Positions 1 to 64,000 of a DNA stretch of 64,000 bases are shown piece by piece. The notes beneath the pieces are model-generated. The model was not told the DNA's origin, ran no database searches, and saw only the letters and a program-made list of their open reading frames with translations. The position numbers and the translations under genes are program-made. Source of the DNA: Melioribacter sp. Its GTDB lineage: Bacteria; Bacteroidota; Ignavibacteria; Ignavibacteriales; Melioribacteraceae. The stretch covers positions 1 to 64,000 of the forward strand of contig JAHEZQ010000007.1 of NCBI GenBank assembly GCA_023250955.1, read 5' to 3'. Numbering within the stretch: the first letter of the stretch is position 1; the number at the start of each line of letters is the position of its first letter.

Positions 1-69
1 TTCATAAATACCGAAAGCTGCAACTAAGGCAATGAAGAAAAGAATTACGATAAAAGCAGATTGTTTCAT
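1..69 (-). CDS. N-terminus of a membrane or secreted protein, cut by window edge
   Basis: Only the first 23 codons are present, read on the minus strand from an ATG at 69. A clear ribosome binding site (AGGAG) lies about 6 bases upstream. The visible residues form one hydrophobic stretch after Met-Lys-Gln, so this is a membrane anchor or signal peptide. The function cannot be read from this piece. ExbB/TolQ-type proton channels in related bacteria can begin this way, but that is a guess. The gene lies downstream of a sigma-54 response regulator and has a sigma-54-like promoter in front of it. Confidence 0.6.
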   Translation of the reverse strand, partial: MKQSAFIVILFFIALVAAFGIYE

Positions 70-110
70 TGTTACTCTCCTGTTAATAAATAAATATGTT
101 ACTTAAAGTA

Positions 111-130
111 CAGCCAATTTACGTGCCTAT
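111..130 (-). promoter_or_regulatory. candidate sigma-54 (-24/-12) promoter
   Basis: Read on the minus strand this is AGGCACG, four bases, TTGGC, against the consensus TGGCACG-N4-TTGCW. The -24 GG and the spacing fit. The -12 element has TTGG in place of TTGC, which is the weak point. It would start transcription near position 100, about 30 bases before the ATG at 69. A sigma-54 activator gene lies immediately upstream on the same strand. Confidence 0.4.
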
Positions 131-361
131 ATTTAAAAGGCAAAATTTTCCTTTATAAAATCGTAAAAACCATTGATATGCTTTGATTACGATCTGTATG
201 AAAGCAGAAAAAATACAATGTGAAAGTAAGGTGATTTCATTTTGCAATCAAGTGAAAATAATGGTTGTAATTAAAGGATTTATGGTATTTCAAAATGAAA
301 TTATGTGGATCAAATGAAAATTAATTCCGTTTAACTAAGACTATCAGTATAAATTAATGGA

Positions 362-1690
362 TTATATTCCATATAGTTTTCTCTTTCTCCACAATGTTGT
401 TTCGGATATGCCTAGAATCTTTGCTGCTTCTTTAGAACTGGAAGCAATTTTCAGAGTTTCGATTATATGTAGCTTCTCAATGTCTTCAATTTTTTGCATT
501 GGGTGTATGCTTTGTTTTCGTTTAAAGCTTATTATTTCCTGTGGTAAATATTCTGATTTAAATATATTGTCTTTTGCAAAAACTAAAAGTCTTTTAATAA
601 CAGTTTCAAGTTCGCGGATATTTCCGGGCCAATCATACTCCAAAAGAAATTTTTGTGTGTCCTCGGGAATTATAATTTCATTTCCGCTGGAATATTTTTT
701 TATGAAGTAGTCCATAAGAATAGGCATATCATCTTTTCTATCACGAAGCGGCGGTAGTTTTAGTTTTACTCCTGCAATTCTAAAATAAAAATCGTCTCGC
801 AGCATACCAGAATTTAGATCTTGTTCTACATCTCTGTTTGTCGCACTAATTACTCTTATGTCAATACTTCGGGTAAGGCTTTCGCCTACTCTTTCAAATT
901 CCATCCTTTGAAGAAAGCGCAACAACTTTACCTGCATAGATTTTGGAATTTCTGCAACTTCATCTAAAAAAACAGTACCGGTATCTGCAAGTTCCAGTCT
1001 TCCAATTCTATCTTTTATTGCATTTGTAAATGCACCTTTAACATGACCGAATAATTCGCTTTCAAAAAGATTTTCCGGAATTGCAGAGCAGTTGATAATG
1101 ATAAATGGATTGCTGTTTCTCAAACTGTTTTTATGAATAAATCTTGCAAGAACTTCTTTTCCTGTTCCGCTTTCACCTTCGATCAAAATCGGAATGTTGC
1201 TTTCGGAAACATCTTTTGCGGTTTTTAAAATATCTTTTACTTTGCTATTTATACTTACAAAATTATCGTCTTCAAATTTTTCGTCTATTTGATAAGCAAA
1301 TCCTTTCAACTTTTTACTCATTCTGTGATGTTCATATACACGTTCAATAATATGGATGAATTCTTTATGAGAAAATGGTTTTGTAATATAATCGTATGCA
1401 CCTTTTTTGATCGCTTCTACTGCCGTTTCAATTGAACCGTGTGCTGTCATCAACACAACTGTTGTATCGGGTGAAAATTTCTTTAATTCATGAAGAACTT
1501 CAATACCGTTCATCGGCTGCATTTTCAAATCTATAAAAGCAAGGTCAAAATAAACTGTTTTTGCTCGGGCAAGTCCATCTAGAGGATTTGCAAAAACTTC
1601 CGGAGAATAACCGTATGAACTAAGCGAAAGCTCAATAGTTTTTAAAATGTTTGCTTCGTCATCAATTACAAGAATTTTTCCTTTATGCAT
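362..1690 (-). CDS. sigma-54-dependent response regulator (NtrC/AtoC family)
   Basis: 442 residues with three domains. An N-terminal receiver has the acidic pair at Asp10-Asp11 and phospho-acceptor Asp54. The central AAA+ domain runs from about residue 145 to 370, with Walker A GESGTGKE near 172 and a Walker B-type FLDE. A Fis-type helix-turn-helix occupies the last 45 residues. The sigma-54 contact loop reads GAFTNA instead of GAFTGA. The start codon overlaps the stop of the histidine kinase gene by one base (TAATG), so the two are translationally coupled partners. It should activate sigma-54 promoters when phosphorylated; the candidate promoter at 111-130 is the nearest possible target. Confidence 0.93.
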   Translation of the reverse strand: MHKGKILVIDDEANILKTIELSLSSYGYSPEVFANPLDGLARAKTVYFDLAFIDLKMQPMNGIEVLHELKKFSPDTTVVLMTAHGSIETAVEAIKKGAYDYITKPFSHKEFIHIIERVYEHHRMSKKLKGFAYQIDEKFEDDNFVSINSKVKDILKTAKDVSESNIPILIEGESGTGKEVLARFIHKNSLRNSNPFIIINCSAIPENLFESELFGHVKGAFTNAIKDRIGRLELADTGTVFLDEVAEIPKSMQVKLLRFLQRMEFERVGESLTRSIDIRVISATNRDVEQDLNSGMLRDDFYFRIAGVKLKLPPLRDRKDDMPILMDYFIKKYSSGNEIIIPEDTQKFLLEYDWPGNIRELETVIKRLLVFAKDNIFKSEYLPQEIISFKRKQSIHPMQKIEDIEKLHIIETLKIASSSKEAAKILGISETTLWRKRKLYGI

Positions 1691-3540
1691 TATGCTTCCG
1701 GCAATTTTATTTGAAATGTACTTCCTTTACCTAAATCACTAAACGCTTTTATTTCACCATTATGTAATTCAATAACTTCTTTTGCAATGGAAAGTCCTAG
1801 ACCCAAACTTCCGGGTGCTGTATCATCTATCTGAATAAATTTATCAAATATTTTTTTCAAGTTATCTGGACTAATACCAATTCCAGTGTCGGAAATTTCT
1901 ATTAATAAATTTCCTTCACTGCGGGATAGTTTAACATTAATTTCTCCTCCGGCGGGAGTAAATCTAATCGAATTGGATACTAAATTTTCCAGCGCACTGA
2001 TCATATTATCATAGCTGCCGTTGATCTTTAACTTATTACTTTCATCAACGATTTGAAGATTAATCTTTTTTTCTTTTGCCTGAATTAAAAATTTCTTTGA
2101 AATATGTTCAGCAAGTTTTTGAGCTTCAAATTTTTCGAATTTACTTTTACCAATATTAGATTCAAGTTTAGTCAGCTCCAGTATTTCATAAACAAGCCTG
2201 TTGAGTCTTTCAAAATCCTCCTTCATTGACAGGATAAGTTCGTTTTGATCCTGTGTTAGATTGCCTACAACACCATCTTCCAATATTCCCAATGCCATTC
2301 CTATTGATGTAAGCGGAGTTTTAAGTTCATGAGATACTTTAGCAATAAACTCCGACTTCATGCGGTCAAGCTCTTGATACTTTGTAATATCATTAAAAAC
2401 AATAACCGTTCCTTTCATATTGCTTTCGGGAATATCAAGTGAGGCCGCAATAACTTTAAAATATTTTTGCTCACTACTTCCGTATTTTATATTTATTATA
2501 TCCTCTTTTTGATAAAGATCTTTACTTACTTGTGTGGTGTCATTTTTTGAATCGCTGGTTTGCGGTGCAAGTATTTTTTTTATGTTATGCTGTGTAAGCA
2601 GACTTTCGCCAAATACTTCATTAAATGTTTTGTTGGATAGCATAACTTCAAAATTTTCGTCAACCATTAACACCGGCTCATTCATGCTTTCTATTATTAA
2701 TTCTGATTTTTTCTTTTCATACAAAATTTTATTTAGATTAAATCGCTCGTAAACCTGAAGTTTTTCGCTCATCTTATTAAATTCTTCGGCTAAGGAACTA
2801 ATCTCATCGCCATTTTCATCAATCTCAATTCGTTCATTAAAATTTCCTTCAGCAATGTGTGTGACTGATTGTTTTAAATTTGAAATCGGTTTAACGATGT
2901 AATCTGAGAATTGAGATCCAAAGGCTAGACTGATTGCAATTGCTCCAAAAAGAATTATAAGAATCGTAATAGTTGCGCTTTGTGTAATATCTTTAACACC
3001 AGATACAGCACCGTCTAATGCGGAGTGATTGATTTCGAGAATGCGGTTGTTTCTTTTTTTTATAGATTGGATTTCATCAACAAACCTTACAAAATCACTA
3101 CGTAAAGTCTGCCGTTTATTCGAGATATAAATGTTATAATCAATATTATCGGAGATGTCTTTAACGAACCTTTGATATTCCGCGTTTAATTCATCCAGGA
3201 TGTTTCTAATATTTTCTTCCTCTGATGCTGGAACCGATTCGCGTGCGCGATCATACCAGTAATAAAAATCCTGTTTCGTTTTTTCAAAAAGCTTTTCACC
3301 TACTTCAAAATTTTGATTTAACATTATCACGATTGACTGCAATTGTTCATCAAGTGCACGGCCCATATTATCGGCTGCTATAATGCTTGTGTAATTCTGC
3401 TGCATTGTGATTTTGATCTGCTCATTTAGACGGTAAAAATTATAGATACTCCATAATGTTGCAAAGAACATGATGAGCAGTATTACGGTAAAACCAAGCA
3501 GAATTTTACTGCGCAGACTTGTTGTGTAAAGCTTAAGCAT
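1690..3540 (-). CDS. membrane sensor histidine kinase (HAMP-PAS-HisKA-HATPase)
   Basis: 616 residues. Membrane segments lie at about 12-31 and 189-207 and enclose a helical periplasmic sensor of about 155 residues, resembling four-helix-bundle sensors. A HAMP linker (about 208-262), a PAS domain (about 270-385), a HisKA box with SHELKTP (His near 403) and a C-terminal ATPase with N, G1 and G2 boxes (DTGIGIS, LGLGLS) follow. The layout resembles KinB-type kinases that pair with NtrC-type regulators. It is cotranscribed with the regulator that overlaps its stop codon. The signal is not known; the helical sensor has no recognisable ligand site. Confidence 0.92.
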   Translation of the reverse strand: MLKLYTTSLRSKILLGFTVILLIMFFATLWSIYNFYRLNEQIKITMQQNYTSIIAADNMGRALDEQLQSIVIMLNQNFEVGEKLFEKTKQDFYYWYDRARESVPASEEENIRNILDELNAEYQRFVKDISDNIDYNIYISNKRQTLRSDFVRFVDEIQSIKKRNNRILEINHSALDGAVSGVKDITQSATITILIILFGAIAISLAFGSQFSDYIVKPISNLKQSVTHIAEGNFNERIEIDENGDEISSLAEEFNKMSEKLQVYERFNLNKILYEKKKSELIIESMNEPVLMVDENFEVMLSNKTFNEVFGESLLTQHNIKKILAPQTSDSKNDTTQVSKDLYQKEDIINIKYGSSEQKYFKVIAASLDIPESNMKGTVIVFNDITKYQELDRMKSEFIAKVSHELKTPLTSIGMALGILEDGVVGNLTQDQNELILSMKEDFERLNRLVYEILELTKLESNIGKSKFEKFEAQKLAEHISKKFLIQAKEKKINLQIVDESNKLKINGSYDNMISALENLVSNSIRFTPAGGEINVKLSRSEGNLLIEISDTGIGISPDNLKKIFDKFIQIDDTAPGSLGLGLSIAKEVIELHNGEIKAFSDLGKGSTFQIKLPEA

Positions 3541-3645
3541 TTAAACAAAACCTCTTTTATCGCTCCATTTAAAATAGGTTATTGAATTGCTTAAATAAAC
3601 ACCTTTTTTGTAATTTGGATTTATCAACTCTTCAAGGAAAATAAA

Positions 3646-4389
3646 ATGCTGCGGGAAAAACTAATAAATAAAAAAATAGGCTCTGATAAGCATTTTAATT
3701 GGAGAAGTCATGAACCGGTCCGGTTAGAAGGATTTAGTGATGCAGTATTTGCATTTGCAGTAACGCTCCTTATTGTTTCTCTAGAGGTGCCTAAAACATT
3801 TGATGAGTTGCTTGAAACAATGAGGGGATTTCTAGCATTTGGATTTTGTTTCTCTCTACTCGTGTGGATCTGGTATAACCAATACATTTATTTCAGAAGA
3901 TTTGCTTTAAATGACGGATATGTTTTTGCTCTTAATGCATTACTAATTTTTGTTGTCCTTTTTTATATCTATCCTCTTAAATTTTTATTCACTTTTCTGG
4001 CAAATATTCCTTTAGGATTGATCGGATGGGGTAAACTAGAAGATTCATTACGTATGATAAGAGCAGATCAAACACCAACACTCATGATTATTTACAGCAT
4101 TGGTTATCTTCTTGTGTTTTTTGTTTTGTTATTGCTTTATCTGCACGCATATAAAAAGAGAGAGCTTTTAGAATTAAGCTCTTCCGAAATCATAGTTACA
4201 AAATCGGAAATACAATCCTCTGCGCTTAACATAGGAATTGCATTGTTATCTATATTTATTGTCCTGATTGGCGGGGCCACTTTCTCTGCTTGGGCGGGAT
4301 GGATTTACTGCTTAGTTGGACCTGCTATGGCCATCAACGGTTCTATTATGGGTAAAAAAGCTAAGCGAGCTTTTGAAAGAAATATTTAA
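3646..4389 (+). CDS. TMEM175/DUF1211 family potassium channel-like membrane protein
   Basis: 247 residues with about six hydrophobic segments. The N-terminal part carries the family signature R-x-E-x-F-S-D-A-V-F-A-F-A, in which the first helix lines the potassium pore in characterised TMEM175 proteins. Bacterial members have one six-helix repeat and assemble as tetramers, and the length fits. The ATG at 3646 follows an AAGGA site by about 7 bases. It is divergent from the histidine kinase gene with about 105 bases between them. The family is clear; potassium selectivity in this member is inferred. Confidence 0.85.
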   Translation: MLREKLINKKIGSDKHFNWRSHEPVRLEGFSDAVFAFAVTLLIVSLEVPKTFDELLETMRGFLAFGFCFSLLVWIWYNQYIYFRRFALNDGYVFALNALLIFVVLFYIYPLKFLFTFLANIPLGLIGWGKLEDSLRMIRADQTPTLMIIYSIGYLLVFFVLLLLYLHAYKKRELLELSSSEIIVTKSEIQSSALNIGIALLSIFIVLIGGATFSAWAGWIYCLVGPAMAINGSIMGKKAKRAFERNI

Positions 4390-4507
4390 GGATTACTTTA
4401 TTTATATGCACTACTAAAAGTGTATTCAAAAAAGGATTAAAAATTTCCACTAAGTTAATTATCCGTTGATTATTTTAGAACTGATTGATTATAAAAGAGA
4501 ATTCAAT

Positions 4508-6142
4508 ATGAAAAAAATATTTGTTCTTTTGTTCATTGTTTTATCAGCACAGACTTTTGCTCAACTTGGTAAATTGGATTCCGGCGGTAAACTCTCTCCT
4601 TACCAGGCATGTTATGACGTAAAATTCTATGATATTAGCATCAGAATAGATCCTGCAGAAAAAGCAATTGCCGGCTCTGTAATAATGAGAGCAGAAGCCA
4701 TAAAAGATTTCAATAAAATTTTAGTTGACCTTGATACTACATTCCAAATCGAATCAGTTCAGATGATAACAAAAGACAAAAAAGGAATTGATCTAAAGTT
4801 TACACATGAGGGTGGAAAAATCTGGATTGATTTTTCTAACACAATAAAACGCGGAGAAATGTTTTCAACAAAAATTGATTATGCAGGAATTCCTAGAATT
4901 CCAAAACGTCCGCCTTGGGACGAAGGAATGGTTTGGTCAAAAACAAAGGATGGAAAAGATTGGGTTACCGTAACTTGTCAAGGAGGAGGTGCTGATGTGT
5001 GGTGGCCTTGCAAAGACCATCCTTCAGACAGAGCGGATTCTGTATTACTTCATTTTAATGTTCCTTCCGATTTAATTTGTATAGGCAGCGGGAAATTTAA
5101 ATCCGCCATAAATAATAATAATGGCACAAAGACTTGGAACTGGTATGTTTCAACTCCGATCAATAATTATTGCGTTATGTTTTATCTCGGTCCATATAAA
5201 GCAATTGATTATGACTACACCTCCATTACCGGAGAAAAATTTCCTTTCACAGTCTGGGTTCTTCCAGAAAGTTTTGATAAAGCCAAAGAGCATGCACCTC
5301 AATTTTTATTGCATATGAAAGTTCAAGAAGAGCTAATTGGACCTTATCCGTTCCGTGCTGATAAATATTCCGTTGTTGAGGCTCCCCATCTTGGTATGGA
5401 ACATCAAACAGCAATTGGATACGGATACGGATGGAAGAATCATCCGCAGTTTGCATTCGATTGGCTTCATCATCATGAGTTCTCTCATGAGTGGTGGGCC
5501 AATTTAGTTGCATGCAAAGATTGGAGCGAATTCTGGATAGCTGAGGGACTCGGCACATATATGCAGCCGCTTTACCTTGAAAAAGTCTTTGGTAAAGATG
5601 AATACAGTAGATATATGAAAAGCATTAAACGTTTTTCCAACAAACAACCTGTTGCACCAAGAGGGGAAAAATCATCGGGCGAAGTTTATGGAAACGATAT
5701 CTATTATAAAGGCGCTTGGATTGTTCATACACTCCGTTATTATCTTGGAGACGAAACGTTCTTTAAGGTTTTACGAAGATGGGCATATCCAACGGAAGAA
5801 ATGGAAAAAATAAAAGACGGGAGACAATGTAGGATTGCAACTACGGATGAGTTATTGGACATTGCTGAAAAAATCTCCGACAAAAAATTAGATTGGTTTT
5901 TTGAAGTTTATCTCCGTCAGGCGTCTCTCCCAATTTTAAACGTGAAAAACGCCGGCAACAAAGTAGAACTTAGTTGGGAAACTGAAAATAATCTTCCATT
6001 CCCCATGCCTGTTGATGTGAGCATTGCCGGAAAAACCATTCGCACAGAAATGAAAGACGGAAAGAATGTGATTGATTTACCGGAAGGATCTGATTTTACA
6101 GTTGATCCAAAGGATTGGGTATTGAAGGTAGTTAAACAATAA
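4508..6142 (+). CDS. secreted M1-family zinc aminopeptidase
   Basis: I place the start at the ATG at 4508, preceded by an AAAGAGA purine run, because a signal peptide (ending Thr-Phe-Ala-Gln) begins there. An in-frame TTG at 4466 would add 14 residues ahead of it. The mature protein has the M1 exopeptidase motif as GMEH (Glu298) and the zinc site HEFSH (His323, Glu324, His327), followed 19 residues later by Glu346 in AEGLGTY. At 544 residues it is shorter than ERAP-type enzymes, so the C-terminal helical domain is probably reduced. It likely removes N-terminal residues from peptides in the periplasm or outside the cell. Confidence 0.9.
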   Translation: MKKIFVLLFIVLSAQTFAQLGKLDSGGKLSPYQACYDVKFYDISIRIDPAEKAIAGSVIMRAEAIKDFNKILVDLDTTFQIESVQMITKDKKGIDLKFTHEGGKIWIDFSNTIKRGEMFSTKIDYAGIPRIPKRPPWDEGMVWSKTKDGKDWVTVTCQGGGADVWWPCKDHPSDRADSVLLHFNVPSDLICIGSGKFKSAINNNNGTKTWNWYVSTPINNYCVMFYLGPYKAIDYDYTSITGEKFPFTVWVLPESFDKAKEHAPQFLLHMKVQEELIGPYPFRADKYSVVEAPHLGMEHQTAIGYGYGWKNHPQFAFDWLHHHEFSHEWWANLVACKDWSEFWIAEGLGTYMQPLYLEKVFGKDEYSRYMKSIKRFSNKQPVAPRGEKSSGEVYGNDIYYKGAWIVHTLRYYLGDETFFKVLRRWAYPTEEMEKIKDGRQCRIATTDELLDIAEKISDKKLDWFFEVYLRQASLPILNVKNAGNKVELSWETENNLPFPMPVDVSIAGKTIRTEMKDGKNVIDLPEGSDFTVDPKDWVLKVVKQ

Positions 6143-6244
6143 TTTATTTAACTCACACATCAAGAAAGAAGAATCTATTATCAATTATGCACGTGATTTT
6201 CCGTTTCATTATATTTCGCAGAGTTCTAATAAATAAAAACATTT

Positions 6245-6607
6245 ATGAATGAAATATTAATTTTTTTAATCATCGGTCTAGCTGCCGGTTTAGTCAGCGG
6301 AGTTCTAGGTATCGGCGGCGGAATAATTATTATACCAATGCTTGTCGGATTTTTGAGTTACTCACAAAAAGATGCGCAAGGAACATCGCTTGGTCTTCTT
6401 CTTCTCCCTATTGGGATTCTTGCTGTGATGAATTATTATAAAGCCGGACATGTAAATATTAAGGCCGTTGGTATAATGGCTATTACATTTGTTATCGGAA
6501 GTTATTTATCATCTTTATATGCTCTTACTCTTCCCGAAGGAGTTTTGAAAAAAATCTTTGCAGTATTTCTTATTCTTTATGCACTAAAATTATTGATGGG
6601 TAAATAA
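6245..6607 (+). CDS. half-size TauE/SafE (DUF81) membrane protein
   Basis: 120 residues with four hydrophobic segments. The N-terminal AAGLVSGVLGIGGG stretch is the TauE/SafE family signature. Full family members are about 240-270 residues with two such repeats; this gene encodes one repeat and ends cleanly, with no second half in any frame nearby. Such short forms occur in Bacteroidota and probably dimerise. TauE/SafE proteins are thought to export sulfite or sulfoacetate; the substrate here is unknown. Confidence 0.85.
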   Translation: MNEILIFLIIGLAAGLVSGVLGIGGGIIIIPMLVGFLSYSQKDAQGTSLGLLLLPIGILAVMNYYKAGHVNIKAVGIMAITFVIGSYLSSLYALTLPEGVLKKIFAVFLILYALKLLMGK

Positions 6608-6635
6608 AAATTGTTTATTGCTGTTTATTTAAAAT

Positions 6636-7556
6636 TTGATAACAGCGTTACGAGAGGTAAACATTTTCTCTAAACCGCTTTCAAGAACCGCATCTATTTT
6701 AATTGCATTACTTGTTACTTTCTTCTGGTCAACATCATTTATAATAATAAAGTGGGGATTACGGGATATTCCCCCGCTAACTTTTGCCGGATTGCGCTAC
6801 TTCTTGGCTTTTATTTGTTTGTTCCCTTTTATGTTAACAAAAGAAAAACTTTCAGAAGTAAAAAATATTGATCGGAAAGATTGGTTTCGTTTAACTGTTC
6901 TCGGAGTTCTTTTTTATACTTTAACACAAGGAACACAATTTATCGGATTGTCGCTTCTTCCTGCGGTCACTGTAAGCCTTATTCTTAATTTCACTCCAAT
7001 CATAGTTGCTGTTATGGGAATATTTCTTCTATCAGAAAGACCTTCTATTCTTCAGTGGCTGGGTGCATGTTTATTTATAGTAGGAATTCTTACTTACTTT
7101 TATCCGGTTGATTTATCCGGAAGTAAAACCCTTGGAATCATTGTAATGACAATTGGAGTTTTTTCAAACGCATTTTCTTCAGTACTTGGACGCGGAATAA
7201 ATCGGAGTCACAAATTTCATCCTTTAATGGTTACGGTTATAAGCATGGGTATCGGATCAATTATAATGTTGATTGTTGGTCTCACTACACAAGGTCTACC
7301 ACCTCTTAGCTTAACCAATGTTTTATTCTTACTCTGGCTTTCAATTGTAAATACAGCTTTTGCATTTACACTTTGGAATTTATCCTTACAAACTCTAACC
7401 GCAATGGAATCAAGTATAATAAACGGAACAATGCTAATTCAAATTGCTTTTCTCGCATGGATCTTTATTGGTGAACCTGTAACATGGCGAGAAGGAATCG
7501 GAATGTTCGTGGCTGCTACAGGAGCCATTGTTGTTCAAATCAAAAGAAGAAACTAA
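6636..7556 (+). CDS. EamA/DMT-superfamily transporter
   Basis: About 297-306 residues with ten hydrophobic segments arranged as two EamA repeats. The first repeat begins FFWSTSFIIIKWGL and the second holds the NTAFAFTLWN stretch, both typical of RhaT/YdcZ-like drug and metabolite transporters. The start is uncertain: there is no in-frame ATG near the beginning. The longest reading starts at a TTG (6636) with no ribosome binding site, while an ATT at 6663 sits 5 bases after a good GAGAGG site. The substrate is unknown. It is 28 bases after the TauE/SafE gene and may be cotranscribed. Confidence 0.85.
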   Translation: MITALREVNIFSKPLSRTASILIALLVTFFWSTSFIIIKWGLRDIPPLTFAGLRYFLAFICLFPFMLTKEKLSEVKNIDRKDWFRLTVLGVLFYTLTQGTQFIGLSLLPAVTVSLILNFTPIIVAVMGIFLLSERPSILQWLGACLFIVGILTYFYPVDLSGSKTLGIIVMTIGVFSNAFSSVLGRGINRSHKFHPLMVTVISMGIGSIIMLIVGLTTQGLPPLSLTNVLFLLWLSIVNTAFAFTLWNLSLQTLTAMESSIINGTMLIQIAFLAWIFIGEPVTWREGIGMFVAATGAIVVQIKRRN

Positions 7557-7603
7557 TTTTAAGCATCTAAATTAACTCACAACAAAAAATCATAAATAAT
7601 CCG

Positions 7604-10402
7604 ATGAAAACTGTTATCAGCTTAATCCTACTTTTTACTTTTTACTTAAATGTACATGCTCAATCGAAAAAAGATTTGTGGATTATTTCAGCACCGGCCC
7701 AAAAGGAATTTACAAAAATTAATTTGAACGGAAAGACAGTTATTCCAAACGGCAGATTTATTACACCGTTAGGCAAAACAATTATTACCGCGCCCCATCC
7801 GTACGGATTAACTTTAAGTCCGGATGGAAATGTGCTTATTACGGCAAATTCCGGAACAGATCCGCTTTCTATTACAATAATCAAAAATATTTTGAATGAA
7901 ATTCCTATCGTTCAACAAGTTCCACCGGGCGCAAATACAGACAAAGGTGTTCTTGCCTCTGTTTTTATGGGACTTGCGGTTTCTCCCGACAATAAAATTG
8001 TTTACGTCGCCGGTGGACAAATAAACAAAATTTACTTGTTCGAAATTTCCACCGGAAATAAAATTGATTCGATTAATTGCGCATACTCAGATGATAAATT
8101 CGATTACACACATGGATACATCGGTGATTTGGTCTTATCAAGTAATGGAGAAAAAATTTATGCGGTTGATCAAATCAATTTTAGAATGATTGTTGCAGAC
8201 ACAAAAACTAAATTGCTTGTACAAAGTGTTCCCGTTGGGAGATATCCTTTCGGTATAGCTCTCTCGCCCGATGAAAAAAATATTTTTGTTGCGAACGTTG
8301 GGATGTACGAATACAAACGAATCCCGGGTATAACAAGCAAAAACGTTAAAGAGAAAGGATTAACTTTCCCTCCTTACGGTTATATGTCTAAGGAATCACG
8401 GAACGGTGTCAAGATCGGTGATATAAAAGTTCCGGGTTTAGGAGATCCGTATTCGTCAGATGCTTTCTCGGTGTTTGTTATAGACAACAAAGATCCGAAT
8501 CGTCCAAAAATTTCAGCAAAGATTAAAACGGGTAACCGGATTGGAGAATTGATTGAAGGGATTCCTGCTGTCGGAGGTTCAAGTCCAAACTCTCTCGCTG
8601 CAACAAATAAATATTTGTTTGTCAGCAACGGAACAAACGATAATCTTTCGGTTATTGATATTGAAAAGAAAAAAATTGTAAAGAAGATAAAACTTGTGCT
8701 CGATGATCGTCTAAAAAATTTACGCGGCATAATTCCATACGGACTTACACTCTCGCTCGATCAAAAAAGATTATATGTTGCAGAATCCGGAATTAATGCT
8801 GTTGCTGTTATTGATGTAGAAAAAATGAAAACCCTTGGACACATACCAACCGGTTGGTTCCCGGCAAAAATAAAAGTAAGTAAGAATGGGGAAAAATTGT
8901 TTGTTGCAAATGCAAAAGGATATGGTAGTGGTCCGAACGGCGGAGCAAAATTTAAACTCGGTCCGGAAGGAAGCTACATCGGCAGCTTAATGAAAGGATC
9001 TGTCTCGGTAATTGATATTCCCAAAGATGATGAACTGTATGCACTTACTCAGAGAGTTATTGAGAATAATTTTTTAATTGAGGAGTCGTCATCACAAAAG
9101 TTTTCTGAAAGAAAAAACAATCCCCTCCCTTTATATCCAAAAGAAAAAGTGAGCCCGATAAAACATATCGTTTTCATTTCAAAAGAAAACAGAACTTATG
9201 ACGAAATATTTGGGAATATAAAAAATGGGACCGGGGATTCTATGCTTGCGCGCTACGGGAAGAATGTTTCGTTCACAAACAGAAAAAAAACTTCAGAAGT
9301 GAAAGACGCAACTGTTATGAAAAATCATCTTGAGTTAGCAAAACGATTTTCGATCTCTGATAATTTTTATGTTGACTCAGACGTTTCTTCAGATGGACAT
9401 CGCTGGCTTGTTAATACTTATCCGAACGAATGGGTGGAAACAATTGTTCCTGCTGATTATGGCAACAACAGGGATGTAAAAGAAAATTCGAAGGCTAAGG
9501 GCGCGCTGGGAATCAATCCCACAGCAGGAGCTATTTACCCGGAAGATTACAATGAAGCAGGATCTATGTGGGATCATCTTGAAAGAAATAAAATAGATTT
9601 TTTCAATTTTGGTTTTGGTATGATGTTCGAACCCGCTTCTTATGATGCAAGTTACAAATACGGTGGCGTTAGACATTACGTGAATTATCCCGTTCCTCGC
9701 CCCATATTCAACAAGACTTCTCGCATTTACCCAACTTATAACACTTCAATTCCCGATCAATTTAGAATTGATATGTTCAAAAAAGAATTTAACGAGAAGT
9801 GGATTGGAAAAGGAAAAATAATGCCTTCTGTTCTTACCGTTATTGTTCCGAACGATCACGGCGCGGGTGAACGTCCCGATGCAGGATATCCTTTCCGCGA
9901 AAGTTACATGGCCGATAATGATCTTGCGGTTGGAAGAATTGTTGAATTTCTTTCTCACACATCTTACTGGAAAAATATGATGATCGTAATTACCGAAGAT
10001 GATGCGCAGAACGGCGTTGATCACGTTGATGCACACAGAAGCGTCTTGATGGTTATTTCTCCTTATGCGAAGAAAAATTATGTCAGTCATGTTCATTACA
10101 GTTTCGGGAGTATCTTTAAAACATTTTGGAATGTTCTCGGCATTCCGTATTTAAATCAATTTGATGCCGGTGCAAATGACTTTGCGGATTTCTTTACCGA
10201 TAAACCGGATTTCACTTCTTATAACGCTTTAGATATAGATAGAAGAATTTTCGATCCTCAAAAAGCCTTAACCCCACTTGATGAAAAATTTGACTGGAAA
10301 TCCCTTAACGAATCACCCGAAATTGATAATGTGAAAGATATGATGCGTGAAGCAAAAGAACAGGAGAAGGACCGTAAAGAAAACAGAGAGTGGAAAAAAT
10401 AG
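7604..10402 (+). CDS. secreted YncE-like beta-propeller fused to alkaline phosphatase/phosphoesterase domain
   Basis: 932 residues with an N-terminal signal peptide ending near Val-His-Ala-Gln. Residues about 55-480 contain repeated YVTN-type propeller blades (PYGLTLSPDGN, VAVSPDNK, IALSPDEKN). From about 520 onward lies an alkaline-phosphatase-superfamily fold of the phosphoesterase (phospholipase C-like) type. It begins KENRTYDEIFG and carries NDHGAG and ITEDDAQNGVDHVDAH, whose Asp and His residues would bind metal. This two-part architecture is a known bacterial family. The propeller probably binds a ligand or partner near the hydrolase. The substrate is unknown. Confidence 0.85.
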   Translation: MKTVISLILLFTFYLNVHAQSKKDLWIISAPAQKEFTKINLNGKTVIPNGRFITPLGKTIITAPHPYGLTLSPDGNVLITANSGTDPLSITIIKNILNEIPIVQQVPPGANTDKGVLASVFMGLAVSPDNKIVYVAGGQINKIYLFEISTGNKIDSINCAYSDDKFDYTHGYIGDLVLSSNGEKIYAVDQINFRMIVADTKTKLLVQSVPVGRYPFGIALSPDEKNIFVANVGMYEYKRIPGITSKNVKEKGLTFPPYGYMSKESRNGVKIGDIKVPGLGDPYSSDAFSVFVIDNKDPNRPKISAKIKTGNRIGELIEGIPAVGGSSPNSLAATNKYLFVSNGTNDNLSVIDIEKKKIVKKIKLVLDDRLKNLRGIIPYGLTLSLDQKRLYVAESGINAVAVIDVEKMKTLGHIPTGWFPAKIKVSKNGEKLFVANAKGYGSGPNGGAKFKLGPEGSYIGSLMKGSVSVIDIPKDDELYALTQRVIENNFLIEESSSQKFSERKNNPLPLYPKEKVSPIKHIVFISKENRTYDEIFGNIKNGTGDSMLARYGKNVSFTNRKKTSEVKDATVMKNHLELAKRFSISDNFYVDSDVSSDGHRWLVNTYPNEWVETIVPADYGNNRDVKENSKAKGALGINPTAGAIYPEDYNEAGSMWDHLERNKIDFFNFGFGMMFEPASYDASYKYGGVRHYVNYPVPRPIFNKTSRIYPTYNTSIPDQFRIDMFKKEFNEKWIGKGKIMPSVLTVIVPNDHGAGERPDAGYPFRESYMADNDLAVGRIVEFLSHTSYWKNMMIVITEDDAQNGVDHVDAHRSVLMVISPYAKKNYVSHVHYSFGSIFKTFWNVLGIPYLNQFDAGANDFADFFTDKPDFTSYNALDIDRRIFDPQKALTPLDEKFDWKSLNESPEIDNVKDMMREAKEQEKDRKENREWKK

Positions 10403-10409
10403 AATGTAA

Positions 10410-11309
10410 ATGAAAAAATTTAGAGTTACGGCGATAGGTGAAATACTTTACGATGTTTATCCCGATAAGAAAAGATTTGGCGGCGCACCTTTTAATTTTA
10501 TCTATCATATCTGGAAGATTTTAGGTAAAGCAAATTTTGTTTCAAGCGTTGGAAATGATGAGAACGGGAAAGAAATGCTTTCATTTCTCAACTCAATCGG
10601 TTTTAATACCGAACACATATATATAGATAAGAAATACCCGACCGGAACAGTTCAAGTAAAACTCAAAGAAAATAAAATCCCGCAGTTTACAATTTCACCC
10701 GAGTGCAGTTATGATTATTTCGTTTTAAACAATTCAACAAAACAACTGATTGAAAATCAAACTGATCTGCTGTACTTCGGTACGCTTTCAACTCGCAGCG
10801 AGACTTCCCGTAATACAATTCAATCTCTATTTGGAAAAACACAATTAAAATATTTTTGCGATCTTAATCTTAGGCATAATTTTTATACAAAAGAGTTGAT
10901 CGAAAAAACTTTGTTGACATGTAATATTCTTAAAGTCAACACAGATGAGTTGAGCAGTTTAAAACTGTTTTTTGGTCTTGATCAATCTAACAACAAAGCA
11001 ATCCAACAATTAATAAAAGAATTTAATATTGATCTGATCGGATTAACGCTCGGTGAAAATGGTGCTGAGCTTTACACCAAGAACGAAACAACCTTTTATA
11101 AAACAGAAATTGTTAACGCGGTTGATACTCTCGGAGCCGGTGATGCTTTCGCCACGATACTCTGTCTTGGTTACTTATACAAAATGCCGATTGTTGAGAT
11201 CAACAAACTGGCAAATGAATTTGCGGCAGAGATTTGTTTGATTAAAGGTGCATTGCCGAATGATAATTTAGTTTACGAAAAAGTTAGAAAGAGTTTTTAC
11301 TTAAAATAA
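10410..11309 (+). CDS. PfkB-family sugar kinase (fructokinase-like)
   Basis: 299 residues of the ribokinase/PfkB fold. The N-terminal signature (GEILYDVYPDKKRFGGAPFN) resembles fructokinases, with Gly-Gly-Ala at the sugar site. Near residue 240 it has DTLGAGDAF, the second PfkB signature containing the catalytic Asp and the anion hole. The start is 7 bases after the stop of the propeller-phosphatase gene, so the two are probably cotranscribed, although their functions have no obvious link. A strong terminator begins at the stop codon. Fructose is the likeliest substrate; this is inferred from similarity only. Confidence 0.88.
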   Translation: MKKFRVTAIGEILYDVYPDKKRFGGAPFNFIYHIWKILGKANFVSSVGNDENGKEMLSFLNSIGFNTEHIYIDKKYPTGTVQVKLKENKIPQFTISPECSYDYFVLNNSTKQLIENQTDLLYFGTLSTRSETSRNTIQSLFGKTQLKYFCDLNLRHNFYTKELIEKTLLTCNILKVNTDELSSLKLFFGLDQSNNKAIQQLIKEFNIDLIGLTLGENGAELYTKNETTFYKTEIVNAVDTLGAGDAFATILCLGYLYKMPIVEINKLANEFAAEICLIKGALPNDNLVYEKVRKSFYLK

Positions 11310-11335
11310 AGTCCCGCATTTACGGGACTTTTCTC
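11309..11335. terminator. bidirectional intrinsic terminator
   Basis: A perfect 8 bp stem (AAGTCCCG / CGGGACTT) has a 6-base loop (CATTTA). It is followed on the plus strand by TTCTCTT and preceded by an A-rich stretch that gives T residues on the minus strand. It sits between the convergent PfkB kinase and OmpA genes. Confidence 0.85.
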
Positions 11336-11413
11336 TTACGTTAAGTGGTTGTAGAATTGTAATGAGTATATAAAAATATGTAGACTAAGAAATAGATGAT
11401 CTCGCCCACTACC

Positions 11414-12964
11414 CTACTTGGTTACAGGGAAATGCGGGTTAACCACTATTTCAATTCTTCTATTTTTTGCTCTTCCTTCTTCTGATGAATTATTTGCAAT
11501 CGGTTTAGTGCCGCCAAGTCCCACCGCAGTGATTTTATTTGCTTCTGCACCCATGCTGGATAGTAAATATTGAAATATCGCATTAGCGCGTGCTTGCGAA
11601 AGATCAAGATTCTTTTGAAAATCACCTTGACCGTCAGTATGGCCCTCTATCACAGTAGTTCCGCTTGGAAATAATTGAATTGCTTTCTGAACTTTTGCAA
11701 GCAAATTATAATACTGAGGTTCAAGAGTTGCTTTGTTTGCAGGAAAAGCAATGTTGACTAATCTAATTATTAATAAATCACCATTTCTTATAATTTCAGC
11801 TTCGGATGGAAGAAAAAGTTTTGATGCTGTTTCGATGATTTGATTGCTTTTTTCCAATTCTTGCGATTGGGTCTTGTATCTGAGGCTTTCATTTTCAAGT
11901 TGTGCAAATTTTGTTTTATACTCTTCAACAGACTTATTCAGTCCTTCTATTGATTTTTTGAACGACTCATTATCCATATTCAATTTTTTATTCTGAACCT
12001 CGGCCTCGGTAAGTCTTGTCTTCAAATCATCCCGCTCGACCGATAATTTTTGATTTTCTTTCAGGGCCTGATCTAATTTTACAATTCTATCATTTGTATT
12101 AAAAATAATCTGGGAAGTGATTTCATCATAACCTTTATCGAATGATGATGGAATTTTGTATTCACTAGCAATTTTAGTTAGCGGTTCCTCCCAAGATAAA
12201 ACCAGATCTTCCATGGTTTTGTCTTTTTCTTTCATTTTCATAAAAAGATCCTGTAAGTATAAACCATGATCAAGTTCATATTTTGCTTGGGTCAAGTTGT
12301 TGCGTGCTTTGAGAGTATCATAACGATTTGCATTTAAAATTGTTTCTATGTCTTGAGTTAATTGCTTGCTTTTCTTTAATGTAAGTGGTGCATATTTGTT
12401 CAACCCTTTATCCTCGGCTTGAGCTATTGAAGCATTAAGATCATTCAAGAATTTACCTTTTACGCCAACTAATTCCGCATCTTTATAATTAGTCTCCGCG
12501 GCTTTTGCATATTTTTGATATCCCTCCATATCTTTGTCGTTGTAATCATTAACGGCGCTTAAGAAATTTTCTTCTCCTTCTTTCCATAATTTCTGCGCGT
12601 TATTGTAAGCTTCAACATTAAATGCAAGCTGGCGGATTTTCATTAAATCTGTATAGCTGTTATTCAAAGTTTTTGTCGTTTCAATTGATTTATTAAAAAA
12701 ATCAATAGCAGAAGATAAATTTTGTTGGATCTCTTCCGGTTTTCCGGTTTTCCTTAAAAGTTTTTCAGCATCAGCCAGCAAGTCAGTTCCTTTTTCAAAA
12801 TCCTTTTCGGCGAAAATATTAGCCGCCGTTGCTAATGCTTTAAGGCTTAGATCTCTTGTATTCTTAAACATCTTTTCAGAATCAGATTGAGAGAAGATTT
12901 GAATAGTAAAAAAGCAGAACACTATTGAGAAGAATAATGTTGTCGTGGTTGAAAACCTTTTCAT
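11414..12964 (-). CDS. OmpA-family outer-membrane/peptidoglycan-binding protein with coiled coil
   Basis: 516 residues from the ATG at 12964, which follows a strong GGAGG site; an upstream in-frame start at 13000 lacks such a site. A signal peptide ends near Ile-Phe-Ser-Gln. The middle is long, helical and rich in Lys, Glu and Asn, with heptad-like stretches around residues 290-380 that look like a coiled coil. The C-terminal 110 residues form an OmpA-type domain with GHTDGQGD and the LSQARANAI and RAKNRRIEI motifs that hold peptidoglycan diaminopimelate. It probably links the outer membrane to the cell wall. There is no N-terminal beta-barrel. Confidence 0.88.
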   Translation of the reverse strand: MKRFSTTTTLFFSIVFCFFTIQIFSQSDSEKMFKNTRDLSLKALATAANIFAEKDFEKGTDLLADAEKLLRKTGKPEEIQQNLSSAIDFFNKSIETTKTLNNSYTDLMKIRQLAFNVEAYNNAQKLWKEGEENFLSAVNDYNDKDMEGYQKYAKAAETNYKDAELVGVKGKFLNDLNASIAQAEDKGLNKYAPLTLKKSKQLTQDIETILNANRYDTLKARNNLTQAKYELDHGLYLQDLFMKMKEKDKTMEDLVLSWEEPLTKIASEYKIPSSFDKGYDEITSQIIFNTNDRIVKLDQALKENQKLSVERDDLKTRLTEAEVQNKKLNMDNESFKKSIEGLNKSVEEYKTKFAQLENESLRYKTQSQELEKSNQIIETASKLFLPSEAEIIRNGDLLIIRLVNIAFPANKATLEPQYYNLLAKVQKAIQLFPSGTTVIEGHTDGQGDFQKNLDLSQARANAIFQYLLSSMGAEANKITAVGLGGTKPIANNSSEEGRAKNRRIEIVVNPHFPVTK

Positions 12965-13050
12965 CTTACCTCCTACATTATAAGGTTTATATTTGAACAA
13001 TTATTTTTCATAATTTATTAAGAAGTATAATATGTTATTTAAAACAATTC

Positions 13051-14310
13051 CTATTGAATGTCTTCAATAAACATCTCCCACCACTCAATCATTTCTTTAG
13101 CATAACTTCCGCGCATTAAAAGTAGATGATTCCCAAGCGGTTCGGTAAGCAAATCCGTTACTTTAGCCGCACCGTGCAGTTTTATTTTCACTTGTGTTCT
13201 GCAAAGATTTTCAGAAGAGCCTGTTTCTAAAATCTCTCCGTTAGATACCCAAATTTTTTCCAGATTCTTTCCTCCAAGTCTTAGTATTGTAATTTTTCCT
13301 TTCGCCAATTCCCCTTCTATACCAACTCCAAGTCCGGATTCAAAATGCGATCTTAATTTATAGCTCTCCGTCATACTCATTGGAACCGTGCAGTGAGCAA
13401 GCCACATTGAATTGCTTTGTTCATCTATCTGTGCTGGATTAGCCATCCAAACAATTTGATTTGTTAAATAATTTGACCACAGCATTCCAAGTGTTGAGAC
13501 AAGATCACCTTCGCAGCCTGCCGTTATTCCTTCATCGTTCAGTTTCGATAATGCAAAACATCCGGTGGTTTTAAGATCAGTTACCAAATCGAAACAGCGG
13601 ACAGAAACTGAATTTAGCTCTTGGGTACGAACCAATTCTTTAAGAGCTGTATAGACCTTAACTACATTTTTTATTTCTTTTTTTGACGGCTCTTTAATTG
13701 CCGTGGCCTTTGATGTTAAATAATAATGATCGTCTTCAATTTGCTCATCTTTAACTTCAGCAATCTTTGTCTTCAGTTCTTCTAGATCAATTTTTACTAT
13801 TTGCGGACCCCATACTTTTTTTATTACAGAAGGATCCGGCATGCTTGCAACGAGCCAATCGGACGGATTTCCGATCAGACCAATCTTTGTATGCTTCAAT
13901 TGATGAAATACTTGATGATGTTTTACATTTCTTTCTAAATCGTCACGCCAATCTTTGTTCGTATTGTTATCTATATAAATGATCTTTCCTTTTTCGCCGT
14001 CTTGTTGAAGCCGTGCCAAAATCTCAATTGATGCGGCAAGAGAATTATTCCCAGCGTGAGCAATAATAATTACTGGTTCATTGCTATAAACTTTTTTCCG
14101 TTCATACCAAAGTTTCAAAACTTTTTCTTCCGTTCCACCGGTAACAATAAAATAAAAAATCGGAACATTTAGGTTAATCATCTCGTCGGTAAATCGTTCT
14201 CCGCCATAATCATGAAATGAGGAAAGAAGATTACCGGTTATTTCTTCAATTGAGGTTTGAGTAATTGAGCTTGAAACAGGAATAAAACCGAATTTTGTGT
14301 TTGCATTCAT
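13051..14310 (-). CDS. L-fucose/L-arabinose isomerase-like protein
   Basis: 419 residues. The N-terminal half alternates beta strands and helices as in the fucose isomerase N-terminal domains. The C-terminal half has GCEGDL (Glu and Asp near residues 264-266) and, near 396, GNHLLLMRG, which match the acidic metal ligands and the histidine region of FucI-like isomerases. A role in aldose-ketose isomerisation is plausible, but sequence similarity to characterised enzymes seems low. The gene is alone on the minus strand between the OmpA gene and the zinc-ribbon gene. Confidence 0.6.
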   Translation of the reverse strand: MNANTKFGFIPVSSSITQTSIEEITGNLLSSFHDYGGERFTDEMINLNVPIFYFIVTGGTEEKVLKLWYERKKVYSNEPVIIIAHAGNNSLAASIEILARLQQDGEKGKIIYIDNNTNKDWRDDLERNVKHHQVFHQLKHTKIGLIGNPSDWLVASMPDPSVIKKVWGPQIVKIDLEELKTKIAEVKDEQIEDDHYYLTSKATAIKEPSKKEIKNVVKVYTALKELVRTQELNSVSVRCFDLVTDLKTTGCFALSKLNDEGITAGCEGDLVSTLGMLWSNYLTNQIVWMANPAQIDEQSNSMWLAHCTVPMSMTESYKLRSHFESGLGVGIEGELAKGKITILRLGGKNLEKIWVSNGEILETGSSENLCRTQVKIKLHGAAKVTDLLTEPLGNHLLLMRGSYAKEMIEWWEMFIEDIQ

Positions 14311-14356
14311 GTTATTTTCCCAAATACTTAAAAAACTTTTGGATTATTTCTAAATA

Positions 14357-14860
14357 TTATTCTTCCAGTATATTTAACTCATCTAAAATCTCTTCCGCGC
14401 GGATAACTTCTTGAAAAGGTGTCATTAACTTAATTTCGTTTATCAAATGACCATCAAACTCACCTGATGCACGAAATAATGAATAATCCGTTCCTCCCAA
14501 ATGAAGCGTGGTTCTTTTTCTTGAATAGATAAACGGGTGAAGGTTGTTTTGCTCTAAACATGATTTTGCATATTCTATCTGTGTGGAATCGCTTGAGCCG
14601 TAAACGCGCGCCATTCCTTCATAGATTTCATATTCACTATGTTCATTGCAAAGAAAGATTTCATTTACATAAATTCCGCACTCCGAGCAGAACGGCTCGC
14701 AGCATATAACACAAACTCCTTCTGCCTCTGTGCTAATATGTTCGGAACATTTAACTTCATCATTAAAGAGCGTACCACAGTCCGGACAAAAATCATCGTC
14801 TTCTTTTATTCTGCCGCTGCAATGTGAACAGGCTAATTTTTCCACTTCGTTATCTTCCAT
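14357..14860 (-). CDS. zinc-ribbon protein with DUF2007-like C-terminus
   Basis: 167 residues. The N-terminus holds two CxxC pairs (CSHCSG and CPDCG) that form a zinc ribbon, and a second Cys/His cluster follows at residues about 38-75 (CSEH, CVICCEPFCSECG, CNEH), resembling a B-box. The last 75 residues (VYGSSDSTQIEYAKSCLEQN onward) match the layout of DUF2007 proteins, which are thought to be regulatory. A GGAGAG site precedes the ATG. It starts 12 bases after the stop of the secreted protein gene upstream and is probably cotranscribed. Function unknown. Confidence 0.65.
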   Translation of the reverse strand: MEDNEVEKLACSHCSGRIKEDDDFCPDCGTLFNDEVKCSEHISTEAEGVCVICCEPFCSECGIYVNEIFLCNEHSEYEIYEGMARVYGSSDSTQIEYAKSCLEQNNLHPFIYSRKRTTLHLGGTDYSLFRASGEFDGHLINEIKLMTPFQEVIRAEEILDELNILEE

Positions 14861-14872
14861 TTTGCTCTCCCG

Positions 14873-15349
14873 TTAAAAAGGAATTCCAACAGCTTCCAAA
14901 CAAACCATAAGCGTTTTATCACCGTTATTAGAAAGCGAAATCATTCCATCTTTGCCCAATCGCCATAAGAGAAAACTTTTCTCCCCTGTATCTTTTTTTT
15001 CGAATTTATCGCCGAATTTTTTTGTTAATATTATTTTAAGATTATCATAAAGTTTTTTGGCGGAATCCTCTACAACCTTTCCGTTGCTTATTGATTTCAT
15101 TCTTAATCTATCTTCTTTTGTTACAAGAAAACTAACTTTGATCGAGCTGGGCTTAAGATAGCTAAAGAAAGAATAAAGATTGTCGTTCCCTGCTTCTCTT
15201 TCTTCCCACTTTTCGTTCGGGAATAATTGCTTTACTGTAGAAATCGAACTTCCAAGTTCTATGCTCCAAAATTTATCCAAGGAAAATTGTGCGAACGATA
15301 CTCCGCTGAAGATAATCAACACAAATAAAATTAATGCTGTTTTTTTCAT
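14873..15349 (-). CDS. secreted protein of unknown function
   Basis: 158 residues with a signal peptide ending near Val-Ser-Phe-Ala-Gln and an AGGAG site 5 bases before the ATG. The mature part is mixed alpha/beta with no cysteine-rich or catalytic motif that I recognise. It includes a stretch typical of small exported proteins that compare a predicted and observed value (LGSSISTVKQLFPNEKW). It is the first gene of a probable two-gene unit with the zinc-ribbon gene. I cannot assign a function. Confidence 0.7.
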   Translation of the reverse strand: MKKTALILFVLIIFSGVSFAQFSLDKFWSIELGSSISTVKQLFPNEKWEEREAGNDNLYSFFSYLKPSSIKVSFLVTKEDRLRMKSISNGKVVEDSAKKLYDNLKIILTKKFGDKFEKKDTGEKSFLLWRLGKDGMISLSNNGDKTLMVCLEAVGIPF

Positions 15350-15515
15350 TACACTCCTTTCGCATCAGTATAAGTATTTTCTAATTACAAACTAAATATA
15401 ATTTTTTTAGTTGATGACAAAAATATTATTCATAATTAACGTTTTTAAAAATTAGACTGCAAATCATCAAGGTAATTTTTAAGTTAATCATCATAAATTT
15501 GAATAGGAATACAAC

Positions 15516-16679
15516 ATGAACCCGACAAATCGTCTGCTTAATAGTTCTTTTATGATTGGATTATGTGTGATCGTCTTGATGATCTGTTTATCACACTTTG
15601 AAAATTTATCTGCTCAAACCGTAACGGCTAAACCGGCAACTAACATAAGCGATGCACTCAAGCACCCGCGTACAGAAACTTCGATGCCCGGAAAATACCC
15701 TGGCAAAGTAGTACAGATTAATCACAGCAATTCTGTTGTTGAAAACAAAATCGTTTATAACGCCGCTTATGAAATGATTGCTAGGGGGATGCTTGAATTA
15801 ACCGGTGCGGCAACACTAAAAGATGCATGGAGAATGTTTGTAAACGAAAAAGACAGAATCGGATTGAAGGTTAATCCGGTTGCGGGGCCCACACTTTCCA
15901 CAAGTGTTGAAGTAACTCAAGCAATAGTAAAGCAATTAGAAGAAGCTGGGATTCCCAAAAAAAATATTTTAATCTGGGATAGAAGAGAAGAACAATTAGT
16001 CGAAGCCGGATTTACTAATGAGACTTTTCCCGGAATAAAAATAATTGGCACCGAACGGAAAGGTGAAAACGGCACTATGTATGATGAGAACGGAAAACTT
16101 TACGGCGAGCGAATGATTGACAAAGACTGGTATTATCTAGCCGATTGTGAAGAAAAATATGATGCAGAGACAATTCCTTATATGGTCAACGAGGGGAAAT
16201 ATTCTTACTTTACAAAAATTGTTACGCAAATGGTTGATAAGATCATCAACATCCCGATCTTAAAAAATGCGGGTTCTACTGTTACTCTTTGTTTGAAAAA
16301 TCTTGCATATGGTTCGATCACAAACACCGGCAGACTACACAAACAACTTTGGGCGGAAACATGCGCCGAAGTTTGTGCATTTCCACCTCTCCGTGATAAA
16401 GTTGTATTGAATATTGTTGACGGATTAAAAGGATGTTTTAACGGAGGACCGGGCGCGAATCCACAATTCTTTGCAAACTTCAAAACTGTGCTGATCGGAA
16501 CTGATCCGGTTGCCGTTGATAGAATCGGTTATGAAATTATTACAAAGAAAAGAATAGATGAAAAAATTCAGAAAGAAGAAAATCCGCGAGGACGAATTTT
16601 TATGGAACTTGCCCGGGATCTAAAACTCGGTATTGCCGATCTTGATAAGATCCAACAACATAAAATTGAGTTGAATTAA
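15516..16679 (+). CDS. exported DUF362-domain protein
   Basis: 387 residues with a hydrophobic N-terminus (a signal peptide ending near Leu-Ser-Ala-Gln). The body matches the DUF362 layout: IGLKVNPVAGP, then STSVEVTQAIVKQLEEAGI, a middle stretch with NIPILKNAGS, and a late VLIGTDPVAVDRIGYEII. Many DUF362 proteins are fused to ferredoxins, but no CxxCxxC cluster is present here. The next gene starts 6 bases after its stop. An extracytoplasmic role is likely; the reaction is unknown. Confidence 0.8.
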   Translation: MNPTNRLLNSSFMIGLCVIVLMICLSHFENLSAQTVTAKPATNISDALKHPRTETSMPGKYPGKVVQINHSNSVVENKIVYNAAYEMIARGMLELTGAATLKDAWRMFVNEKDRIGLKVNPVAGPTLSTSVEVTQAIVKQLEEAGIPKKNILIWDRREEQLVEAGFTNETFPGIKIIGTERKGENGTMYDENGKLYGERMIDKDWYYLADCEEKYDAETIPYMVNEGKYSYFTKIVTQMVDKIINIPILKNAGSTVTLCLKNLAYGSITNTGRLHKQLWAETCAEVCAFPPLRDKVVLNIVDGLKGCFNGGPGANPQFFANFKTVLIGTDPVAVDRIGYEIITKKRIDEKIQKEENPRGRIFMELARDLKLGIADLDKIQQHKIELN

Positions 16680-16685
16680 AACATT

Positions 16686-17504
16686 ATGAAAATTATCCGC
16701 ACACTAATATTTGTTGGTCTTCTTGCATTTCCTCTTTTCGCTCAAGCGGAGAAAACTTTCCCCGCTATTGTCGAGAACGATATTCCCGGAGGCAGAATAA
16801 CGCGCACAAATTATTATAGCGGTGATGCTTTGTGGGGATTGATAGACGGTGGCGCGGACCTTTATTTGGAATACGGATTCGATAAACTTCTTCTTCAAGA
16901 AATAGAGTGGCGTGGAATTAAATTTAGAATTGAGTTCTATAGAATGAATGATGTTAAATCGGCTTTCGGAATTTATTCCGTCTCTCAATACAAATGCGAT
17001 AGGAACGACACGCTTACAAAATTTATTTGCATTACATCTTACCAAATACAGTCCGCCCTTGGAAGAATTTACGTCTCCCTTTCAAATGATCGGGGTAACA
17101 ATGAAGCCGTAAACCTTTCGCTTCAACTCTTTAATAATATTTTATCAAGAACGACTGAAACCCTTTTCGATATTCCGGATTACTTTAAAAAAGATTCTCT
17201 CAAACCTTTTGTGAACAATCTTAAATTCATTAAAGGAAAATTAGGATTGCAGAATGGATTTCCAGCATGGAGTGATCTATTTGACCAATTCCAGAATTTC
17301 GAAATATACGTTCTGCCGTTCGAGAAAGGGAAAGAATATGCTTACATCTCGCAAATCAAATTTGAATCTGAAAATGATCTTCTAAGATTTAAGGAGTTGA
17401 TCGAAAAACAAGGTCAAGAAAAAGTTACGAAAATAATTCCGTTGACTTCCAAGAATGAAATAATATTTATTGAAACCAATATAAAAGAGGAGGACCGGAA
17501 ATAA
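16686..17504 (+). CDS. exported DUF6599-like protein
   Basis: 272 residues with a signal peptide ending near Leu-Phe-Ala-Gln-Ala. The mature region contains YYSGDALWGLIDGGADLYLEYGF and MNDVKSAFGIYSV, which I associate with the DUF6599 family, often found beside DUF362 proteins. No catalytic residues are evident. The tight spacing (6 bases) after the DUF362 gene suggests a shared transcript and a joint extracytoplasmic job. Confidence 0.65.
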   Translation: MKIIRTLIFVGLLAFPLFAQAEKTFPAIVENDIPGGRITRTNYYSGDALWGLIDGGADLYLEYGFDKLLLQEIEWRGIKFRIEFYRMNDVKSAFGIYSVSQYKCDRNDTLTKFICITSYQIQSALGRIYVSLSNDRGNNEAVNLSLQLFNNILSRTTETLFDIPDYFKKDSLKPFVNNLKFIKGKLGLQNGFPAWSDLFDQFQNFEIYVLPFEKGKEYAYISQIKFESENDLLRFKELIEKQGQEKVTKIIPLTSKNEIIFIETNIKEEDRK

Positions 17505-17513
17505 ATTTGTAAG

Positions 17514-17843
17514 TCAATCAACCACAAATAATTTTGCGCCGACATCAGTCCGTGAACGGTGAGGGGCCGCATCATCAGCGACTTGATAACTCATTCCCGG
17601 TTTAAGCACGTGAACACTTCCGTCTTTTAATTCAGTAATAAGTTCACCCTCCAACACATAAATTACGTGTCCGCGGCTACACCAATGATCTGCAAGATAT
17701 CCAGGCGAATATTCAACAATTCTAACTCTTATGTTTCCCTTTTCCAAAGTTCTCCAGAATGCCTTTCCGGTTTCTCCAGGATATTCTTTAGGTGTTAGTT
17801 TCTTCCAATCAGTTACACAAAAATCTACATCTTGAATTTTCAT
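17514..17843 (-). CDS. small cupin, DHCW-type family
   Basis: 109 residues forming one cupin barrel. The first cupin motif region reads YLADHWCSRGHVIYVLEGEL, with His and Cys where metal ligands usually lie. The second motif includes PGMSYQV and APHRS. This matches a small cupin family named for its Asp-His-Cys-Trp-type motif (here the order is Asp-His-Trp-Cys). Enzyme activity is not known for the family. It lies 31 bases after the dioxygenase gene on the same strand and may be cotranscribed. Confidence 0.8.
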   Translation of the reverse strand: MKIQDVDFCVTDWKKLTPKEYPGETGKAFWRTLEKGNIRVRIVEYSPGYLADHWCSRGHVIYVLEGELITELKDGSVHVLKPGMSYQVADDAAPHRSRTDVGAKLFVVD

Positions 17844-17874
17844 TTTAGTATCTACTATTATTTTTCAAACCCGT

Positions 17875-18672
17875 TTATCTTTCTCCACCGATAATTACTC
17901 CCCGCATAGAAATTGAACCAAGCGTAACCCGTTCATTAAAAAAATGTATTTGTTCATTATCTTCTTGCAACGCAAGAATGTAAAGAAGCGGGAGATAATG
18001 TTCATTTGTCGGAATAGATAATTTTGCGGCTTCTCCTAACGAAGAATAATTTATCAGTGGCGAGTGATCGCGGTTTTTGATCAAACCAGTTAATTTATTA
18101 TCAAACTCAAGCGCCCAATCAAAGGCTTCATCGTTCCAATCAATCATTCGTAAATTGTGAACCATGTTCCCGCTTCCTATAATCAAAACTTTTTGGTCTC
18201 TCAAAGATGAAAGTTGTTTTGCAAGATTATAATGATACTCGGGCGGCTTGGTATGGTCTAGGCTTAATTGCAACACCGGAATATTTGCTTTCGGATACAT
18301 ATGATACAAAACTGACCAGCATCCGTGATCAAGTCCCCATTGATTATCAAGAAGGACTTCTGTTTCTGCTGTTGCCTTTTTTATTTCATCGGCTCTTTCA
18401 GGTGAACCTGGAGCTGGATAATTAATTTTGTAAAGCTCTTCTGGGAATCCGTAAAAATCATAAATCGTGCGTGGATTTTTCATTGCGGTTATGTGAGTGC
18501 CCTCTGTTTCCCAATGGGCAGAGATACAAAGTATTAATTTAGGGACCGGTAGTTGTTTGCCGATATTATTCCACTTAATACTGAATTCATTCTTTTCTAT
18601 TGCATTCATCGGGCTTCCGTGCCCTACAAACACAATAGGCATTTTTATTTTTTGCTGCTTATGATTGCTCAT
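17875..18672 (-). CDS. ygiD: YgiD-type 4,5-DOPA extradiol dioxygenase
   Basis: 265 residues of the class III extradiol dioxygenase (LigB-like) family. It shows VFVGHGSPMNAI at the start (metal-binding His), SAHWET (second His), the NYPAPGSPE stretch and LDHGCWSVL, all typical of YgiD. The length fits. Homologues open the ring of L-DOPA and related catechols using a metal ion. It lies just upstream of the cupin gene. The natural substrate in this organism is not evident. Confidence 0.88.
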   Translation of the reverse strand: MSNHKQQKIKMPIVFVGHGSPMNAIEKNEFSIKWNNIGKQLPVPKLILCISAHWETEGTHITAMKNPRTIYDFYGFPEELYKINYPAPGSPERADEIKKATAETEVLLDNQWGLDHGCWSVLYHMYPKANIPVLQLSLDHTKPPEYHYNLAKQLSSLRDQKVLIIGSGNMVHNLRMIDWNDEAFDWALEFDNKLTGLIKNRDHSPLINYSSLGEAAKLSIPTNEHYLPLLYILALQEDNEQIHFFNERVTLGSISMRGVIIGGER

Positions 18673-18695
18673 AAACTATTTTCATTATAAAAAAT

Positions 18696-19430
18696 TTATT
18701 TAAGCGGTTCGCCCTCGGGAATGTTTTTTAATTGTGCATCACTCACCGTTAAAACGGAATTCCAATCATAGCCGAGTCGAGTAAAAAGAACAGCACTGTT
18801 TATCCATCTTCGTTTATCGTTTTCTATTCTATAGATTTTTTCTCCGCTTCCTCTTAAAAGAAGTTGTGATTTTGGCATTTGTATTATTTCTTTATCAGGA
18901 ATTTGAATTGCCATTTTCATTTCGTAACCAAGTGCTTTAAGAACCGATGCACTTGGAATCCAGCATGCTTTAGAGTTATAGATTAAGTAAACTGAAGCAT
19001 CATTTCCTTTAACGAGCAGTTGGCTCTGTGGAAGTTTGTTCAATTTTTCATCTAGTACGCTCCAGATGAAATTATTATCTAGACCCAACGTCTTAAGCAT
19101 TGATGCATTTGCTATTTTGCATGCAAATCCGTTGTTTATTATAAAGAGTGGTTCATTTTTTCCTTTAACTATAATTAGTCCTTTCGACATTTTTGCCAGA
19201 TCTTTATCCGAAATTTTTTTTACTTTATTCCAATTAAGACCAAGCAGATTAAACACGCTTTCGTTAGGAATCCAGCATGCTTTGCCTTTAGATATCAGGT
19301 AGACAGCATCTTTGCTGCCTTTAACAAGTTCACCTTCTTTGTATTGAGCGGTGACATTTATTACCGACAAAAACAATAAAATAGTGAGTAAATAAATTCT
19401 TGGGTTAAATTTTTGAACGGTCTTATACAT
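18696..19430 (-). CDS. secreted protein of four ~52-residue repeats
   Basis: 244 residues: a signal peptide (ending near Val-Thr-Ala-Gln) and then four tandem repeats of about 52 residues filling the rest of the chain. Each repeat has the plan L-(V/L)-(K/R)-G-x3-5-(V/I)-Y-x-I-x5-(C/R)-x-I-x3-(A/S)-V/L, then LG(L/Y)xW, then D-x-x-L-x-x-(M/I)-P. The first three repeats carry one conserved Cys (KACWIP or FACKIA); the fourth has KRRWIN instead. Similar repeats are found in bacterial surface proteins, but I know no function. It is a single gene with no close partner. Confidence 0.75.
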   Translation of the reverse strand: MYKTVQKFNPRIYLLTILLFLSVINVTAQYKEGELVKGSKDAVYLISKGKACWIPNESVFNLLGLNWNKVKKISDKDLAKMSKGLIIVKGKNEPLFIINNGFACKIANASMLKTLGLDNNFIWSVLDEKLNKLPQSQLLVKGNDASVYLIYNSKACWIPSASVLKALGYEMKMAIQIPDKEIIQMPKSQLLLRGSGEKIYRIENDKRRWINSAVLFTRLGYDWNSVLTVSDAQLKNIPEGEPLK

Positions 19431-19513
19431 CGATAATATCCTAATTCATGAATTAGCTAATTAAATATCATTAAATAATTTTTCACTGCCAATTAAAAAA
19501 ATATACCTAGAAA

Positions 19514-19541
19514 ACAAAAAAAGGCCGGGCTTAACCCGGTC
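19514..19541 (-). terminator. intrinsic terminator after the 4Fe-4S protein gene
   Basis: Read on the minus strand, CCGGG-TTAAG-CCCGG is followed by a run of T residues (complement of 19514-19522). It lies about 75 bases downstream of the stop codon at 19616. Confidence 0.75.
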
Positions 19542-19615
19542 TCAGTTATAACTATAAATATATTTCATTTTAAATCATAATTTAATTGTTAGCAGCTTTT
19601 TCAAATTGCTTCTCT

Positions 19616-20719
19616 TCAATTAATTTTTTTGAATTTATTCTGATTTTCTTTTTCTAAAGCTTTATTAAGCTCTTTAATCTCAGCGGTACTTGTTGGATGT
19701 CCAATTGCATCGAGATTTTTGTGGATGAATAAATATTCTTCCTTTGTTACGTTGTTGCGCCAATGACCGGTTATTATTCCTAGGCCCGTTATTGAAACAA
19801 ATAAAAGAACAATTCCAAATGCAATATTTTTTTTAGAAACTTTTTTCTCTCCAAAAATATTTTTTACTTCAAGGGTGTCGGCGACAGGACAAACATCAAT
19901 ACAATTCAAACAAGATGTACATTCATCGGAAATTACTGTCTTTACTTTATCAACATTTATAAATGATGGACACACATTTGCACATAATCCACAATCAACA
20001 CAGCTTACAGTATTTCTTTTTATTTTGTTTGGACTTATAAATCCGATCAAACCAAGTAGAGCACCATAAGGACAAAGATAGCGGCACCAAAAATTTCTAA
20101 TAAAAATTGAAAGAAAAAATAAAACTCCAATAACAATTAAACTGAACCGGGAAATTTCTGCAAAAAAATAATACATCTTTATGTCTGCGGCGATATTATA
20201 AGTATCGTTGAGAAATACTTCGAGTGTGGTTTCAGTCATAGAGAAAATTGCGAAGACAAAAAATGCAAGTAATAAATATTTTATTGCTCGCAAAGGATAA
20301 TCAATGAGTTTGTGCAGTTTGATTCTTCGTTTGAAAAGTTTCTTCCAAATTTTTTCTCCGAAATCTCCAATCACTTCCGAAATAAATCCGATAGGACATA
20401 ACCAACTGCAAAATGCTTTTCCAAAAACAAAAGAGACTCCAACGATTGCTAAGAAAATAAAAAATCCTGCCGGGTGAACACCATGTATTTGTCCGGTCTG
20501 AAAAAAATATACAACACTCATTAGTGCACTGATAGGAAGAAATCCTTCAACACCGGGTGGTCTTCCTGGGAACGTATTTATTCCATTCGATTCCAAAAAA
20601 GAAATAAATTGAGAAAACTCTATCCCGATCCAAACACAAAAGAGTACAAATCCAACTTGTATAATAAATCTAACTTTTTGTACTGACCGTGAATGACTTT
20701 TTTTAAAACCGACTGACAT
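19616..20719 (-). CDS. NapH/CcoG-like membrane 4Fe-4S ferredoxin protein
   Basis: 367 residues with about five membrane segments. Two inner-face CxxxCP motifs (FCSWLCP near 107 and WCRYLCP near 210) are followed by two ferredoxin clusters, CVDCGLCANVCP and CTSCLNCIDVCP, which should each bind a [4Fe-4S] centre. This is the NapH/NosR/CcoG layout for passing electrons from the membrane pool to periplasmic reductases. It is transcribed divergently from nirK across a 279-base gap. A role in electron supply to the nitrite reductase, or in copper-oxidase assembly, is a reasonable inference but not proven. Confidence 0.85.
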   Translation of the reverse strand: MSVGFKKSHSRSVQKVRFIIQVGFVLFCVWIGIEFSQFISFLESNGINTFPGRPPGVEGFLPISALMSVVYFFQTGQIHGVHPAGFFIFLAIVGVSFVFGKAFCSWLCPIGFISEVIGDFGEKIWKKLFKRRIKLHKLIDYPLRAIKYLLLAFFVFAIFSMTETTLEVFLNDTYNIAADIKMYYFFAEISRFSLIVIGVLFFLSIFIRNFWCRYLCPYGALLGLIGFISPNKIKRNTVSCVDCGLCANVCPSFINVDKVKTVISDECTSCLNCIDVCPVADTLEVKNIFGEKKVSKKNIAFGIVLLFVSITGLGIITGHWRNNVTKEEYLFIHKNLDAIGHPTSTAEIKELNKALEKENQNKFKKIN

Positions 20720-20864
20720 AATTATAATTAATTTATTAAGCGGATTATTAATTCCGATATAAATATAAGTGTTTTATTCTCACTATCAAATAAAATTAAG
20801 ATTATTCTCCAAAACAGCACTTTTTTAACATAATCGGATAAAGATGACCCTCAAAAAATTTAAC

Positions 20865-20894
20865 TTGACACGATGTCCTACAATCATTATTTTG
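20865..20894 (+). promoter_or_regulatory. candidate nirK promoter
   Basis: TTGACA at 20865-20870, a 17-base spacer, and TATTTT (followed by G) at 20888-20893. A second site in this window (29899-29927) has the same two hexamers and the same spacing. It lies about 105 bases before the nirK start. Confidence 0.45.
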
Positions 20895-20998
20895 TAATCA
20901 GATTTAATATTCCTTTTATATTTATTCACAAAGGTTCATTGTAAAAAATAGTATCACAAAATAAGACGTGGAGTTCTCTTTTAAGAAAGGAACAAGTA

Positions 20999-22525
20999 AT
21001 GAATACACTAAATGAATTAAGAAATGTTCTTTTTGTATTAATGATTTTGTCGTTGGCTGTTGGATGTGGACATGGTACTTCGGATCAAATGAGCGGCGAA
21101 GAACATGCCCAGTTAACACAAGCTCCTTATGTACCACCACTAATCACAAGAACACATCCGACAAAAGTAATTGTTGATCTGGAAGTTCGTGAAGTTGTAA
21201 AACAACTTGCAGATGGAGTTGAATATGTGTTCTGGACGTTCGGGGGTGATGTGCCTGGAAGTTTTATCCGTGTACGTGAAGGTGATTTTGTTGAATTTCA
21301 TCTTCACAATCATCCGCTTAACAAACTTCCGCATAATATAGATCTCCATGCAGTAACCGGACCAGGTGGTGGTGCAACATCTTCATTTACAGCACCGGGG
21401 CATACATCAATTTTTTCTTTCACAGTTAAAAATCCCGGTTTATATGTTTATCACTGCGCAACGGCGCCAGTTGGAATGCACATCGCAAATGGAATGTATG
21501 GTTTGATTTTAGTCGAACCAAAAGAAGGGTTACCTCCTGTTGATCGGGAATATTATGTGATGCAAGGTGAATTTTATACTGAAGGAAATTACGGCGATTC
21601 GGGACTTCAACCATTTAGTATGCAGAAAGCTTTAACAGAGACACCAGATTATGTTGTTTTCAATGGCTCGGTGGGGTCAATGGTTGGGGACAATTCATTG
21701 AAAGCAAATGTTGGTGAAAGTGTGCGGTTGTACGTAGGTAACGGCGGACCAAATTTAATTTCTTCATTCCATGTTATTGGAGAAATTTTTGATTTAGTCT
21801 ATAACGAAGGCGGAAGCAACGCATTGCAAAAAAATGTTCAGACTACTTTAATACCTGCAGGAGGTTCCTCTATTGTTGAATTCAAAGTTAATGTGCCCGG
21901 AAATTTTATAATGGTAGATCACTCTATCTTCCGTGCATTTAACAAAGGTGCACTTGGAATGATTACGGTTAAAGGAGCTGACGATAAAACAATTTATTCC
22001 GGCAAACAGAAAGATGAACTTTATTCAGGTAATAATTCTGTTTCAAGTAGTGTAAATTCTAATACTGGAGAATTAAAAAAAAATAACGGGAATCCAGAAT
22101 ACGTTTCTAAATATTCTTCAGGTGAAAGTAAAGTTGATGAAAATCTTTTAAAAACGGCAATGTCGGGATCGGATAAATCTTCTTCACCGGGAAGTCTATT
22201 CAACCTTGGCCAAACAGTTTTTAATATGAGTTGTGTTGCCTGTCATCAAGCAGATGGCAAAGGAATTGCAAATGTTTTTCCACCATTAGCAAATTCAGAT
22301 TGGCTTGCAAAGCACAGTAAAGAGGAAGCAATTAAAAATGTTATTGCCGGTAGAACCGGAGAGTTAACTGTTAACAACAAAACTTATAATGGAATTATGC
22401 CGCCTCAAAATATTGACGACACACAAGCAGCTGCAGTTCTTACCTATGTATACAAAAAATTCGCGGGAAAAGATGTGGGCGTGTCCCCAGATGAGGTGAA
22501 AAAAGTTAGAGCAGGAAACAAATAG
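20999..22525 (+). CDS. nirK: copper nitrite reductase NirK with fused cytochrome c domain, lipoprotein
   Basis: 508 residues. A lipobox (LAVGC) puts the mature N-terminus at Cys23, so the enzyme should be membrane-anchored in the periplasm. Two cupredoxin domains follow. By motif alignment with AfNiR, the type 1 copper ligands are His112, Cys153, His161 and Met166. The type 2 ligands are His117, His152 and His308, and the active-site pair is Asp115 and His258. A C-terminal cytochrome c domain has CVACH (Cys412, Cys415, His416) and a probable axial Met467 in IMPP. It reduces nitrite to nitric oxide; the fused haem probably feeds electrons to the type 1 copper. An AAGGA site precedes the ATG. 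It is the first gene of the nirK-nirV-sco-ric unit. Confidence 0.93.
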   Translation: MNTLNELRNVLFVLMILSLAVGCGHGTSDQMSGEEHAQLTQAPYVPPLITRTHPTKVIVDLEVREVVKQLADGVEYVFWTFGGDVPGSFIRVREGDFVEFHLHNHPLNKLPHNIDLHAVTGPGGGATSSFTAPGHTSIFSFTVKNPGLYVYHCATAPVGMHIANGMYGLILVEPKEGLPPVDREYYVMQGEFYTEGNYGDSGLQPFSMQKALTETPDYVVFNGSVGSMVGDNSLKANVGESVRLYVGNGGPNLISSFHVIGEIFDLVYNEGGSNALQKNVQTTLIPAGGSSIVEFKVNVPGNFIMVDHSIFRAFNKGALGMITVKGADDKTIYSGKQKDELYSGNNSVSSSVNSNTGELKKNNGNPEYVSKYSSGESKVDENLLKTAMSGSDKSSSPGSLFNLGQTVFNMSCVACHQADGKGIANVFPPLANSDWLAKHSKEEAIKNVIAGRTGELTVNNKTYNGIMPPQNIDDTQAAAVLTYVYKKFAGKDVGVSPDEVKKVRAGNK

Positions 22526-22545
22526 TATAGTTTTGAGAATTCGTA

Positions 22546-23355
22546 ATGAGAAAAACAAAAAAAAATATTTTATTCTTTTTAGTGCTTTGTATTAATACCT
22601 TGGTGGCACAAAGCAATAAAGTCAATCCGACAAATAATATGGTGCTGATTAGCGGCGGTGTATATATTCCATTATACGGAGAAAAGAATAACGATGTAAA
22701 AATTAAGGTTTCGTCATTCTATATTGATAAATATCCAGTGACTAACGCACAGTTTTTAGAATTCGTAAAAGGAAATCCGAAATGGCGGAGATCGAATGTA
22801 AAAATGCTTTTTGCTGATAAAAATTATTTAAGTCATTGGGAAAACGATTTAGAGTTAGGAAATAATGTTTTACCCAATAGTCCTGTTACAAATATTTCTT
22901 GGTTCGCAGCAAAAGCATTTTGTGACTATTATGGAAAGAGATTACCAACTGTTGCAGAGTGGGAACTGGTTGCTAAAGCAAGTGCAAATCATCCAGACGG
23001 TTCAAAAGATCAAAACTTTATTAAACAAATTCTTGAATGGTATTCAAAGCCGATGGATGAAAAAATTCCCTCGGTCGGTTTATATGGGAAAAATTATTGG
23101 GGTGTTTATAATATGCACGGATTAGTGTGGGAATGGACTTCTGATTTTTTTAGTTCGCTTGTAACCGGAGAATCGCGCGGAGACAGCGGTCTAGAAAGAA
23201 ATCTTTTTTGCGGAAGCGGATCTGTTAATGCTTCCGATTTCAAAAACTATCCTGCATTCATGCGTTTTGCATTTCGAAGTAGTTTAAAAGCAAATTATAC
23301 AACGAACAATCTTGGTTTTCGTTGTACAAAAGACTTTAATAAGAAAGGAAACTAA
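22546..23355 (+). CDS. nirV: NirV-like formylglycine-generating-enzyme-family protein
   Basis: 269 residues with an N-terminal signal peptide. The SUMF1/FGE fold is clear from the FYIDKYPVTNAQFLEFV start, NISWFAAKAFCDYYGKRLPT, a GVYNMHGLVWEWTSD centre and the NLGFRC end. The paired active-site cysteines of true formylglycine-generating enzymes are not obvious, so it is probably a non-sulfatase relative. NirV proteins of this family follow nirK in other denitrifiers; their exact role is unclear. It begins 20 bases after nirK and ends one base before the SCO start. Confidence 0.85.
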   Translation: MRKTKKNILFFLVLCINTLVAQSNKVNPTNNMVLISGGVYIPLYGEKNNDVKIKVSSFYIDKYPVTNAQFLEFVKGNPKWRRSNVKMLFADKNYLSHWENDLELGNNVLPNSPVTNISWFAAKAFCDYYGKRLPTVAEWELVAKASANHPDGSKDQNFIKQILEWYSKPMDEKIPSVGLYGKNYWGVYNMHGLVWEWTSDFFSSLVTGESRGDSGLERNLFCGSGSVNASDFKNYPAFMRFAFRSSLKANYTTNNLGFRCTKDFNKKGN

Positions 23356-23356
23356 A

Positions 23357-23998
23357 ATGAAAAAGGCATTAATCATATCTATTACATTTAGCACTCTATT
23401 GTTAACTGCAGCGTTTTATTTATTGCTTACAGTGAAGGGATCAGGAAAGGCAAACATTGTACAGGCAAAACAAAATACTAGCGAAGAAAAATCATGCTGT
23501 TCCGAAGTAGGAAACGCAAAGATAAGTGAGAATTCTATTTATCAACTCGAATCAGTATGGAAGAGTGACGCTGGTAAAAAAATAATGCTTCACGACCTTA
23601 AAGGTAAAAAACAAATTATGGCAATGGTCTTCACAAGCTGTACTTATGCTTGCCCATTGATTGTAAATGATATGAAAAAAATAGAATCACAAATAAGACG
23701 CAATGATGTAAATTTTCTTTTGATCTCAATTGATCCCAAGCGTGATACGCCAGAAGTATTAATGCAATATGCCAAGAACAATAGACTTGATATGAAAAGA
23801 TGGCACTTACTAACCGGTGACGAGAGCAGCGTCAGCGAATTGGCGGCGGTGCTTGGGTTCAAATACAAAAAAGAAGCAGATGGAAGTTTTTCGCATTCGA
23901 ACATAATAACCCTCTTAAATGAAACCGGAGAGGTTGCATATCAGCATTTCGGATTAAACCAAGACGTACAAGATGTTTTAGATAATATTAAAAAATAA
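23357..23998 (+). CDS. SCO1/SenC-family copper chaperone
   Basis: 213 residues from the ATG at 23357, which has an AAAGGA site and lies one base after the nirV stop. An N-terminal membrane anchor is followed by a thioredoxin-like domain with the copper-binding CTYAC motif (Cys95 and Cys99) and the distal His180. A Ser-Cys-Cys near the anchor is extra. SCO proteins deliver copper or reduce thiols for cuproenzymes. Placed between nirV and ric, it most likely serves NirK copper loading. Confidence 0.88.
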   Translation: MKKALIISITFSTLLLTAAFYLLLTVKGSGKANIVQAKQNTSEEKSCCSEVGNAKISENSIYQLESVWKSDAGKKIMLHDLKGKKQIMAMVFTSCTYACPLIVNDMKKIESQIRRNDVNFLLISIDPKRDTPEVLMQYAKNNRLDMKRWHLLTGDESSVSELAAVLGFKYKKEADGSFSHSNIITLLNETGEVAYQHFGLNQDVQDVLDNIKK

Positions 23999-24011
23999 CA
24001 GGAGATATAAA

Positions 24012-24764
24012 ATGGACACAACAATTATGAACTCGGTTAAAGATTTTTCAAAAATAAAAATAAAGGATGTAGTTACGGAAAATTTCCATGCGGCTGAACT
24101 TTTCGAAAAACTGGGAATCGATTTCTGCTGCAACGGAAACCGCCTTTTACAAGAAGCACTTGAAGAGAAACACATATTAGACGTTAAGTTTTTTGAAGAG
24201 CTTAACAAAGTAAATATGTCTATTTCATCGGATGACCAAAGATATGCGGATTGGGACCTGAATTTTCTTGCACAATATATTGTGAATAATCATCACACAT
24301 ATGTAAAGAACGCCATCCCCGAGATAACTGCACATCTTCAAAAAGTTTACAATGCACATGCGAAAAAATATCTTTACATAGCCGAGGTTCAAAACGCTTT
24401 TGCACTCGTTGCAGAAGAAATGACAAGCCATATGATGAAGGAGGAGCGGATTCTTTTTCCATTAATAAAATATTTAGCGGAAACGCAAAAGTTCAACGAG
24501 AAACCCAAAACCGGAGGATTCGGAACTATAAAAAACCCGATCCTACAGATGGAAGCAGAACATGTTGCTGCAGGCGGCACAATGGGAACAATTAGAAACC
24601 TGACCAATAATTATACTTTACCGGAAGATGCATGTACAACTTTTAAGGTAGTTTACAAAGAACTTGATGAGTTTGAAAAAGATTTGCACAAACACGTACA
24701 TTTGGAGAACAACATTCTCTTTCCTAGAGCAATTGAGCTTGAAGAATTACTTTTGAAAAAGTAA
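24012..24764 (+). CDS. ric: Ric/YtfE/ScdA-type di-iron iron-sulfur cluster repair protein
   Basis: 250 residues. The N-terminal DUF542 domain has DFCCNG with the paired Cys. The rest is a hemerythrin-like four-helix bundle with conserved His and Glu (NHHTYV, HMMKEERILFP, EAEHVAAG, KHVHLENNILFPRA), which bind two irons through carboxylates and histidines. Ric proteins repair iron-sulfur clusters damaged by nitric oxide. A CAGGAG site precedes the ATG. Its position after nirK fits protection against the NO this operon makes. Confidence 0.92.
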   Translation: MDTTIMNSVKDFSKIKIKDVVTENFHAAELFEKLGIDFCCNGNRLLQEALEEKHILDVKFFEELNKVNMSISSDDQRYADWDLNFLAQYIVNNHHTYVKNAIPEITAHLQKVYNAHAKKYLYIAEVQNAFALVAEEMTSHMMKEERILFPLIKYLAETQKFNEKPKTGGFGTIKNPILQMEAEHVAAGGTMGTIRNLTNNYTLPEDACTTFKVVYKELDEFEKDLHKHVHLENNILFPRAIELEELLLKK

Positions 24765-24784
24765 AATGAAAAGAAAGTGAGTTA

Positions 24785-25246
24785 ATGATGTTTTCAACCG
24801 TTAGATATTTTATTAAGACCAGCATTATTTTTCTTTTGATCGGATTATTATCCGGATTTTATATGTTGTTTGCAAAAAGTTATCTGAATATTTGGCCTCA
24901 TCCTGAATTAGTCTCGGCACATACTCATATTATACTTTCCGGATCTGTAATGATGATGATAATGGGTGTTGCCCTATGGTTCTTTCCGCGCCCCGAAAAA
25001 GAAGATCCTCTGTACAAGCCTGGACTCATCTTATTCAGTTATTATTTAATGACAATCTCAACTGCAATCCGATTCATATTCCAGGTTATTTTATCTATCA
25101 TTCCACCTAATGAACTAGTTAAATTTACTGTAATGATTTCTTCTCTTAGTCAGATCGCTGGTTTGATAATTTTCTTTATTTCAATGTGGGGCAGAATTAG
25201 ATCGGTTGGCAGTCATATTCGTGAGGCAAGGGGAGAAAAATTTTAA
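24785..25246 (+). CDS. small four-helix haem-copper-oxidase-like membrane protein
   Basis: 153 residues with four hydrophobic segments. The second segment holds HPELVSAHTHIILSGSVMM, whose histidines resemble the haem-ligand helix of CcoN/NorB subunits. The full oxidase subunit is about 450-500 residues with 12 helices, so this is not a complete reductase. Such short proteins are found beside nitrite/NO genes in Bacteroidota and are often labelled oxidase subunit I. It could bind haem or nitric oxide. It starts 20 bases after ric and is probably part of the same transcript. Confidence 0.7.
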   Translation: MMFSTVRYFIKTSIIFLLIGLLSGFYMLFAKSYLNIWPHPELVSAHTHIILSGSVMMMIMGVALWFFPRPEKEDPLYKPGLILFSYYLMTISTAIRFIFQVILSIIPPNELVKFTVMISSLSQIAGLIIFFISMWGRIRSVGSHIREARGEKF

Positions 25247-25267
25247 CAATAATCTGCTTGAGAAAAG

Positions 25268-26035
25268 ATGAAACAGCCATTTTCAAAAATTATTAACGTT
25301 AACGACTTTTATGATGAGGTTTCAGACATCTACGAACAGATGATTGATTTTAAGAAAAATCTTGTTTTACGAGAAGATGCATACAAAAAAATTTTCCCCA
25401 ATGAAGGAAAAGTCGCAGATATTGGATCCGGCATTGGATTAGATTCAATCGCTCTTGCTTTAAACGGGCATAGTGTAACTGCCTTTGATATTTCGCCAAA
25501 GATGATTGAGCAAGTAAAACTTAATGCAATAAAATATAACGTAAATATTTCTTCTCGGATTTATTCTTTCCAGACATTACCAAAAAGTTTCTATGGTAAA
25601 TTTAATTACGTTGTTTCGGTTGGAAATACAATTGCGCATGTTAATTCAAAACAGTTGAAAGCTTCAATCAAAAAAATATATAAATTGCTTTATGCCGGCG
25701 GAAAAATATTTCTTCATATTCTTAATTATCGGTTAATCATAAATGAAAATAAAAAAATTAACAACATTGCCAATCGAGATGAAAAAATAATTATCCGCTT
25801 TTATGACTTTCGGAAAGATAATCTTGACTTCAACATTCTTTCGTTCCCGCAAAATTCGCCGAAAGAATTTAAGCTGGTTACTACAAAACATTACCCACAT
25901 ACTAAAAATGAAATAGGCACTTATCTCAGGTCGGCTGGTTTTACTAAAGTAAAGTTCACAAAAGATTTTACAGGCGGAAAATTTAACGCGGGCAATTCAA
26001 AAGATATGTTTGTTGAAGCAAGGAAAGAGTTATAA
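25268..26035 (+). CDS. class I SAM-dependent methyltransferase
   Basis: 255 residues with the Rossmann methyltransferase motifs: VADIGSGIGLDSIAL (motif I), AFDISPKMIEQ (acidic loop for the ribose) and a LYAGGKIFLHIL strand. It starts 21 bases after the previous gene and may be the last gene of the nirK transcript, though a link to denitrification is not evident. Its final six bases overlap the end of the convergent PH-domain gene. The substrate is unknown. Confidence 0.8.
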   Translation: MKQPFSKIINVNDFYDEVSDIYEQMIDFKKNLVLREDAYKKIFPNEGKVADIGSGIGLDSIALALNGHSVTAFDISPKMIEQVKLNAIKYNVNISSRIYSFQTLPKSFYGKFNYVVSVGNTIAHVNSKQLKASIKKIYKLLYAGGKIFLHILNYRLIINENKKINNIANRDEKIIIRFYDFRKDNLDFNILSFPQNSPKEFKLVTTKHYPHTKNEIGTYLRSAGFTKVKFTKDFTGGKFNAGNSKDMFVEARKEL

Positions 26036-26629
26036 TTCTCTTTTGCAATAACGGCAGACTTTTGCTTTGGCTTTTATTTTTTCCGCACAGTAAGGGCACT
26101 CCTTCATTTCCTCGCCGATCTCACCATCTACAGCATCTGCAAGTTTAAATGCTTGTTTGTTCATCTGATACTCTTTATATAATTCCTGCGCATCAGAAAG
26201 AGCTTCCTTTAACTGTTGAGGACGGGAAATATTAGTGTAGCTTGTTTCACCCATCTCTGCTGCTGTTTGAATCTGCACGTCTCCAAATCCCATAATCCTT
26301 CCAAGGAGTGACTGCTGATATGAAACATTATTTATTTTATCAATCGGACTTTCTTTAGAATTAATAGAGAAGACGCCAAATTCATCAATGACGCGATAAT
26401 TTGTAACAACCCAAATATCAAATTTCCAGAAATAATATTTGAACACAAAGTATATAACCGCAAGAAATGGAAGAGCGAAATACCACCAATATAGTCTGTC
26501 GAGTTTTGTAAAAAAGTAAAGCGATAATGATATTAGAATTAATGAAAACAAAAAGGGAATAATAAGCACATACCAATGTTTGTGAGTTTCGAAAAGTATT
26601 TGTTCATCTTTTCTAAGCGGTGTTCTCAT
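26030..26629 (-). CDS. bacterial PH-domain membrane protein with C-terminal zinc ribbon
   Basis: 199 residues. Two membrane segments lie at about 22-42 and 48-65. They are followed by a bPH2-type domain with VVTNYRVIDEFGVFSINSKESPIDKINNV and ILGRIMGFGDVQIQT-like strands. The C-terminus has two CxxC pairs (CPYCAEKI and CRYCKREL) that form a zinc ribbon. The role of the family is unclear. It is the second gene after the Rrf2 regulator (12 bases apart), so it is probably under the same promoter. Its 3' end overlaps the methyltransferase gene by six bases. Confidence 0.85.
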   Translation of the reverse strand: MRTPLRKDEQILFETHKHWYVLIIPFLFSLILISLSLYFFTKLDRLYWWYFALPFLAVIYFVFKYYFWKFDIWVVTNYRVIDEFGVFSINSKESPIDKINNVSYQQSLLGRIMGFGDVQIQTAAEMGETSYTNISRPQQLKEALSDAQELYKEYQMNKQAFKLADAVDGEIGEEMKECPYCAEKIKAKAKVCRYCKREL

Positions 26630-26641
26630 TATTCCTCCTTA

Positions 26642-27070
26642 TTATAAAGAAGCAATTTTATTGGCGGTTTTCACTTTCAAATTTTCTAAAGTTTCTTCAC
26701 TTAACATTTTGAAAGCCTCATCACGAAGTTTTCCCCATTGATGATGAACCGGGCATGGGGTTTCTGTTGAGCAACCCGGAAATCCCAAAATACAAGATTG
26801 AAAAACATCCAGCCCGTCAATAGCTTCAACTATATCAATTAGTTTAATGCTGTCCGGATTTTTGCCGAGATAGAATCCACCATTCTTTCCTTTTTTAGAG
26901 CAAACTATTCCACTGGGAGTTAATATCTGCATAACTTTCGAAACAAATTCTTTCGGCACTTTTAATTCTTTTGAGACTACTTCGGCATTATATATTTTTT
27001 TTTCTTTAGCAGACAAAAAAAGAACTGCTTGAATACCCAATTCGCAAGCTTTTGAAAAAAATACCGTCAT
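26642..27070 (-). CDS. Rrf2-family [Fe-S] transcriptional regulator (NsrR-like)
   Basis: 142 residues. The N-terminal winged helix is followed by the Rrf2 dimerisation helix. Three cysteines (Cys93, Cys100 and Cys106) lie in the loop where NsrR and IscR hold their [2Fe-2S] or [4Fe-4S] cluster, although the spacing is longer than in classical NsrR. Beside nirK, sco and ric, the likeliest signal is nitric oxide, but IscR- or RsrR-like control is possible. A palindrome lies just upstream (27092-27107) and may be its own operator. Confidence 0.85.
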   Translation of the reverse strand: MTVFFSKACELGIQAVLFLSAKEKKIYNAEVVSKELKVPKEFVSKVMQILTPSGIVCSKKGKNGGFYLGKNPDSIKLIDIVEAIDGLDVFQSCILGFPGCSTETPCPVHHQWGKLRDEAFKMLSEETLENLKVKTANKIASL

Positions 27071-27091
27071 AATTTACCTTTTGAAAATCTC

Positions 27092-27107
27092 ATTAATTAA
27101 AATTAAT
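27092..27107. promoter_or_regulatory. AT-rich palindrome, possible Rrf2 operator
   Basis: ATTAATT-AA-AATTAAT is a perfect 7-2-7 inverted repeat, 22 bases upstream of the Rrf2 start. Rrf2 proteins commonly bind such AT-rich palindromes at their own promoters. The base composition of this genome makes chance repeats likely. Confidence 0.3.
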
Positions 27108-27273
27108 CTAATAAGCCCATATATGGAAAATTTCTTGAATTATTCAGTTTTTAGAAAAATAATTAAAATATTTTAATCTTTCTTTAACTCTATCTTAATT
27201 CAGGAACTCTAACTTTTCTACGTACAAATTAATCAATAATAGACAACAATCACATAATTACGAGGAGTTTCAA

Positions 27274-27609
27274 ATGAAGAAGTTAATTGCATTATTAGTT
27301 GTAGTTGCCTTTACTGCAACTGCATTTGCACAAGCTCAACCACAAAAGAAAGCAGAAGCTGCTAAACCAGCTACTAAAGTTGAAGCTGCAAAGAAAGTAG
27401 CGGAGAAAAAGGTTGAAACAGCTAAAGTAGCTGCTGACAAAAAAGTTGAAGCTGCTAAACCTGTAGCTGCAAAAAAAGTAAAAGCAGCTAAAGTAGCAGC
27501 AGATAAAAAAGTTGAAGCCGCTAAACCTGTTGCTGAAAAGAAAGTAAAGGCGGCTAAAGTAGTTGCTGATAAGAAAGTTGAAGCCGCAAAGAAAGAAGTT
27601 AAAAAGTAA
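27274..27609 (+). CDS. secreted Lys/Ala-rich hendecad-repeat protein
   Basis: 111 residues. A signal peptide (about residues 1-19, ending Ala-Phe-Ala) is followed by a strongly basic chain made almost only of Lys, Ala, Val and Glu. Residues 45-110 are six consecutive 11-residue units of the form KKV(E/K)AAK(P)VAx, with a further alternation of period 22. Eleven-residue helical repeats resemble those of group 3 LEA proteins and synuclein-like lipid-binding helices. An AGGAG site precedes the ATG. The antisense strand is also open, but that is a by-product of the composition. A terminator follows. Function unknown. Confidence 0.8.
   Translation: MKKLIALLVVVAFTATAFAQAQPQKKAEAAKPATKVEAAKKVAEKKVETAKVAADKKVEAAKPVAAKKVKAAKVAADKKVEAAKPVAEKKVKAAKVVADKKVEAAKKEVKK
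27406..27603 (+). repeat. six tandem 33-base units inside the Lys/Ala-rich gene
   Basis: Six consecutive units of 33 bases each encode an 11-residue KKVxAAKxVAx motif. Synonymous codons differ between units (for example gct, gca and gcc for Ala), so the repeat is conserved at the protein level more than at the DNA level. Confidence 0.85.
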
Positions 27610-27661
27610 TTTTAACGGATAATTTTTCATTAAAATTATTCTTGAAATTGTTGAAGACTAG

Positions 27662-27695
27662 AAAAGGAGAGTTTAACAACTCTCCTTTTTTGTTT
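27662..27695 (+). terminator. intrinsic terminator
   Basis: A perfect 12 bp stem (AAAAGGAGAGTT / AACTCTCCTTTT) with a TAAC loop is followed by TTG-TTT. It lies 53 bases after the Lys/Ala-rich gene and only 12-18 bases before the response regulator ATG at 27707. Confidence 0.85.
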
Positions 27696-27700
27696 ATCTT
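27672..27700 (+). promoter_or_regulatory. possible promoter for a leaderless response regulator mRNA
   Basis: TTTAAC (27672-27677), a 17-base spacer and TATCTT (27695-27700) would place transcription start at or next to the ATG at 27707. There is no ribosome binding site before that ATG. The -35 element is a weak match and overlaps the terminator stem. Confidence 0.25.
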
Positions 27701-27706
27701 ACTTTT

Positions 27707-28375
27707 ATGAGAATATTAGTTGTTGAAGACGAAAAGAAAGTTGCCTCTTTTATAAAGAAAGGTCTTGAAGAGGAATTTTACCAGGTAGATCTTGCTTCAA
27801 ACGGCAGGGAAGGTTTAGAAATGGTTATTGGTAATGAATATGACATGATCATTTCCGATGTAATGATGCCGGTTATGAATGGTATTCAATTTGTAAAAGA
27901 AATAAGAAAAAACGAAATTAACACGCCTATATTATTTCTTACTATTAAGGACAGCACCAAAGATAAGGTAGAGGGATTAGATTGCGGTGCGGATGATTAC
28001 TTAACCAAGCCATTTTCATTTGAAGAACTTACCGCACGAGTAAGATCTCTATTAAGAAGGAAGGAAACTCAAAAGGATAATATTCTTGCTGTCGCTGATT
28101 TAAGAATGGATCTTGTAGCTCATAAAGTAATCAGAACCGATGAAGAAATTATATTAACCCCAAGAGAATATTCCATTCTGGAATATCTTTTAAGAAACAA
28201 AAATAAAATTGTTTCTCGAACAAAGTTGATTGAACATGTTTATGATTTTCATTTTGACAGCGGCACGAATGTGATTGACGTTTATATTAACAAACTCCGC
28301 TCAAAGATTGATTTGCCTAATAAGAAGCAATTAATTAATACGGTTCGCGGTGTTGGTTACATAATAAAAGAATAA
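27707..28375 (+). CDS. OmpR/PhoB-family response regulator
   Basis: 222 residues: a receiver with the acidic pair near 7-8, phospho-acceptor Asp51 and a Lys in the LTKPFSFEEL motif, then a winged-helix DNA-binding domain with the ILTPREYSILEYLLRN and NVIDVYINKLRSKI stretches. It is followed 9 bases later by its sensor kinase. No ribosome binding site is seen before the ATG, which lies close behind a terminator. The two outer-membrane proteins downstream are possible targets of this pair. The CusR/CusS type is the nearest comparison. Confidence 0.93.
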   Translation: MRILVVEDEKKVASFIKKGLEEEFYQVDLASNGREGLEMVIGNEYDMIISDVMMPVMNGIQFVKEIRKNEINTPILFLTIKDSTKDKVEGLDCGADDYLTKPFSFEELTARVRSLLRRKETQKDNILAVADLRMDLVAHKVIRTDEEIILTPREYSILEYLLRNKNKIVSRTKLIEHVYDFHFDSGTNVIDVYINKLRSKIDLPNKKQLINTVRGVGYIIKE

Positions 28376-28384
28376 AGTAATTTT

Positions 28385-29821
28385 ATGTTCAAGAATATTA
28401 AATTGTTTTTTACTTCGACACGCTTCAAAATTACAATTTGGTATTCCTCACTCTTCCTTCTGCTTGAAGTATTACTCGGCGTAAGTGTCTACATTTATCT
28501 TTACCACATTTCTCATGTTAACTTGGATCAAAATTTAAGAACACAAGCAAGCGCAATTCTACGAGTTGTTGAAGAAAAACATCTTGATCTAGATACGTTT
28601 GAACCAACTTCTGTATATAAGACCGAGGATGAATTAATCTGGGACATTATATATGATGCTGTTGTTTTCAACAGAAGAAATACTTTTATTGAAATCTCAA
28701 CAGGGCAAAAATTAATTTATAAGTCCGCAAATCTGGGGCAATATCATTTGACGTTTCCGGATAAAAAGAACTCTGAGTTAATCTTTAATTATAATAACGA
28801 ATTATTATCGAAAGACGTAATCAGGGTTTGTCAGATGAAGGCGAAAAGGTTTATCGTAATTGTTGCATATCCGATCGAGAATATTGCACAAACATTAAAT
28901 AATCTAACCGATATTTATATAATGATGGCTCCACTTTTTCTAATAATCTCAATAATTGGCGGAGCGCTTATTTCAGCAAAGTCTTTATCACGCATAGATG
29001 CAATAATCAAAAAGACTGAAGAGATAACTGCGCAGAATTTATCTGAAAAAATCCCAGGTGGCGAATATTTTGATGAGTATGGAAGATTAGTAAATAAAAT
29101 GAATGAAATGATTCTGAGAATAAAAACCTCATTAGATTTTATGAACCAGTTTTCAATTTCGGCTGCACATGAACTAAAGACTCCGCTTACAATTCTTCGA
29201 GGTGAGATTGAGATTACGCTGAAATCGGAAAAAACACCTGAGCGTTATATTGAAGTATTAAAAAGTAATTACGAAGAAACAATCCGCCTAATCAAAATTG
29301 TAGATAACTTATTCTTTATTTCTAAGAGTGATAACGCTCTTATAACTGTAAATAAACAGAATGTTGAATTAATCTCATTTTTAAATTCCATAATTCAAAG
29401 TATGAGGCTGCTGGGACAAGAAAAAAATTTGGATATTGTTCTTGATTCAAATTCTAAAATCAATATTGATCTTGATCAAGATTTAATAAAACAAGCGTTA
29501 TCAAATATTATTGATAATGCCTTTAAGTTCGGCGATGAGAATACAACAATTCTAGTACATGCTGAAGAAATCAATAACACTATAAAGATTAGTGTTACCA
29601 ATACGGGTCCGGGCATTCCAAATGAATCGCTCGATAAAATCTTCAACAGATTTTATCGCGTTGATGTCTCTAGAACCAGAAAAACCGGTGGTGTTGGTTT
29701 GGGGTTGTCAGTTGTAAAATCTATTATCAATCTTCATGGAGGAAATGTTGAGGTAAAATCTGTTCCTAATGACAAAACAACAATTTCAATTTTTCTTCAG
29801 AAGAATCACAAAATAATTTAA
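28385..29821 (+). CDS. membrane sensor histidine kinase (CusS-like)
   Basis: 478 residues. Two membrane segments (about 15-37 and 178-199) flank a periplasmic domain of about 140 residues. A HAMP linker with residues near 200-250 follows, then HisKA with AHELKTPL (His262) and a C-terminal ATPase with NIIDNAFKFG, GPGIP and GVGLGLS. It pairs with the OmpR-type regulator 9 bases upstream. The short periplasmic sensor and HisKA type are typical of the CusS/QseC group, but no metal-binding motif is visible, so the signal is unknown. Confidence 0.92.
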   Translation: MFKNIKLFFTSTRFKITIWYSSLFLLLEVLLGVSVYIYLYHISHVNLDQNLRTQASAILRVVEEKHLDLDTFEPTSVYKTEDELIWDIIYDAVVFNRRNTFIEISTGQKLIYKSANLGQYHLTFPDKKNSELIFNYNNELLSKDVIRVCQMKAKRFIVIVAYPIENIAQTLNNLTDIYIMMAPLFLIISIIGGALISAKSLSRIDAIIKKTEEITAQNLSEKIPGGEYFDEYGRLVNKMNEMILRIKTSLDFMNQFSISAAHELKTPLTILRGEIEITLKSEKTPERYIEVLKSNYEETIRLIKIVDNLFFISKSDNALITVNKQNVELISFLNSIIQSMRLLGQEKNLDIVLDSNSKINIDLDQDLIKQALSNIIDNAFKFGDENTTILVHAEEINNTIKISVTNTGPGIPNESLDKIFNRFYRVDVSRTRKTGGVGLGLSVVKSIINLHGGNVEVKSVPNDKTTISIFLQKNHKII

Positions 29822-29898
29822 CATAAATCAATATCGGATAACAATATCAGATGCCTTTTTGATCTATGTCATTCACACTTAAGTTGTTATGTGACAAA

Positions 29899-29927
29899 TT
29901 GACAATCGAAAATGTAAATAGTATTTT
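29899..29927 (+). promoter_or_regulatory. candidate promoter for the beta-barrel genes
   Basis: TTGACA at 29899-29904, a 17-base spacer, and TATTTT at 29922-29927, about 80 bases before the ATG at 30009. The two hexamers and spacing are identical to those upstream of nirK. Confidence 0.5.
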
Positions 29928-30008
29928 CTATAAGAATAAAAAAATTACAAAATCAATTAGTTCAATTTATACTTAATAAATTTTCACAAAATAAATAGAG
30001 GAGTAAAA

Positions 30009-30566
30009 ATGAAATTACAATCAATAATCTGTAGAGGCGGTGGTTTTTTTGCAATGGTCTTAATTTTATTTTTATCTACTTCAGTAATTCAAGCACAGAG
30101 TTATTCCAATAATTCTACTTTATCAGAGTCACCTGCAGCAAGCTCTGGTGTTAATTGGTTGGTCGGAGGAAGATTCGGATTATCAATTGGCAGTGGCGGC
30201 GGTGGATCGTCTGCTGGATTACAAATTGGGCCGATGGCCGAGGTCCTCTTCAACAAGAATACTGCTTTGGGAAGTGAATTAAACATAAACACACAAGGCG
30301 GAACTCCCGTTGAGTGGGCGGTATATTTTAAATATTACTTCGACACATCAAATCCATCCATTAAGTTGTATGGCGACGGTGGAATGGGTTTGTGGTTTAT
30401 AACCGGCGGGCCATATATAGGCTTGCGTTTTGGTGGAGGAGCTCATTTCAAAGTTGCTAATAATCTTTATATCCCGGCTGATTTACAATTAGGTCCGGTT
30501 TTCGTAACAGGCGGAAACTTTTTCTACATAGCAATTACAACTGGTATTAGGTACGAATTGCCGTAA
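30009..30566 (+). CDS. small outer-membrane beta-barrel protein
   Basis: 185 residues with a signal peptide ending near Val-Ile-Gln-Ala-Gln. The mature part is rich in Gly and aromatic residues and alternates polar and hydrophobic residues (VEWAVYFKYYF, IAITTGIRYEL), as in an eight-stranded barrel of the OmpW/OMP_b-brl type. The last residues (RYELP) lie at the end of a strand as expected. A GAGGAG site precedes the ATG. It is followed 32 bases later by a second barrel gene, and a two-component pair precedes it. Confidence 0.75.
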   Translation: MKLQSIICRGGGFFAMVLILFLSTSVIQAQSYSNNSTLSESPAASSGVNWLVGGRFGLSIGSGGGGSSAGLQIGPMAEVLFNKNTALGSELNINTQGGTPVEWAVYFKYYFDTSNPSIKLYGDGGMGLWFITGGPYIGLRFGGGAHFKVANNLYIPADLQLGPVFVTGGNFFYIAITTGIRYELP

Positions 30567-30598
30567 GTAATTTCTAAACTAAACAAGAGGGTTACAAT

Positions 30599-31255
30599 AT
30601 GAAAAAAGTTTTATTACCAATTCTATCCATATTACTAATATTTACATTCAGTAATATTAATGCTCAAACACATTTTGCAGTTGGTGCTAGAGCTGGTTTG
30701 AACATCGCTAATTTGTCCTTCGATCCTGATATTCCTTCTGGAGTTACAAAAGCATCCAGAACTGGATTTTTATTTGGAGGACTGGCTGAAATTGGTTTTT
30801 CGCCAATGATTGCTATTCAATTTGAGCCAATGTTTGTTACTGCTGCAGGAAGCGAGCTTAGTTCACCTGCCGGTAAAGCTACTCTAAAGTTATCTTATTT
30901 AGAGATACCAATTCTTTTTAAAGTAAAGATTCCAGTTGGGGGACCTGTTACACCATATGTTTTCGCTGGGCCGAACATTGGTTTTGTAATGTCATCAAAA
31001 GAAGTGGATGAAATAAAGGGATTTCCCACCAGTGAAACTGATTTAAAAGATTTTGTAACAACTACTAATTTTGCAATTGATTTTGGTGCTGGTGCTGGTT
31101 TTGCCGTAGCTCCGTTAACAGTTATTGTACTTGACGTACGCTATTCGCTTGGCCTAACAAATTCTCTTAATGATAAAGGCAAGCAAAGTATAGGCTTTAA
31201 TTCTGTAAAATCAACAGGATTTCAAATTATTGCTGGAGTTATGTTCGGACTATAA
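30599..31255 (+). CDS. PorT-family outer-membrane beta-barrel protein
   Basis: 218 residues with a signal peptide ending near Asn-Ile-Asn-Ala-Gln. The start of the mature part (FAVGARAGLNIANL) and the LSYLEIPILFKVKIPVG and YVFAGPNIGFVM stretches match the PorT/OMP_b-brl_2 family of Bacteroidota. True PorT is a type IX secretion component; this protein belongs to the broader family and need not be part of that system. It is the second of two adjacent barrels, and a terminator follows. Confidence 0.8.
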   Translation: MKKVLLPILSILLIFTFSNINAQTHFAVGARAGLNIANLSFDPDIPSGVTKASRTGFLFGGLAEIGFSPMIAIQFEPMFVTAAGSELSSPAGKATLKLSYLEIPILFKVKIPVGGPVTPYVFAGPNIGFVMSSKEVDEIKGFPTSETDLKDFVTTTNFAIDFGAGAGFAVAPLTVIVLDVRYSLGLTNSLNDKGKQSIGFNSVKSTGFQIIAGVMFGL

Positions 31256-31275
31256 AATAATTGGATGGTTAAAAA

Positions 31276-31313
31276 TAAAAAGCCGCCGCAATATTTTTTG
31301 TGACGGCTTTTTT
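31276..31313. terminator. bidirectional intrinsic terminator
   Basis: AAAAAGCCG-CCGCAA and TTGTG-A-CGGCTTTTT form a stem of about 14 pairs with one mismatch and one wobble around a TATTTT loop. T runs flank both sides. It lies between the PorT-like gene and the convergent RlpA gene. Confidence 0.8.
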
Positions 31314-31318
31314 ATTTA

Positions 31319-31798
31319 TCAATTAAGTGTATTAATTGGATTAGTATCTGAATTTAATTTTACTTCTGAAACTTTCACTTTTATTACACCCCGGCCAATC
31401 ATACCGAGACTAAGTGCGGTTCCTTTAGATAAATCTAAATCACGTCCTTCAACGTATGGACCTCTATCATTTATTCTTACAATAACTGATTTGCCATTTT
31501 TTAAATTTGTTACTTGAAGGACAGTACCAAATGGTAATGACTTATGTGCTGCTGTAAGCGCCATTTGATCGTACTGTTCGCCGTTCGCCGTTAACTTTCC
31601 GTGAAAGCGCGGACCGTACCAAGATGCGGTCATTACACCTATTTCGTTAAAGTTAACAGATGTCATGTTGGATTCTGCATCTTTGCTTACAGTTATTTTA
31701 GCTGCACCATTTATCTCGCCCGCAGAAGTATCGCGAAGATTGAACCCAACACTTACAGCGACCAGACTGATGATGAAAACTATTTTTAACGTACGCAA
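31319..31798 (-). CDS. rlpA: RlpA-like double-psi beta-barrel protein
   Basis: 159 residues with an N-terminal hydrophobic segment. The double-psi barrel reads TASWYGPRFHGKLTANGE, LTAAHKSLPFGTVLQVTNL, RINDRGPY (catalytic-type Asp) and GRDLDLSKGTALSLG, all diagnostic for RlpA. E. coli RlpA is a lipoprotein with a SPOR domain; this one has neither, as many short family members do. It probably cleaves or binds denuded glycan strands at division or in the envelope. Confidence 0.88.
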   Translation of the reverse strand: MRTLKIVFIISLVAVSVGFNLRDTSAGEINGAAKITVSKDAESNMTSVNFNEIGVMTASWYGPRFHGKLTANGEQYDQMALTAAHKSLPFGTVLQVTNLKNGKSVIVRINDRGPYVEGRDLDLSKGTALSLGMIGRGVIKVKVSEVKLNSDTNPINTLN

Positions 31799-31873
31799 AT
31801 TTTACCTCTTTTTTATTGAACATACCTTTTAAGTTGGAGTAAAGGAAAACTTTAGGTGAAAATACAGGTGGAG

Positions 31874-32209
31874 TTAATTTTTCAGATAAGTAAGAAGCCT
31901 AAGGCTAGTTCTTCTTAGATTTTCCCGGATTACAAGACATTGTTTTATTAATAAGTCTTGTTCGGGATGTTGAAAGTTTATTTGTAAGCCGTAATAGTTA
32001 ACAGTATTACTATTAAATGGCATTTCAAATCTATAAACTGCTATAGATTTAATTATATCGCTGTTATTCGCTTCCTGATGCTGATTTAAAAAAGACACTG
32101 ACTCTCTTAACGGAATGTTTCCATTAAAAGAATTAGCTTTAGCGTAGGCCGAAACGAACGATATCGCTATAAACAAGATTGCAAAATATGTCTGATTTCT
32201 ATGTTTCAC
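31874..32209 (-). CDS. small exported protein of unknown function
   Basis: 111 residues starting at a GTG (32209) with a weak site before it. The first 25 residues form a signal peptide (ending near Ala-Tyr-Ala-Lys-Ala). The rest is mixed polar with no recognisable motif. It is flanked by the RlpA gene and a 418-base gap with no gene. I am not certain it is expressed, but the signal peptide makes a chance frame unlikely. Confidence 0.5.
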   Translation of the reverse strand: MKHRNQTYFAILFIAISFVSAYAKANSFNGNIPLRESVSFLNQHQEANNSDIIKSIAVYRFEMPFNSNTVNYYGLQINFQHPEQDLLIKQCLVIRENLRRTSLRLLTYLKN

Positions 32210-32627
32210 TATAATTTCAACTAATTATCTAAAACTTACATCTAAATTTAATTAATTAAGAAATACGAGCCAATTTTTAGATGCGACTGCAATCACAATT
32301 CAAAAAATAAATTTGATAGAAAACCTCGTTTTACACAAATTTTGACGTTGGTAGGTTTTTTTAGTGCTTCAAAAATAATTTGTTACCTTTTTTGTGGGTA
32401 AAAAAAGTTCTTTGGCTTTAAGCGGAATATTTACTCTTTAATAAGGAATTCCAGCCATTTGAATAAAATGTTGTAGACAAGAGCAATCAGTAAATCTAAG
32501 GATGAGTTATCGCTCAATAGATTTATTTCTTGATAACGTCATCGCTTCCGATTTACAGTCATAATCATTTTTCATAATTTACTTTTAATAAACTTAATTT
32601 CTAAGAACAATAAATGAATGGCTCTCA
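32210..32627. other. intergenic region with a possible RNA hairpin
   Basis: There is no convincing gene here. The stretch is very AT-rich. It holds a two-tiered inverted repeat at 32489-32527 (listed separately) about 100 bases before the DUF4922 gene, and a short TTACC/GGTAA pair followed by an A run near 32382-32406. Confidence 0.5.
32489..32527. other. two-tier inverted repeat upstream of the DUF4922 gene
   Basis: An outer arm AGTAAATCTA (32489-32498) pairs with TAGATTTATT (32518-32527), with one G-T mismatch or wobble. Inside it TGAG and CTCA pair around a TTATCG loop. It could be a 5' leader hairpin or a protein-binding site. Confidence 0.35.
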
Positions 32628-33623
32628 ATGATAATAAACGATAAACCAGATAGAAATTCTGGTGCTGATTGGTGGGCAGAGCAATCTAAAAAACTACTCG
32701 AAGATCAAAAACAATCATGGCCATTACTAAAAGAGAATTATCAAAATCTTTCTGCAACAAAAGTTCGAACATTTGAATTTGACGGTTTTGAGGTTAAGAT
32801 TCAGTTTAATCATGCAAGAATAAAATCATCTTCTGCAGATGTAAGTGATTATGCCATTAAATCACGTAAATGTTTTTTGTGTGTTGATAATCTTCCCAGA
32901 GAACAAACAGCTTTAGGGTACAATAAACATTTTGTTATTCTTGCTAATCCATATCCAATCTTACCGGAACATTTTACAATTTCAAAAAAAATCCATTCGC
33001 CGCAAATTCTGATCGGCAATTTTGCCGAGATGCTTGCCCTTTCTCGCGACTTAGGTAAGTACTATTCAGTTTTTTATAACGGGGCAAAATGCGGTTCTTC
33101 CGCGCCGGATCATATGCACTTTCAGGCAATAACAAAAAATACAATCCCGGTAGAAACTGAATTCGATAAAATGATAAATAAATTTTCCAAAGAAGTCTTG
33201 CGAAACGGAAAAATTGAAGTCCGATTTTTCGAGGAACATTTGCGTTACTTTATTTCATTCGAATCCGGAAATAAGGGTGAGTTACTTTATGTTTTCAAAA
33301 CTTTAATCAATGCACTTAGAAAAATATCTCCCCCGCATGAAGAACCTCTAATAAACATGCTGGCGAGTTATCGAGAAAATATTTGGCGCTTGATTTTCTT
33401 CCCCCGAAGCAAACACAGACCAAAACAGTTTTTTGCTGAAGACGATAACAAATTGTTAATTAGTCCAGCTACGATTGATATGGGTGGTTTGATTATTGCT
33501 CCGCGCGAAGAAGATTTCTTGAAAATTACTAAGAGCGATGTAATTGATATTTATAAACAAGTAACTATAACAAAAGAATATTTTGAATATTTAAGAAAAA
33601 AAATCGGTGAGATGTTTATTTAA
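32628..33623 (+). CDS. DUF4922 protein, HIT-like nucleotidyltransferase fold
   Basis: 331 residues. Cys-containing start of the fold (RKCFLCVDNLPREQ), NPYPILPEHFTIS, and CGSSAPDHMHFQA near residue 160 match the layout of GalT/HIT-like proteins and of Bacteroidota DUF4922. The HMHFQ motif is like the active-site H-x-H-x-Q of nucleotide transferases and phosphorylases such as GDP-L-galactose phosphorylase. Cys residues may bind zinc. The substrate is unknown. It is a single gene, convergent with the phosphatase gene. Confidence 0.75.
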   Translation: MIINDKPDRNSGADWWAEQSKKLLEDQKQSWPLLKENYQNLSATKVRTFEFDGFEVKIQFNHARIKSSSADVSDYAIKSRKCFLCVDNLPREQTALGYNKHFVILANPYPILPEHFTISKKIHSPQILIGNFAEMLALSRDLGKYYSVFYNGAKCGSSAPDHMHFQAITKNTIPVETEFDKMINKFSKEVLRNGKIEVRFFEEHLRYFISFESGNKGELLYVFKTLINALRKISPPHEEPLINMLASYRENIWRLIFFPRSKHRPKQFFAEDDNKLLISPATIDMGGLIIAPREEDFLKITKSDVIDIYKQVTITKEYFEYLRKKIGEMFI

Positions 33624-33659
33624 GTATCGAGCCAGTTAATATGAAATAATTAAAAAATC

Positions 33660-34802
33660 TTACAACACCTTAACTGCGATTACGCTTATATCGTCATCCA
33701 TCTCTCCGCCTGTATAATCAAAAATCTCTTTTTGCATCTGAGCAAGTGAGTCCTCGCTCGGATTTAATTCTTCTAAAAACTTCATCAAGTGATCTTCCGA
33801 ATAAAGTTCCCCGGCTTTGTTCCTAGATTCCGTAATTCCATCTGTAACCAAAAATAATTCGTCCCCGTTATTTAGTTTTAATTCAATGTCCTCATATTCT
33901 CCGGACTTGCTAAATCCAAGTAGAACACCCTTAGAAATAATTTTATCAACGGTTTTTGATTTATAGATTAGTGGAAGATCTCCGGCTCCTGAGTAACGTG
34001 CAATTTTATTTTTCTTGTCAAGTATAATTACAGAGAGCGTTATGAATACCTCGGAAATTCTTTCGTCTTTAAAAACTGATTCGTTTACTTTGTGAAGTAT
34101 GTGACTTGGTTGATAATCTTTGGATGATTCAAGCACAAACCGTGCAGCACTACGCACATAACCAGCATAAGCAACTGCAAAATACCAGGCTCCCCATCGT
34201 TTCCCCATTACATCGCCTAAGATTATCGCTATGTGATCATCGTCCATTTTAAAGTAATCAATGAAATCTCCACCTGGAACATTTTTGAAAGGTAAATGCC
34301 AATGCTTGATTTGAAATCCTTCAAACTGAGGAAATTCTTCCGGAACAACTTTAGCGCCCATTGAATCGGCAGCTTTTTGTACTTCATCAACAACTTTTAC
34401 GCGTTCTTTCTCAAGACTTTTTAAAATGGCAGATACTTTTGCAATTACGACTTTAGGACTTGATGTTTTAATGATGTAGTCCTCAATTTCAAGATCAAAC
34501 CCTTGAAGAATATCTTCCTCCTCTCCTTTAGCGGTAAGAAAGACAAATGGGATTTGTTTGAGTTCAGGATTAGCCAACAGACGTTTGCGAAATTCATATC
34601 CATCTACTTCAGGCATCATTACATCACTTATAATCAAATCCGGTTTTATTTTTTCTGCAAGCTCCATACCTTCTCTTCCATTGCCGGCAACTTCACAACG
34701 AAATCCTGCCTTTGTTAGATTAAAAGTAAAAAGTTTTGCAATGTTAAATTCGTCTTCAACCAATAAGATTGTGCTTGCCGATTTATTGCTTTCTTGTGTC
34801 AC
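33660..34802 (-). CDS. response regulator fused to PP2C (SpoIIE/RsbU) phosphatase
   Basis: 380 residues, GTG start. Receiver domain with Asp60 as phospho-acceptor, a short coiled linker, then a PPM/PP2C domain of the SpoIIE type. The metal-binding acidic motifs are all present: PGGDFIDYF, IILGDVMGK, VTDGITES and DDDISVIAV. Such proteins dephosphorylate STAS-domain anti-anti-sigma factors when their receiver is activated. A STAS gene lies immediately upstream in the same transcript, which is the expected substrate. It is the last gene of the four-gene signalling unit. Confidence 0.9.
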   Translation of the reverse strand: MTQESNKSASTILLVEDEFNIAKLFTFNLTKAGFRCEVAGNGREGMELAEKIKPDLIISDVMMPEVDGYEFRKRLLANPELKQIPFVFLTAKGEEEDILQGFDLEIEDYIIKTSSPKVVIAKVSAILKSLEKERVKVVDEVQKAADSMGAKVVPEEFPQFEGFQIKHWHLPFKNVPGGDFIDYFKMDDDHIAIILGDVMGKRWGAWYFAVAYAGYVRSAARFVLESSKDYQPSHILHKVNESVFKDERISEVFITLSVIILDKKNKIARYSGAGDLPLIYKSKTVDKIISKGVLLGFSKSGEYEDIELKLNNGDELFLVTDGITESRNKAGELYSEDHLMKFLEELNPSEDSLAQMQKEIFDYTGGEMDDDISVIAVKVL

Positions 34803-34837
34803 GAATTTTCCAGAAATAATTATTTACGATTATTAAA

Positions 34838-34884
34838 GATTCTTCTCCCGCTAAAGCAGAATCAGAATGACAGCTACGCTGTCA
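34838..34884. repeat. double hairpin, probable dispersed intergenic repeat
   Basis: GATTCT/AGAATC (34838-34843 with 34858-34863) forms one stem. TGACAGC-TAC-GCTGTCA (34868-34884) is a perfect second hairpin that overlaps the stop codon of the STAS gene. There is no T tract, so it is not a standard terminator. The wording (agaatcagaatgacag) looks like repeats I know from other genomes. Confidence 0.4.
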
Positions 34885-35223
34885 CTTATTAAAACTTTTT
34901 ATTGCGTCTTGCAATTCACTATACGATTCAAATACTCTGAACAATCTCGTTAATTCGAACATAGAGCGAACATTAGGCTTGAAGCCTACTAATTTTAGAT
35001 CTCCGCCAAGTTTGGCTGCTTTTTTTAATGTGTTAACAATTACACCAAGAAACGTCGAATCTAAATATTCTACAGACGTAAGATCAATTATTACTTTCCT
35101 ATAGCCTTTGTCAATCTTATCGTTGACTTGTCTTTTCAATTCTTCAGCTTCTAAAAGTGTGGCTCTATCAAGATTTACTATCTCAACTATAATATCATCA
35201 ATTGTTTCTTCTATTATACTCAT
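34882..35223 (-). CDS. STAS-domain anti-sigma-factor antagonist
   Basis: 113 residues, one STAS domain. The key region IDLTSVEYLDSTFLG carries the phosphorylatable Ser56 of SpoIIAA/RsbV proteins. It lies between the sigma-54 regulator (17 bases upstream) and the receiver-PP2C gene, so it is the probable substrate of that phosphatase. In the standard partner switch the dephosphorylated form binds an anti-sigma kinase; no such kinase (RsbW type) is visible in this window. A second STAS protein at 40714-41079 has Ser at the same position. Confidence 0.9.
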   Translation of the reverse strand: MSIIEETIDDIIVEIVNLDRATLLEAEELKRQVNDKIDKGYRKVIIDLTSVEYLDSTFLGVIVNTLKKAAKLGGDLKLVGFKPNVRSMFELTRLFRVFESYSELQDAIKSFNK

Positions 35224-35240
35224 AGTTCACCTTTAATTTT

Positions 35241-36623
35241 TCAATTCTTTGGTGATTCGATTTTATATTTATCCATCAGACGGTAAAGTGTAGCACGACC
35301 AATTTTAAGTTTACGAGCCGCTTCAACAATGTTTCCTTCAGTAACTTTTAATGAATGTCTAATAGCTTCTTCCTTTAATTTTTCAAAAGGAACTATTGGA
35401 CTATCTTCTCCAAAGAGAGCTCCGTTGGTGTTGGAGTTCAGCGTCCCTAAATTTCCTGTAATATTTGCGGGCAGAACATCTGCTTCAATAAAGTCTCCGT
35501 CGCTTAAAATCATACATCGCTCTATAGTGTTCTCAAGTTCCCGAACATTACCCGGCCAATCATAGTCGTACATAATTTTTAGAGCTGCTTTGCTTACATT
35601 TTTTATTTCTTTGCCGATTTTCTTATTAAAAATTTTTATAAAATGATTAATTAAAATTACAATATCACCTTTTCGTTCTCTTAGAGGTAGAATGTGTATT
35701 GGAAATGAACTTAGTCGGTAATAGAGATCTTCTCTAAACTGTTTATTATCAACTGCTAATTTAAGATCACGATTAGTTGCGGAAATAATTCTTACATCTG
35801 TTTTAATAACTTCGTTTCCGCCAACGCGTTCAAATTCTTTTTGCTGAATAACCCTGAGAATTTTTGCTTGAAGCGACATTTCCATTTCACCAATTTCGTC
35901 AAGAAAAATTGATCCGCCTCTCGCAAGTTCAAACTTTCCAATTTTTCTTACATGGGCTCCTGTAAAAGCGCCTTTTTCATGACCAAATAATTCGCTCTCC
36001 AAAAGTTCACGCGGAATTGAAGCACAATTAACAACAACAAATGGCGCAGTTTTTCTTTTTCCATTATAATGTATTGCGCGTGCAACCAGCTCTTTGCCTG
36101 TTCCGCTTTCTCCTGTGATCAGTACAGTGATTTCGTTATCAAGTACTTTTGATACCATCTTAAAAGCTTCCTGCATTTTTTTATCTGCAGAAATGATGTT
36201 ATCAAAACTAAATTCTTTTTCAATATTTTCTTTCAGTTTTTCAAGTTCGCGTTCCAAATCATAATTTTTAATTGCATTTCTAATTGCCGGTTCAAGACGA
36301 TTTTTGTCTATCGGCTTAGGAAAATAATCGAACGCTCCAAGACGGATAGATTCAAGTGCGACTTCTACGCTCCCCTGAGCAGATAACATTATTATAGGCA
36401 GGTACGGACTCTTTTGTTTCATTCTATTAAGGACTTCATTTCCGTTTATATCAGGAAGCATTATATCAAGAAGGACTAAATCAGGATTGTCGGCAAAAGA
36501 ATTTAGCGCATCTGTTCCGGTTGTAAAAGTTTTTATTCTGTAATTCCATTGATTTTTAACCCAATGTGTAAGCATTTTCACAATTGAGTCTTCATCGTCA
36601 ATAATAAAAATTAATTTTTCCAA
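35241..36623 (-). CDS. sigma-54-dependent response regulator
   Basis: 460 residues. Receiver with acidic pair Asp9-Asp10 and phospho-acceptor Asp53, AAA+ domain with GESGTGKE, intact GAFTGA and FLDEIGEM, and a Fis-type helix-turn-helix at the C-terminus (NIVEAARKLKIGRATLYRLMDKY). It should activate sigma-54 promoters on phosphorylation. The upstream gene (20 bases away) is a soluble PAS histidine kinase, which is its probable partner, and STAS and PP2C genes follow. Confidence 0.93.
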   Translation of the reverse strand: MEKLIFIIDDEDSIVKMLTHWVKNQWNYRIKTFTTGTDALNSFADNPDLVLLDIMLPDINGNEVLNRMKQKSPYLPIIMLSAQGSVEVALESIRLGAFDYFPKPIDKNRLEPAIRNAIKNYDLERELEKLKENIEKEFSFDNIISADKKMQEAFKMVSKVLDNEITVLITGESGTGKELVARAIHYNGKRKTAPFVVVNCASIPRELLESELFGHEKGAFTGAHVRKIGKFELARGGSIFLDEIGEMEMSLQAKILRVIQQKEFERVGGNEVIKTDVRIISATNRDLKLAVDNKQFREDLYYRLSSFPIHILPLRERKGDIVILINHFIKIFNKKIGKEIKNVSKAALKIMYDYDWPGNVRELENTIERCMILSDGDFIEADVLPANITGNLGTLNSNTNGALFGEDSPIVPFEKLKEEAIRHSLKVTEGNIVEAARKLKIGRATLYRLMDKYKIESPKN

Positions 36624-36643
36624 TTTTTCCCTCGGCTGTAATT

Positions 36644-38224
36644 CTACTTTGGTAAACGAATAATAAATGTTGTTCCTTTATCAACTTGACTTCTAACTTT
36701 AATAAAACCTTTGTGCAAATCTACAATTTGTTTTACGCTTACAAGACCAAATCCGGCTCCACCCAATGGTGTTCCGAACTGTTGAATTTTACTGAACTTT
36801 TGAAAAAGATTAGGTAAATCTTTTTCCGGAATTCCAACACCTGTATCGCTAATAACTATTTCAATTTCTTTAACATAATCCTGTAATATTATTGTGATTC
36901 TTCCCCCTGCGTTTGTGAATTTAACTGCATTTGAAATGAGATTTCCAAAAACTTTTCGAAGCCGATCTTTATCAACATTTATTTGTAAATTATTTTTAGG
37001 ATACTCTTTCGAAAGTGTAATATTCTTTTCTTTAATTTGATCCGAGAAATTCAAGAGGGATTCTTCCATAATATTTACAATACTTGTTAAAGATTTTTGT
37101 AATTCTTCCTCCCCACTCTCAAGTTTAGAAAAATCAAGCACATCGTTAATTAGTTTGCCTAGGCGTTTGCCCTCCATTAAAATAATATTACTGAATTCAC
37201 GAACCGTTTCCTTAGGAAGATCCGGATCTGATAAAATTGTTTCTGCAAAACCAACTATTGAGGCAAGAGGCGTCCTAAGTTCATGCGATACATTAGATAT
37301 AAATTCACTCTTTAATTTATTCACTTCTTCAAGAACAGTAATTTTGTGTCTGGCTCTTTCCCGTTCAATAGAAATTATCCTATTGGCTTCAACTAATTTT
37401 GCATTAAGATCTTTTATTTTTTGCTCATCAAGTTTACGGTTTGTAATATTGCGGCCAATACTTAACATGCCGGATACTTCTCCGTCACTTAACATCGGTT
37501 TTGCACTTACTTCAAAAGTAATTCCCTTATCAAATCTGTCAAGAAACACTGCCTCGAAAGTTGTAATCCCGTTTGAGTTTAATATCTCTGTAAATGCAGC
37601 AGCAATTTTAGATTCGTCCTCTTTATCAATGAATTCGAGAAAATGTCTTCCAATCATCTCATCGGGAGTATAGCCAAGTGCTGTTGCACCGTTTTTATTA
37701 ACCATGCTGAAATATCCAAACCCGTTAAGAATAAAAATCAAATCATCAGCTGTATCAATTAATAATCTAAATCTTTCTTCAGAGCCTTCTAGTTTTAACA
37801 GAATTTGTTTCTCTTCGGTAATATCTTGAATTGCGCCAACAACACGAATTGTTTTATTGTTTTTAATAATCGGAATTCCGGAGTGTCTGACCCAATGTTC
37901 TTTGCCAAATCTATCTTTCATCCGGTATTCAATAGTTGATTCAATACCATTATTAAGATTATTAATAAAATTTTTAAAATTGCCAAAGTGTGCGGGATAT
38001 ATTGACCGCAAAATTTGTGTTTTGTTCTTATAAATTTCTTCCGGGGAAAATCCGAATAAGGTTCTTGCGGCATCTGTAATAAAATTATATTCCGTTCCTT
38101 CAGCATTGGTTGAGTAAAGAACAATATTAATAGAACTAACCGTCTCGCTAAAAAGCTGTTCGGTTTTATCTTTTGAAAGTTTTTCTTTTTCAGATGATTT
38201 TGTCGTACCGCTTCCGCGTTTCAT
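36644..38224 (-). CDS. cytoplasmic PAS-PAS histidine kinase
   Basis: 526 residues with no membrane segment. Two PAS domains lie at about 25-150 and 150-275. Each ends in a PAC-like turn (RVVGAIQDITEEK and MLSIGRNITNRK). A coiled linker precedes HisKA with VSHELRTPL (His near 313), then the ATPase with NLISNAVKFT, DTGVGIP and GAGFGL. Without membrane segments, it senses a cytoplasmic signal, possibly via a PAS-bound cofactor; none can be named. It is the first gene of the unit kinase, sigma-54 regulator, STAS, receiver-phosphatase. Confidence 0.9.
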   Translation of the reverse strand: MKRGSGTTKSSEKEKLSKDKTEQLFSETVSSINIVLYSTNAEGTEYNFITDAARTLFGFSPEEIYKNKTQILRSIYPAHFGNFKNFINNLNNGIESTIEYRMKDRFGKEHWVRHSGIPIIKNNKTIRVVGAIQDITEEKQILLKLEGSEERFRLLIDTADDLIFILNGFGYFSMVNKNGATALGYTPDEMIGRHFLEFIDKEDESKIAAAFTEILNSNGITTFEAVFLDRFDKGITFEVSAKPMLSDGEVSGMLSIGRNITNRKLDEQKIKDLNAKLVEANRIISIERERARHKITVLEEVNKLKSEFISNVSHELRTPLASIVGFAETILSDPDLPKETVREFSNIILMEGKRLGKLINDVLDFSKLESGEEELQKSLTSIVNIMEESLLNFSDQIKEKNITLSKEYPKNNLQINVDKDRLRKVFGNLISNAVKFTNAGGRITIILQDYVKEIEIVISDTGVGIPEKDLPNLFQKFSKIQQFGTPLGGAGFGLVSVKQIVDLHKGFIKVRSQVDKGTTFIIRLPK

Positions 38225-38289
38225 TAAACTATTCTTAATAAATTTTGTTGTAAGATAATAAATTCGTGTGAGGAAATATAGAGAATGCT

Positions 38290-39417
38290 CTAATAGGATA
38301 TCTTATTTTTATAGTATTTGAACAAAAGGAAAAAGCAGAAGCAAAGTCCAGTGGCAAATATCCAATATCCGTTTTCTTTGTTCAAGTCCATCAATGTTGT
38401 GCCTAAGATCGGACCAGCTATTGTGCCTGCGCCGTACATCATGGTAAAATAGCTGTTTGCCTGTGCCATGAACTTTCTTTCGACTTTTTCTACTGTATAA
38501 TTTAGACCAATAGTATAAAAAGACGGGACTAGTCCGCCTATAAAAAAGAATATAATTACAAGAAATGAAAAATTCATTGCAGTAATTGGGAGGATGAAAA
38601 GTAATCCGAGTAGAAATGAAATTATTAATAATAGTTTATACTTCACGACCTTATCGGCAAGATGTCCGATAAAATAAAGTAGTATAATTCCTCCAAGCAC
38701 AAATGAGGTGAGGAAATATGAAACCTCTATTTCAGAAAAATTATTACGTAATCCATACAATGGCAGCGTCACCATGACCGATGACTCAAATAATCCATAA
38801 ACAAATGCAGAAAATAAACTTAGTATTGGCATTTTTGAAAGAGGCATTTTTTCAATTTTTTTATTATCTGCGTTAAGGCTAATATCTATCATCAAAGTCA
38901 TTTGAAGAACAAATACAAAAAGAACGATAGCTGAACCAATTACAAACGGAACCCAATTACCAAGTTTGATCGTCCAGATTAAAAGTGTGCCGACAGCAAT
39001 TCCCACTGAAAGAATCACTACATAAAGACCAATATTTTTTCCCCGGTTTGTTTCATCGCTGTAAGCATTAATCATTACTTCCGTTGAAACAAAAATAAAA
39101 GTTCCTCCGACGCCCATAACTATTTTTATAAAATAAAGTAGCGGATAGATATACCAAAACATATGTCCGAATGCACTTAACATCCATATAAAAAGTCCAG
39201 TTGCTAAAATTGTCTTAACGCCGAATACATCTATTAACCTTCCGGTATATCTAGAAAAAATTACAATGCTTATATATCCGACCATTGCTGAAGAGCCAAT
39301 TATTATGCTCGGTGCATGATTTTGTTCAAGTAAAATAATAGTAACCGGAGTTACTAAACCGAAACCGATACCGCCAATTCCAATACCAATCAAAGCTAGT
39401 ATAAAATTTTTTCGCAT
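38290..39417 (-). CDS. major facilitator superfamily transporter
   Basis: 375 residues from the ATG at 39417; a TTG three codons earlier is an alternative. About twelve hydrophobic segments are visible. The loop after the second helix, SRYTGRLIDVFGVK, resembles the MFS G-x-L-a-D-r-x-G motif, which marks drug/proton antiporter-like members. It is 65 bases upstream of the PAS kinase gene and may share its transcript. The substrate is unknown. Confidence 0.85.
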   Translation of the reverse strand: MRKNFILALIGIGIGGIGFGLVTPVTIILLEQNHAPSIIIGSSAMVGYISIVIFSRYTGRLIDVFGVKTILATGLFIWMLSAFGHMFWYIYPLLYFIKIVMGVGGTFIFVSTEVMINAYSDETNRGKNIGLYVVILSVGIAVGTLLIWTIKLGNWVPFVIGSAIVLFVFVLQMTLMIDISLNADNKKIEKMPLSKMPILSLFSAFVYGLFESSVMVTLPLYGLRNNFSEIEVSYFLTSFVLGGIILLYFIGHLADKVVKYKLLLIISFLLGLLFILPITAMNFSFLVIIFFFIGGLVPSFYTIGLNYTVEKVERKFMAQANSYFTMMYGAGTIAGPILGTTLMDLNKENGYWIFATGLCFCFFLLFKYYKNKISY

Positions 39418-39487
39418 ATCTTTCAAAAATGATGCTGTAAAATAGCTTTGCTAAAATTAATTACACAACTTTTATTATTATTGTGCT

Positions 39488-40711
39488 GTGGAAAAAGAAA
39501 AAATCAAAAAGCCAGAGTTACTGGCCCCAGCTGGTGATTGGAGTATGCTAAATGTTGCGATCAACAGCGGTGCTGATTCAATTTATTTTGGCTTAAAAAA
39601 TCTTAGCATGCGCGCTGCAGCTAATAATTTTGATGTTTCAGAACTCCCCAAGATTGTTGAGTTCTGCAATGAAAAAAATGTAAAGGCACATCTAACTCTC
39701 AACACAATAGTTTTTGAAAATGAATTAGAAGAACTTAATAAAATTATTCCCACAGCAAAGAAAGCCGGCGTGGAAATGGTTATCTGTTGGGATATGTCTG
39801 TAATACAAAGGTGTATTGATTATGAAATGCCTTTCTGTGTTAGTACGCAAGCATCGGTTTCTAATTCTTCAACCGTAACATTTTATGAGCAGCTTGGTGC
39901 CAAACGGATCGTCCTTGCTCGCGAATGCACGCTTGATAAAATCAAAGAAATCAAAAGTAAAACTAATATTGAAATTGAAACATTTATTCACGGCGCAATG
40001 TGTATTGCAATTAGCGGAAGATGTTTTATGAGTCATGAAGTCTTTGGTAAAAGCGCTAACCGCGGTGAATGTCTTCAGCCGTGTAGAAGGGAATATGAAA
40101 TAAAAGATATAGACGAAAAATTTTCTTTAACTCTGGGGGAAGATTATGTGCTGTCACCAAAAGATTTATGTACAATTGATTTTATTGATAAACTCATAGA
40201 AGCGGGAATTGATGCATTTAAGATAGAGGGGAGAAAAAGAGCGCCTGAATATATTGCCAAATCTGTTTCAACATACCGCAAAGCAATAGACCGTTATTTT
40301 GACAGGACACTTACTCACGAAATTAAACTTGAATACCTTGAAGAATTAAAAAAAGTTTATAACCGTGGATTTTCTACCGGTTTTTATTTCGGTCCGCCTG
40401 GTTCTGAAAGTTATACAAAGACTTTTGGAAGTCTTGCTACAACAAAAAAAATATATGTCGGTAGAGTATTAAACTATTATAAAAAAAGTAAGGTCGCATT
40501 TGTAAGATTAGAGGCTGATTCGCTTTCAATTGGGGATTCGATCTATATAATGGGAAGTACTACCGGGCTTGTTGAATTAACGCTTAACAAAATTATTCTA
40601 GATGAGGTCGGGTTAAATTCTGTTAACAAGGGAAGTGATTTTACTTTTGAATGTGATGAATTGGTTCGTGCAAATGATCGAGTTTATAAAATAGTTTCAG
40701 TTGATTTGTAA
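39488..40711 (+). CDS. peptidase U32-family protein (YegQ/TrhP-like)
   Basis: 407 residues beginning with GTG at 39488. U32 features: ELLAPAGDWSMLNVAINSGADSIYFGL at the start, ARECTLDKIKEI, then FIHGAMCIAISGRCFMS and GECLQPCRREYEI, whose cysteines could hold an iron-sulfur centre, and AFKIEGRKRAPEYIA. The family includes tRNA-hydroxylating TrhP (YegQ) and rRNA-hydroxylating RlhA. The short length and Cys pattern favour TrhP, but the two cannot be told apart surely. The stop is 2 bases from the end of the convergent STAS gene. Confidence 0.85.
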   Translation: MEKEKIKKPELLAPAGDWSMLNVAINSGADSIYFGLKNLSMRAAANNFDVSELPKIVEFCNEKNVKAHLTLNTIVFENELEELNKIIPTAKKAGVEMVICWDMSVIQRCIDYEMPFCVSTQASVSNSSTVTFYEQLGAKRIVLARECTLDKIKEIKSKTNIEIETFIHGAMCIAISGRCFMSHEVFGKSANRGECLQPCRREYEIKDIDEKFSLTLGEDYVLSPKDLCTIDFIDKLIEAGIDAFKIEGRKRAPEYIAKSVSTYRKAIDRYFDRTLTHEIKLEYLEELKKVYNRGFSTGFYFGPPGSESYTKTFGSLATTKKIYVGRVLNYYKKSKVAFVRLEADSLSIGDSIYIMGSTTGLVELTLNKIILDEVGLNSVNKGSDFTFECDELVRANDRVYKIVSVDL

Positions 40712-40713
40712 AA

Positions 40714-41079
40714 TTATTTCCATGTTAATTTTGGTTTTCCACCTTCAAAACTATCTATGGCTTCATCCAGCATAGGAAAAACTTTGAATACTTTGTCCAT
40801 TCGTGTTAAAACAAAAACTAACGAAGGCATTTCCTTATTATATACTAGACGTAAATCACCATTAATAGAATTAACTTTCTTGAGTAAAGCAACCATTGCG
40901 CCTAAAAAAGTTGAATCAACATATTCACATACACTTAAATCAACGATAATTTTGGTTGCACCCTCTGTAATCATTTCGCTAACAAACTCTTTAAACTTTA
41001 CAGCTTTTGCCAGAGTAGCCCTATTCAAATAAACATGTACTACCGCGATTTCGCCAATTTTATCAGATTTAAAATCCAT
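40714..41079 (-). CDS. second STAS-domain protein
   Basis: 121 residues, one STAS domain with VDLSVCEYVDSTFLGA, where Ser56 matches the phosphorylation site of SpoIIAA-type proteins and sits at the same position as in the STAS protein at 34882-35223. The two are divergent in sequence but colinear. No phosphatase or anti-sigma kinase lies beside it. It could feed the same network as the first. It is preceded by a long gap with no gene. Confidence 0.88.
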   Translation of the reverse strand: MDFKSDKIGEIAVVHVYLNRATLAKAVKFKEFVSEMITEGATKIIVDLSVCEYVDSTFLGAMVALLKKVNSINGDLRLVYNKEMPSLVFVLTRMDKVFKVFPMLDEAIDSFEGGKPKLTWK

Positions 41080-41375
41080 ATACTTTTTATGTTATTAAAA
41101 CTCATTTTGGGTAGTCAATATATGAATTCTACCTTTAATAGAAAACTAATTTACTATTGTGGGGTATTGGGTTTTATAATTAAAAAAATTCTAGTGCTTG
41201 CTTTGAACAATACAGTTTATGAACTATTCCTTAAAACATAGGAACAGATAATCTGCATATTATATTATTATTAAAGGCTCTTCCAAATTAATTCGATAGT
41301 AATGAATAGACATTTGATTTGAACAATTGGAACCAACCAAATCTTATATTTCCAGATTAATTTTTTAGTCGTGAT

Positions 41376-41424
41376 TTAAAAAAGGAAAGGCGAAGGACGC
41401 CTTTTAAAACTTTTACCCTTCGCC
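41376..41424 (-). terminator. nested intrinsic terminator (competing stems)
   Basis: GGCGAAGG (41389-41396) and CCTTCGCC (41417-41424) are perfect inverse complements. A shorter stem AAAGGCG (41386-41392) / CGCCTTT (41398-41404) uses overlapping bases, so the two cannot form together. On the minus strand either would end in TTTCCTTTTTT. It would end transcripts coming from the DUF5683 gene or from the site at 41466-41482. Confidence 0.65.
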
Positions 41425-41465
41425 AATCTTAAGGACGGAGCCTTATTGTGTGTGTGCCTAAGTAA

Positions 41466-41482
41466 GTCAAGTTGAGTGCCAA
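41466..41482 (-). promoter_or_regulatory. sigma-54-like promoter
   Basis: The minus strand reads TTGGCAC-TCAAC-TTGAC. The -24 element matches the sigma-54 consensus (TTGGCAC) and the spacing is exact. The -12 element has TTGA in place of TTGC. A transcript would start near 41455, and the nested terminator begins about 30 bases later. Confidence 0.35.
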
Positions 41483-41613
41483 GAAAATAATGGCCGATTA
41501 TGAATTATCCGTTAACCAAACATCCGAATTTTGCTGTTTTTGAGCTTTTTTTGCAGTTTATAATAAATATTCACAATAGAAAAAGTCTAAAAACTGTGGG
41601 GGTACGCATAATA

Positions 41614-41628
41614 TTCGCCGTGGGCGAA
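41614..41628. other. short hairpin downstream of the DUF5683 gene
   Basis: TTCGCC-GTG-GGCGAA is a perfect 6 bp stem with a 3-base loop, 20 bases after the stop codon at 41649. There is no T tract after it. It may be a mRNA 3' stabilising hairpin. Confidence 0.35.
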
Positions 41629-41648
41629 AATTCTGCTTTATAAAATCG

Positions 41649-42470
41649 TTATAGTGTGACTCTAAAATTTATTTGTAGCGCGCTCAACTGAGGGAGTGTG
41701 ATGTTGAAATAATTTGCGTTGGAAAGATTGTCTTTGGGATTCTTTTCGCCATTGGAGAAAAATAGTAAATCAATCTGGCTGTAAAGCCAAACAACTGCAT
41801 AAGTAATAATTAGTACATTTCTAAACTTATAAGATTTGTTATAATCATCATACTTCTGTTGAATTAATAATTTATCTGTTTCTTTCAAATAGGCATCTTC
41901 TTTAATATTTGTATTTAGAACTGAATAAATCATAGCTCCCAAGCTTAATGTCGAAACTGATGTTGTTAACAACCCCTTAGTGTTGTTTCCAATATAAAAT
42001 TGTCCGAGTCCGGGAAGTAAAATATTTTGCGCCATGGCGCTTTTCATAACGTATGGATTTAAACTTTTAATTTCTTGCCTTATTTGTGTTGAGTCTTGTT
42101 GCTGTTTTTCGTCAGGATGATCTCGCAAATATTCGGTTTTAACCTCGTTAAAGATTGCTATTAATTTAGGAGAAATGTTTGACGGATCGGGTGTATAATT
42201 TTTTTTGATAATTAAAATATTTTCAAAACTTTTCTTTATGGATAATTCATCGCCATTCTGATAAAATACGTTTGCCCGCATAAGATGAACATCAATCGTT
42301 AAAGAGTCAGACAATTCTCCTTGTCGCAGTAATTGGTCAGAAACTTTGATAACATTTTCGTTGTCAAATTTTTCATACAACTGTTTTACTTTTTGATATG
42401 ATACCTCCTGTGCGAAAGTATACGATGTTCCAATTAATAGAATAATAATAAGTAATTTTCTTTTCATCAT
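41649..42470 (-). CDS. exported DUF5683-like membrane protein
   Basis: 273 residues with a signal peptide (ending near Tyr-Thr-Phe-Ala-Gln). Residues about 25-130 are helical and could be a short TPR-like region. From about 145 there is AQNILLPGLGQFYIGNNTKG, the DUF5683 signature, with two hydrophobic segments. The first ATG is shared with the Kelch gene stop (ATGATGA), giving a four-base overlap and translational coupling. A second ATG is three bases on. It is the last gene of the five-gene unit. Function unknown. Confidence 0.75.
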   Translation of the reverse strand: MMKRKLLIIILLIGTSYTFAQEVSYQKVKQLYEKFDNENVIKVSDQLLRQGELSDSLTIDVHLMRANVFYQNGDELSIKKSFENILIIKKNYTPDPSNISPKLIAIFNEVKTEYLRDHPDEKQQQDSTQIRQEIKSLNPYVMKSAMAQNILLPGLGQFYIGNNTKGLLTTSVSTLSLGAMIYSVLNTNIKEDAYLKETDKLLIQQKYDDYNKSYKFRNVLIITYAVVWLYSQIDLLFFSNGEKNPKDNLSNANYFNITLPQLSALQINFRVTL

Positions 42471-43744
42471 TTAAGAAGTAACATTTTTTTAGTTGAGGAA
42501 TAGCTGCCCGCCGTTAAACGGTAAAAATAAATTCCTGAAGGTAATTGTGAGTTCATACTGGAGAATTGAGAATTATAAACTCCCGGATCTTTATATTCAT
42601 TTACAAGAGTTACTATTTCTCGGCCGATTGTATCATAAATCTTTAACGTAACAAAGCTCCCCTTTGCTAGCTGATAACTTATAACTGTTTCCGGATTAAA
42701 TGGATTTGGATAATTTTGATTAAGGTGGAATTCATTAGGAATAGACGAGTTTGATGCAACATCTGTAACATTCTCTGAGATTTCTACATAAGGAACAACT
42801 TTACCGCTTGCATCCTTTCCGCCAAATACTGCTACAGTTCCTTTATAATTTACTGCCATTAAGTTTGTTCTCGAATAATTTAATGGGGTCGAAGAGACTA
42901 TGTTTAATGATCCGTCGGGTAAAATAGTAACTTCTTCAACGGAGTTAAGAGCAACATTAGTTTCATTATATCCGCCAATTATAAATCCCTTCTGGCTAAT
43001 CGGATTATAAACCGCCGCTCCGCCGGCTCTTGCTTCAATTAATTTTTGTGTGGGGTCTGAAAATGTTTTTGTCGGTATATTAAATTTTCTAATTGATCTG
43101 TTTACTCCGTTAAATACTCCGCCAAAAATATAAATGTTATCACCTACTATAAATGACATATGTTGCCGCGGTTTATCTTTGGGGGAGTTAATTTTAGCAA
43201 TAACAGAGTCTTTTTTTGTTAACAAATTATATTCAACAATGTATGGAAATTCGGGAGAATCACTCGCGTTTAATAAGTCCCCACCGATAATATAAAACTT
43301 ATCCTCTATTATGTGTCCGGTTGATAATAATCGCCCGAAATTATCTACACGATCGAAAACCACAGCCGACGATGTTGTAAGCTTAAAATCCCATGATTCG
43401 ATTGTGTATTTATCTGTAGATGCTTCAATAACTCCCCCGTAATACATAATATTATTATTCCATATGTCGGCTACAAAATCTTTTCTGATTTGTTTCATGC
43501 TTCCTACAATACGCCACGAATTTTGTACAACATCATATTCCTGAATCCAATCAACTTCTCTTTGAAGCGATTCCGAATATCCGCCAAGTATATAAATTTT
43601 GTTACTAAGAGAGGCAATATCATAAACTACTTGTCCACCATATACAGGATATTGCATAGCCCCGGCTATTTTCCAACTTAACTGAGCGTGAATTGGAGAG
43701 AACAATAAAAAAAGTAATAATGATATGATTAATGATTTTTTCAT
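42467..43744 (-). CDS. secreted Kelch-type propeller with type IX secretion sorting domain
   Basis: 425 residues with a signal peptide (ending near Ile-His-Ala-Gln). Five or six Kelch-like repeats (for example IYILGGYSES, IMYYGGV, IYIFGGVF, GFIIGGYNE and VAVFGGKD) form a propeller over about residues 25-335. From residue about 345 comes the sorting domain: QNYPNPFNPETVISYQL, a stretch with IYDTIGREIVTLVN, and an ending YSSTKKMLLLK. Type IX secretion recognises this domain, so the protein should be surface-attached or released. It lies 9 bases after the Ser/Thr kinase gene and is followed by an overlapping DUF5683 gene. Confidence 0.9.
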   Translation of the reverse strand: MKKSLIISLLLFLLFSPIHAQLSWKIAGAMQYPVYGGQVVYDIASLSNKIYILGGYSESLQREVDWIQEYDVVQNSWRIVGSMKQIRKDFVADIWNNNIMYYGGVIEASTDKYTIESWDFKLTTSSAVVFDRVDNFGRLLSTGHIIEDKFYIIGGDLLNASDSPEFPYIVEYNLLTKKDSVIAKINSPKDKPRQHMSFIVGDNIYIFGGVFNGVNRSIRKFNIPTKTFSDPTQKLIEARAGGAAVYNPISQKGFIIGGYNETNVALNSVEEVTILPDGSLNIVSSTPLNYSRTNLMAVNYKGTVAVFGGKDASGKVVPYVEISENVTDVASNSSIPNEFHLNQNYPNPFNPETVISYQLAKGSFVTLKIYDTIGREIVTLVNEYKDPGVYNSQFSSMNSQLPSGIYFYRLTAGSYSSTKKMLLLK

Positions 43745-43753
43745 TGTATAAAA

Positions 43754-45343
43754 TTATTTAATCTTCAAATTAAAATTCAACCTTAGCGTGTCTCTGGCTC
43801 TAACATTATAAAACGTATCTACATCTTTATAATTTGTTTTTTTAACAACAACATGGATTAACCCAGGGTCTACTTTTATTAAACGTAAAGGTGTCGGTCC
43901 CTTTTTTTCGTTATTAATATAAACTTCTCCCCATGGATTTGTATTAATATTGATAAAACCAACTATTTTGTTCAAATCAAAATTTAATCTTGTAACTGAG
44001 TCAGCAATAACGTTAACTATCTGTGGTGGATATGGTGGATAATCTGGATTTACCACCCGTAGTGTATATGTACCTGCTTGTAATCTAATTGGTGCTCTTA
44101 AAGGAGTTGTTTCAGATTTCTGACCATTAATATAAATATCAACCCAAGGCTGACTGTCAATAAACAATCCGCCTAAACCAAGAGATTTATTTTGATTTGG
44201 TGCTTCTTTTTGCTGTGTAGCATTTTGATTTTGTGATGAGTCTTTTTTGCTGTTATCTACAAGCGGTTTGGTTAAATTTTTCAAATCAACTCGATCTTTT
44301 GTTAGATTGTTTTGCAGGCGAGTATCATTGCTTTGATTTGCTGAGTCATTGTTGAGCTGAGTTGAATCTTTACCAAGTGGACTCGCAGAGTTTTGTTTTT
44401 GTTCATTAATTATTGGAATAACAACAATACCAATTATAACAATCGCTATTACTGCAAGAAATATCCATGCTAGTTTTGACTTTCTTCCTTCAGCATCAAT
44501 ATTATTAACTACTATGGTTGGCTGATCTACTTGTATATTTAACTCTTCTAAAATCTCTCCGGCTGATTCATACCGCTGATTTATATTTTTTTTAAGCAGA
44601 GCAAGAAGGATCTCTTTTATATTTTCCGGAATGTCTAATAATTTTCCTTCAAGAGAAGTTTCGTCATAACTGTTAATTTCATTGAGAGTAAGGCTAACAT
44701 TTTCTTTTAAAAATGGGTTTTGCCCTGTAAACAGTTCTGTTAGAACAACTCCTAACGAGAATAAATCGCTTTGAGCTGTAAGTTTTGAGCCGCGTATTTG
44801 TTCGGGACTCATATAGCTTGGCGTGCCAACAATTGAATATGGATTGGTTACATAATTATCTTCCGCAGAAAGTGCCAGACCAAAATCACCCAATTTAACA
44901 TTGAGGTTTTTATCAATAAAAATATTTTCCGGTTTTATATCGCGATGTATAATTTGATTTGCGTGTGCATAATCCAATCCTTTTAGAAGCTGAATCATCA
45001 AATGTTCTTTTTGTTCCTGAGTAAGAGTCTTTGTTTTAAAAACATTCCGAAGTGATTCACCTTCAATATATTCAAAAGAGATGTAGAAAAATTCTTTGCT
45101 CAATCCAAAATCAAGAACTTTGATAATGTTCGGATGATCAAGTTTTGCTAATATCTTGGCTTCACGTTTAAATCTATCCACAAGTGATGGATCGTGAATT
45201 TTTTGTGTGTTTAGAACTTTGAGTATAATTTTTTTATTAAGATAGATATGATTGGCAAGAAATACGGCTGCATGTTCGTCTTTCTTTAACACCTCAATAA
45301 TTTGAAACTTCTCAAATAATATCTCTGTTGAGAGTGCGGACAT
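43754..45343 (-). CDS. transmembrane Ser/Thr protein kinase with two PEGA domains
   Basis: 529 residues. Kinase domain about 1-270: the ATP-holding Lys in KKIILKVLN, HRDIKPENIFI as catalytic loop, GDFGLAL as DFG motif and GTPSYMSPEQIRG as activation-end motif are intact, but the glycine-rich loop reads LKKDEHAAVFLA, without glycines. A single membrane segment lies at about 288-310. A Ser/Gln/Asn-rich linker comes next, and two PEGA domains (about 388-458 and 459-529) would lie outside the membrane. It would pass an envelope signal to a cytosolic target; the GAF-sigma-54 activator one base upstream is an obvious candidate. Confidence 0.9.
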   Translation of the reverse strand: MSALSTEILFEKFQIIEVLKKDEHAAVFLANHIYLNKKIILKVLNTQKIHDPSLVDRFKREAKILAKLDHPNIIKVLDFGLSKEFFYISFEYIEGESLRNVFKTKTLTQEQKEHLMIQLLKGLDYAHANQIIHRDIKPENIFIDKNLNVKLGDFGLALSAEDNYVTNPYSIVGTPSYMSPEQIRGSKLTAQSDLFSLGVVLTELFTGQNPFLKENVSLTLNEINSYDETSLEGKLLDIPENIKEILLALLKKNINQRYESAGEILEELNIQVDQPTIVVNNIDAEGRKSKLAWIFLAVIAIVIIGIVVIPIINEQKQNSASPLGKDSTQLNNDSANQSNDTRLQNNLTKDRVDLKNLTKPLVDNSKKDSSQNQNATQQKEAPNQNKSLGLGGLFIDSQPWVDIYINGQKSETTPLRAPIRLQAGTYTLRVVNPDYPPYPPQIVNVIADSVTRLNFDLNKIVGFININTNPWGEVYINNEKKGPTPLRLIKVDPGLIHVVVKKTNYKDVDTFYNVRARDTLRLNFNLKIK

Positions 45344-45344
45344 T

Positions 45345-46835
45345 CTACTGTTCTCCCATTTCTTTCAATTTGAGTTGTATCCATCTTACGGAAACATCAA
45401 GCGATTTAGCTGTAAGCGTTCTGTTGCCGTTTAATTCTTCCAAGCGCTTTTTCAAAAGCAACATTTCAAATTCTTGTAAAGTGCCTTGAAAATTATCTGT
45501 GACGGCGGCATCTTCAAGTATAATATGTTCCGCATGTAATTTATTCCCATCACAAAGAATAAGCGCACGTTGAATTACATTTATTAACTGCCGAATGTTC
45601 CCTGGCCAATAATAACCTTCTAATTTTTTAATCGCAGCAGAATCTATCGTAATATCTTTCTTCCCCATCTTTTTAATAAAATGACTGGTAAGCAGCGGAA
45701 TATCGGTTTTTCTTTCACGCAAAGGCGGAATGCGTATGGGGAAAACATTTAATCTATAAAATAAATCTTCGCGAAAAATTCCTTCTTTTACCAATGATTG
45801 TAAATCTTTGTTCGTAGCTGTAATTATCCGTGCATCAATTTTTCTTACTTTAACATCACCAAGTCTAATAATCTCTCTGTTTTCTAAAACGCGCAATAAT
45901 TTTGCTTGAAGAGCTGTGGAAATATCTGCTATCTCATCTAAAAAAAATGTTCCGCCATCTGCAGCTTCAAGCAAACCCTGTTTATCATTATTTGCACCTG
46001 TGAAAGCGCCTTTTTTATATCCGAACAATTCGCTCTCGAGAAGATTATCGGGAATAGAACCGCAGAATTGTGCAAGAAACGGTTTATCTTTTCTCTTGCT
46101 AAGTTCGTGAATTGCTTTGGCTGCTATTTCTTTTCCCGTTCCGCTTTCCCCAATGATAAGCACCGTCGCATCTGTAAATGCAACTTTGTGGATTAGGTGT
46201 GTTAAGTTTCTCACTGCAGAGCTATGACCGATCATTTCGGGAATTTCTTCTGTTAGCTGAAGACGATTTATTAGTATCTGATTCTCTTTTTCTAATTCTT
46301 CTAATTTTATTATGCGCTCTAACGCAAGCGAAACTAAATTTGAGAAGAAGCTTAAGAATAATAGATTTTCTTCAGTAAATTCTCGACGGTCAAGCTGGCT
46401 GTCTGCTATAATTACACCCCACACTTTTTCATCGCGAACAATTGGAACACCAATTACAGATTTGATCCGTTGAATTTGAACGCTTTCAAATTGTGAAAGG
46501 TGCGGATCGCTCATTACATCGTGATAGAGAAGCGGTTTCTTTTCCTTTATAACTTTTTGCAATATGCCGGACGAAAACTCATGTAGATCAGTAATGCTCT
46601 CGTTAGATATTTTTCTTGCTGTAATTATGGAAAAGTTGTTATTTGCTTCATCATACTTTACAAATAATCCCCGTTCAGCATTAATAACATTTATTACAAT
46701 ATCAATCGCATCTTCAATCAATAATTCTTGTTTGGTTGCAGAGTTTAAAATCTGGCTAAACTCATATAGAGATTCAAATTCATCCTTCGATAAATTTTTA
46801 ATATGATTAATATTATTTGTAAAGAAGGTTGTCAT
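45345..46835 (-). CDS. GAF-domain sigma-54 transcriptional activator
   Basis: 496 residues. An N-terminal GAF domain (about 20-185) replaces the receiver of the usual two-component regulators. AAA+ domain with GESGTGKE, intact GAFTGA and FLDEIADI follows, then a C-terminal Fis-type helix (NGNRTLTAKSLDVSVRWIQLKLKEM). It should respond to a small ligand or to phosphorylation by the kinase encoded one base downstream. Its targets are unknown. It lies 15 bases after the lipoprotein gene in a five-gene unit. Confidence 0.92.
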   Translation of the reverse strand: MTTFFTNNINHIKNLSKDEFESLYEFSQILNSATKQELLIEDAIDIVINVINAERGLFVKYDEANNNFSIITARKISNESITDLHEFSSGILQKVIKEKKPLLYHDVMSDPHLSQFESVQIQRIKSVIGVPIVRDEKVWGVIIADSQLDRREFTEENLLFLSFFSNLVSLALERIIKLEELEKENQILINRLQLTEEIPEMIGHSSAVRNLTHLIHKVAFTDATVLIIGESGTGKEIAAKAIHELSKRKDKPFLAQFCGSIPDNLLESELFGYKKGAFTGANNDKQGLLEAADGGTFFLDEIADISTALQAKLLRVLENREIIRLGDVKVRKIDARIITATNKDLQSLVKEGIFREDLFYRLNVFPIRIPPLRERKTDIPLLTSHFIKKMGKKDITIDSAAIKKLEGYYWPGNIRQLINVIQRALILCDGNKLHAEHIILEDAAVTDNFQGTLQEFEMLLLKKRLEELNGNRTLTAKSLDVSVRWIQLKLKEMGEQ

Positions 46836-46850
46836 CTGCCCTAAAAATTT

Positions 46851-47822
46851 TTATTGAACATTAAAAGTTGCCGGTTTGGATCGTGTCCTGTTCTGAAAAT
46901 CATCAATACACCAAATAACCCAAAAGTAATTTCCTGCTGGTAAACTCGTCTCTGTTACAACTTCAATATCATCTTTTGAGATATTCGACTTTTCCCACTT
47001 CAATTGCTGAATTATATCGTCTGTATAAATCTGAACTAAATACTTAAAATTAAATCCGGGTAAAAATCTGTTCCATCTGCAAACCGGTTTAGGGCCAACT
47101 GTTACACCATTAGCGGGTAATTCAAATAAAATTTCTTGTTTGATGATTCTCTTTATGGTTGAAGATCCAAGTGAAAAAATTTTACTTACTTTGTCTTTAA
47201 CAACTATTTCAAAATTTTTGCCTATTGCATCATCAATTGATGGAACACTGTTCTTGCTTCCGTAAGGATAACTAAGTTCATAAAAACGTGTCTGAGAACT
47301 ATATTTTAATTGTTGACTAAAACTTAATGCTGCGCAACGTACAAAAACACTGTCTATGTCATTTTCAACGTCTGATATAGATGCTTGAACAAACAAGGTA
47401 TATTTCTGGTCGTCTTGATATCGGTTTTCAACACTTGTGTAGATTAACAAATTATCCAACTTAGGAATAGAATTAAGTGCTATGGTTGCAAGATCAATTA
47501 CTTTTTGGTTTTGCCAATTTATTCTTATTGAATCCTTGCTATAGCCATCTTTTTCAAAATAAAGAGTTCCATTAATCATCGGTAAATTTTCTAATTTATA
47601 AGATCCATTTACATCGGTCTCTATAGTTCTGTTATCGTTTTTCCAGGAAACTTTTACCCCCGCAATTGCTTGTTGAGGAATCACTTGTGTTTTAACAAAA
47701 CCATTCAACTGTCCAAGTTTGGAATCCGGATTATTAGGATCCAACGGATTGAGTTTGGGTGCATCACATGCAACGGCAGATAACAACACTGTAAAAATCA
47801 ATAGGCTACGAAAAATTTTCAT
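46851..47822 (-). CDS. lipoprotein with carboxypeptidase-regulatory-like domain
   Basis: 323 residues from the ATG at 47822; an in-frame start at 47870 would put 16 residues ahead of the signal peptide. The lipobox LSAVAC gives Cys19, followed by Asp. Residues about 35-110 form a carboxypeptidase-regulatory (CarboxypepD_reg-like) beta domain (GVKVSWKNDNRTIETDVNG). A second beta-rich part follows with no recognisable motif, ending with a fibronectin-like strand pattern (GNYFWVIWCIDDFQN). It leads the five-gene unit and could be its envelope-side sensor or partner. Confidence 0.75.
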   Translation of the reverse strand: MKIFRSLLIFTVLLSAVACDAPKLNPLDPNNPDSKLGQLNGFVKTQVIPQQAIAGVKVSWKNDNRTIETDVNGSYKLENLPMINGTLYFEKDGYSKDSIRINWQNQKVIDLATIALNSIPKLDNLLIYTSVENRYQDDQKYTLFVQASISDVENDIDSVFVRCAALSFSQQLKYSSQTRFYELSYPYGSKNSVPSIDDAIGKNFEIVVKDKVSKIFSLGSSTIKRIIKQEILFELPANGVTVGPKPVCRWNRFLPGFNFKYLVQIYTDDIIQQLKWEKSNISKDDIEVVTETSLPAGNYFWVIWCIDDFQNRTRSKPATFNVQ

Positions 47823-47916
47823 ATAGACTATTTTCAACGTAATTAATTTGAGAGATAAACCATTCAACATTAAAAATCCCCAATTTCCAGAGCTAATATG
47901 CAGGAAAAAATCTGAA

Positions 47917-48705
47917 TTATAAACTCAAAAATATACTTCCAGTGGAATAGAGCACAGCTTTACCCGAAATTTTAACCCGTTTTTCAAGGTCCTCGCAAAA
48001 AAGTTCTCCTTCTCTTTTAGATACTTGCAGTGCACGAAAATTTTTCTTACCTAATTTTTCAGCCCAATAAGGGACAAGAACTGTATGCGATGAGCCCGTA
48101 ACCGGATCTTCGTTAATGCCTTCATTTGGGGCAAACATACGCGAGACAAAATCTGCTTCATTTCCTTTGGAAGAAATTATAACTGCATGTGGATGAATTT
48201 GTTTTATAAGTTCAAAATTAGGTTGAAAGTTTCTGATGTAATCTTCGGAATCAAATACCACAAGAACATAAAATCCATTTTGTAAAACCTCGAGCGGTTC
48301 TTTATCAAAACACTTTTTAATTGTATCGGTAATTTTGATCGGCGTCGGCTTATGTGAAGGAAAGTCAAGTGTAAGCATATCATCTTTTCTTTCTACAATT
48401 AATTCTCCGCTCTTTGACGTGAATTTTATTTTGTTCGAGTTCTTCTCAATAAAATTAAAAATTACATAAGAAGAAGCAAGAGTAGCATGCCCGCATAAAG
48501 GAACTTCATTCGATGGTGTCATCCATCTAATTTTATAATACTCCCCCTCCTTTAGAAAAAAAGCTGTCTCTGATAAATTATTTTCTGCTGCAATATTTTG
48601 AAGAGTTGAATCATCAAGCCATTTTTCAAGCGGAACTACTGCTGCGGGGTTTCCGCCAAATAGTTTTGTTGTGAATGCATCAACTTGATATATGGGTAAA
48701 GTCAT
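47917..48705 (-). CDS. PhzF-family isomerase/epimerase
   Basis: 262 residues from the ATG at 48705, 5 bases after a strong AAGGAG; an upstream start at 48738 is less likely. PhzF signatures are present: VDAFTTKLFGGNPAAVVPL at the start, NLSETAFF with the conserved Glu, PLCGHATLASSYV, and a late EDPVTGSSHTVLVPYW. Family members isomerise or cyclise small metabolites, and PhzF itself acts in phenazine synthesis. No other phenazine gene is visible, so the substrate here is unknown. Confidence 0.9.
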   Translation of the reverse strand: MTLPIYQVDAFTTKLFGGNPAAVVPLEKWLDDSTLQNIAAENNLSETAFFLKEGEYYKIRWMTPSNEVPLCGHATLASSYVIFNFIEKNSNKIKFTSKSGELIVERKDDMLTLDFPSHKPTPIKITDTIKKCFDKEPLEVLQNGFYVLVVFDSEDYIRNFQPNFELIKQIHPHAVIISSKGNEADFVSRMFAPNEGINEDPVTGSSHTVLVPYWAEKLGKKNFRALQVSKREGELFCEDLEKRVKISGKAVLYSTGSIFLSL

Positions 48706-48777
48706 ATTTTTCTCCTTTATAATCATATTAGTTATCATGGTTTTACTAAACGATCATGATCAAGAACATTGTAGAGT

Positions 48778-49314
48778 TTATTTAAAAAACATTTCCTTAT
48801 GCAAAAAAGGAATCACTGCTACTTTCAATCCTTCAACGTAAAGTTCTTTTCTATTCATAACACCATTAGTAAAAAACCCAATTGCCCCGTGTTTCTGCTT
48901 TGTGTTTTGCTGATTCATAATTTCGTCCATAACATCTCCAAGTTCGATTCCTTGTAAAAGTTTATCAACAACTTTTTGAGGAAGTTCAAAATGAGGAGAT
49001 GTTCCAAATCCGGTTCTCCCATAATTGTCTATTACACACATACATCCGAAAGCGAACCACTTGTCGAATTGTTTTGTAATTCCACCTTCAATCCCGACGA
49101 ATAATTCAGCGCCGAGATTTTGCAAGCTGTTAAGCTCTTTCAATCTTAATGCGCGATTCTGAGCGCCGGCATATGTTTCGTCATTAATCGGCTGAACTGA
49201 AACTCCGGATTCAACTTCAATTCCAATTACTTCGATATTATCAAAATAATTTTTTAAAGCATCTTCAACGGAAGATATTTTTACAGGGTTTTTTGAACCT
49301 ACAAGTATTTTCAT
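48778..49314 (-). CDS. inosine/xanthosine triphosphatase (YjjX family)
   Basis: 178 residues. The start (MKILVGSKNPVKISSVEDAL), GIEVESGVSVQP, LFVGIEGGI and GAIGFFTNGVMNRKELY match the YjjX/DUF84 group of ITPase-like enzymes, which hydrolyse inosine and xanthosine triphosphates to protect nucleic acids. The length fits. Its ATG follows directly after the TAA of the esterase gene, so the two are cotranscribed. The assignment rests on motifs only. Confidence 0.88.
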   Translation of the reverse strand: MKILVGSKNPVKISSVEDALKNYFDNIEVIGIEVESGVSVQPINDETYAGAQNRALRLKELNSLQNLGAELFVGIEGGITKQFDKWFAFGCMCVIDNYGRTGFGTSPHFELPQKVVDKLLQGIELGDVMDEIMNQQNTKQKHGAIGFFTNGVMNRKELYVEGLKVAVIPFLHKEMFFK

Positions 49315-50448
49315 TTAATGAGCATTAAAAAATATTTTTATTGGTTTCCATACACGTTTTGCCCAAGCGGCTTCATTGTGTTCCGCCGTCTTATCTATAA
49401 AGACAAATAAATTTTTCTCTTCTTCAAATCCTTTCAGTTTAAGTGTATTTATCATTTTTTCAACACCGGCCTGTAGAACAGTTTCCAAACCAATACCGCC
49501 GTTATCTATATATATAGTAAGATTCTTCTTTGATGTATTATCGTCTCGCACCGTTTTAGTATAATCATAATCTCTGTATAAAAATGCCGGGGAAAAACAT
49601 GCCGCTTTGGAAAAAACATTCGGGTATTCCCAGGCGCAGATCATAGAAATTAGTCCGCCCATTGAAGAACCGCCGACCGCTGTGTGCTTAGCGTCCGGAA
49701 TGGTTCTGTATTCTTTATCAATGAACGGTTTTATTTTGTCAACGATTAGTTTCATGTAAAGTTTTCCGAGCGGTGTATTGCTGTATTCAGCGGCGCGGTC
49801 ATCCGTATTGTTTATTCCTACGATAATAAAGGGCTCTACCACACTTTTGCGGATTAAACTATCTGCTGCTTCATCCACTTGCCAATCAATAAAAGTATTT
49901 GAAGTTCTCGGATCAACAAGATTTTGTCCGTCGTGCATGTAAAATACCGGGTAACGTTTATCTTGATTTGTTTTATAGTCGGGAGGAAGCCAAACAAAAA
50001 TGTCTCTCGGCTTTAAACCCTCTAAAACAAAATTTTTATGATACAGCACAGTTCCAGTTATCTGTCCTTTGACTTTGAAATTGAATTTATTACGCCAATT
50101 GAAAATTGTTTTCTGGACTGTTGTATCATTGTTAGCGATAAGAATGGAGTTTGGAGAAACGGAAGAATCGCTTCCGAGTGCTTCAGTAGTCCAACTTCCT
50201 TTTGTAAATTTATATTCGAGACGAGTTCCTTTTACTATTTCAAATTTTCTGCTCCAAATTTTTGTGCCGTTATATTCAAGCATTATTTTATTCGGATTCC
50301 ATCCGCCAAGTTCTTCAACATTTCCAGCGATATAAACTTTTGACGTGTCATCAAGGGTTGGTGAAATTACCTCTAACTTTACTTTCACTTTCTCTTGAGC
50401 GTTTAATATAGCAACTACAACAAAAAAGAATAATGTAATTTTTCTCAT
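49315..50448 (-). CDS. secreted esterase with N-terminal CBM20-like domain
   Basis: 377 residues with a signal peptide. Residues about 22-125 form a starch-binding-like (CBM20) domain with VYIAGNVEELGGWNP. From about 140 a Fes/esterase D-type alpha/beta hydrolase follows, with VFYMHDGQN, the nucleophile motif GGSSMGG and a late Glu/His (KTAEHNEAAW). A role in cleaving ester bonds on a polysaccharide or siderophore is plausible. The stop is immediately before the YjjX gene start. Confidence 0.85.
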   Translation of the reverse strand: MRKITLFFFVVVAILNAQEKVKVKLEVISPTLDDTSKVYIAGNVEELGGWNPNKIMLEYNGTKIWSRKFEIVKGTRLEYKFTKGSWTTEALGSDSSVSPNSILIANNDTTVQKTIFNWRNKFNFKVKGQITGTVLYHKNFVLEGLKPRDIFVWLPPDYKTNQDKRYPVFYMHDGQNLVDPRTSNTFIDWQVDEAADSLIRKSVVEPFIIVGINNTDDRAAEYSNTPLGKLYMKLIVDKIKPFIDKEYRTIPDAKHTAVGGSSMGGLISMICAWEYPNVFSKAACFSPAFLYRDYDYTKTVRDDNTSKKNLTIYIDNGGIGLETVLQAGVEKMINTLKLKGFEEEKNLFVFIDKTAEHNEAAWAKRVWKPIKIFFNAH

Positions 50449-50621
50449 CTCAGACCATTCTCAGAAATTGAACCTTGAAAATCTAATAAACAAATTCAGA
50501 AAATATTAAATAATTTTAGCCGTATTATTTTCTAGTTACAAAAACCTTGCTTTAATATGTTCCTGTGTATTAAATTAAAAAAAGAAATTTCACATAACAA
50601 AATTAATTGAAAGGAAACATT

Positions 50622-51536
50622 ATGAAATTCACCCGCAAAGAATTTCTAAAGACTGGGGCGCTTATTACCAGTGGAGTTTTGCTTCAAGGACATAAATTTT
50701 TTTACCCCGTGCAAGAAAAGGTTTCTGGGTTTAAGCTTCTTCGTGATAATTTCGGGATCTATACCGAACGCGGCGGAACTATCGGCTGGTACGTGGCTAA
50801 AGATTCGGTTGCTGTAATTGATTCCCAATTTCCCGAAACCGTAAAACAATTTATTGCAGAACTACAAAAGAAAACTACACGTAAGATTGATCTGTTTTTC
50901 AATACTCATCATCACGCTGACCATACCGGCGGAAATCTTTATATAAAAGATTTTGCTGATAAAATGATAGCTCACGAACAATGCGTTGAACTTCAGAAAA
51001 AATTTTATGGCAGCAATCCAGATGCACAACAAGCTTATGCAAGCACAACTTTTACGGATGAATGGCGGCAAAAGATCGGCAAGGAAACCGTTGTTGCAAA
51101 ATATTTTGGAACCGCTCATACCAGCGGTGATGTAATCATACATTTTGAGAAATCAAATATCGCTCATGTTGGCGATATAGTTTTTAATAGAACTTATCCA
51201 TATATAGATGCTAATGGCGGTGGGTCTGTGGCAAGCTGGATTGATACTCTCGAAAAGGTTATTAAATATTATTCGAAAGATACACTTTTTATTTTCGGTC
51301 ATGGTGCCAAAAACGATCTAGTTTCAGGCTCATTAAATGATGTAAAGGCAATGAAAGATCTCCTTTCCACTCTTGTAGACTTTGTTTCAAAAGGAATGAA
51401 GAACGGAAAAAGTAAAGTGGAGATTTCATTATCAACAGAAATTCCAGGAACGGAAGGATGGAAAGAGCGAGTCGCGGGAATGCTGAGAATAGATCTCGAA
51501 AAAGTTTATGATGAACTGAATAAAAATAAATTGTAA
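50622..51536 (+). CDS. exported metallo-beta-lactamase-fold hydrolase
   Basis: 304 residues from the ATG at 50622, which follows AAAGGA; an in-frame TTG at 50607 is less likely. The N-terminus TRKEFLKTGALITSG resembles a Tat signal with Arg-Lys in place of the Arg-Arg. The metal site HHHADH (in NTHHHADHTGG), TAHTSGD, HVGDIVF and FGHG is complete, so a di-zinc enzyme of the beta-lactamase or glyoxalase II kind is likely. The substrate is unknown. A strong terminator follows. Confidence 0.85.
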   Translation: MKFTRKEFLKTGALITSGVLLQGHKFFYPVQEKVSGFKLLRDNFGIYTERGGTIGWYVAKDSVAVIDSQFPETVKQFIAELQKKTTRKIDLFFNTHHHADHTGGNLYIKDFADKMIAHEQCVELQKKFYGSNPDAQQAYASTTFTDEWRQKIGKETVVAKYFGTAHTSGDVIIHFEKSNIAHVGDIVFNRTYPYIDANGGGSVASWIDTLEKVIKYYSKDTLFIFGHGAKNDLVSGSLNDVKAMKDLLSTLVDFVSKGMKNGKSKVEISLSTEIPGTEGWKERVAGMLRIDLEKVYDELNKNKL

Positions 51537-51571
51537 AATAAACCCAGCTTTTTAAACAAGTTGGGTTTATT
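51537..51571. terminator. bidirectional intrinsic terminator
   Basis: AATAAACCCAGCTT and AAGTTGGGTTTATT form a 14 bp stem with one G-T wobble around a TTTAAAC loop. T-rich sequence lies on both sides. It separates the metallo-hydrolase gene from the convergent gene ending at 51577. Confidence 0.85.
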
Positions 51572-51576
51572 CAATT

Positions 51577-52131
51577 TTATGATGTTGCCGCTACTACAGC
51601 ACCGGCAGAAGAATCCATCTGAAGAACAATTATTAGATACCAGCCTAGTAAAACTAATATTGATAATTCTTCAAGATTTTTTTTGTGATCCGGAAATTCG
51701 ATACGAGCTTGTGTCTTGAACCAATCTTTTAATTTCGGTTCTTCAACGCCAGAACGGAAAACAACAACAGATTCACCGTTTGCTTCTTTGAACTCAAACT
51801 TTGTTGCCCAAAAATTTGATGAGTGCCATTGATATTTCTTCCCGTTATTAAATTCTAATATCCCGCTTGATGCCATCAGATTCGGTTTGAACACAGCAAT
51901 ATCATTTTCCTCGCCGGTATTCCTAATTGTAATTCGGGTCGTAAAAAAACCAACCCGTTTGAATGTCCACTTTCCGTTAAATGTCTCAGCTTCGGCAAGC
52001 GACCCTACCGATTTTGGAAACAACAATGTGCCGAACAAATCATCTTTGATACGAAGTTCAAATAATTGCTGAGTTGCTTTTGGCTGAATCCAATTTAAAT
52101 GTTCGTTTGATATTTCTTTTAATGATTTCAC
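51577..52131 (-). CDS. protein of unknown function, possibly tubby/LURP-like beta-barrel
   Basis: 184 residues, no signal peptide. The main part alternates beta strands (FELRIKDDLFGTLLFPKSVGS, GKWTFKRVGFFTTRITIRN and GKKYQWHSSNFWATKFEFKE), like tubby C-terminal or LURP-one-related proteins. The final 30 residues form a hydrophobic segment (LSILVLLGWYLIIVLQM), which may be a tail anchor. It starts 18 bases after the thioesterase gene. The fold suggestion is weak and the function is unknown. Confidence 0.6.
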   Translation of the reverse strand: MKSLKEISNEHLNWIQPKATQQLFELRIKDDLFGTLLFPKSVGSLAEAETFNGKWTFKRVGFFTTRITIRNTGEENDIAVFKPNLMASSGILEFNNGKKYQWHSSNFWATKFEFKEANGESVVVFRSGVEEPKLKDWFKTQARIEFPDHKKNLEELSILVLLGWYLIIVLQMDSSAGAVVAATS

Positions 52132-52149
52132 TTTATCATTCCAAATAGT

Positions 52150-52635
52150 TTATTTCGCTTTTAAAAGTCCTACAAAAATTCCGTTATGAGTTGCTATTAG
52201 TTCACGTTGCGAATATAGATTTGTGAACATAGAAATTCTTGCTTTTCCATTTTCCTGCAACCCATTTTTAAATTCATTCCACAATTTTTCGTTCAGTGTA
52301 TTGCAGACTGCTTCAAAATCAGTGCGCGCCGGACGTATATATTTCATACTGCCTTCTTGAATTACAAGCACACATTTGAGATTCTCTTCTGCCGCCCTAA
52401 AATGTAAGATTGACCATCCCGCTAAAATCCCTAAAGTTGCAAGACTTCCTCCGAATGCCGTTCCGTAGTGATTATCATTTGGTTTTATTGGTGCCGAAAG
52501 TTTTATGGAATATTCATGCAAATCTTCAACAATAAAATTCATATAATCAGCAACTGGGATGTTGCTTCGAATATAATTTTGAAGATCTGATGCTTTTTTA
52601 TTTGATAATGCTTTGTTCTCGTTTTGTATATACAT
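52150..52635 (-). CDS. YiiD C-terminal-type hot-dog thioesterase
   Basis: 161 residues. The segment APIKPNDNHYGTAFGGSLATLGILAGW and the later VIQEGSMKYIRPARTDFEAVC match the hot-dog fold thioesterase domain found at the C-terminus of YiiD. Here it stands alone without the acetyltransferase part. It probably hydrolyses acyl-thioesters in the cytosol. It is the upstream partner of the unknown protein gene 18 bases away. Confidence 0.8.
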   Translation of the reverse strand: MYIQNENKALSNKKASDLQNYIRSNIPVADYMNFIVEDLHEYSIKLSAPIKPNDNHYGTAFGGSLATLGILAGWSILHFRAAEENLKCVLVIQEGSMKYIRPARTDFEAVCNTLNEKLWNEFKNGLQENGKARISMFTNLYSQRELIATHNGIFVGLLKAK

Positions 52636-52695
52636 TTATTACTCTTCTGTGTTTAGTTAGACGATGGCACTGTAATTACAATTCCTTAATAAAAA

Positions 52696-53190
52696 TTATT
52701 TCTCTGGTAAAATAAATATTTGTTTCAAATGATGTTTCATGTGACCAATGTAATCCTCAATCAAATATTCCAAAGTAGCAGATTCGTCTTTAGATAATTC
52801 TCTCCAAGCAATTTGATCGTAATTATGATTCTTGGTTGATCTCTTTAACACATCCTTTGGTATTAGTTCAACTATACGAGCAATTTGTAAATTATTTAGT
52901 TTCCATAAATCAATTAGGAAATTCCATTCTGCGTTTTGATAATTCTGCGCGTTTACCCACTTGTTCTGATCGTAACCGCAGAATACTAAATCGTTTTTGA
53001 ATTGACCTTTGACAAATCTGATCATGTTATTAACTGATGAATCAATCAAGTGGCCTAATATTTCTTTCGAAGACCATTTTTTCTGTGAAAGTTTTTTTGC
53101 GCTTTGTTGTTCGGTTATGGTCTTTAGTTTTTTTTCTGATGACTCTATAACAGAATTTAATTCGCTGGCTAAATCATTCATTGCATACAA
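52696..53190 (-). CDS. DinB-family protein
   Basis: 164 residues, four-helix DinB-type bundle. The SSKEILGHLIDSSVNN helix, NYQNAEW and IEDYIGHMKHHLKQIF give the three conserved histidines (near residues 47, 151 and 155) that hold a metal ion in the family. DinB proteins are metal-dependent thiol transferase-like or of unknown activity. The ATG at 53190 follows GCGGAG by 4 bases; a second in-frame ATG is three codons on. No linked gene tells its role. Confidence 0.82.
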   Translation of the reverse strand: MYAMNDLASELNSVIESSEKKLKTITEQQSAKKLSQKKWSSKEILGHLIDSSVNNMIRFVKGQFKNDLVFCGYDQNKWVNAQNYQNAEWNFLIDLWKLNNLQIARIVELIPKDVLKRSTKNHNYDQIAWRELSKDESATLEYLIEDYIGHMKHHLKQIFILPEK

Positions 53191-53210
53191 CTCCGCTTAA
53201 ATTAATTGTT

Positions 53211-53861
53211 CTAAGATATTTGTTTTAACACTTCAAGAAAAGATTTGCTAAGCGGTGCTTCGATTAAAATACTTTTCCCGTCCGGTAATTGAAATTCTAG
53301 ACTTTTAGCATGAAGCATTATGCGTGAATATTTTCCTTGAATTGTTTTGTCTCCGTAACGCAAATCGCCTACGATCGGGAAACCAATACTATATAGATGA
53401 ACACGCAGTTGATGACGGCGCCCTGTTGACGGATTCAGTTCCAGCAATGTGTAATCGCGGAATCTTTGAACAACATGAAATTTAGTTTCGCTCGGTTTTC
53501 CATTCCGGTCGTCAACGCCCATTCTTCCAGATCCAAACTCGCGAATCGGTTTTTTTATCACTCCGTCATTTTCTTTTATGGTCCCGTGAACTACTGCAGA
53601 ATAATATTTTTTAACTTTTCTCTCGGCGAATTGATCGTTTAAATATTTATGGGTCTCTGGGCTTTTTGCGAATAGAATTACACCGCTAACTTCTTTGTCC
53701 AGCCTGTGAACAATAAAAAGTTTTTGTTCATATTTTTTCCCAAGTAGTGAATGAAGGGACTCAATAGTTATGTCGTTTTCCGTTATTGAAGCAAGTCCTT
53801 CCGGTTTGTTGGCGGCAATAACATTATTGTCTTCAAAAAGTATTTCAATTTGATCGGCCAT
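53211..53861 (-). CDS. RluA-family pseudouridine synthase
   Basis: 216 residues, without an S4 domain. HRLDKEVSGVILFAK carries the catalytic Asp, and the PSTGRRHQLRVHL and GDLRYGD motifs follow. It is short for the family, close to TruC/RluA, and converts uridine to pseudouridine in rRNA or tRNA. Its start lies 17 bases inside the end of the CutC gene, so translation is coupled. The target uridine cannot be read from sequence. Confidence 0.9.
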   Translation of the reverse strand: MADQIEILFEDNNVIAANKPEGLASITENDITIESLHSLLGKKYEQKLFIVHRLDKEVSGVILFAKSPETHKYLNDQFAERKVKKYYSAVVHGTIKENDGVIKKPIREFGSGRMGVDDRNGKPSETKFHVVQRFRDYTLLELNPSTGRRHQLRVHLYSIGFPIVGDLRYGDKTIQGKYSRIMLHAKSLEFQLPDGKSILIEAPLSKSFLEVLKQIS

Positions 53862-54546
53862 TAATCGCTTCCTTAATTTTACGAATTCTTTCCGCTGATG
53901 TTGTCATCATACCATTTTCTTTTTTTTCTCTGGCGGAACCGTGAATCTCCTTAACATTGCTGCGATTGACAATTTCAGCGGCATTGTTTTCATTAATTCC
54001 TCCGCCTGGCATAATTATAATTTTGTCTTTACTCTTTATCACTAATTCTTCAATTAACTTAATTCCTTTAAAAGCAGAAATTTCTTGTCCAGAAGTTAAA
54101 ATTCGCTCCACTTCTAAATTGATTAGATCGTTCAAAGCTTCAAAGGGATCGCGTGTCATATCAAACGCACGGTGAAAAGTTATCTTGAGCGGACTTGATA
54201 ATTGTATCAACTCTTTCGTTCTTTCTTTATCAATTGTCCCATCTTCATTTAGAATTCCAAATACAACTCCCGAAACATTATATTGTTTTACCAGTTCAAT
54301 GTCTCGTTTCATTTCTTCAAATTCATAATTGGAATAACAGAAATCACCGCCGCGCGGACGAATCATTACCATTACTGGAATATTTACCTTTCTGCAGACC
54401 AGATCAATTGTTCCTGCCGATGGAGTAATTCCGCCTTTTAGCAGATCTGCACACAACTCTAATCTGTCAGCGCCACCCTCTTGTGCCGCAATTGATGACT
54501 CCAACGAATCAACACATGCTTCAAATAAAATTTTTTTCTTCGTCAT
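53845..54546 (-). CDS. cutC: CutC-family copper homeostasis protein
   Basis: 233 residues from the ATG at 54546; a start at 54582 would overlap the gene upstream. CutC hallmarks: FEACVDSLESSIAAQEGGADRLELC, then GGITPSAGTI, the MIRPRGGDFCYS stretch, HRAFDMTRDP and ILTSGQ, on a TIM barrel. CutC has been linked to copper handling, but its biochemical role is uncertain. The 3' end overlaps the pseudouridine synthase start by 17 bases. Confidence 0.88.
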   Translation of the reverse strand: MTKKKILFEACVDSLESSIAAQEGGADRLELCADLLKGGITPSAGTIDLVCRKVNIPVMVMIRPRGGDFCYSNYEFEEMKRDIELVKQYNVSGVVFGILNEDGTIDKERTKELIQLSSPLKITFHRAFDMTRDPFEALNDLINLEVERILTSGQEISAFKGIKLIEELVIKSKDKIIIMPGGGINENNAAEIVNRSNVKEIHGSAREKKENGMMTTSAERIRKIKEAINGRSN

Positions 54547-54560
54547 TCTTAAAATATATT

Positions 54561-55193
54561 TTATGATATAATATCCAGGCAATAAACCGGTTTTGAATCC
54601 AAGCTCGATTTAACAAAACCCATTCGTTTCAAATATTGTTCATGTTTCTTGTTGCCGGAATCGCTGTAAATCTTTTTTACTTTTTTCTTCTTAAGTATTT
54701 CCTGAAACACATATTTACCCATCTTAAAATCCCTGTAGCCGGGAATTGCATAATCCAATTTCATATAAATGCAGTCATCATCAAGATATTCCGAACAGAC
54801 TAGTCCCGCCGGAACAGTGTCTCTTAACACAAACATTACATGATACTTATCGTTTGGTTCAAATTTAAAATTGGGAATAAATTTTGTTATTTCTCTTTCA
54901 TGAAATTTCAAAAAATATTTTAAGTACTCGGTATTTACTCCTACTTCCAAAATGCGGAAATATTCTTTCTCGCCAAATATTTGAAGCAGATAATAAACAT
55001 CAACGAGAGTAATAAATCCATTAAGCAAAAATACAGGATAAGCTTTAATTATAAGTCCGTAGCTGGAAAACAACATTGCCCCGAATAGATTTACTGTTCT
55101 TAATTTTACGATTGAGCTCATTGTTAATGAAACGGCAATTATAACTGATGCTGCGTAACCGAAAAGTACAATCGGTTGTATGTTGTTAAACAT
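54561..55193 (-). CDS. YgjV-like membrane domain fused to GNAT acetyltransferase domain
   Basis: 210 residues from the ATG at 55193, which follows GGAG; a TTG at 55208 is less likely. Residues about 5-75 hold three hydrophobic segments with a YgjV-like pattern (LFGYAASVIIAVSLTMSS, NLFGAMLFSSYGLI). The rest, from about 95, looks like a GNAT acetyltransferase (PAGLVCSEY, then a helix ending KMGKYVFQEILKKKKVKKI and a final LKRMGFVKS). The fusion would place an acetyltransferase at the membrane. The stop is 14 bases before the cutC start. Confidence 0.7.
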   Translation of the reverse strand: MFNNIQPIVLFGYAASVIIAVSLTMSSIVKLRTVNLFGAMLFSSYGLIIKAYPVFLLNGFITLVDVYYLLQIFGEKEYFRILEVGVNTEYLKYFLKFHEREITKFIPNFKFEPNDKYHVMFVLRDTVPAGLVCSEYLDDDCIYMKLDYAIPGYRDFKMGKYVFQEILKKKKVKKIYSDSGNKKHEQYLKRMGFVKSSLDSKPVYCLDIIS

Positions 55194-55238
55194 TTTTCTC
55201 CATTTCAATTTTATTTATTAATAAAAAATAGTTGCTGA

Positions 55239-56135
55239 TCATTTTACTTCTTCAGAAAAAACCGATTTCAATCCGTGAGTAACAATATATGGAATTATTG
55301 TATAGTGGGTTTCTCCTTCTGCAATCTCGGATTTCAATTTCATCCCGTCGTATCCGCGTGAATTCATGTTGCTAATTAATTGTTTCCATAGTCTTTTAAT
55401 AAATTCACCTTCGAGAGAGCCAACCGCAGTATAAATAATTGATTCTAATGATTTATGCTCTTTCGAAAATTTTTCTTCATCCTTAATTAATAATTCATCG
55501 TCCCATAATAAAGCAGGACTTATTGCGATATATCTTTTAAATAATCCCGGTTCCTTAAACAATGAATAAAAAACAAACAGTCCGCCTAATGAATGTCCTT
55601 CTAAAGTTCTATCACCGGGACTAAACCTATAATTTGATTCAACATACGGTATTAATTCGTTTTTGATAAAGCCAAGAAACTTTTCTGCACCGCCCGAAAT
55701 TGGAAATGTTGATCTAAATTCTTCCGGCAATTTCTCCGGCTGAATCTGTGTTGGTGTAAAATCTCTTGCCCGGTTATAATTAAATTCTTTAGAGCCTCCT
55801 TCTGATGATATTCCAACAATTATTACTTCGGGAACTTCTTTATCGAACGCAAGCAGCCGTGCCATCTGAACCATAATTCCAAACGATGAATATGCATCAA
55901 GCATATAAACAACCGGATAAGTTTTTTCTGAAGTAAAATAACTTCCCGGAAGTGCAACAAATATGGGGTAGGTTACACCGTTAACTTTTGAAGTAATATT
56001 TATTAATTCTGAACGGTGTACTGTAACGGGAGTAATTTTATCTGCCGGTTTATCCTGCGCTTTTAATTGTACGGCGGGCAAGATTGCCAAACAAATAAAT
56101 AGAGCAAGAAAACTTTTCTTAATATGTTTTTTCAT
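55239..56135 (-). CDS. secreted esterase, IroE/Fes-type alpha/beta hydrolase
   Basis: 298 residues with a signal peptide ending near Leu-Lys-Ala-Gln. The fold has VVYMLDAYSSFGIMVQMARLL, GHSLGGLF as the nucleophile elbow and a late His (GETHYTIIP). The nearest relatives are siderophore esterases and the esterase D family. A siderophore substrate is inferred only; no siderophore cluster is seen nearby. It lies 25 bases downstream of the carbonic anhydrase gene. Confidence 0.85.
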   Translation of the reverse strand: MKKHIKKSFLALFICLAILPAVQLKAQDKPADKITPVTVHRSELINITSKVNGVTYPIFVALPGSYFTSEKTYPVVYMLDAYSSFGIMVQMARLLAFDKEVPEVIIVGISSEGGSKEFNYNRARDFTPTQIQPEKLPEEFRSTFPISGGAEKFLGFIKNELIPYVESNYRFSPGDRTLEGHSLGGLFVFYSLFKEPGLFKRYIAISPALLWDDELLIKDEEKFSKEHKSLESIIYTAVGSLEGEFIKRLWKQLISNMNSRGYDGMKLKSEIAEGETHYTIIPYIVTHGLKSVFSEEVK

Positions 56136-56159
56136 AATTCTTCAATCGTTATTTATTGA

Positions 56160-56813
56160 TTAATGCAAAATAGTTACAAGGCCGTCGTCAAGATCATATC
56201 TTGCCCCGACAATGTTTAATTTCTTTTCGTGCATGAACTCTTTTAATATTGGTTCAGATGAACTTAGTTGTTTTACAACCATTTGCACATTTGCTTTAAC
56301 GGAGTTATCAAGTAAATCGCCTTTGTTGTTCTTTGCTTTTTCAACTGCAGGACGAATTGCATCAATCAAATTTTGAATATGTCCCTCAGCATGATCTCCC
56401 TTCACTGCGGCATCAACAGCTCCGCATTTTTCATGGCCGAGGACTACAATTAACTGAACTCTCAAATGTTCAACAGCATATTCAATACTGCCAAGACCAA
56501 TATCATCAATAATATTCCCCGCTGTGCGAATTACAAACAAATCTCCCAGTCCCTGATCAAAAATTATTTCGGGAGGAACGCGTGAGTCAGAACATGTTAC
56601 TACTACAGCAAATGGCTTTTGTCCCTTTGCAACCTCCGATCTCCTTTCACTTGTTTGGTTAACATGCATTGGTTTTGAATCTGTGAACCGTTTATTGCCG
56701 TCAATTAACTTTTGTAATGGCGATTGAGAATCAAAACCTTTATGTGTTTGTGCAATAACGCTTATACTTAAAACGGTAATGATTAATGCTATTGTCTTTT
56801 TACCGGTTTTCAT
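56160..56813 (-). CDS. exported beta-class carbonic anhydrase
   Basis: 217 residues with a signal peptide (ending near Val-Ile-Ala-Gln). CSDSRVPPEIIF and HEKCGAV give the zinc ligands Cys, His and Cys and the catalytic Asp-Arg pair of the beta class. The rest of the chain is of family length. It interconverts CO2 and bicarbonate. A periplasmic place is inferred from the signal peptide and is unusual for this class. A gene for a secreted esterase follows on the same strand. Confidence 0.9.
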   Translation of the reverse strand: MKTGKKTIALIITVLSISVIAQTHKGFDSQSPLQKLIDGNKRFTDSKPMHVNQTSERRSEVAKGQKPFAVVVTCSDSRVPPEIIFDQGLGDLFVIRTAGNIIDDIGLGSIEYAVEHLRVQLIVVLGHEKCGAVDAAVKGDHAEGHIQNLIDAIRPAVEKAKNNKGDLLDNSVKANVQMVVKQLSSSEPILKEFMHEKKLNIVGARYDLDDGLVTILH

Positions 56814-56922
56814 TTTTTCCCTTTCTCGATAGTTGTTCGATTAAATATATAACTTGCAGATACATTATTCCATCGGAGTTATATCATAAAATATTATTTT
56901 TACATTAACAAAAGTATAAAAG

Positions 56923-58074
56923 ATGGCCAATTCAATTAATCATCCTACTATTAGTTCAGATGAAATCATTCGTCCAACGCGTTTGGAAATAAATCTGAAA
57001 ATCTTATCCGATAATTTTAATAAAATAAAAACTGCTGTAGCACCGGCGAAAGTAATGCCGATCTTAAAAGCTAACGCTTACGGACACGGGCTGGTAAAAG
57101 TTGCCCAACTGATGCAAGAACTAAAATCTGATTGCATTGGAGTTGCCGTTCTAGAGGAAGGAATTCTTTTAAGGGAACAAGGAATTACAATTCCAATTTT
57201 AGTGCTCGGTGGAATTTGGGGAAATCAAATTCCGCTCTTCTTAAAACATGATTTAACTATTACGGCATCTTCTGCAGATAAGTTAAGTCAAATAGATGAA
57301 TTTGCTTCGCAGATGAAAACTAAAGCCAAGGTTCATCTAAAAATAGATACGGGAATGGAGCGGATTGGAGTTCATTATTATACGGCAGAAAAATTTCTTG
57401 AATCCGCAGTTAAATGTAAAAATATCCGGATAGACGGAATTTATTCTCACCTTGCAAATTCAGAATTGCTGGATACAACTTACACACTTACACAACTTGA
57501 AAGATTTCAAGAAGTATTAAGATTTTTTGAAAAACATTCAATCGAAATGCCTCTTCGTCATATTGCAAACTCCGGTGCAATACTTCAAACACCAGAAGCA
57601 TATCTTGATATGGTCCGTCCCGGAATAATGCTATACGGTGTTTATCCATCTAACGAAACTGCAAAAACAATTTTTGTTCAACCTGCATTAACCTGGAAAT
57701 CGCTGGTAGTTTATTTTAAAATCATTAAAGCCGGTCATCCGGTTGGATACGGTTTAACATGGAAACCCAAACAAGATATCCGCGCAGTTACTGTTCCTCT
57801 CGGCTATGGCGATGGGTATTTCCGAAGCATGAGTCACAAAGCTGAGGTCTTAATCCGTGGAAAACGTTACCCCGTTGTTGGTTCAATCTCTATGGATCAA
57901 ATAATTGTTAACATAGAAAATGATTCTGCATTTAACGGTGATGAAGTTATTTTGATTGGTCAAGACGGTTCAAATAAAATTTCAGTTGAAGAACTTGCAG
58001 ATTGGGCGGGGACAATTCCTTACGAGATACTTACAAACATCAACACGCGTGTACCGCGGTTGTATTTAGAATAA
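56923..58074 (+). CDS. alr: alanine racemase
   Basis: 383 residues, fold type III PLP enzyme. The PLP lysine is Lys49 in MPILKANAYGHG. KIDTGMERIGVH, HIANSGAI, MVRPGIMLYG and GYGDGYFR follow, and the C-terminal beta domain holds the catalytic Tyr in VGYGLTWKP and VGSISMDQ. It makes D-alanine for peptidoglycan. It is divergent from the carbonic anhydrase gene and convergent with the unknown 600-residue gene, only 3 bases away. Confidence 0.95.
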   Translation: MANSINHPTISSDEIIRPTRLEINLKILSDNFNKIKTAVAPAKVMPILKANAYGHGLVKVAQLMQELKSDCIGVAVLEEGILLREQGITIPILVLGGIWGNQIPLFLKHDLTITASSADKLSQIDEFASQMKTKAKVHLKIDTGMERIGVHYYTAEKFLESAVKCKNIRIDGIYSHLANSELLDTTYTLTQLERFQEVLRFFEKHSIEMPLRHIANSGAILQTPEAYLDMVRPGIMLYGVYPSNETAKTIFVQPALTWKSLVVYFKIIKAGHPVGYGLTWKPKQDIRAVTVPLGYGDGYFRSMSHKAEVLIRGKRYPVVGSISMDQIIVNIENDSAFNGDEVILIGQDGSNKISVEELADWAGTIPYEILTNINTRVPRLYLE

Positions 58075-58077
58075 TTT

Positions 58078-59880
58078 TTAATTTGCTTGTAATGAATAAA
58101 CCATCAGCTTCTCTTCCATCATCTCAAAACTTTCTAACATTTTTTCTCTAACTATTTCCGGTTCCTCAATTATTTCATCAATCATATTTTTGTAATAATT
58201 AATTCCTTCAAGCAAGTTTGTAGTGAACAAAGAAAAATATTCTGCTTTCTGATCAGATATGTTCTCGCCTTGATCATCAATCCTTTTCGTTAAATAGTCA
58301 ATGTATAGTCCAAGTTCTTTTACAAACATATTCGGTCTGCTCGGATGTGTTATGAGATCAATTCTACCGTAAATGTGATCAACCATTTCATGAAGAGTAG
58401 AAATTTTTGAATAATACGCCAGATTGGGTCCGGGGCATACAGACACAGCGCGGCTTTGTTTTGGCGATGGGATATTGTTTACTATCAGCGCAGGTACGGT
58501 TAGTCCTTCACATAGACAAACTTTGTTAACGACTTTATCATATTCTTTTTTGTATTCATCTTCGTTTGTATAATTTTCTTTTAGCTCGGCAATTTTTTTG
58601 TTGATGTATGTGATTGATGCTGTACATTGCGGTTTATCAGAATAATCTTTGTTCGAGACTAAAAACTTTTTAGGGCAAGGACTTCCTGGTTTTCCGTTTT
58701 CAATTCTTTCCATTTTTTCAATGTCTTTGCTGTTGCCTCGCAGACTGTTGAAAGGAATTCCCAACGGAGAAATATCGCTTAAGTACAAATCTTCTTCTCC
58801 AGCGGCTGCAAGTTTATGTAACGTATAATCATCAACATTCATTACTTCAGGAACTAAGAGGAACGGACTTCCCCATCCAACTGATTTAACTCCGTAATAA
58901 CGAAGTAGAAATTCCTGTTCGCTTGATGTACCAACTCCGCCCTGAACAGTTACATCATAATTTAATTTTTCAGCGTCAGCTGTAATTTCTTTTTTGATGA
59001 GCGCTGGTAGATATATTTCTTTAAGAGTGTTCAGCAATTCGTCTTTTTTATTTTTGAATTCTTCGAGAATCGGACCGAGTAATAAACCATCCGTTGCAAA
59101 TGCATGACCGCCGCAATTTAATCCGGACTCAATTCGATACTCTGAAACCCATAATCCTTTCTTAGCTAAAAACTTTCCTTGAATCAAAGCGGAGCGGTAA
59201 TCACTTACTTTTATTACAATTTTCTTTTTAAAACTACTTTTCTCGTTGGGATAAAAATCCTTAAACGTTTCAATGTAGCCGTACAATTTTGGATTCATGC
59301 CTGCGGAAAAAATAATCGAACTTTCCAGATCGCTCATTGCGAATCCGCGTAAGGCGGCATGTGCGTCGTTAAATTCATGCGAAAGTTGGGTGCCTTCGGA
59401 ATTATAATTTGCTTTATCCACCTTTGTCATGATGTTTACATCAATCGAGCCGGGATAAATATTATTCCGTAATTCGTTTTGTAAATTTATTTGAGCTCGT
59501 TCGTTCTCCGAGTTCAGCATTTCGTAATATTTGATTTTCAATTCAGATGAGTCCGGAAGCATTTCAAAATATTTTGTAATCCCGCTTCCTATTTCAAATG
59601 GTGAGTTTTTCAATTCTTCGAATTGTTCTTCCACTAATTGCTTGACCATATTTAAGTATGCAGTTATTCTTAGAGAGCGTGCTTGGTCACTGTCGTCAAT
59701 TTTTACGTATGGTCTGCCTAATTTTTCGAGGTAGTGCTGGCGTAGTCGCTCCACCAAAGTATCGTCAACGAGCGACATAACAGACGATATTCCGTACTTC
59801 GCTACTTTAAGGGGTGCGTCAACAGAGAAAGCAACACCGAGAACGGGAATGTGAAATTTATGTCCGATAGATTTAAACAC
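58078..59880 (-). CDS. conserved 600-residue protein of unknown function
   Basis: 600 residues, no signal peptide or membrane segment. It begins GHKFHIPVLGVAFSVDAPLKVAKYGISSV. It has GLNCGGHAFATDG near residue 260 and VQGGVGTSSEQEFLLRYYGV near 315, which resemble FMN-binding TIM barrels such as nitronate monooxygenase and FabK. From about 390 there is a Cys-containing part: SPCPKKFLVSN, QCTASITY and CLCEGL. This could hold a zinc or iron-sulfur centre. I have seen this protein as a widely conserved hypothetical in Bacteroidota. The function is unknown; an oxidoreductase is only a possibility. Confidence 0.75.
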   Translation of the reverse strand: MFKSIGHKFHIPVLGVAFSVDAPLKVAKYGISSVMSLVDDTLVERLRQHYLEKLGRPYVKIDDSDQARSLRITAYLNMVKQLVEEQFEELKNSPFEIGSGITKYFEMLPDSSELKIKYYEMLNSENERAQINLQNELRNNIYPGSIDVNIMTKVDKANYNSEGTQLSHEFNDAHAALRGFAMSDLESSIIFSAGMNPKLYGYIETFKDFYPNEKSSFKKKIVIKVSDYRSALIQGKFLAKKGLWVSEYRIESGLNCGGHAFATDGLLLGPILEEFKNKKDELLNTLKEIYLPALIKKEITADAEKLNYDVTVQGGVGTSSEQEFLLRYYGVKSVGWGSPFLLVPEVMNVDDYTLHKLAAAGEEDLYLSDISPLGIPFNSLRGNSKDIEKMERIENGKPGSPCPKKFLVSNKDYSDKPQCTASITYINKKIAELKENYTNEDEYKKEYDKVVNKVCLCEGLTVPALIVNNIPSPKQSRAVSVCPGPNLAYYSKISTLHEMVDHIYGRIDLITHPSRPNMFVKELGLYIDYLTKRIDDQGENISDQKAEYFSLFTTNLLEGINYYKNMIDEIIEEPEIVREKMLESFEMMEEKLMVYSLQAN

Positions 59881-60116
59881 TTTTTTCCAAAAAATTTGTA
59901 CAATAGTTTGTTTCTGACTTCAATTGCGATGAAATAAAACTTGTGAGATAAATAATATCTTCAGTTGCTTGGGTTAATTCCTTTCGCGCTTAAAAATAGT
60001 AATTAATCCTTTGCGAACTTGGTACGGATGGCGGTTTTAATCAACTTTTACAATACTTTTACAATTCTACAAATTGTATCGAAGAGGTGGTTGTTGAGAT
60101 ACTTGTTATACCTACG

Positions 60117-60704
60117 TTATTTAGTTTTACGAATAAGCTCTAAGGTTTCTTTATACAATAAAGACTTTTTAATTACTTTTTTACTGTTGTATAAAATTGA
60201 TTTTGCTTTTCTAAGTTTACTAATTTTTAATCTCCAGCCGACATCTGAATAAACAACTAGATTTTTTACTACATCGAAACAATCTAAAATCATCATTGGC
60301 ATATCGTGTATTTCAATTGACCAAGACTTTGGGGTAAAGTGTTCAAAGTTATTCCGAAATACCTTATGAAGTTTTCGTATGGATTCCTTCTGCTGATTTG
60401 ATAATTTATAATATTTGTAATCAATATTAACTCTCATCCAATTTGGGTCTTGGCACCTTTTTAATGCTTCATCAAAATCTATTAATTTTTCGTGACCCTT
60501 TATTGTCCTTTGAATAACGCTATCTGAATTAGTTCCTCGACAAGCTGATATTGCAAATCCATATATGGCGCTATGCAAAGTTATAATAACCCACTTCCAA
60601 TTTTGTCTTTCTTTATCAACAGTTTTGATAAAGTGATAACATTTTTCAAGATAATCAAGCGCATTAGTTCGCTCATCATATCTCATCCATTTTGCATTAA
60701 TCAT
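60117..60704 (-). CDS. protein of unknown function, possibly HEPN-like
   Basis: 195 residues, all helical, no signal peptide. Features: WKWVIITLHSAIYGFAISACRGTN, FDEALKRCQDPNWM and FRNNFEHFTPKSWSIEI, where R-N-x5-6-H would be a HEPN-type motif (Arg-Asn near residue 119, His near 123). Such proteins are often nucleases or bind nucleotides, but here the match is weak. It is a single gene with long gaps (235 bases downstream and 63 upstream). It looks accessory. A degenerate short tandem repeat lies upstream. Confidence 0.6.
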   Translation of the reverse strand: MINAKWMRYDERTNALDYLEKCYHFIKTVDKERQNWKWVIITLHSAIYGFAISACRGTNSDSVIQRTIKGHEKLIDFDEALKRCQDPNWMRVNIDYKYYKLSNQQKESIRKLHKVFRNNFEHFTPKSWSIEIHDMPMMILDCFDVVKNLVVYSDVGWRLKISKLRKAKSILYNSKKVIKKSLLYKETLELIRKTK

Positions 60705-60741
60705 TTTTCTCGTGCATAGCTTGTTTTTATTAAAATGAATT

Positions 60742-60768
60742 CCGTTTCACCTTTCACGTCTCACGTTT
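60742..60768. repeat. degenerate 7-base tandem repeat
   Basis: Four consecutive 7-base units of the form CACGTTT (one partial: CCGTTT, then CACCTTT, CACGTCT and CACGTTT) lie between the possible HEPN-like gene and the GH92 gene stop codon. It is a short tandem repeat of the kind found in intergenic gaps. Confidence 0.55.
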
Positions 60769-63101
60769 TATTTACTCATCGAATACGGTTCAGAATTTTT
60801 ATCAACAGCCCAATTTTTATTTGGTTCAGACTGCATAATAAATTTCAATTCCCCGCCGTTAACAATTTCTTTATGTGTTAGATAACTTCTATCAATACTT
60901 TTACCGTTAAGCCAAACTTCTTTTATATAGATATTTTTCTCGGAAAGATTTTCTGCTGTAATATTAAATTTCTTTCCATTCTCTAAATTAATTATTGCTT
61001 TATCAACACAAGGACTTCCGATAACATATTCATTGCTTCCCGGTGCAACGGGATAAAATCCCATCGCACTGAAAATATACCACGCAGACATTTGTCCGCA
61101 GTCATCGTTCCCGCATAAACCGTGCGGTTCCGGTTTGTACATTGTGTTCACAATTTGATGAATGCGTTCTTGCGCTTTCCACGGCGCGCCGGCAAAATTA
61201 TACATGTACGGCACATGGTGAGACGGTTCGTTACCGTGAACATAATTGCCGATCATTCCGACTTTTGTTACATCCTCGCTTTCGCCAAAATATTTTTCGG
61301 GCAGATCAACTGTGAAAAGTGAATCGAGCCATGTTACAAGTTTTTCTTTCCCGCCGAGAAGCTGAATAAATCCTTTCACATCGTGCGGAACATATAAAGA
61401 ATAATTCCATGCGTTGCCTTCAATATATCCTTGGTTAACTACGCTTAACGGATCAAACGGAATTTTAAATGTTCCATCAGATTTCTTTGCACGCAGGTAA
61501 TGAGTTTCTTTGTCAAAAATATTTTTGTAACTGTTAGCGCGTTTCAAAAATTCATCGACTTCTTTTTTCTTACCAAGCTTTTCTGCCATTTTGTAAATCG
61601 TCCAATCATCATAAGCGTACTCCAAAGTTTTTGATGCGGAGTTCGAGCTCAAATCTTCCGGCACGTATCCAAATTTTTTGTACACGCCAATTCCATCATA
61701 CAAATCATAATTGGCGCTGGCAGTAACTGCTTCAAACGCTTTGTTCACATCAAATCCGCTGATGTTCTTCATATAAGCATCTACAATAACCGGAACGGCA
61801 TGGTAACCGATCATGCACCAATTCTCATTTGCCCAGTGAGACCAAACCGGCAATATTTTATGTACACTCTGTTCGTAATGCGCAAGCATTGAGTTAACAA
61901 TATCGCTCGTGCGTTTTTGCTGAATGATTGTGTAAAGCGGATGAAGTGCGCGGTAAGTATCCCACAAAGAAAAAGTTGTATAATCTGTAAACTTGTTTGA
62001 CTGATGAATGTTCTGATCCAACCCGCGGTATTCTCCGTTCACATCGGAAAAAATATTTGGATTCAAGAAGCTGTGATACATCGCCGTATAAAAATTTATT
62101 TTTCTCTCTTCGCTCGCTTCAATTGTAATTTTAGAAAGTTCTTTGTTCCATTTTTCTTTTGCTTGATCTTTAACTTTTTCAAAATCCCAGCCTGGTATTT
62201 CTGCTTTAAGATTTTCAATTGCGTTCTTTGTACTTACTCCGCTTAGTGCAACTTTAACTAAAATTACTTCTCCGTTTTCCGTTTCAAAGTTGAATGCACA
62301 TTTTACTTTGCGTCCCGCTCGTTCGGGAAAATTTTCGTTCTGATTGAACTTGCGCCAGAATCCGCCATAAACACTTTGTTCATAGTTACGCAATTGATAA
62401 GATTTTATCGGCTTCGAAAATTCCATTGCAAAATAAACGTATCGCGTTCGCGCCCATCCGTTTGTTTGGCGGAATCCGGTAACAAGTTTATTGTTTTCTA
62501 CTCGAACGGAAGACCATACAACTTTTCCGTCATAATTATAGATGCCGGAAGTCAGATCGAGAATTATATGTGCGTCATTCGTTTTAGGAAATTTGTATTT
62601 GTGAAATCCAACCCGTTCGCTCGCAGTTAATTCTACATCTATATTATCGTCATCAAGATGAACAGCATAATAGCCCGGGTTTGCTTTTTCATTTGCATGA
62701 GAAAATCTTGATCTGTATCCGCTACCAGGAATTTCTTTTGTTCCGGGATTTAATTTCAACTTTCCAATCGTCGGCATAATTAGAAAATCGCCAAGATCCG
62801 AATGACCGGTTCCATTCATGTGCGTGTGGGAAAAACCTACAATTGTTTTGTCTGCATACTGATATCCCGCGCAATATTTATAAACATCCGGGTTGTAGCC
62901 TTTGCCGTAACTATACAAAACAGAATCCGTTTCGGGACTAAGCTGCACCATTCCAAATGGAACTGCCGCACCGGGATATGTGTGCCCCATATCGTCTGTG
63001 CCGATAAACGGATTTACATAATCGTAAGGGGTTTTTGTTTTGTTTTGTGCGAAGAGACTAAATGAAATAATTAATGCGGTTATAAGAAATTTTATTTTCA
63101 T
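60768..63101 (-). CDS. exported GH92 family alpha-mannosidase
   Basis: 777 residues with a signal peptide ending near Leu-Phe-Ala-Gln. GH92 features: YVNPFIGTDDMGHTYPGAAVPFGMVQLSPET at the start of the chain, FSHTHMNGTGHSDLGDFL, TFSLWDTYRALHPL in the (alpha/alpha)6 part, and GNDDCGQMSAWYIFSAMGFYPVAPGS near the C-terminus. Family enzymes are calcium-dependent exo-alpha-mannosidases, mostly alpha-1,2. The length fits. A periplasmic or surface location fits glycan use. No other glycan-degradation gene is adjacent. Confidence 0.95.
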   Translation of the reverse strand: MKIKFLITALIISFSLFAQNKTKTPYDYVNPFIGTDDMGHTYPGAAVPFGMVQLSPETDSVLYSYGKGYNPDVYKYCAGYQYADKTIVGFSHTHMNGTGHSDLGDFLIMPTIGKLKLNPGTKEIPGSGYRSRFSHANEKANPGYYAVHLDDDNIDVELTASERVGFHKYKFPKTNDAHIILDLTSGIYNYDGKVVWSSVRVENNKLVTGFRQTNGWARTRYVYFAMEFSKPIKSYQLRNYEQSVYGGFWRKFNQNENFPERAGRKVKCAFNFETENGEVILVKVALSGVSTKNAIENLKAEIPGWDFEKVKDQAKEKWNKELSKITIEASEERKINFYTAMYHSFLNPNIFSDVNGEYRGLDQNIHQSNKFTDYTTFSLWDTYRALHPLYTIIQQKRTSDIVNSMLAHYEQSVHKILPVWSHWANENWCMIGYHAVPVIVDAYMKNISGFDVNKAFEAVTASANYDLYDGIGVYKKFGYVPEDLSSNSASKTLEYAYDDWTIYKMAEKLGKKKEVDEFLKRANSYKNIFDKETHYLRAKKSDGTFKIPFDPLSVVNQGYIEGNAWNYSLYVPHDVKGFIQLLGGKEKLVTWLDSLFTVDLPEKYFGESEDVTKVGMIGNYVHGNEPSHHVPYMYNFAGAPWKAQERIHQIVNTMYKPEPHGLCGNDDCGQMSAWYIFSAMGFYPVAPGSNEYVIGSPCVDKAIINLENGKKFNITAENLSEKNIYIKEVWLNGKSIDRSYLTHKEIVNGGELKFIMQSEPNKNWAVDKNSEPYSMSK

Positions 63102-63123
63102 GTTTACCCTTTGGGGAAATGGA

Positions 63124-63160
63124 ACGCTGATGACGCTGATCTAACTGATTTACGCTGATA
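63124..63160. repeat. degenerate 9-base tandem repeat
   Basis: Four units of 9 bases: ACGCTGATG, ACGCTGATC, TAACTGATT and TACGCTGAT. It lies in the gap between the GH92 gene and the nucleoside kinase gene and resembles dispersed GCTGAT repeats found in intergenic regions of related genomes. Confidence 0.6.
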
Positions 63161-63210
63161 ATTCCTTAAATGAATATTGTCTATTCACCTTATGCTCTTC
63201 GTTCTACACT

Positions 63211-64000
63211 CTAATGATATTCCATCGTACTTCCGCCGATGAACTCTCGCAATACCGAGTCGCCCGGAACTGGTGTATCGTCTTCTACCGGATCAATTGC
63301 TTCAAGCATTTTTCGAACACGGGCAGCGCGTGTATATGCGTCTTCTCTAAGCGGATCGTTTTCGTATTTCTTTTCCCATTCGGCAAAATGAGTTAGAAGT
63401 TTAGGTCGGTATAACGAAACCTCATACGGCATCGAAGTATTAACTATATAATCTGCTGTGTTGCTGTAAGGAAGAATATTTCTTTTTTCTGATGCACGCA
63501 CATAATGCCAATGTAATAAAGTTTGTTCGGTATTGTATGCGCGATGAACAGAATCTCTCAACATGCGGCGTATCAAACGTAAATCAGTCCAGCGTATATA
63601 TTCTCCGTTCGGCATTTTCATCTGCAGCAATGGTTCTAAGTAGAGTTTAAATTTTTGTGATGCTGGAATTTCTTTGCTGAACTCCGGAAATAATCCGTGA
63701 AGACTATCAATCAGCAAAACCTCATGATCGTGTATCTGAAGCGGTGTGCTGTCCGCTGATCTTTTCCCGCTCTTGAAATCATAATAAGGAATTCTTACTT
63801 CTTCTCCTGCTGCAAGCCGTTTTAAGTGTTCATTTATTAAATCAAGATCAAGAGCTTGCGGCGTTTCAAAATCATAATCACCAAATTCATCTTTAGGATG
63901 CATTTCAAGATCAAAGAAATAATTATCAACAACAAGAGGAACAAAACTCATTCCACTTTTTTTCAAGCGTTGTTCAAGTTTCATTGTTGTAGTTGTTTTG
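63211..64000 (-). CDS. nucleoside (uridine-type) kinase, C-terminal part, cut by window edge
   Basis: The reading frame stays open to the window end. The codons before an internal ATG at 63984 encode Lys-Thr-Thr-Thr-Thr, the end of a P-loop (GKTT), so the real start lies outside. Downstream are VVDNYFFD (the phosphoacceptor Asp region of uridine kinase), PYYDFKSGKR and IDSLHGLFPEF, then a C-terminal part typical of long Bacteroidota nucleoside kinases. Its missing front probably includes the rest of the P-loop. It would phosphorylate uridine or a related nucleoside. Confidence 0.8.
   Translation of the reverse strand, partial: KTTTTMKLEQRLKKSGMSFVPLVVDNYFFDLEMHPKDEFGDYDFETPQALDLDLINEHLKRLAAGEEVRIPYYDFKSGKRSADSTPLQIHDHEVLLIDSLHGLFPEFSKEIPASQKFKLYLEPLLQMKMPNGEYIRWTDLRLIRRMLRDSVHRAYNTEQTLLHWHYVRASEKRNILPYSNTADYIVNTSMPYEVSLYRPKLLTHFAEWEKKYENDPLREDAYTRAARVRKMLEAIDPVEDDTPVPGDSVLREFIGGSTMEYH

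Follow-up and report, generated by a model that had tools for sequence, protein, structure and literature searches.

A widespread 600-residue protein of Bacteroidota looks like a remote relative of the NMO flavoenzyme superfamily

FabX of Helicobacter pylori (HP0773, 363 aa) is an acyl-ACP dehydrogenase/isomerase of the NMO family. The passages of PMC8626469 that we draw on describe an FMN-type barrel with H182 beside the FMN, and directly after the barrel a subdomain in which C300, C304, C308 and C320 (C-x3-C-x3-C-x11-C) bind a [4Fe-4S] cluster; this cluster aids flavin re-oxidation, for which only oxygen was found as acceptor. The gonococcal FabX homologue NGO1024 is induced anaerobically, like the nitrite reductase aniA (passages of PMC3032703), and has been reported to be essential for anaerobic unsaturated fatty acid (UFA) synthesis (passages of PMC11300592). 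Enzymes of this type thus have a precedent in the life of denitrifiers. FabK (TIGR03151), the classical nitronate monooxygenases and PfaD with the other trans-acting enoyl reductases (TIGR02814) are further described systems with which the protein presented here can be compared.

The window, that is, the whole stretch of 64,000 nucleotides from Melioribacter sp. that was analysed, carries on its minus strand an open reading frame for a protein of 600 amino acids without internal stops, and its own genome holds a single copy of this gene. In the following feature list, 87/87 means identical in all 87 family sequences aligned:

58078..59880, minus strand: coding sequence of the 600-aa protein, from the GTG start at 59880 through the stop at 58078-58080
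58741..59856, minus strand: predicted FMN-type beta/alpha barrel, residues ~9-380, with a helical insert at ~40-140 (AlphaFold2 models, structural matches)
59422..59442, minus strand: DVNIMTK, residues 147-153; the Asn of the FabX-type vNxM motif falls on N149 (87/87)
59104..59136, minus strand: RIESGLNCGGH, residues 249-259; H259 is the putative equivalent of the NMO/FabX catalytic His182, C256 is extra and invariant
58930..58947, minus strand: VQGGVG, residues 312-317, aligned with AGGI, the flavin-side glycine loop of NMO proteins; FabX G221 aligns with G315
58846..58878, minus strand: GWGSPFLLVPE, residues 335-345, aligned with FabX-type GVQxATRF...E; FabX T243 aligns with S338
58750..58773, minus strand: ISPLGIPF, residues 370-377, aligned with FabX SPVGxP
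58435..58677, minus strand: Cys-rich region, residues 402-482, with C402, C419, C455-x-C457 and C482 (all five 87/87); predicted metal or Fe-S site
58081..58338, minus strand: C-terminal helical extension of the model, residues ~515-600, outside the stretch that aligns with the NMO relatives

An earlier sequence-only reading of this DNA had described the protein as a hypothetical that is common among Bacteroidota and has no known function, and both statements hold up. Homologues were found at E<=1e-3 in 141 of the 395 sampled genomes of the phylum, covering 74 of 170 genera, and most of them are 45-94% identical to the window copy over nearly the full length. A scan of contig records with exact peptide patterns, which reaches near relatives only, yielded 21 loci, whose titles name Ignavibacteriales/Melioribacter, Flavobacteriales (Flavobacterium, Salinimicrobium, Maribacter) or unresolved Bacteroidetes, and there was no match in 50,697 phage and 72,556 plasmid records. 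For the window copy, Pfam gave nothing above cut-off, with NMO (PF03060) absent even at E<=10; NCBIfam gave no match at E<=10, including PfaD TIGR02814 (cut-off 449.25 bits) and FabK TIGR03151; and the PDB sequences contained no usable sequence match. When 22 family sequences were compared with Pfam, scattered weak matches appeared, the best being Apolipoprotein at 1.4e-5 in three members, and NMO is absent from the 25 of 32 families listed at E<=1. The weak Pfam matches of single homologues, which fall on helical, coil-rich families, were discarded, as were a KIX match of the window copy (E 0.39) and matches to ribosomal proteins and acetyl-CoA synthetase in the profile search against PDB sequences (E 0.16 to 1.8), which are at chance level. 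Neither the protein nor its link to nos genes was found among the literature matches listed.

Two alignments were used to study conservation. The first contains the window copy and 21 homologues that are 47-94% identical to it; the second contains 87 family sequences including the window copy, each covering at least 85% of the query, some of them near relatives of one another. The motifs that the earlier reading had picked out are where it had placed them (GLNCGGH at residues 253-259, VQGGVGTSSE at 312-321, SPCPKK at 400-405, QCT at 418-420 and CLCEGL at 455-460), and the invariance of their key residues is not a chance effect. Identical in all 87 sequences are N149, K153, E251, N255, C256, G257, G258, H259, Q313, G314, G315, G317 and G335, and also W336, F340, E345, S371, P372, G374, C402, C419, C455, C457, C482, G484 and N486. 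Position 338 is Ser in 65 and Thr in 22 sequences. Apart from the six invariant cysteines, no column is occupied by Cys in at least half of the sequences.

The FMN contacts of FabX, taken from passages of PMC8626469, were mapped onto the protein by sequence alignment. H182 falls on H259, G180 on G257, G221 on G315, A242 on G337 (Gly in 84 of 87 sequences) and T243 on S/T338, while for E175 the profile alignment, at the cost of a one-residue gap, gives E251 and a gap-free MAFFT alignment gives S252. By its motif N149 may correspond to FabX N99, another FMN contact. The N-terminal GGMG of FabX and its Q240, which falls on G335, are not kept. H259 is thus the predicted counterpart of the catalytic histidine of NMO enzymes.

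Evidence for common descent came from profile comparisons. A BLASTP comparison of the 600-aa protein with one FabX-like NMO protein of 418 aa from the phylum gave E 6.4e-4, a value that refers to a one-sequence comparison, with 23% identity over 353 query residues, and hhalign of the target family alignment against the 418-aa family gave P 1.8e-4 at a probability of 48%. With the 87 sequences as query, P values against single families were 0.0059 (418-aa), 0.0041 (483-aa NMO proteins), 0.0073 (FabX-type), 0.028 (FabK) and 0.17 (NMO). Since these single-family comparisons are too weak to decide, related subfamilies had to be merged. The merged 418-aa and 483-aa families reached a score of 51.1 (P 2.1e-5), addition of the FabX-type family raised it to 77.7 (P 4.8e-9, probability 96%), and the merge extended by FabK and NMO scored 77.5. 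Decoys stayed far below these values: column shuffles, 30 per merged profile, reached maxima of 26.1, 23.5 and 28.7, reversed profiles 24.7, 30.7 and 21.0, and 49 other families of neighbour genes, which were drawn from a discarded first neighbour clustering and were not picked as TIM barrels, a maximum of 25.0. In the profile alignment VNIMTK, GGH, QGGVG, GWGSPF...E, SPLGIPF and CLC lie opposite N-x-M...K, GGH, AGG, G-x-Q...F...E, SPxGxP and CLC of the relatives.

We therefore regard it as very probable that the 600-aa protein is a far relative of the NMO flavoenzyme superfamily. For the earlier reading, a match to a characterised family would have counted against it; no family model reaches the window copy, and such a match exists at the superfamily level only, with NMO. 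Because the sequence models of NMO, FabK and PfaD as well as the FabX cysteine spacing failed, the protein was filed in none of these groups, and it looks like a family that has no definition in the libraries searched, resembling the NMO superfamily and remotely related to it. The phylum offered no PfaD sequence profile for comparison, since no protein over the PfaD cut-off turned up in the 395 sampled genomes: the family model gave weak partial matches in 24 of 148 genomes, all under the cut-off, and no match at E<=1e-20 in the 395.

The predicted structure points in the same direction. The AlphaFold2 model built from 22 sequences has a mean pLDDT of 67.8, and the barrel is mostly well predicted; values below 50 were obtained for residues 1-18, 152-155, 255-262 (the GGH loop), 336-414, 416-423 and 452-511. 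A model of the first 400 residues has a mean of 74.4, with residues 1-19, 254-265, 337-385 and 396-400 below 50. In VIA-align, the full model matched FabX 9lt5 (Z 13.9, 4.4 A, 244 aligned), PfaD 4z9r (13.7) and the MlnA trans-ER (13.1), and the model of residues 1-400 matched PfaD 4z9r best (Z 15.3, 3.6 A, 222 aligned), followed by MlnA ER (15.2), FabX (13.9), FabK (13.1) and 2-NPD (12.2). All of the first 17 rows for the shorter model are structures of FabX, FabK, PfaD/trans-ER, 2-NPD and PA1024, which belong to the NMO superfamily. GMP reductase and IMPDH follow at Z 12.1 and below, nearly tied with the last NMO rows at 12.2, so that the lead of the NMO barrels over these FMN-less barrels is modest. 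Foldseek on its own is marginal for an NMO-type fold: with the full-length model pyruvate phosphate dikinase and malate synthase were best (E 1.2e-3 to 1.7e-3), and with the fragment PfaD (6.9e-4), with aldolase next (1.2e-3).

On the predicted models an FMN-type beta/alpha barrel is present and resembles that of PfaD (Z 15.3), and the structure prediction that the earlier reading had proposed thus returned PfaD/trans-ER, FabX and FabK as leading matches. Its suggestion of a flavin barrel is borne out by the profile comparison with decoys, the NMO-type structural matches of the models, and the conserved histidine together with most FMN positions; we consider FMN as cofactor likely, with good confidence.

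The protein shares with FabX the FMN-type barrel, the GGH histidine, an AGGI-like loop, SPxGxP and a cysteine subdomain directly after the barrel (FabX side from passages of PMC8626469), but it is much longer, with a large helical insert and the C-terminal extension. The cysteines are also spaced differently: the pattern is C-x16-C-x35-C-x-C (+C482) in the target, and the FabX spacing, C-x3-C-x3-C-x7-11-C, which takes the form C-x3-C-x3-C-x7-C in five FabX-type proteins of 355-381 aa from the phylum, does not occur in it. FabK and classical nitronate monooxygenase have the barrel and the GGH histidine in common with the target, whereas they lack a Cys-rich subdomain of this kind, and the target matches neither model. 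Closer in this respect are the 418-aa FabX-like NMO (L155 type) and the 483-aa NMO (L197 type), in which two upstream cysteines precede C-L-C, as in the target, and whose motifs N-x-M/L...K, GGH, AGG and S-x-T-G-x-P align with those of the target; both, however, exceed the Pfam NMO cut-off, which the target does not, and both are shorter and without the C-terminal extension. Two plasmid relatives of the 483-aa protein are annotated as 'nitronate monooxygenase'. The cysteines are C319, C332, C358-x-C360 (+ C368, C371) in the 418-aa family and C378, C398, C421-x-C423 in the 483-aa family. Order and C-x-C, usually CLC, agree among the three families, and the register of C402 and C419 against the other subfamilies shifts between alignments. 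This suggests that cysteine subdomains following an NMO barrel exist in at least two arrangements.

The proposal of a metal centre in this region, made in the earlier reading, gains indirect support from the invariant cysteines, from the C-x-C common to two NMO subfamilies and from the analogy to the FabX cluster. This region with its five invariant cysteines after the barrel lies mostly below pLDDT 50 in the full-length model. An iron-sulfur site is plausible, and it is rather probable that the cysteines bind iron-sulfur and not zinc, and are not just structural. C-x-C pairs occur in zinc sites too, and zinc at this site is possible. The corresponding alternative, a flavoenzyme without Fe-S electron transfer that is driven by NAD(P)H like PfaD and FabK and whose cysteines have a structural or zinc-binding role, appears rather unlikely. 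It would fit with PfaD as the best structural match of the predicted barrel; PfaD is not known to use a cluster or to have a Cys cluster site. Against this alternative speak the Fe-S repair proteins among some neighbours and the [4Fe-4S] cluster that follows the same barrel in FabX (passages of PMC8626469).

The gene neighbourhoods give hints to the physiological setting. Eighty target loci were compared, with neighbour groups defined as connected components, which places all 80 targets in one group; a first clustering, in which the target family itself was split into small groups, was replaced. Across the phylum the target has no constant neighbour, and it seldom has a gene of its own strand within 60 bp (upstream in 6 of 79 cases, downstream in 9 of 80). 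Most target loci lack a denitrification gene directly next to the target, and RIC (Fe-S repair) accounts for 4 of 120 direct neighbours. Partners in the clade of the window are a convergent alanine racemase, a carbonic anhydrase and a GH92 enzyme, and the window's own locus has no denitrification or low-oxygen gene context. In other lineages the target lies by nosZ, nosL, nosD and ABC genes placed as nosF/nosY, and one gene is identified as nosB by the LNHYIGM motif given in PMC9697520, a paper on Flavobacterium nos genes whose passages used here do not mention the target gene. Genes travelling with the target, which the earlier reading had proposed to look for, were thus found in some lineages as low-oxygen and denitrification genes and are missing from the locus in which the protein was first noticed.

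The distances to nosZ and to RIC, an Fe-S repair protein, were determined in 80 of the 141 target-carrying genomes, a set picked after the neighbourhood comparison and including five linked cases (five of the nine below) already known, and the limits of 10.1 kb (nosZ) and 3.1 kb (RIC) were set post hoc with the distances already seen. In 9 of the 42 genomes with nosZ this gene is located 1.5-10.1 kb from the target on the same strand, compared with ~0.21 expected at random placement (G042, G061, G081, G092, G103, G107, G122, G211 and G364, from families f22, f30 and f32, six of them from one family). RIC was present in 56 of the 80 genomes at E<=1e-20, in 52 over cut-off, and lies within 3.1 kb of the target in six of the 56 (G033, G061, G081, G092, G211, G364; 0.09 expected). 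To account for the nos-linked state, which 12 loci show, a quick tree of 79 targets requires six or more changes, and these may be gains or losses alike. The presence of nosZ differs modestly between target-positive (42/80) and target-negative genomes (25/80; Fisher p 0.01, uncorrected for descent).

Single targets have further genes of this kind nearby: HemN (L093) and cbb3 oxidase (L066) over cut-off, and, below cut-off and named by the closest model, heme A synthase-like genes (L109, L107) and heavy-metal P-type ATPases (L066, L082). FNR-, HcpR-, NsrR- and Rrf2-like patterns were not enriched in 77 upstream regions against 600 from the background; a CRP-like pattern, one mismatch allowed, was present in 4 of the 77 and in 11 of the 600. 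In those lineages that show such a context, a low-oxygen role is quite probable.

It might also be possible that the protein serves in defence against nitrogen oxides, handling NO, nitro or nitronate compounds that arise from denitrification, in the way nitronate monooxygenases oxidise nitronates. Kinship to the NMO superfamily speaks for this idea, as do the nos genes in Flavobacterium and other loci, a copper nitrite reductase over cut-off at L079, RIC immediately preceding the target at 4 of 80 loci and, at four, an Rrf2 regulator in the first or second gene position ahead of it. Nor-like genes near the target at L022 and L079 would also fit; these were recognised by eye only, and the three presumed nor genes had no NCBIfam match at E<=1e-10. 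Moreover, nosZ was found in only 42 of the 80 target-carrying genomes searched. The top fold matches, in addition, are mostly enzymes that act on acyl thioesters. We therefore consider a role in nitrogen-oxide defence unlikely.

Two Flavobacteriales loci, L013 and L014, have the target in a tight array, with gaps of 12 bp to the preceding gene and 18 bp to the following one; the benzoyl-CoA genes were identified for L013 of the two. There the target is flanked by a thiolase and a 6-hydroxycyclohex-1-ene-1-carbonyl-CoA dehydrogenase, both over cut-off. Upstream are a CoA ligase, a reductase-activase fusion and, below cut-off, a subunit like 2-hydroxyacyl-CoA dehydratase/benzoyl-CoA reductase. 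Past one gene on the opposite strand, the downstream side continues with a 6-oxocyclohexene-carbonyl-CoA hydratase, which is over its cut-off, and a gene resembling dienoyl-CoA hydratase, which is below it. Among the 7 of 12 L013 neighbours that were scanned there was no nitrogen-oxide gene, which is a further point against a function in nitrogen-oxide defence.

The degradative context of L013 also bears on the idea that the protein stands in for FabX in oxygen-independent UFA synthesis, making the cis double bond once oxygen-dependent desaturases stop, since degradation is not synthesis. Fold kinship to FabX and the anaerobic induction and essentiality of NGO1024 (passages of PMC3032703 and PMC11300592) favour such a substitution. 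So does the distribution: in a search with the sensitivity of a single query, matches of the 418-aa FabX-like or canonical FabX-type kind came from 88 of the 254 genomes without the target and from none of the 141 with it. However, 81 of these 88 belong to one family (f26), so that descent suffices to explain the exclusion, and the neighbour groups listed contain no recurring fab gene. Taken together, we hold this function to be quite unlikely. A catalytically dead barrel or a redox sensor that regulates anaerobic genes, although no export signal was noticed and the gene is mostly outside a fixed operon, is very unlikely given that the catalytic histidine and most FMN positions are conserved in 87 of 87 sequences and that the window copy matches no DNA-binding or signalling domain in Pfam or NCBIfam.

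The explanation that we prefer, and to which we give an even chance, is an FMN- and [4Fe-4S]-containing acyl-thioester oxidoreductase used under anoxia. Conservation, remote homology, the predicted barrel and the neighbourhoods in other genomes are what the analysis shows; FMN, cluster, substrate, direction and anoxic use are all parts that we infer. Such a protein would be a soluble flavoenzyme of the NMO superfamily, nearest in design to FabX and PfaD/FabK. FMN would be bound on the beta/alpha barrel with N149, E251, G257-258, G315 and S/T338 close to it, and H259 beside the flavin would act as catalytic acid/base. The subdomain after the barrel, with C402, C419, C455 and C457 and with C482 nearby, would hold a [4Fe-4S] cluster through which FMN exchanges electrons with an outside partner; the chemistry of FMN and H259 with an electron path through a cluster is proposed by analogy with FabX. 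Most likely, an acyl-CoA or acyl-ACP would be oxidised or reduced at the 2,3-bond under low-oxygen or denitrifying conditions. The acyl-thioester substrate, an idea derived from kinship and from one operon type, is on its own a little short of an even chance.

What the finding means for the phylum can be stated at two levels. Around a third of the sampled genomes carry a protein that is unnamed in the libraries searched, and this protein now gains a superfamily, a predicted catalytic histidine and a possible metal site. In several lineages it also gains a physiological setting, with denitrification, Fe-S repair, low-oxygen respiration and anaerobic aromatic degradation. Tentatively, and as a possibility that we place well below even, the family may be a new enzyme class, spread through Bacteroidota, in which electrons sent through a differently built Fe-S subdomain allow a central acyl-CoA or acyl-ACP reaction to proceed without oxygen, and it may have been recruited both to denitrification clusters and to an anaerobic aromatic-degradation operon. 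The Flavobacterium described in passages of PMC9697520 consumes N2O, as some Bacteroidota do, and for N2O-consuming Bacteroidota a conserved, probably cytosolic redox enzyme encoded beside nos genes matters.

Next to the gene of the putative flavoenzyme in the window, two neighbours recur in a subset of the 80 loci whose gene neighbourhoods were compared. Their positions in the window, and those of a more distant gene, are:

56923-58074, plus strand, alanine racemase gene, convergent with the flavoenzyme gene
56160-56813, minus strand, carbonic anhydrase gene, assigned by sequence group
24060-24731, plus strand, iron-sulfur cluster repair protein RIC (TIGR03652, E 6.2e-67)

The alanine racemase gene ends 3 bp from the stop codon of the flavoenzyme gene. 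In 11 of the 80 loci compared, a relative of it lies downstream of the flavoenzyme gene at a distance of one to four genes; with a single exception these are the window itself or belong to loci L002-L012 from other genomes. A carbonic anhydrase lies within eight genes of the flavoenzyme gene in 12/80 loci, which are of the Ignavibacteria type or from Flavobacterium, plus one other; here the assignment is based on the Pro_CA match of one member (L022:6379-7041), and the remaining members were assigned by sequence group. The gene for RIC is located about 33 kb from the flavoenzyme gene in the window, and the denitrification gene nosZ was not found in the window's genome at a threshold of E<=1e-40.

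In three other loci (L093, L094 and L109), the flavoenzyme gene is directly followed by genes of one group, apparently tyrosine phenol-lyase/tryptophanase-like members, and in two of these RIC directly precedes it. The aromatic gene set of the Flavobacteriales locus L013 includes a fusion gene (L013:4864-6714) with 2-dehydropantoate-2-reductase-like and acyl-CoA dehydratase activase domains, each over the cut-off.

Genome G152 carries two stop-free copies of the flavoenzyme gene (G152:C25:3036-4775 and G152:C31:114607-116364). In G095, an intact copy at another place in the genome is accompanied by a broken one (L110; G095:C1, about 4371179-4372459), with internal stops and pieces in different frames.

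A separate nitronate monooxygenase subfamily of 483 residues comprises L197 and relatives among L202-L217, and has the cysteine pattern C-x19-C-x22-C-x-C. Relatives annotated as nitronate monooxygenase are present on one Deinococcus and one Streptomyces plasmid record.
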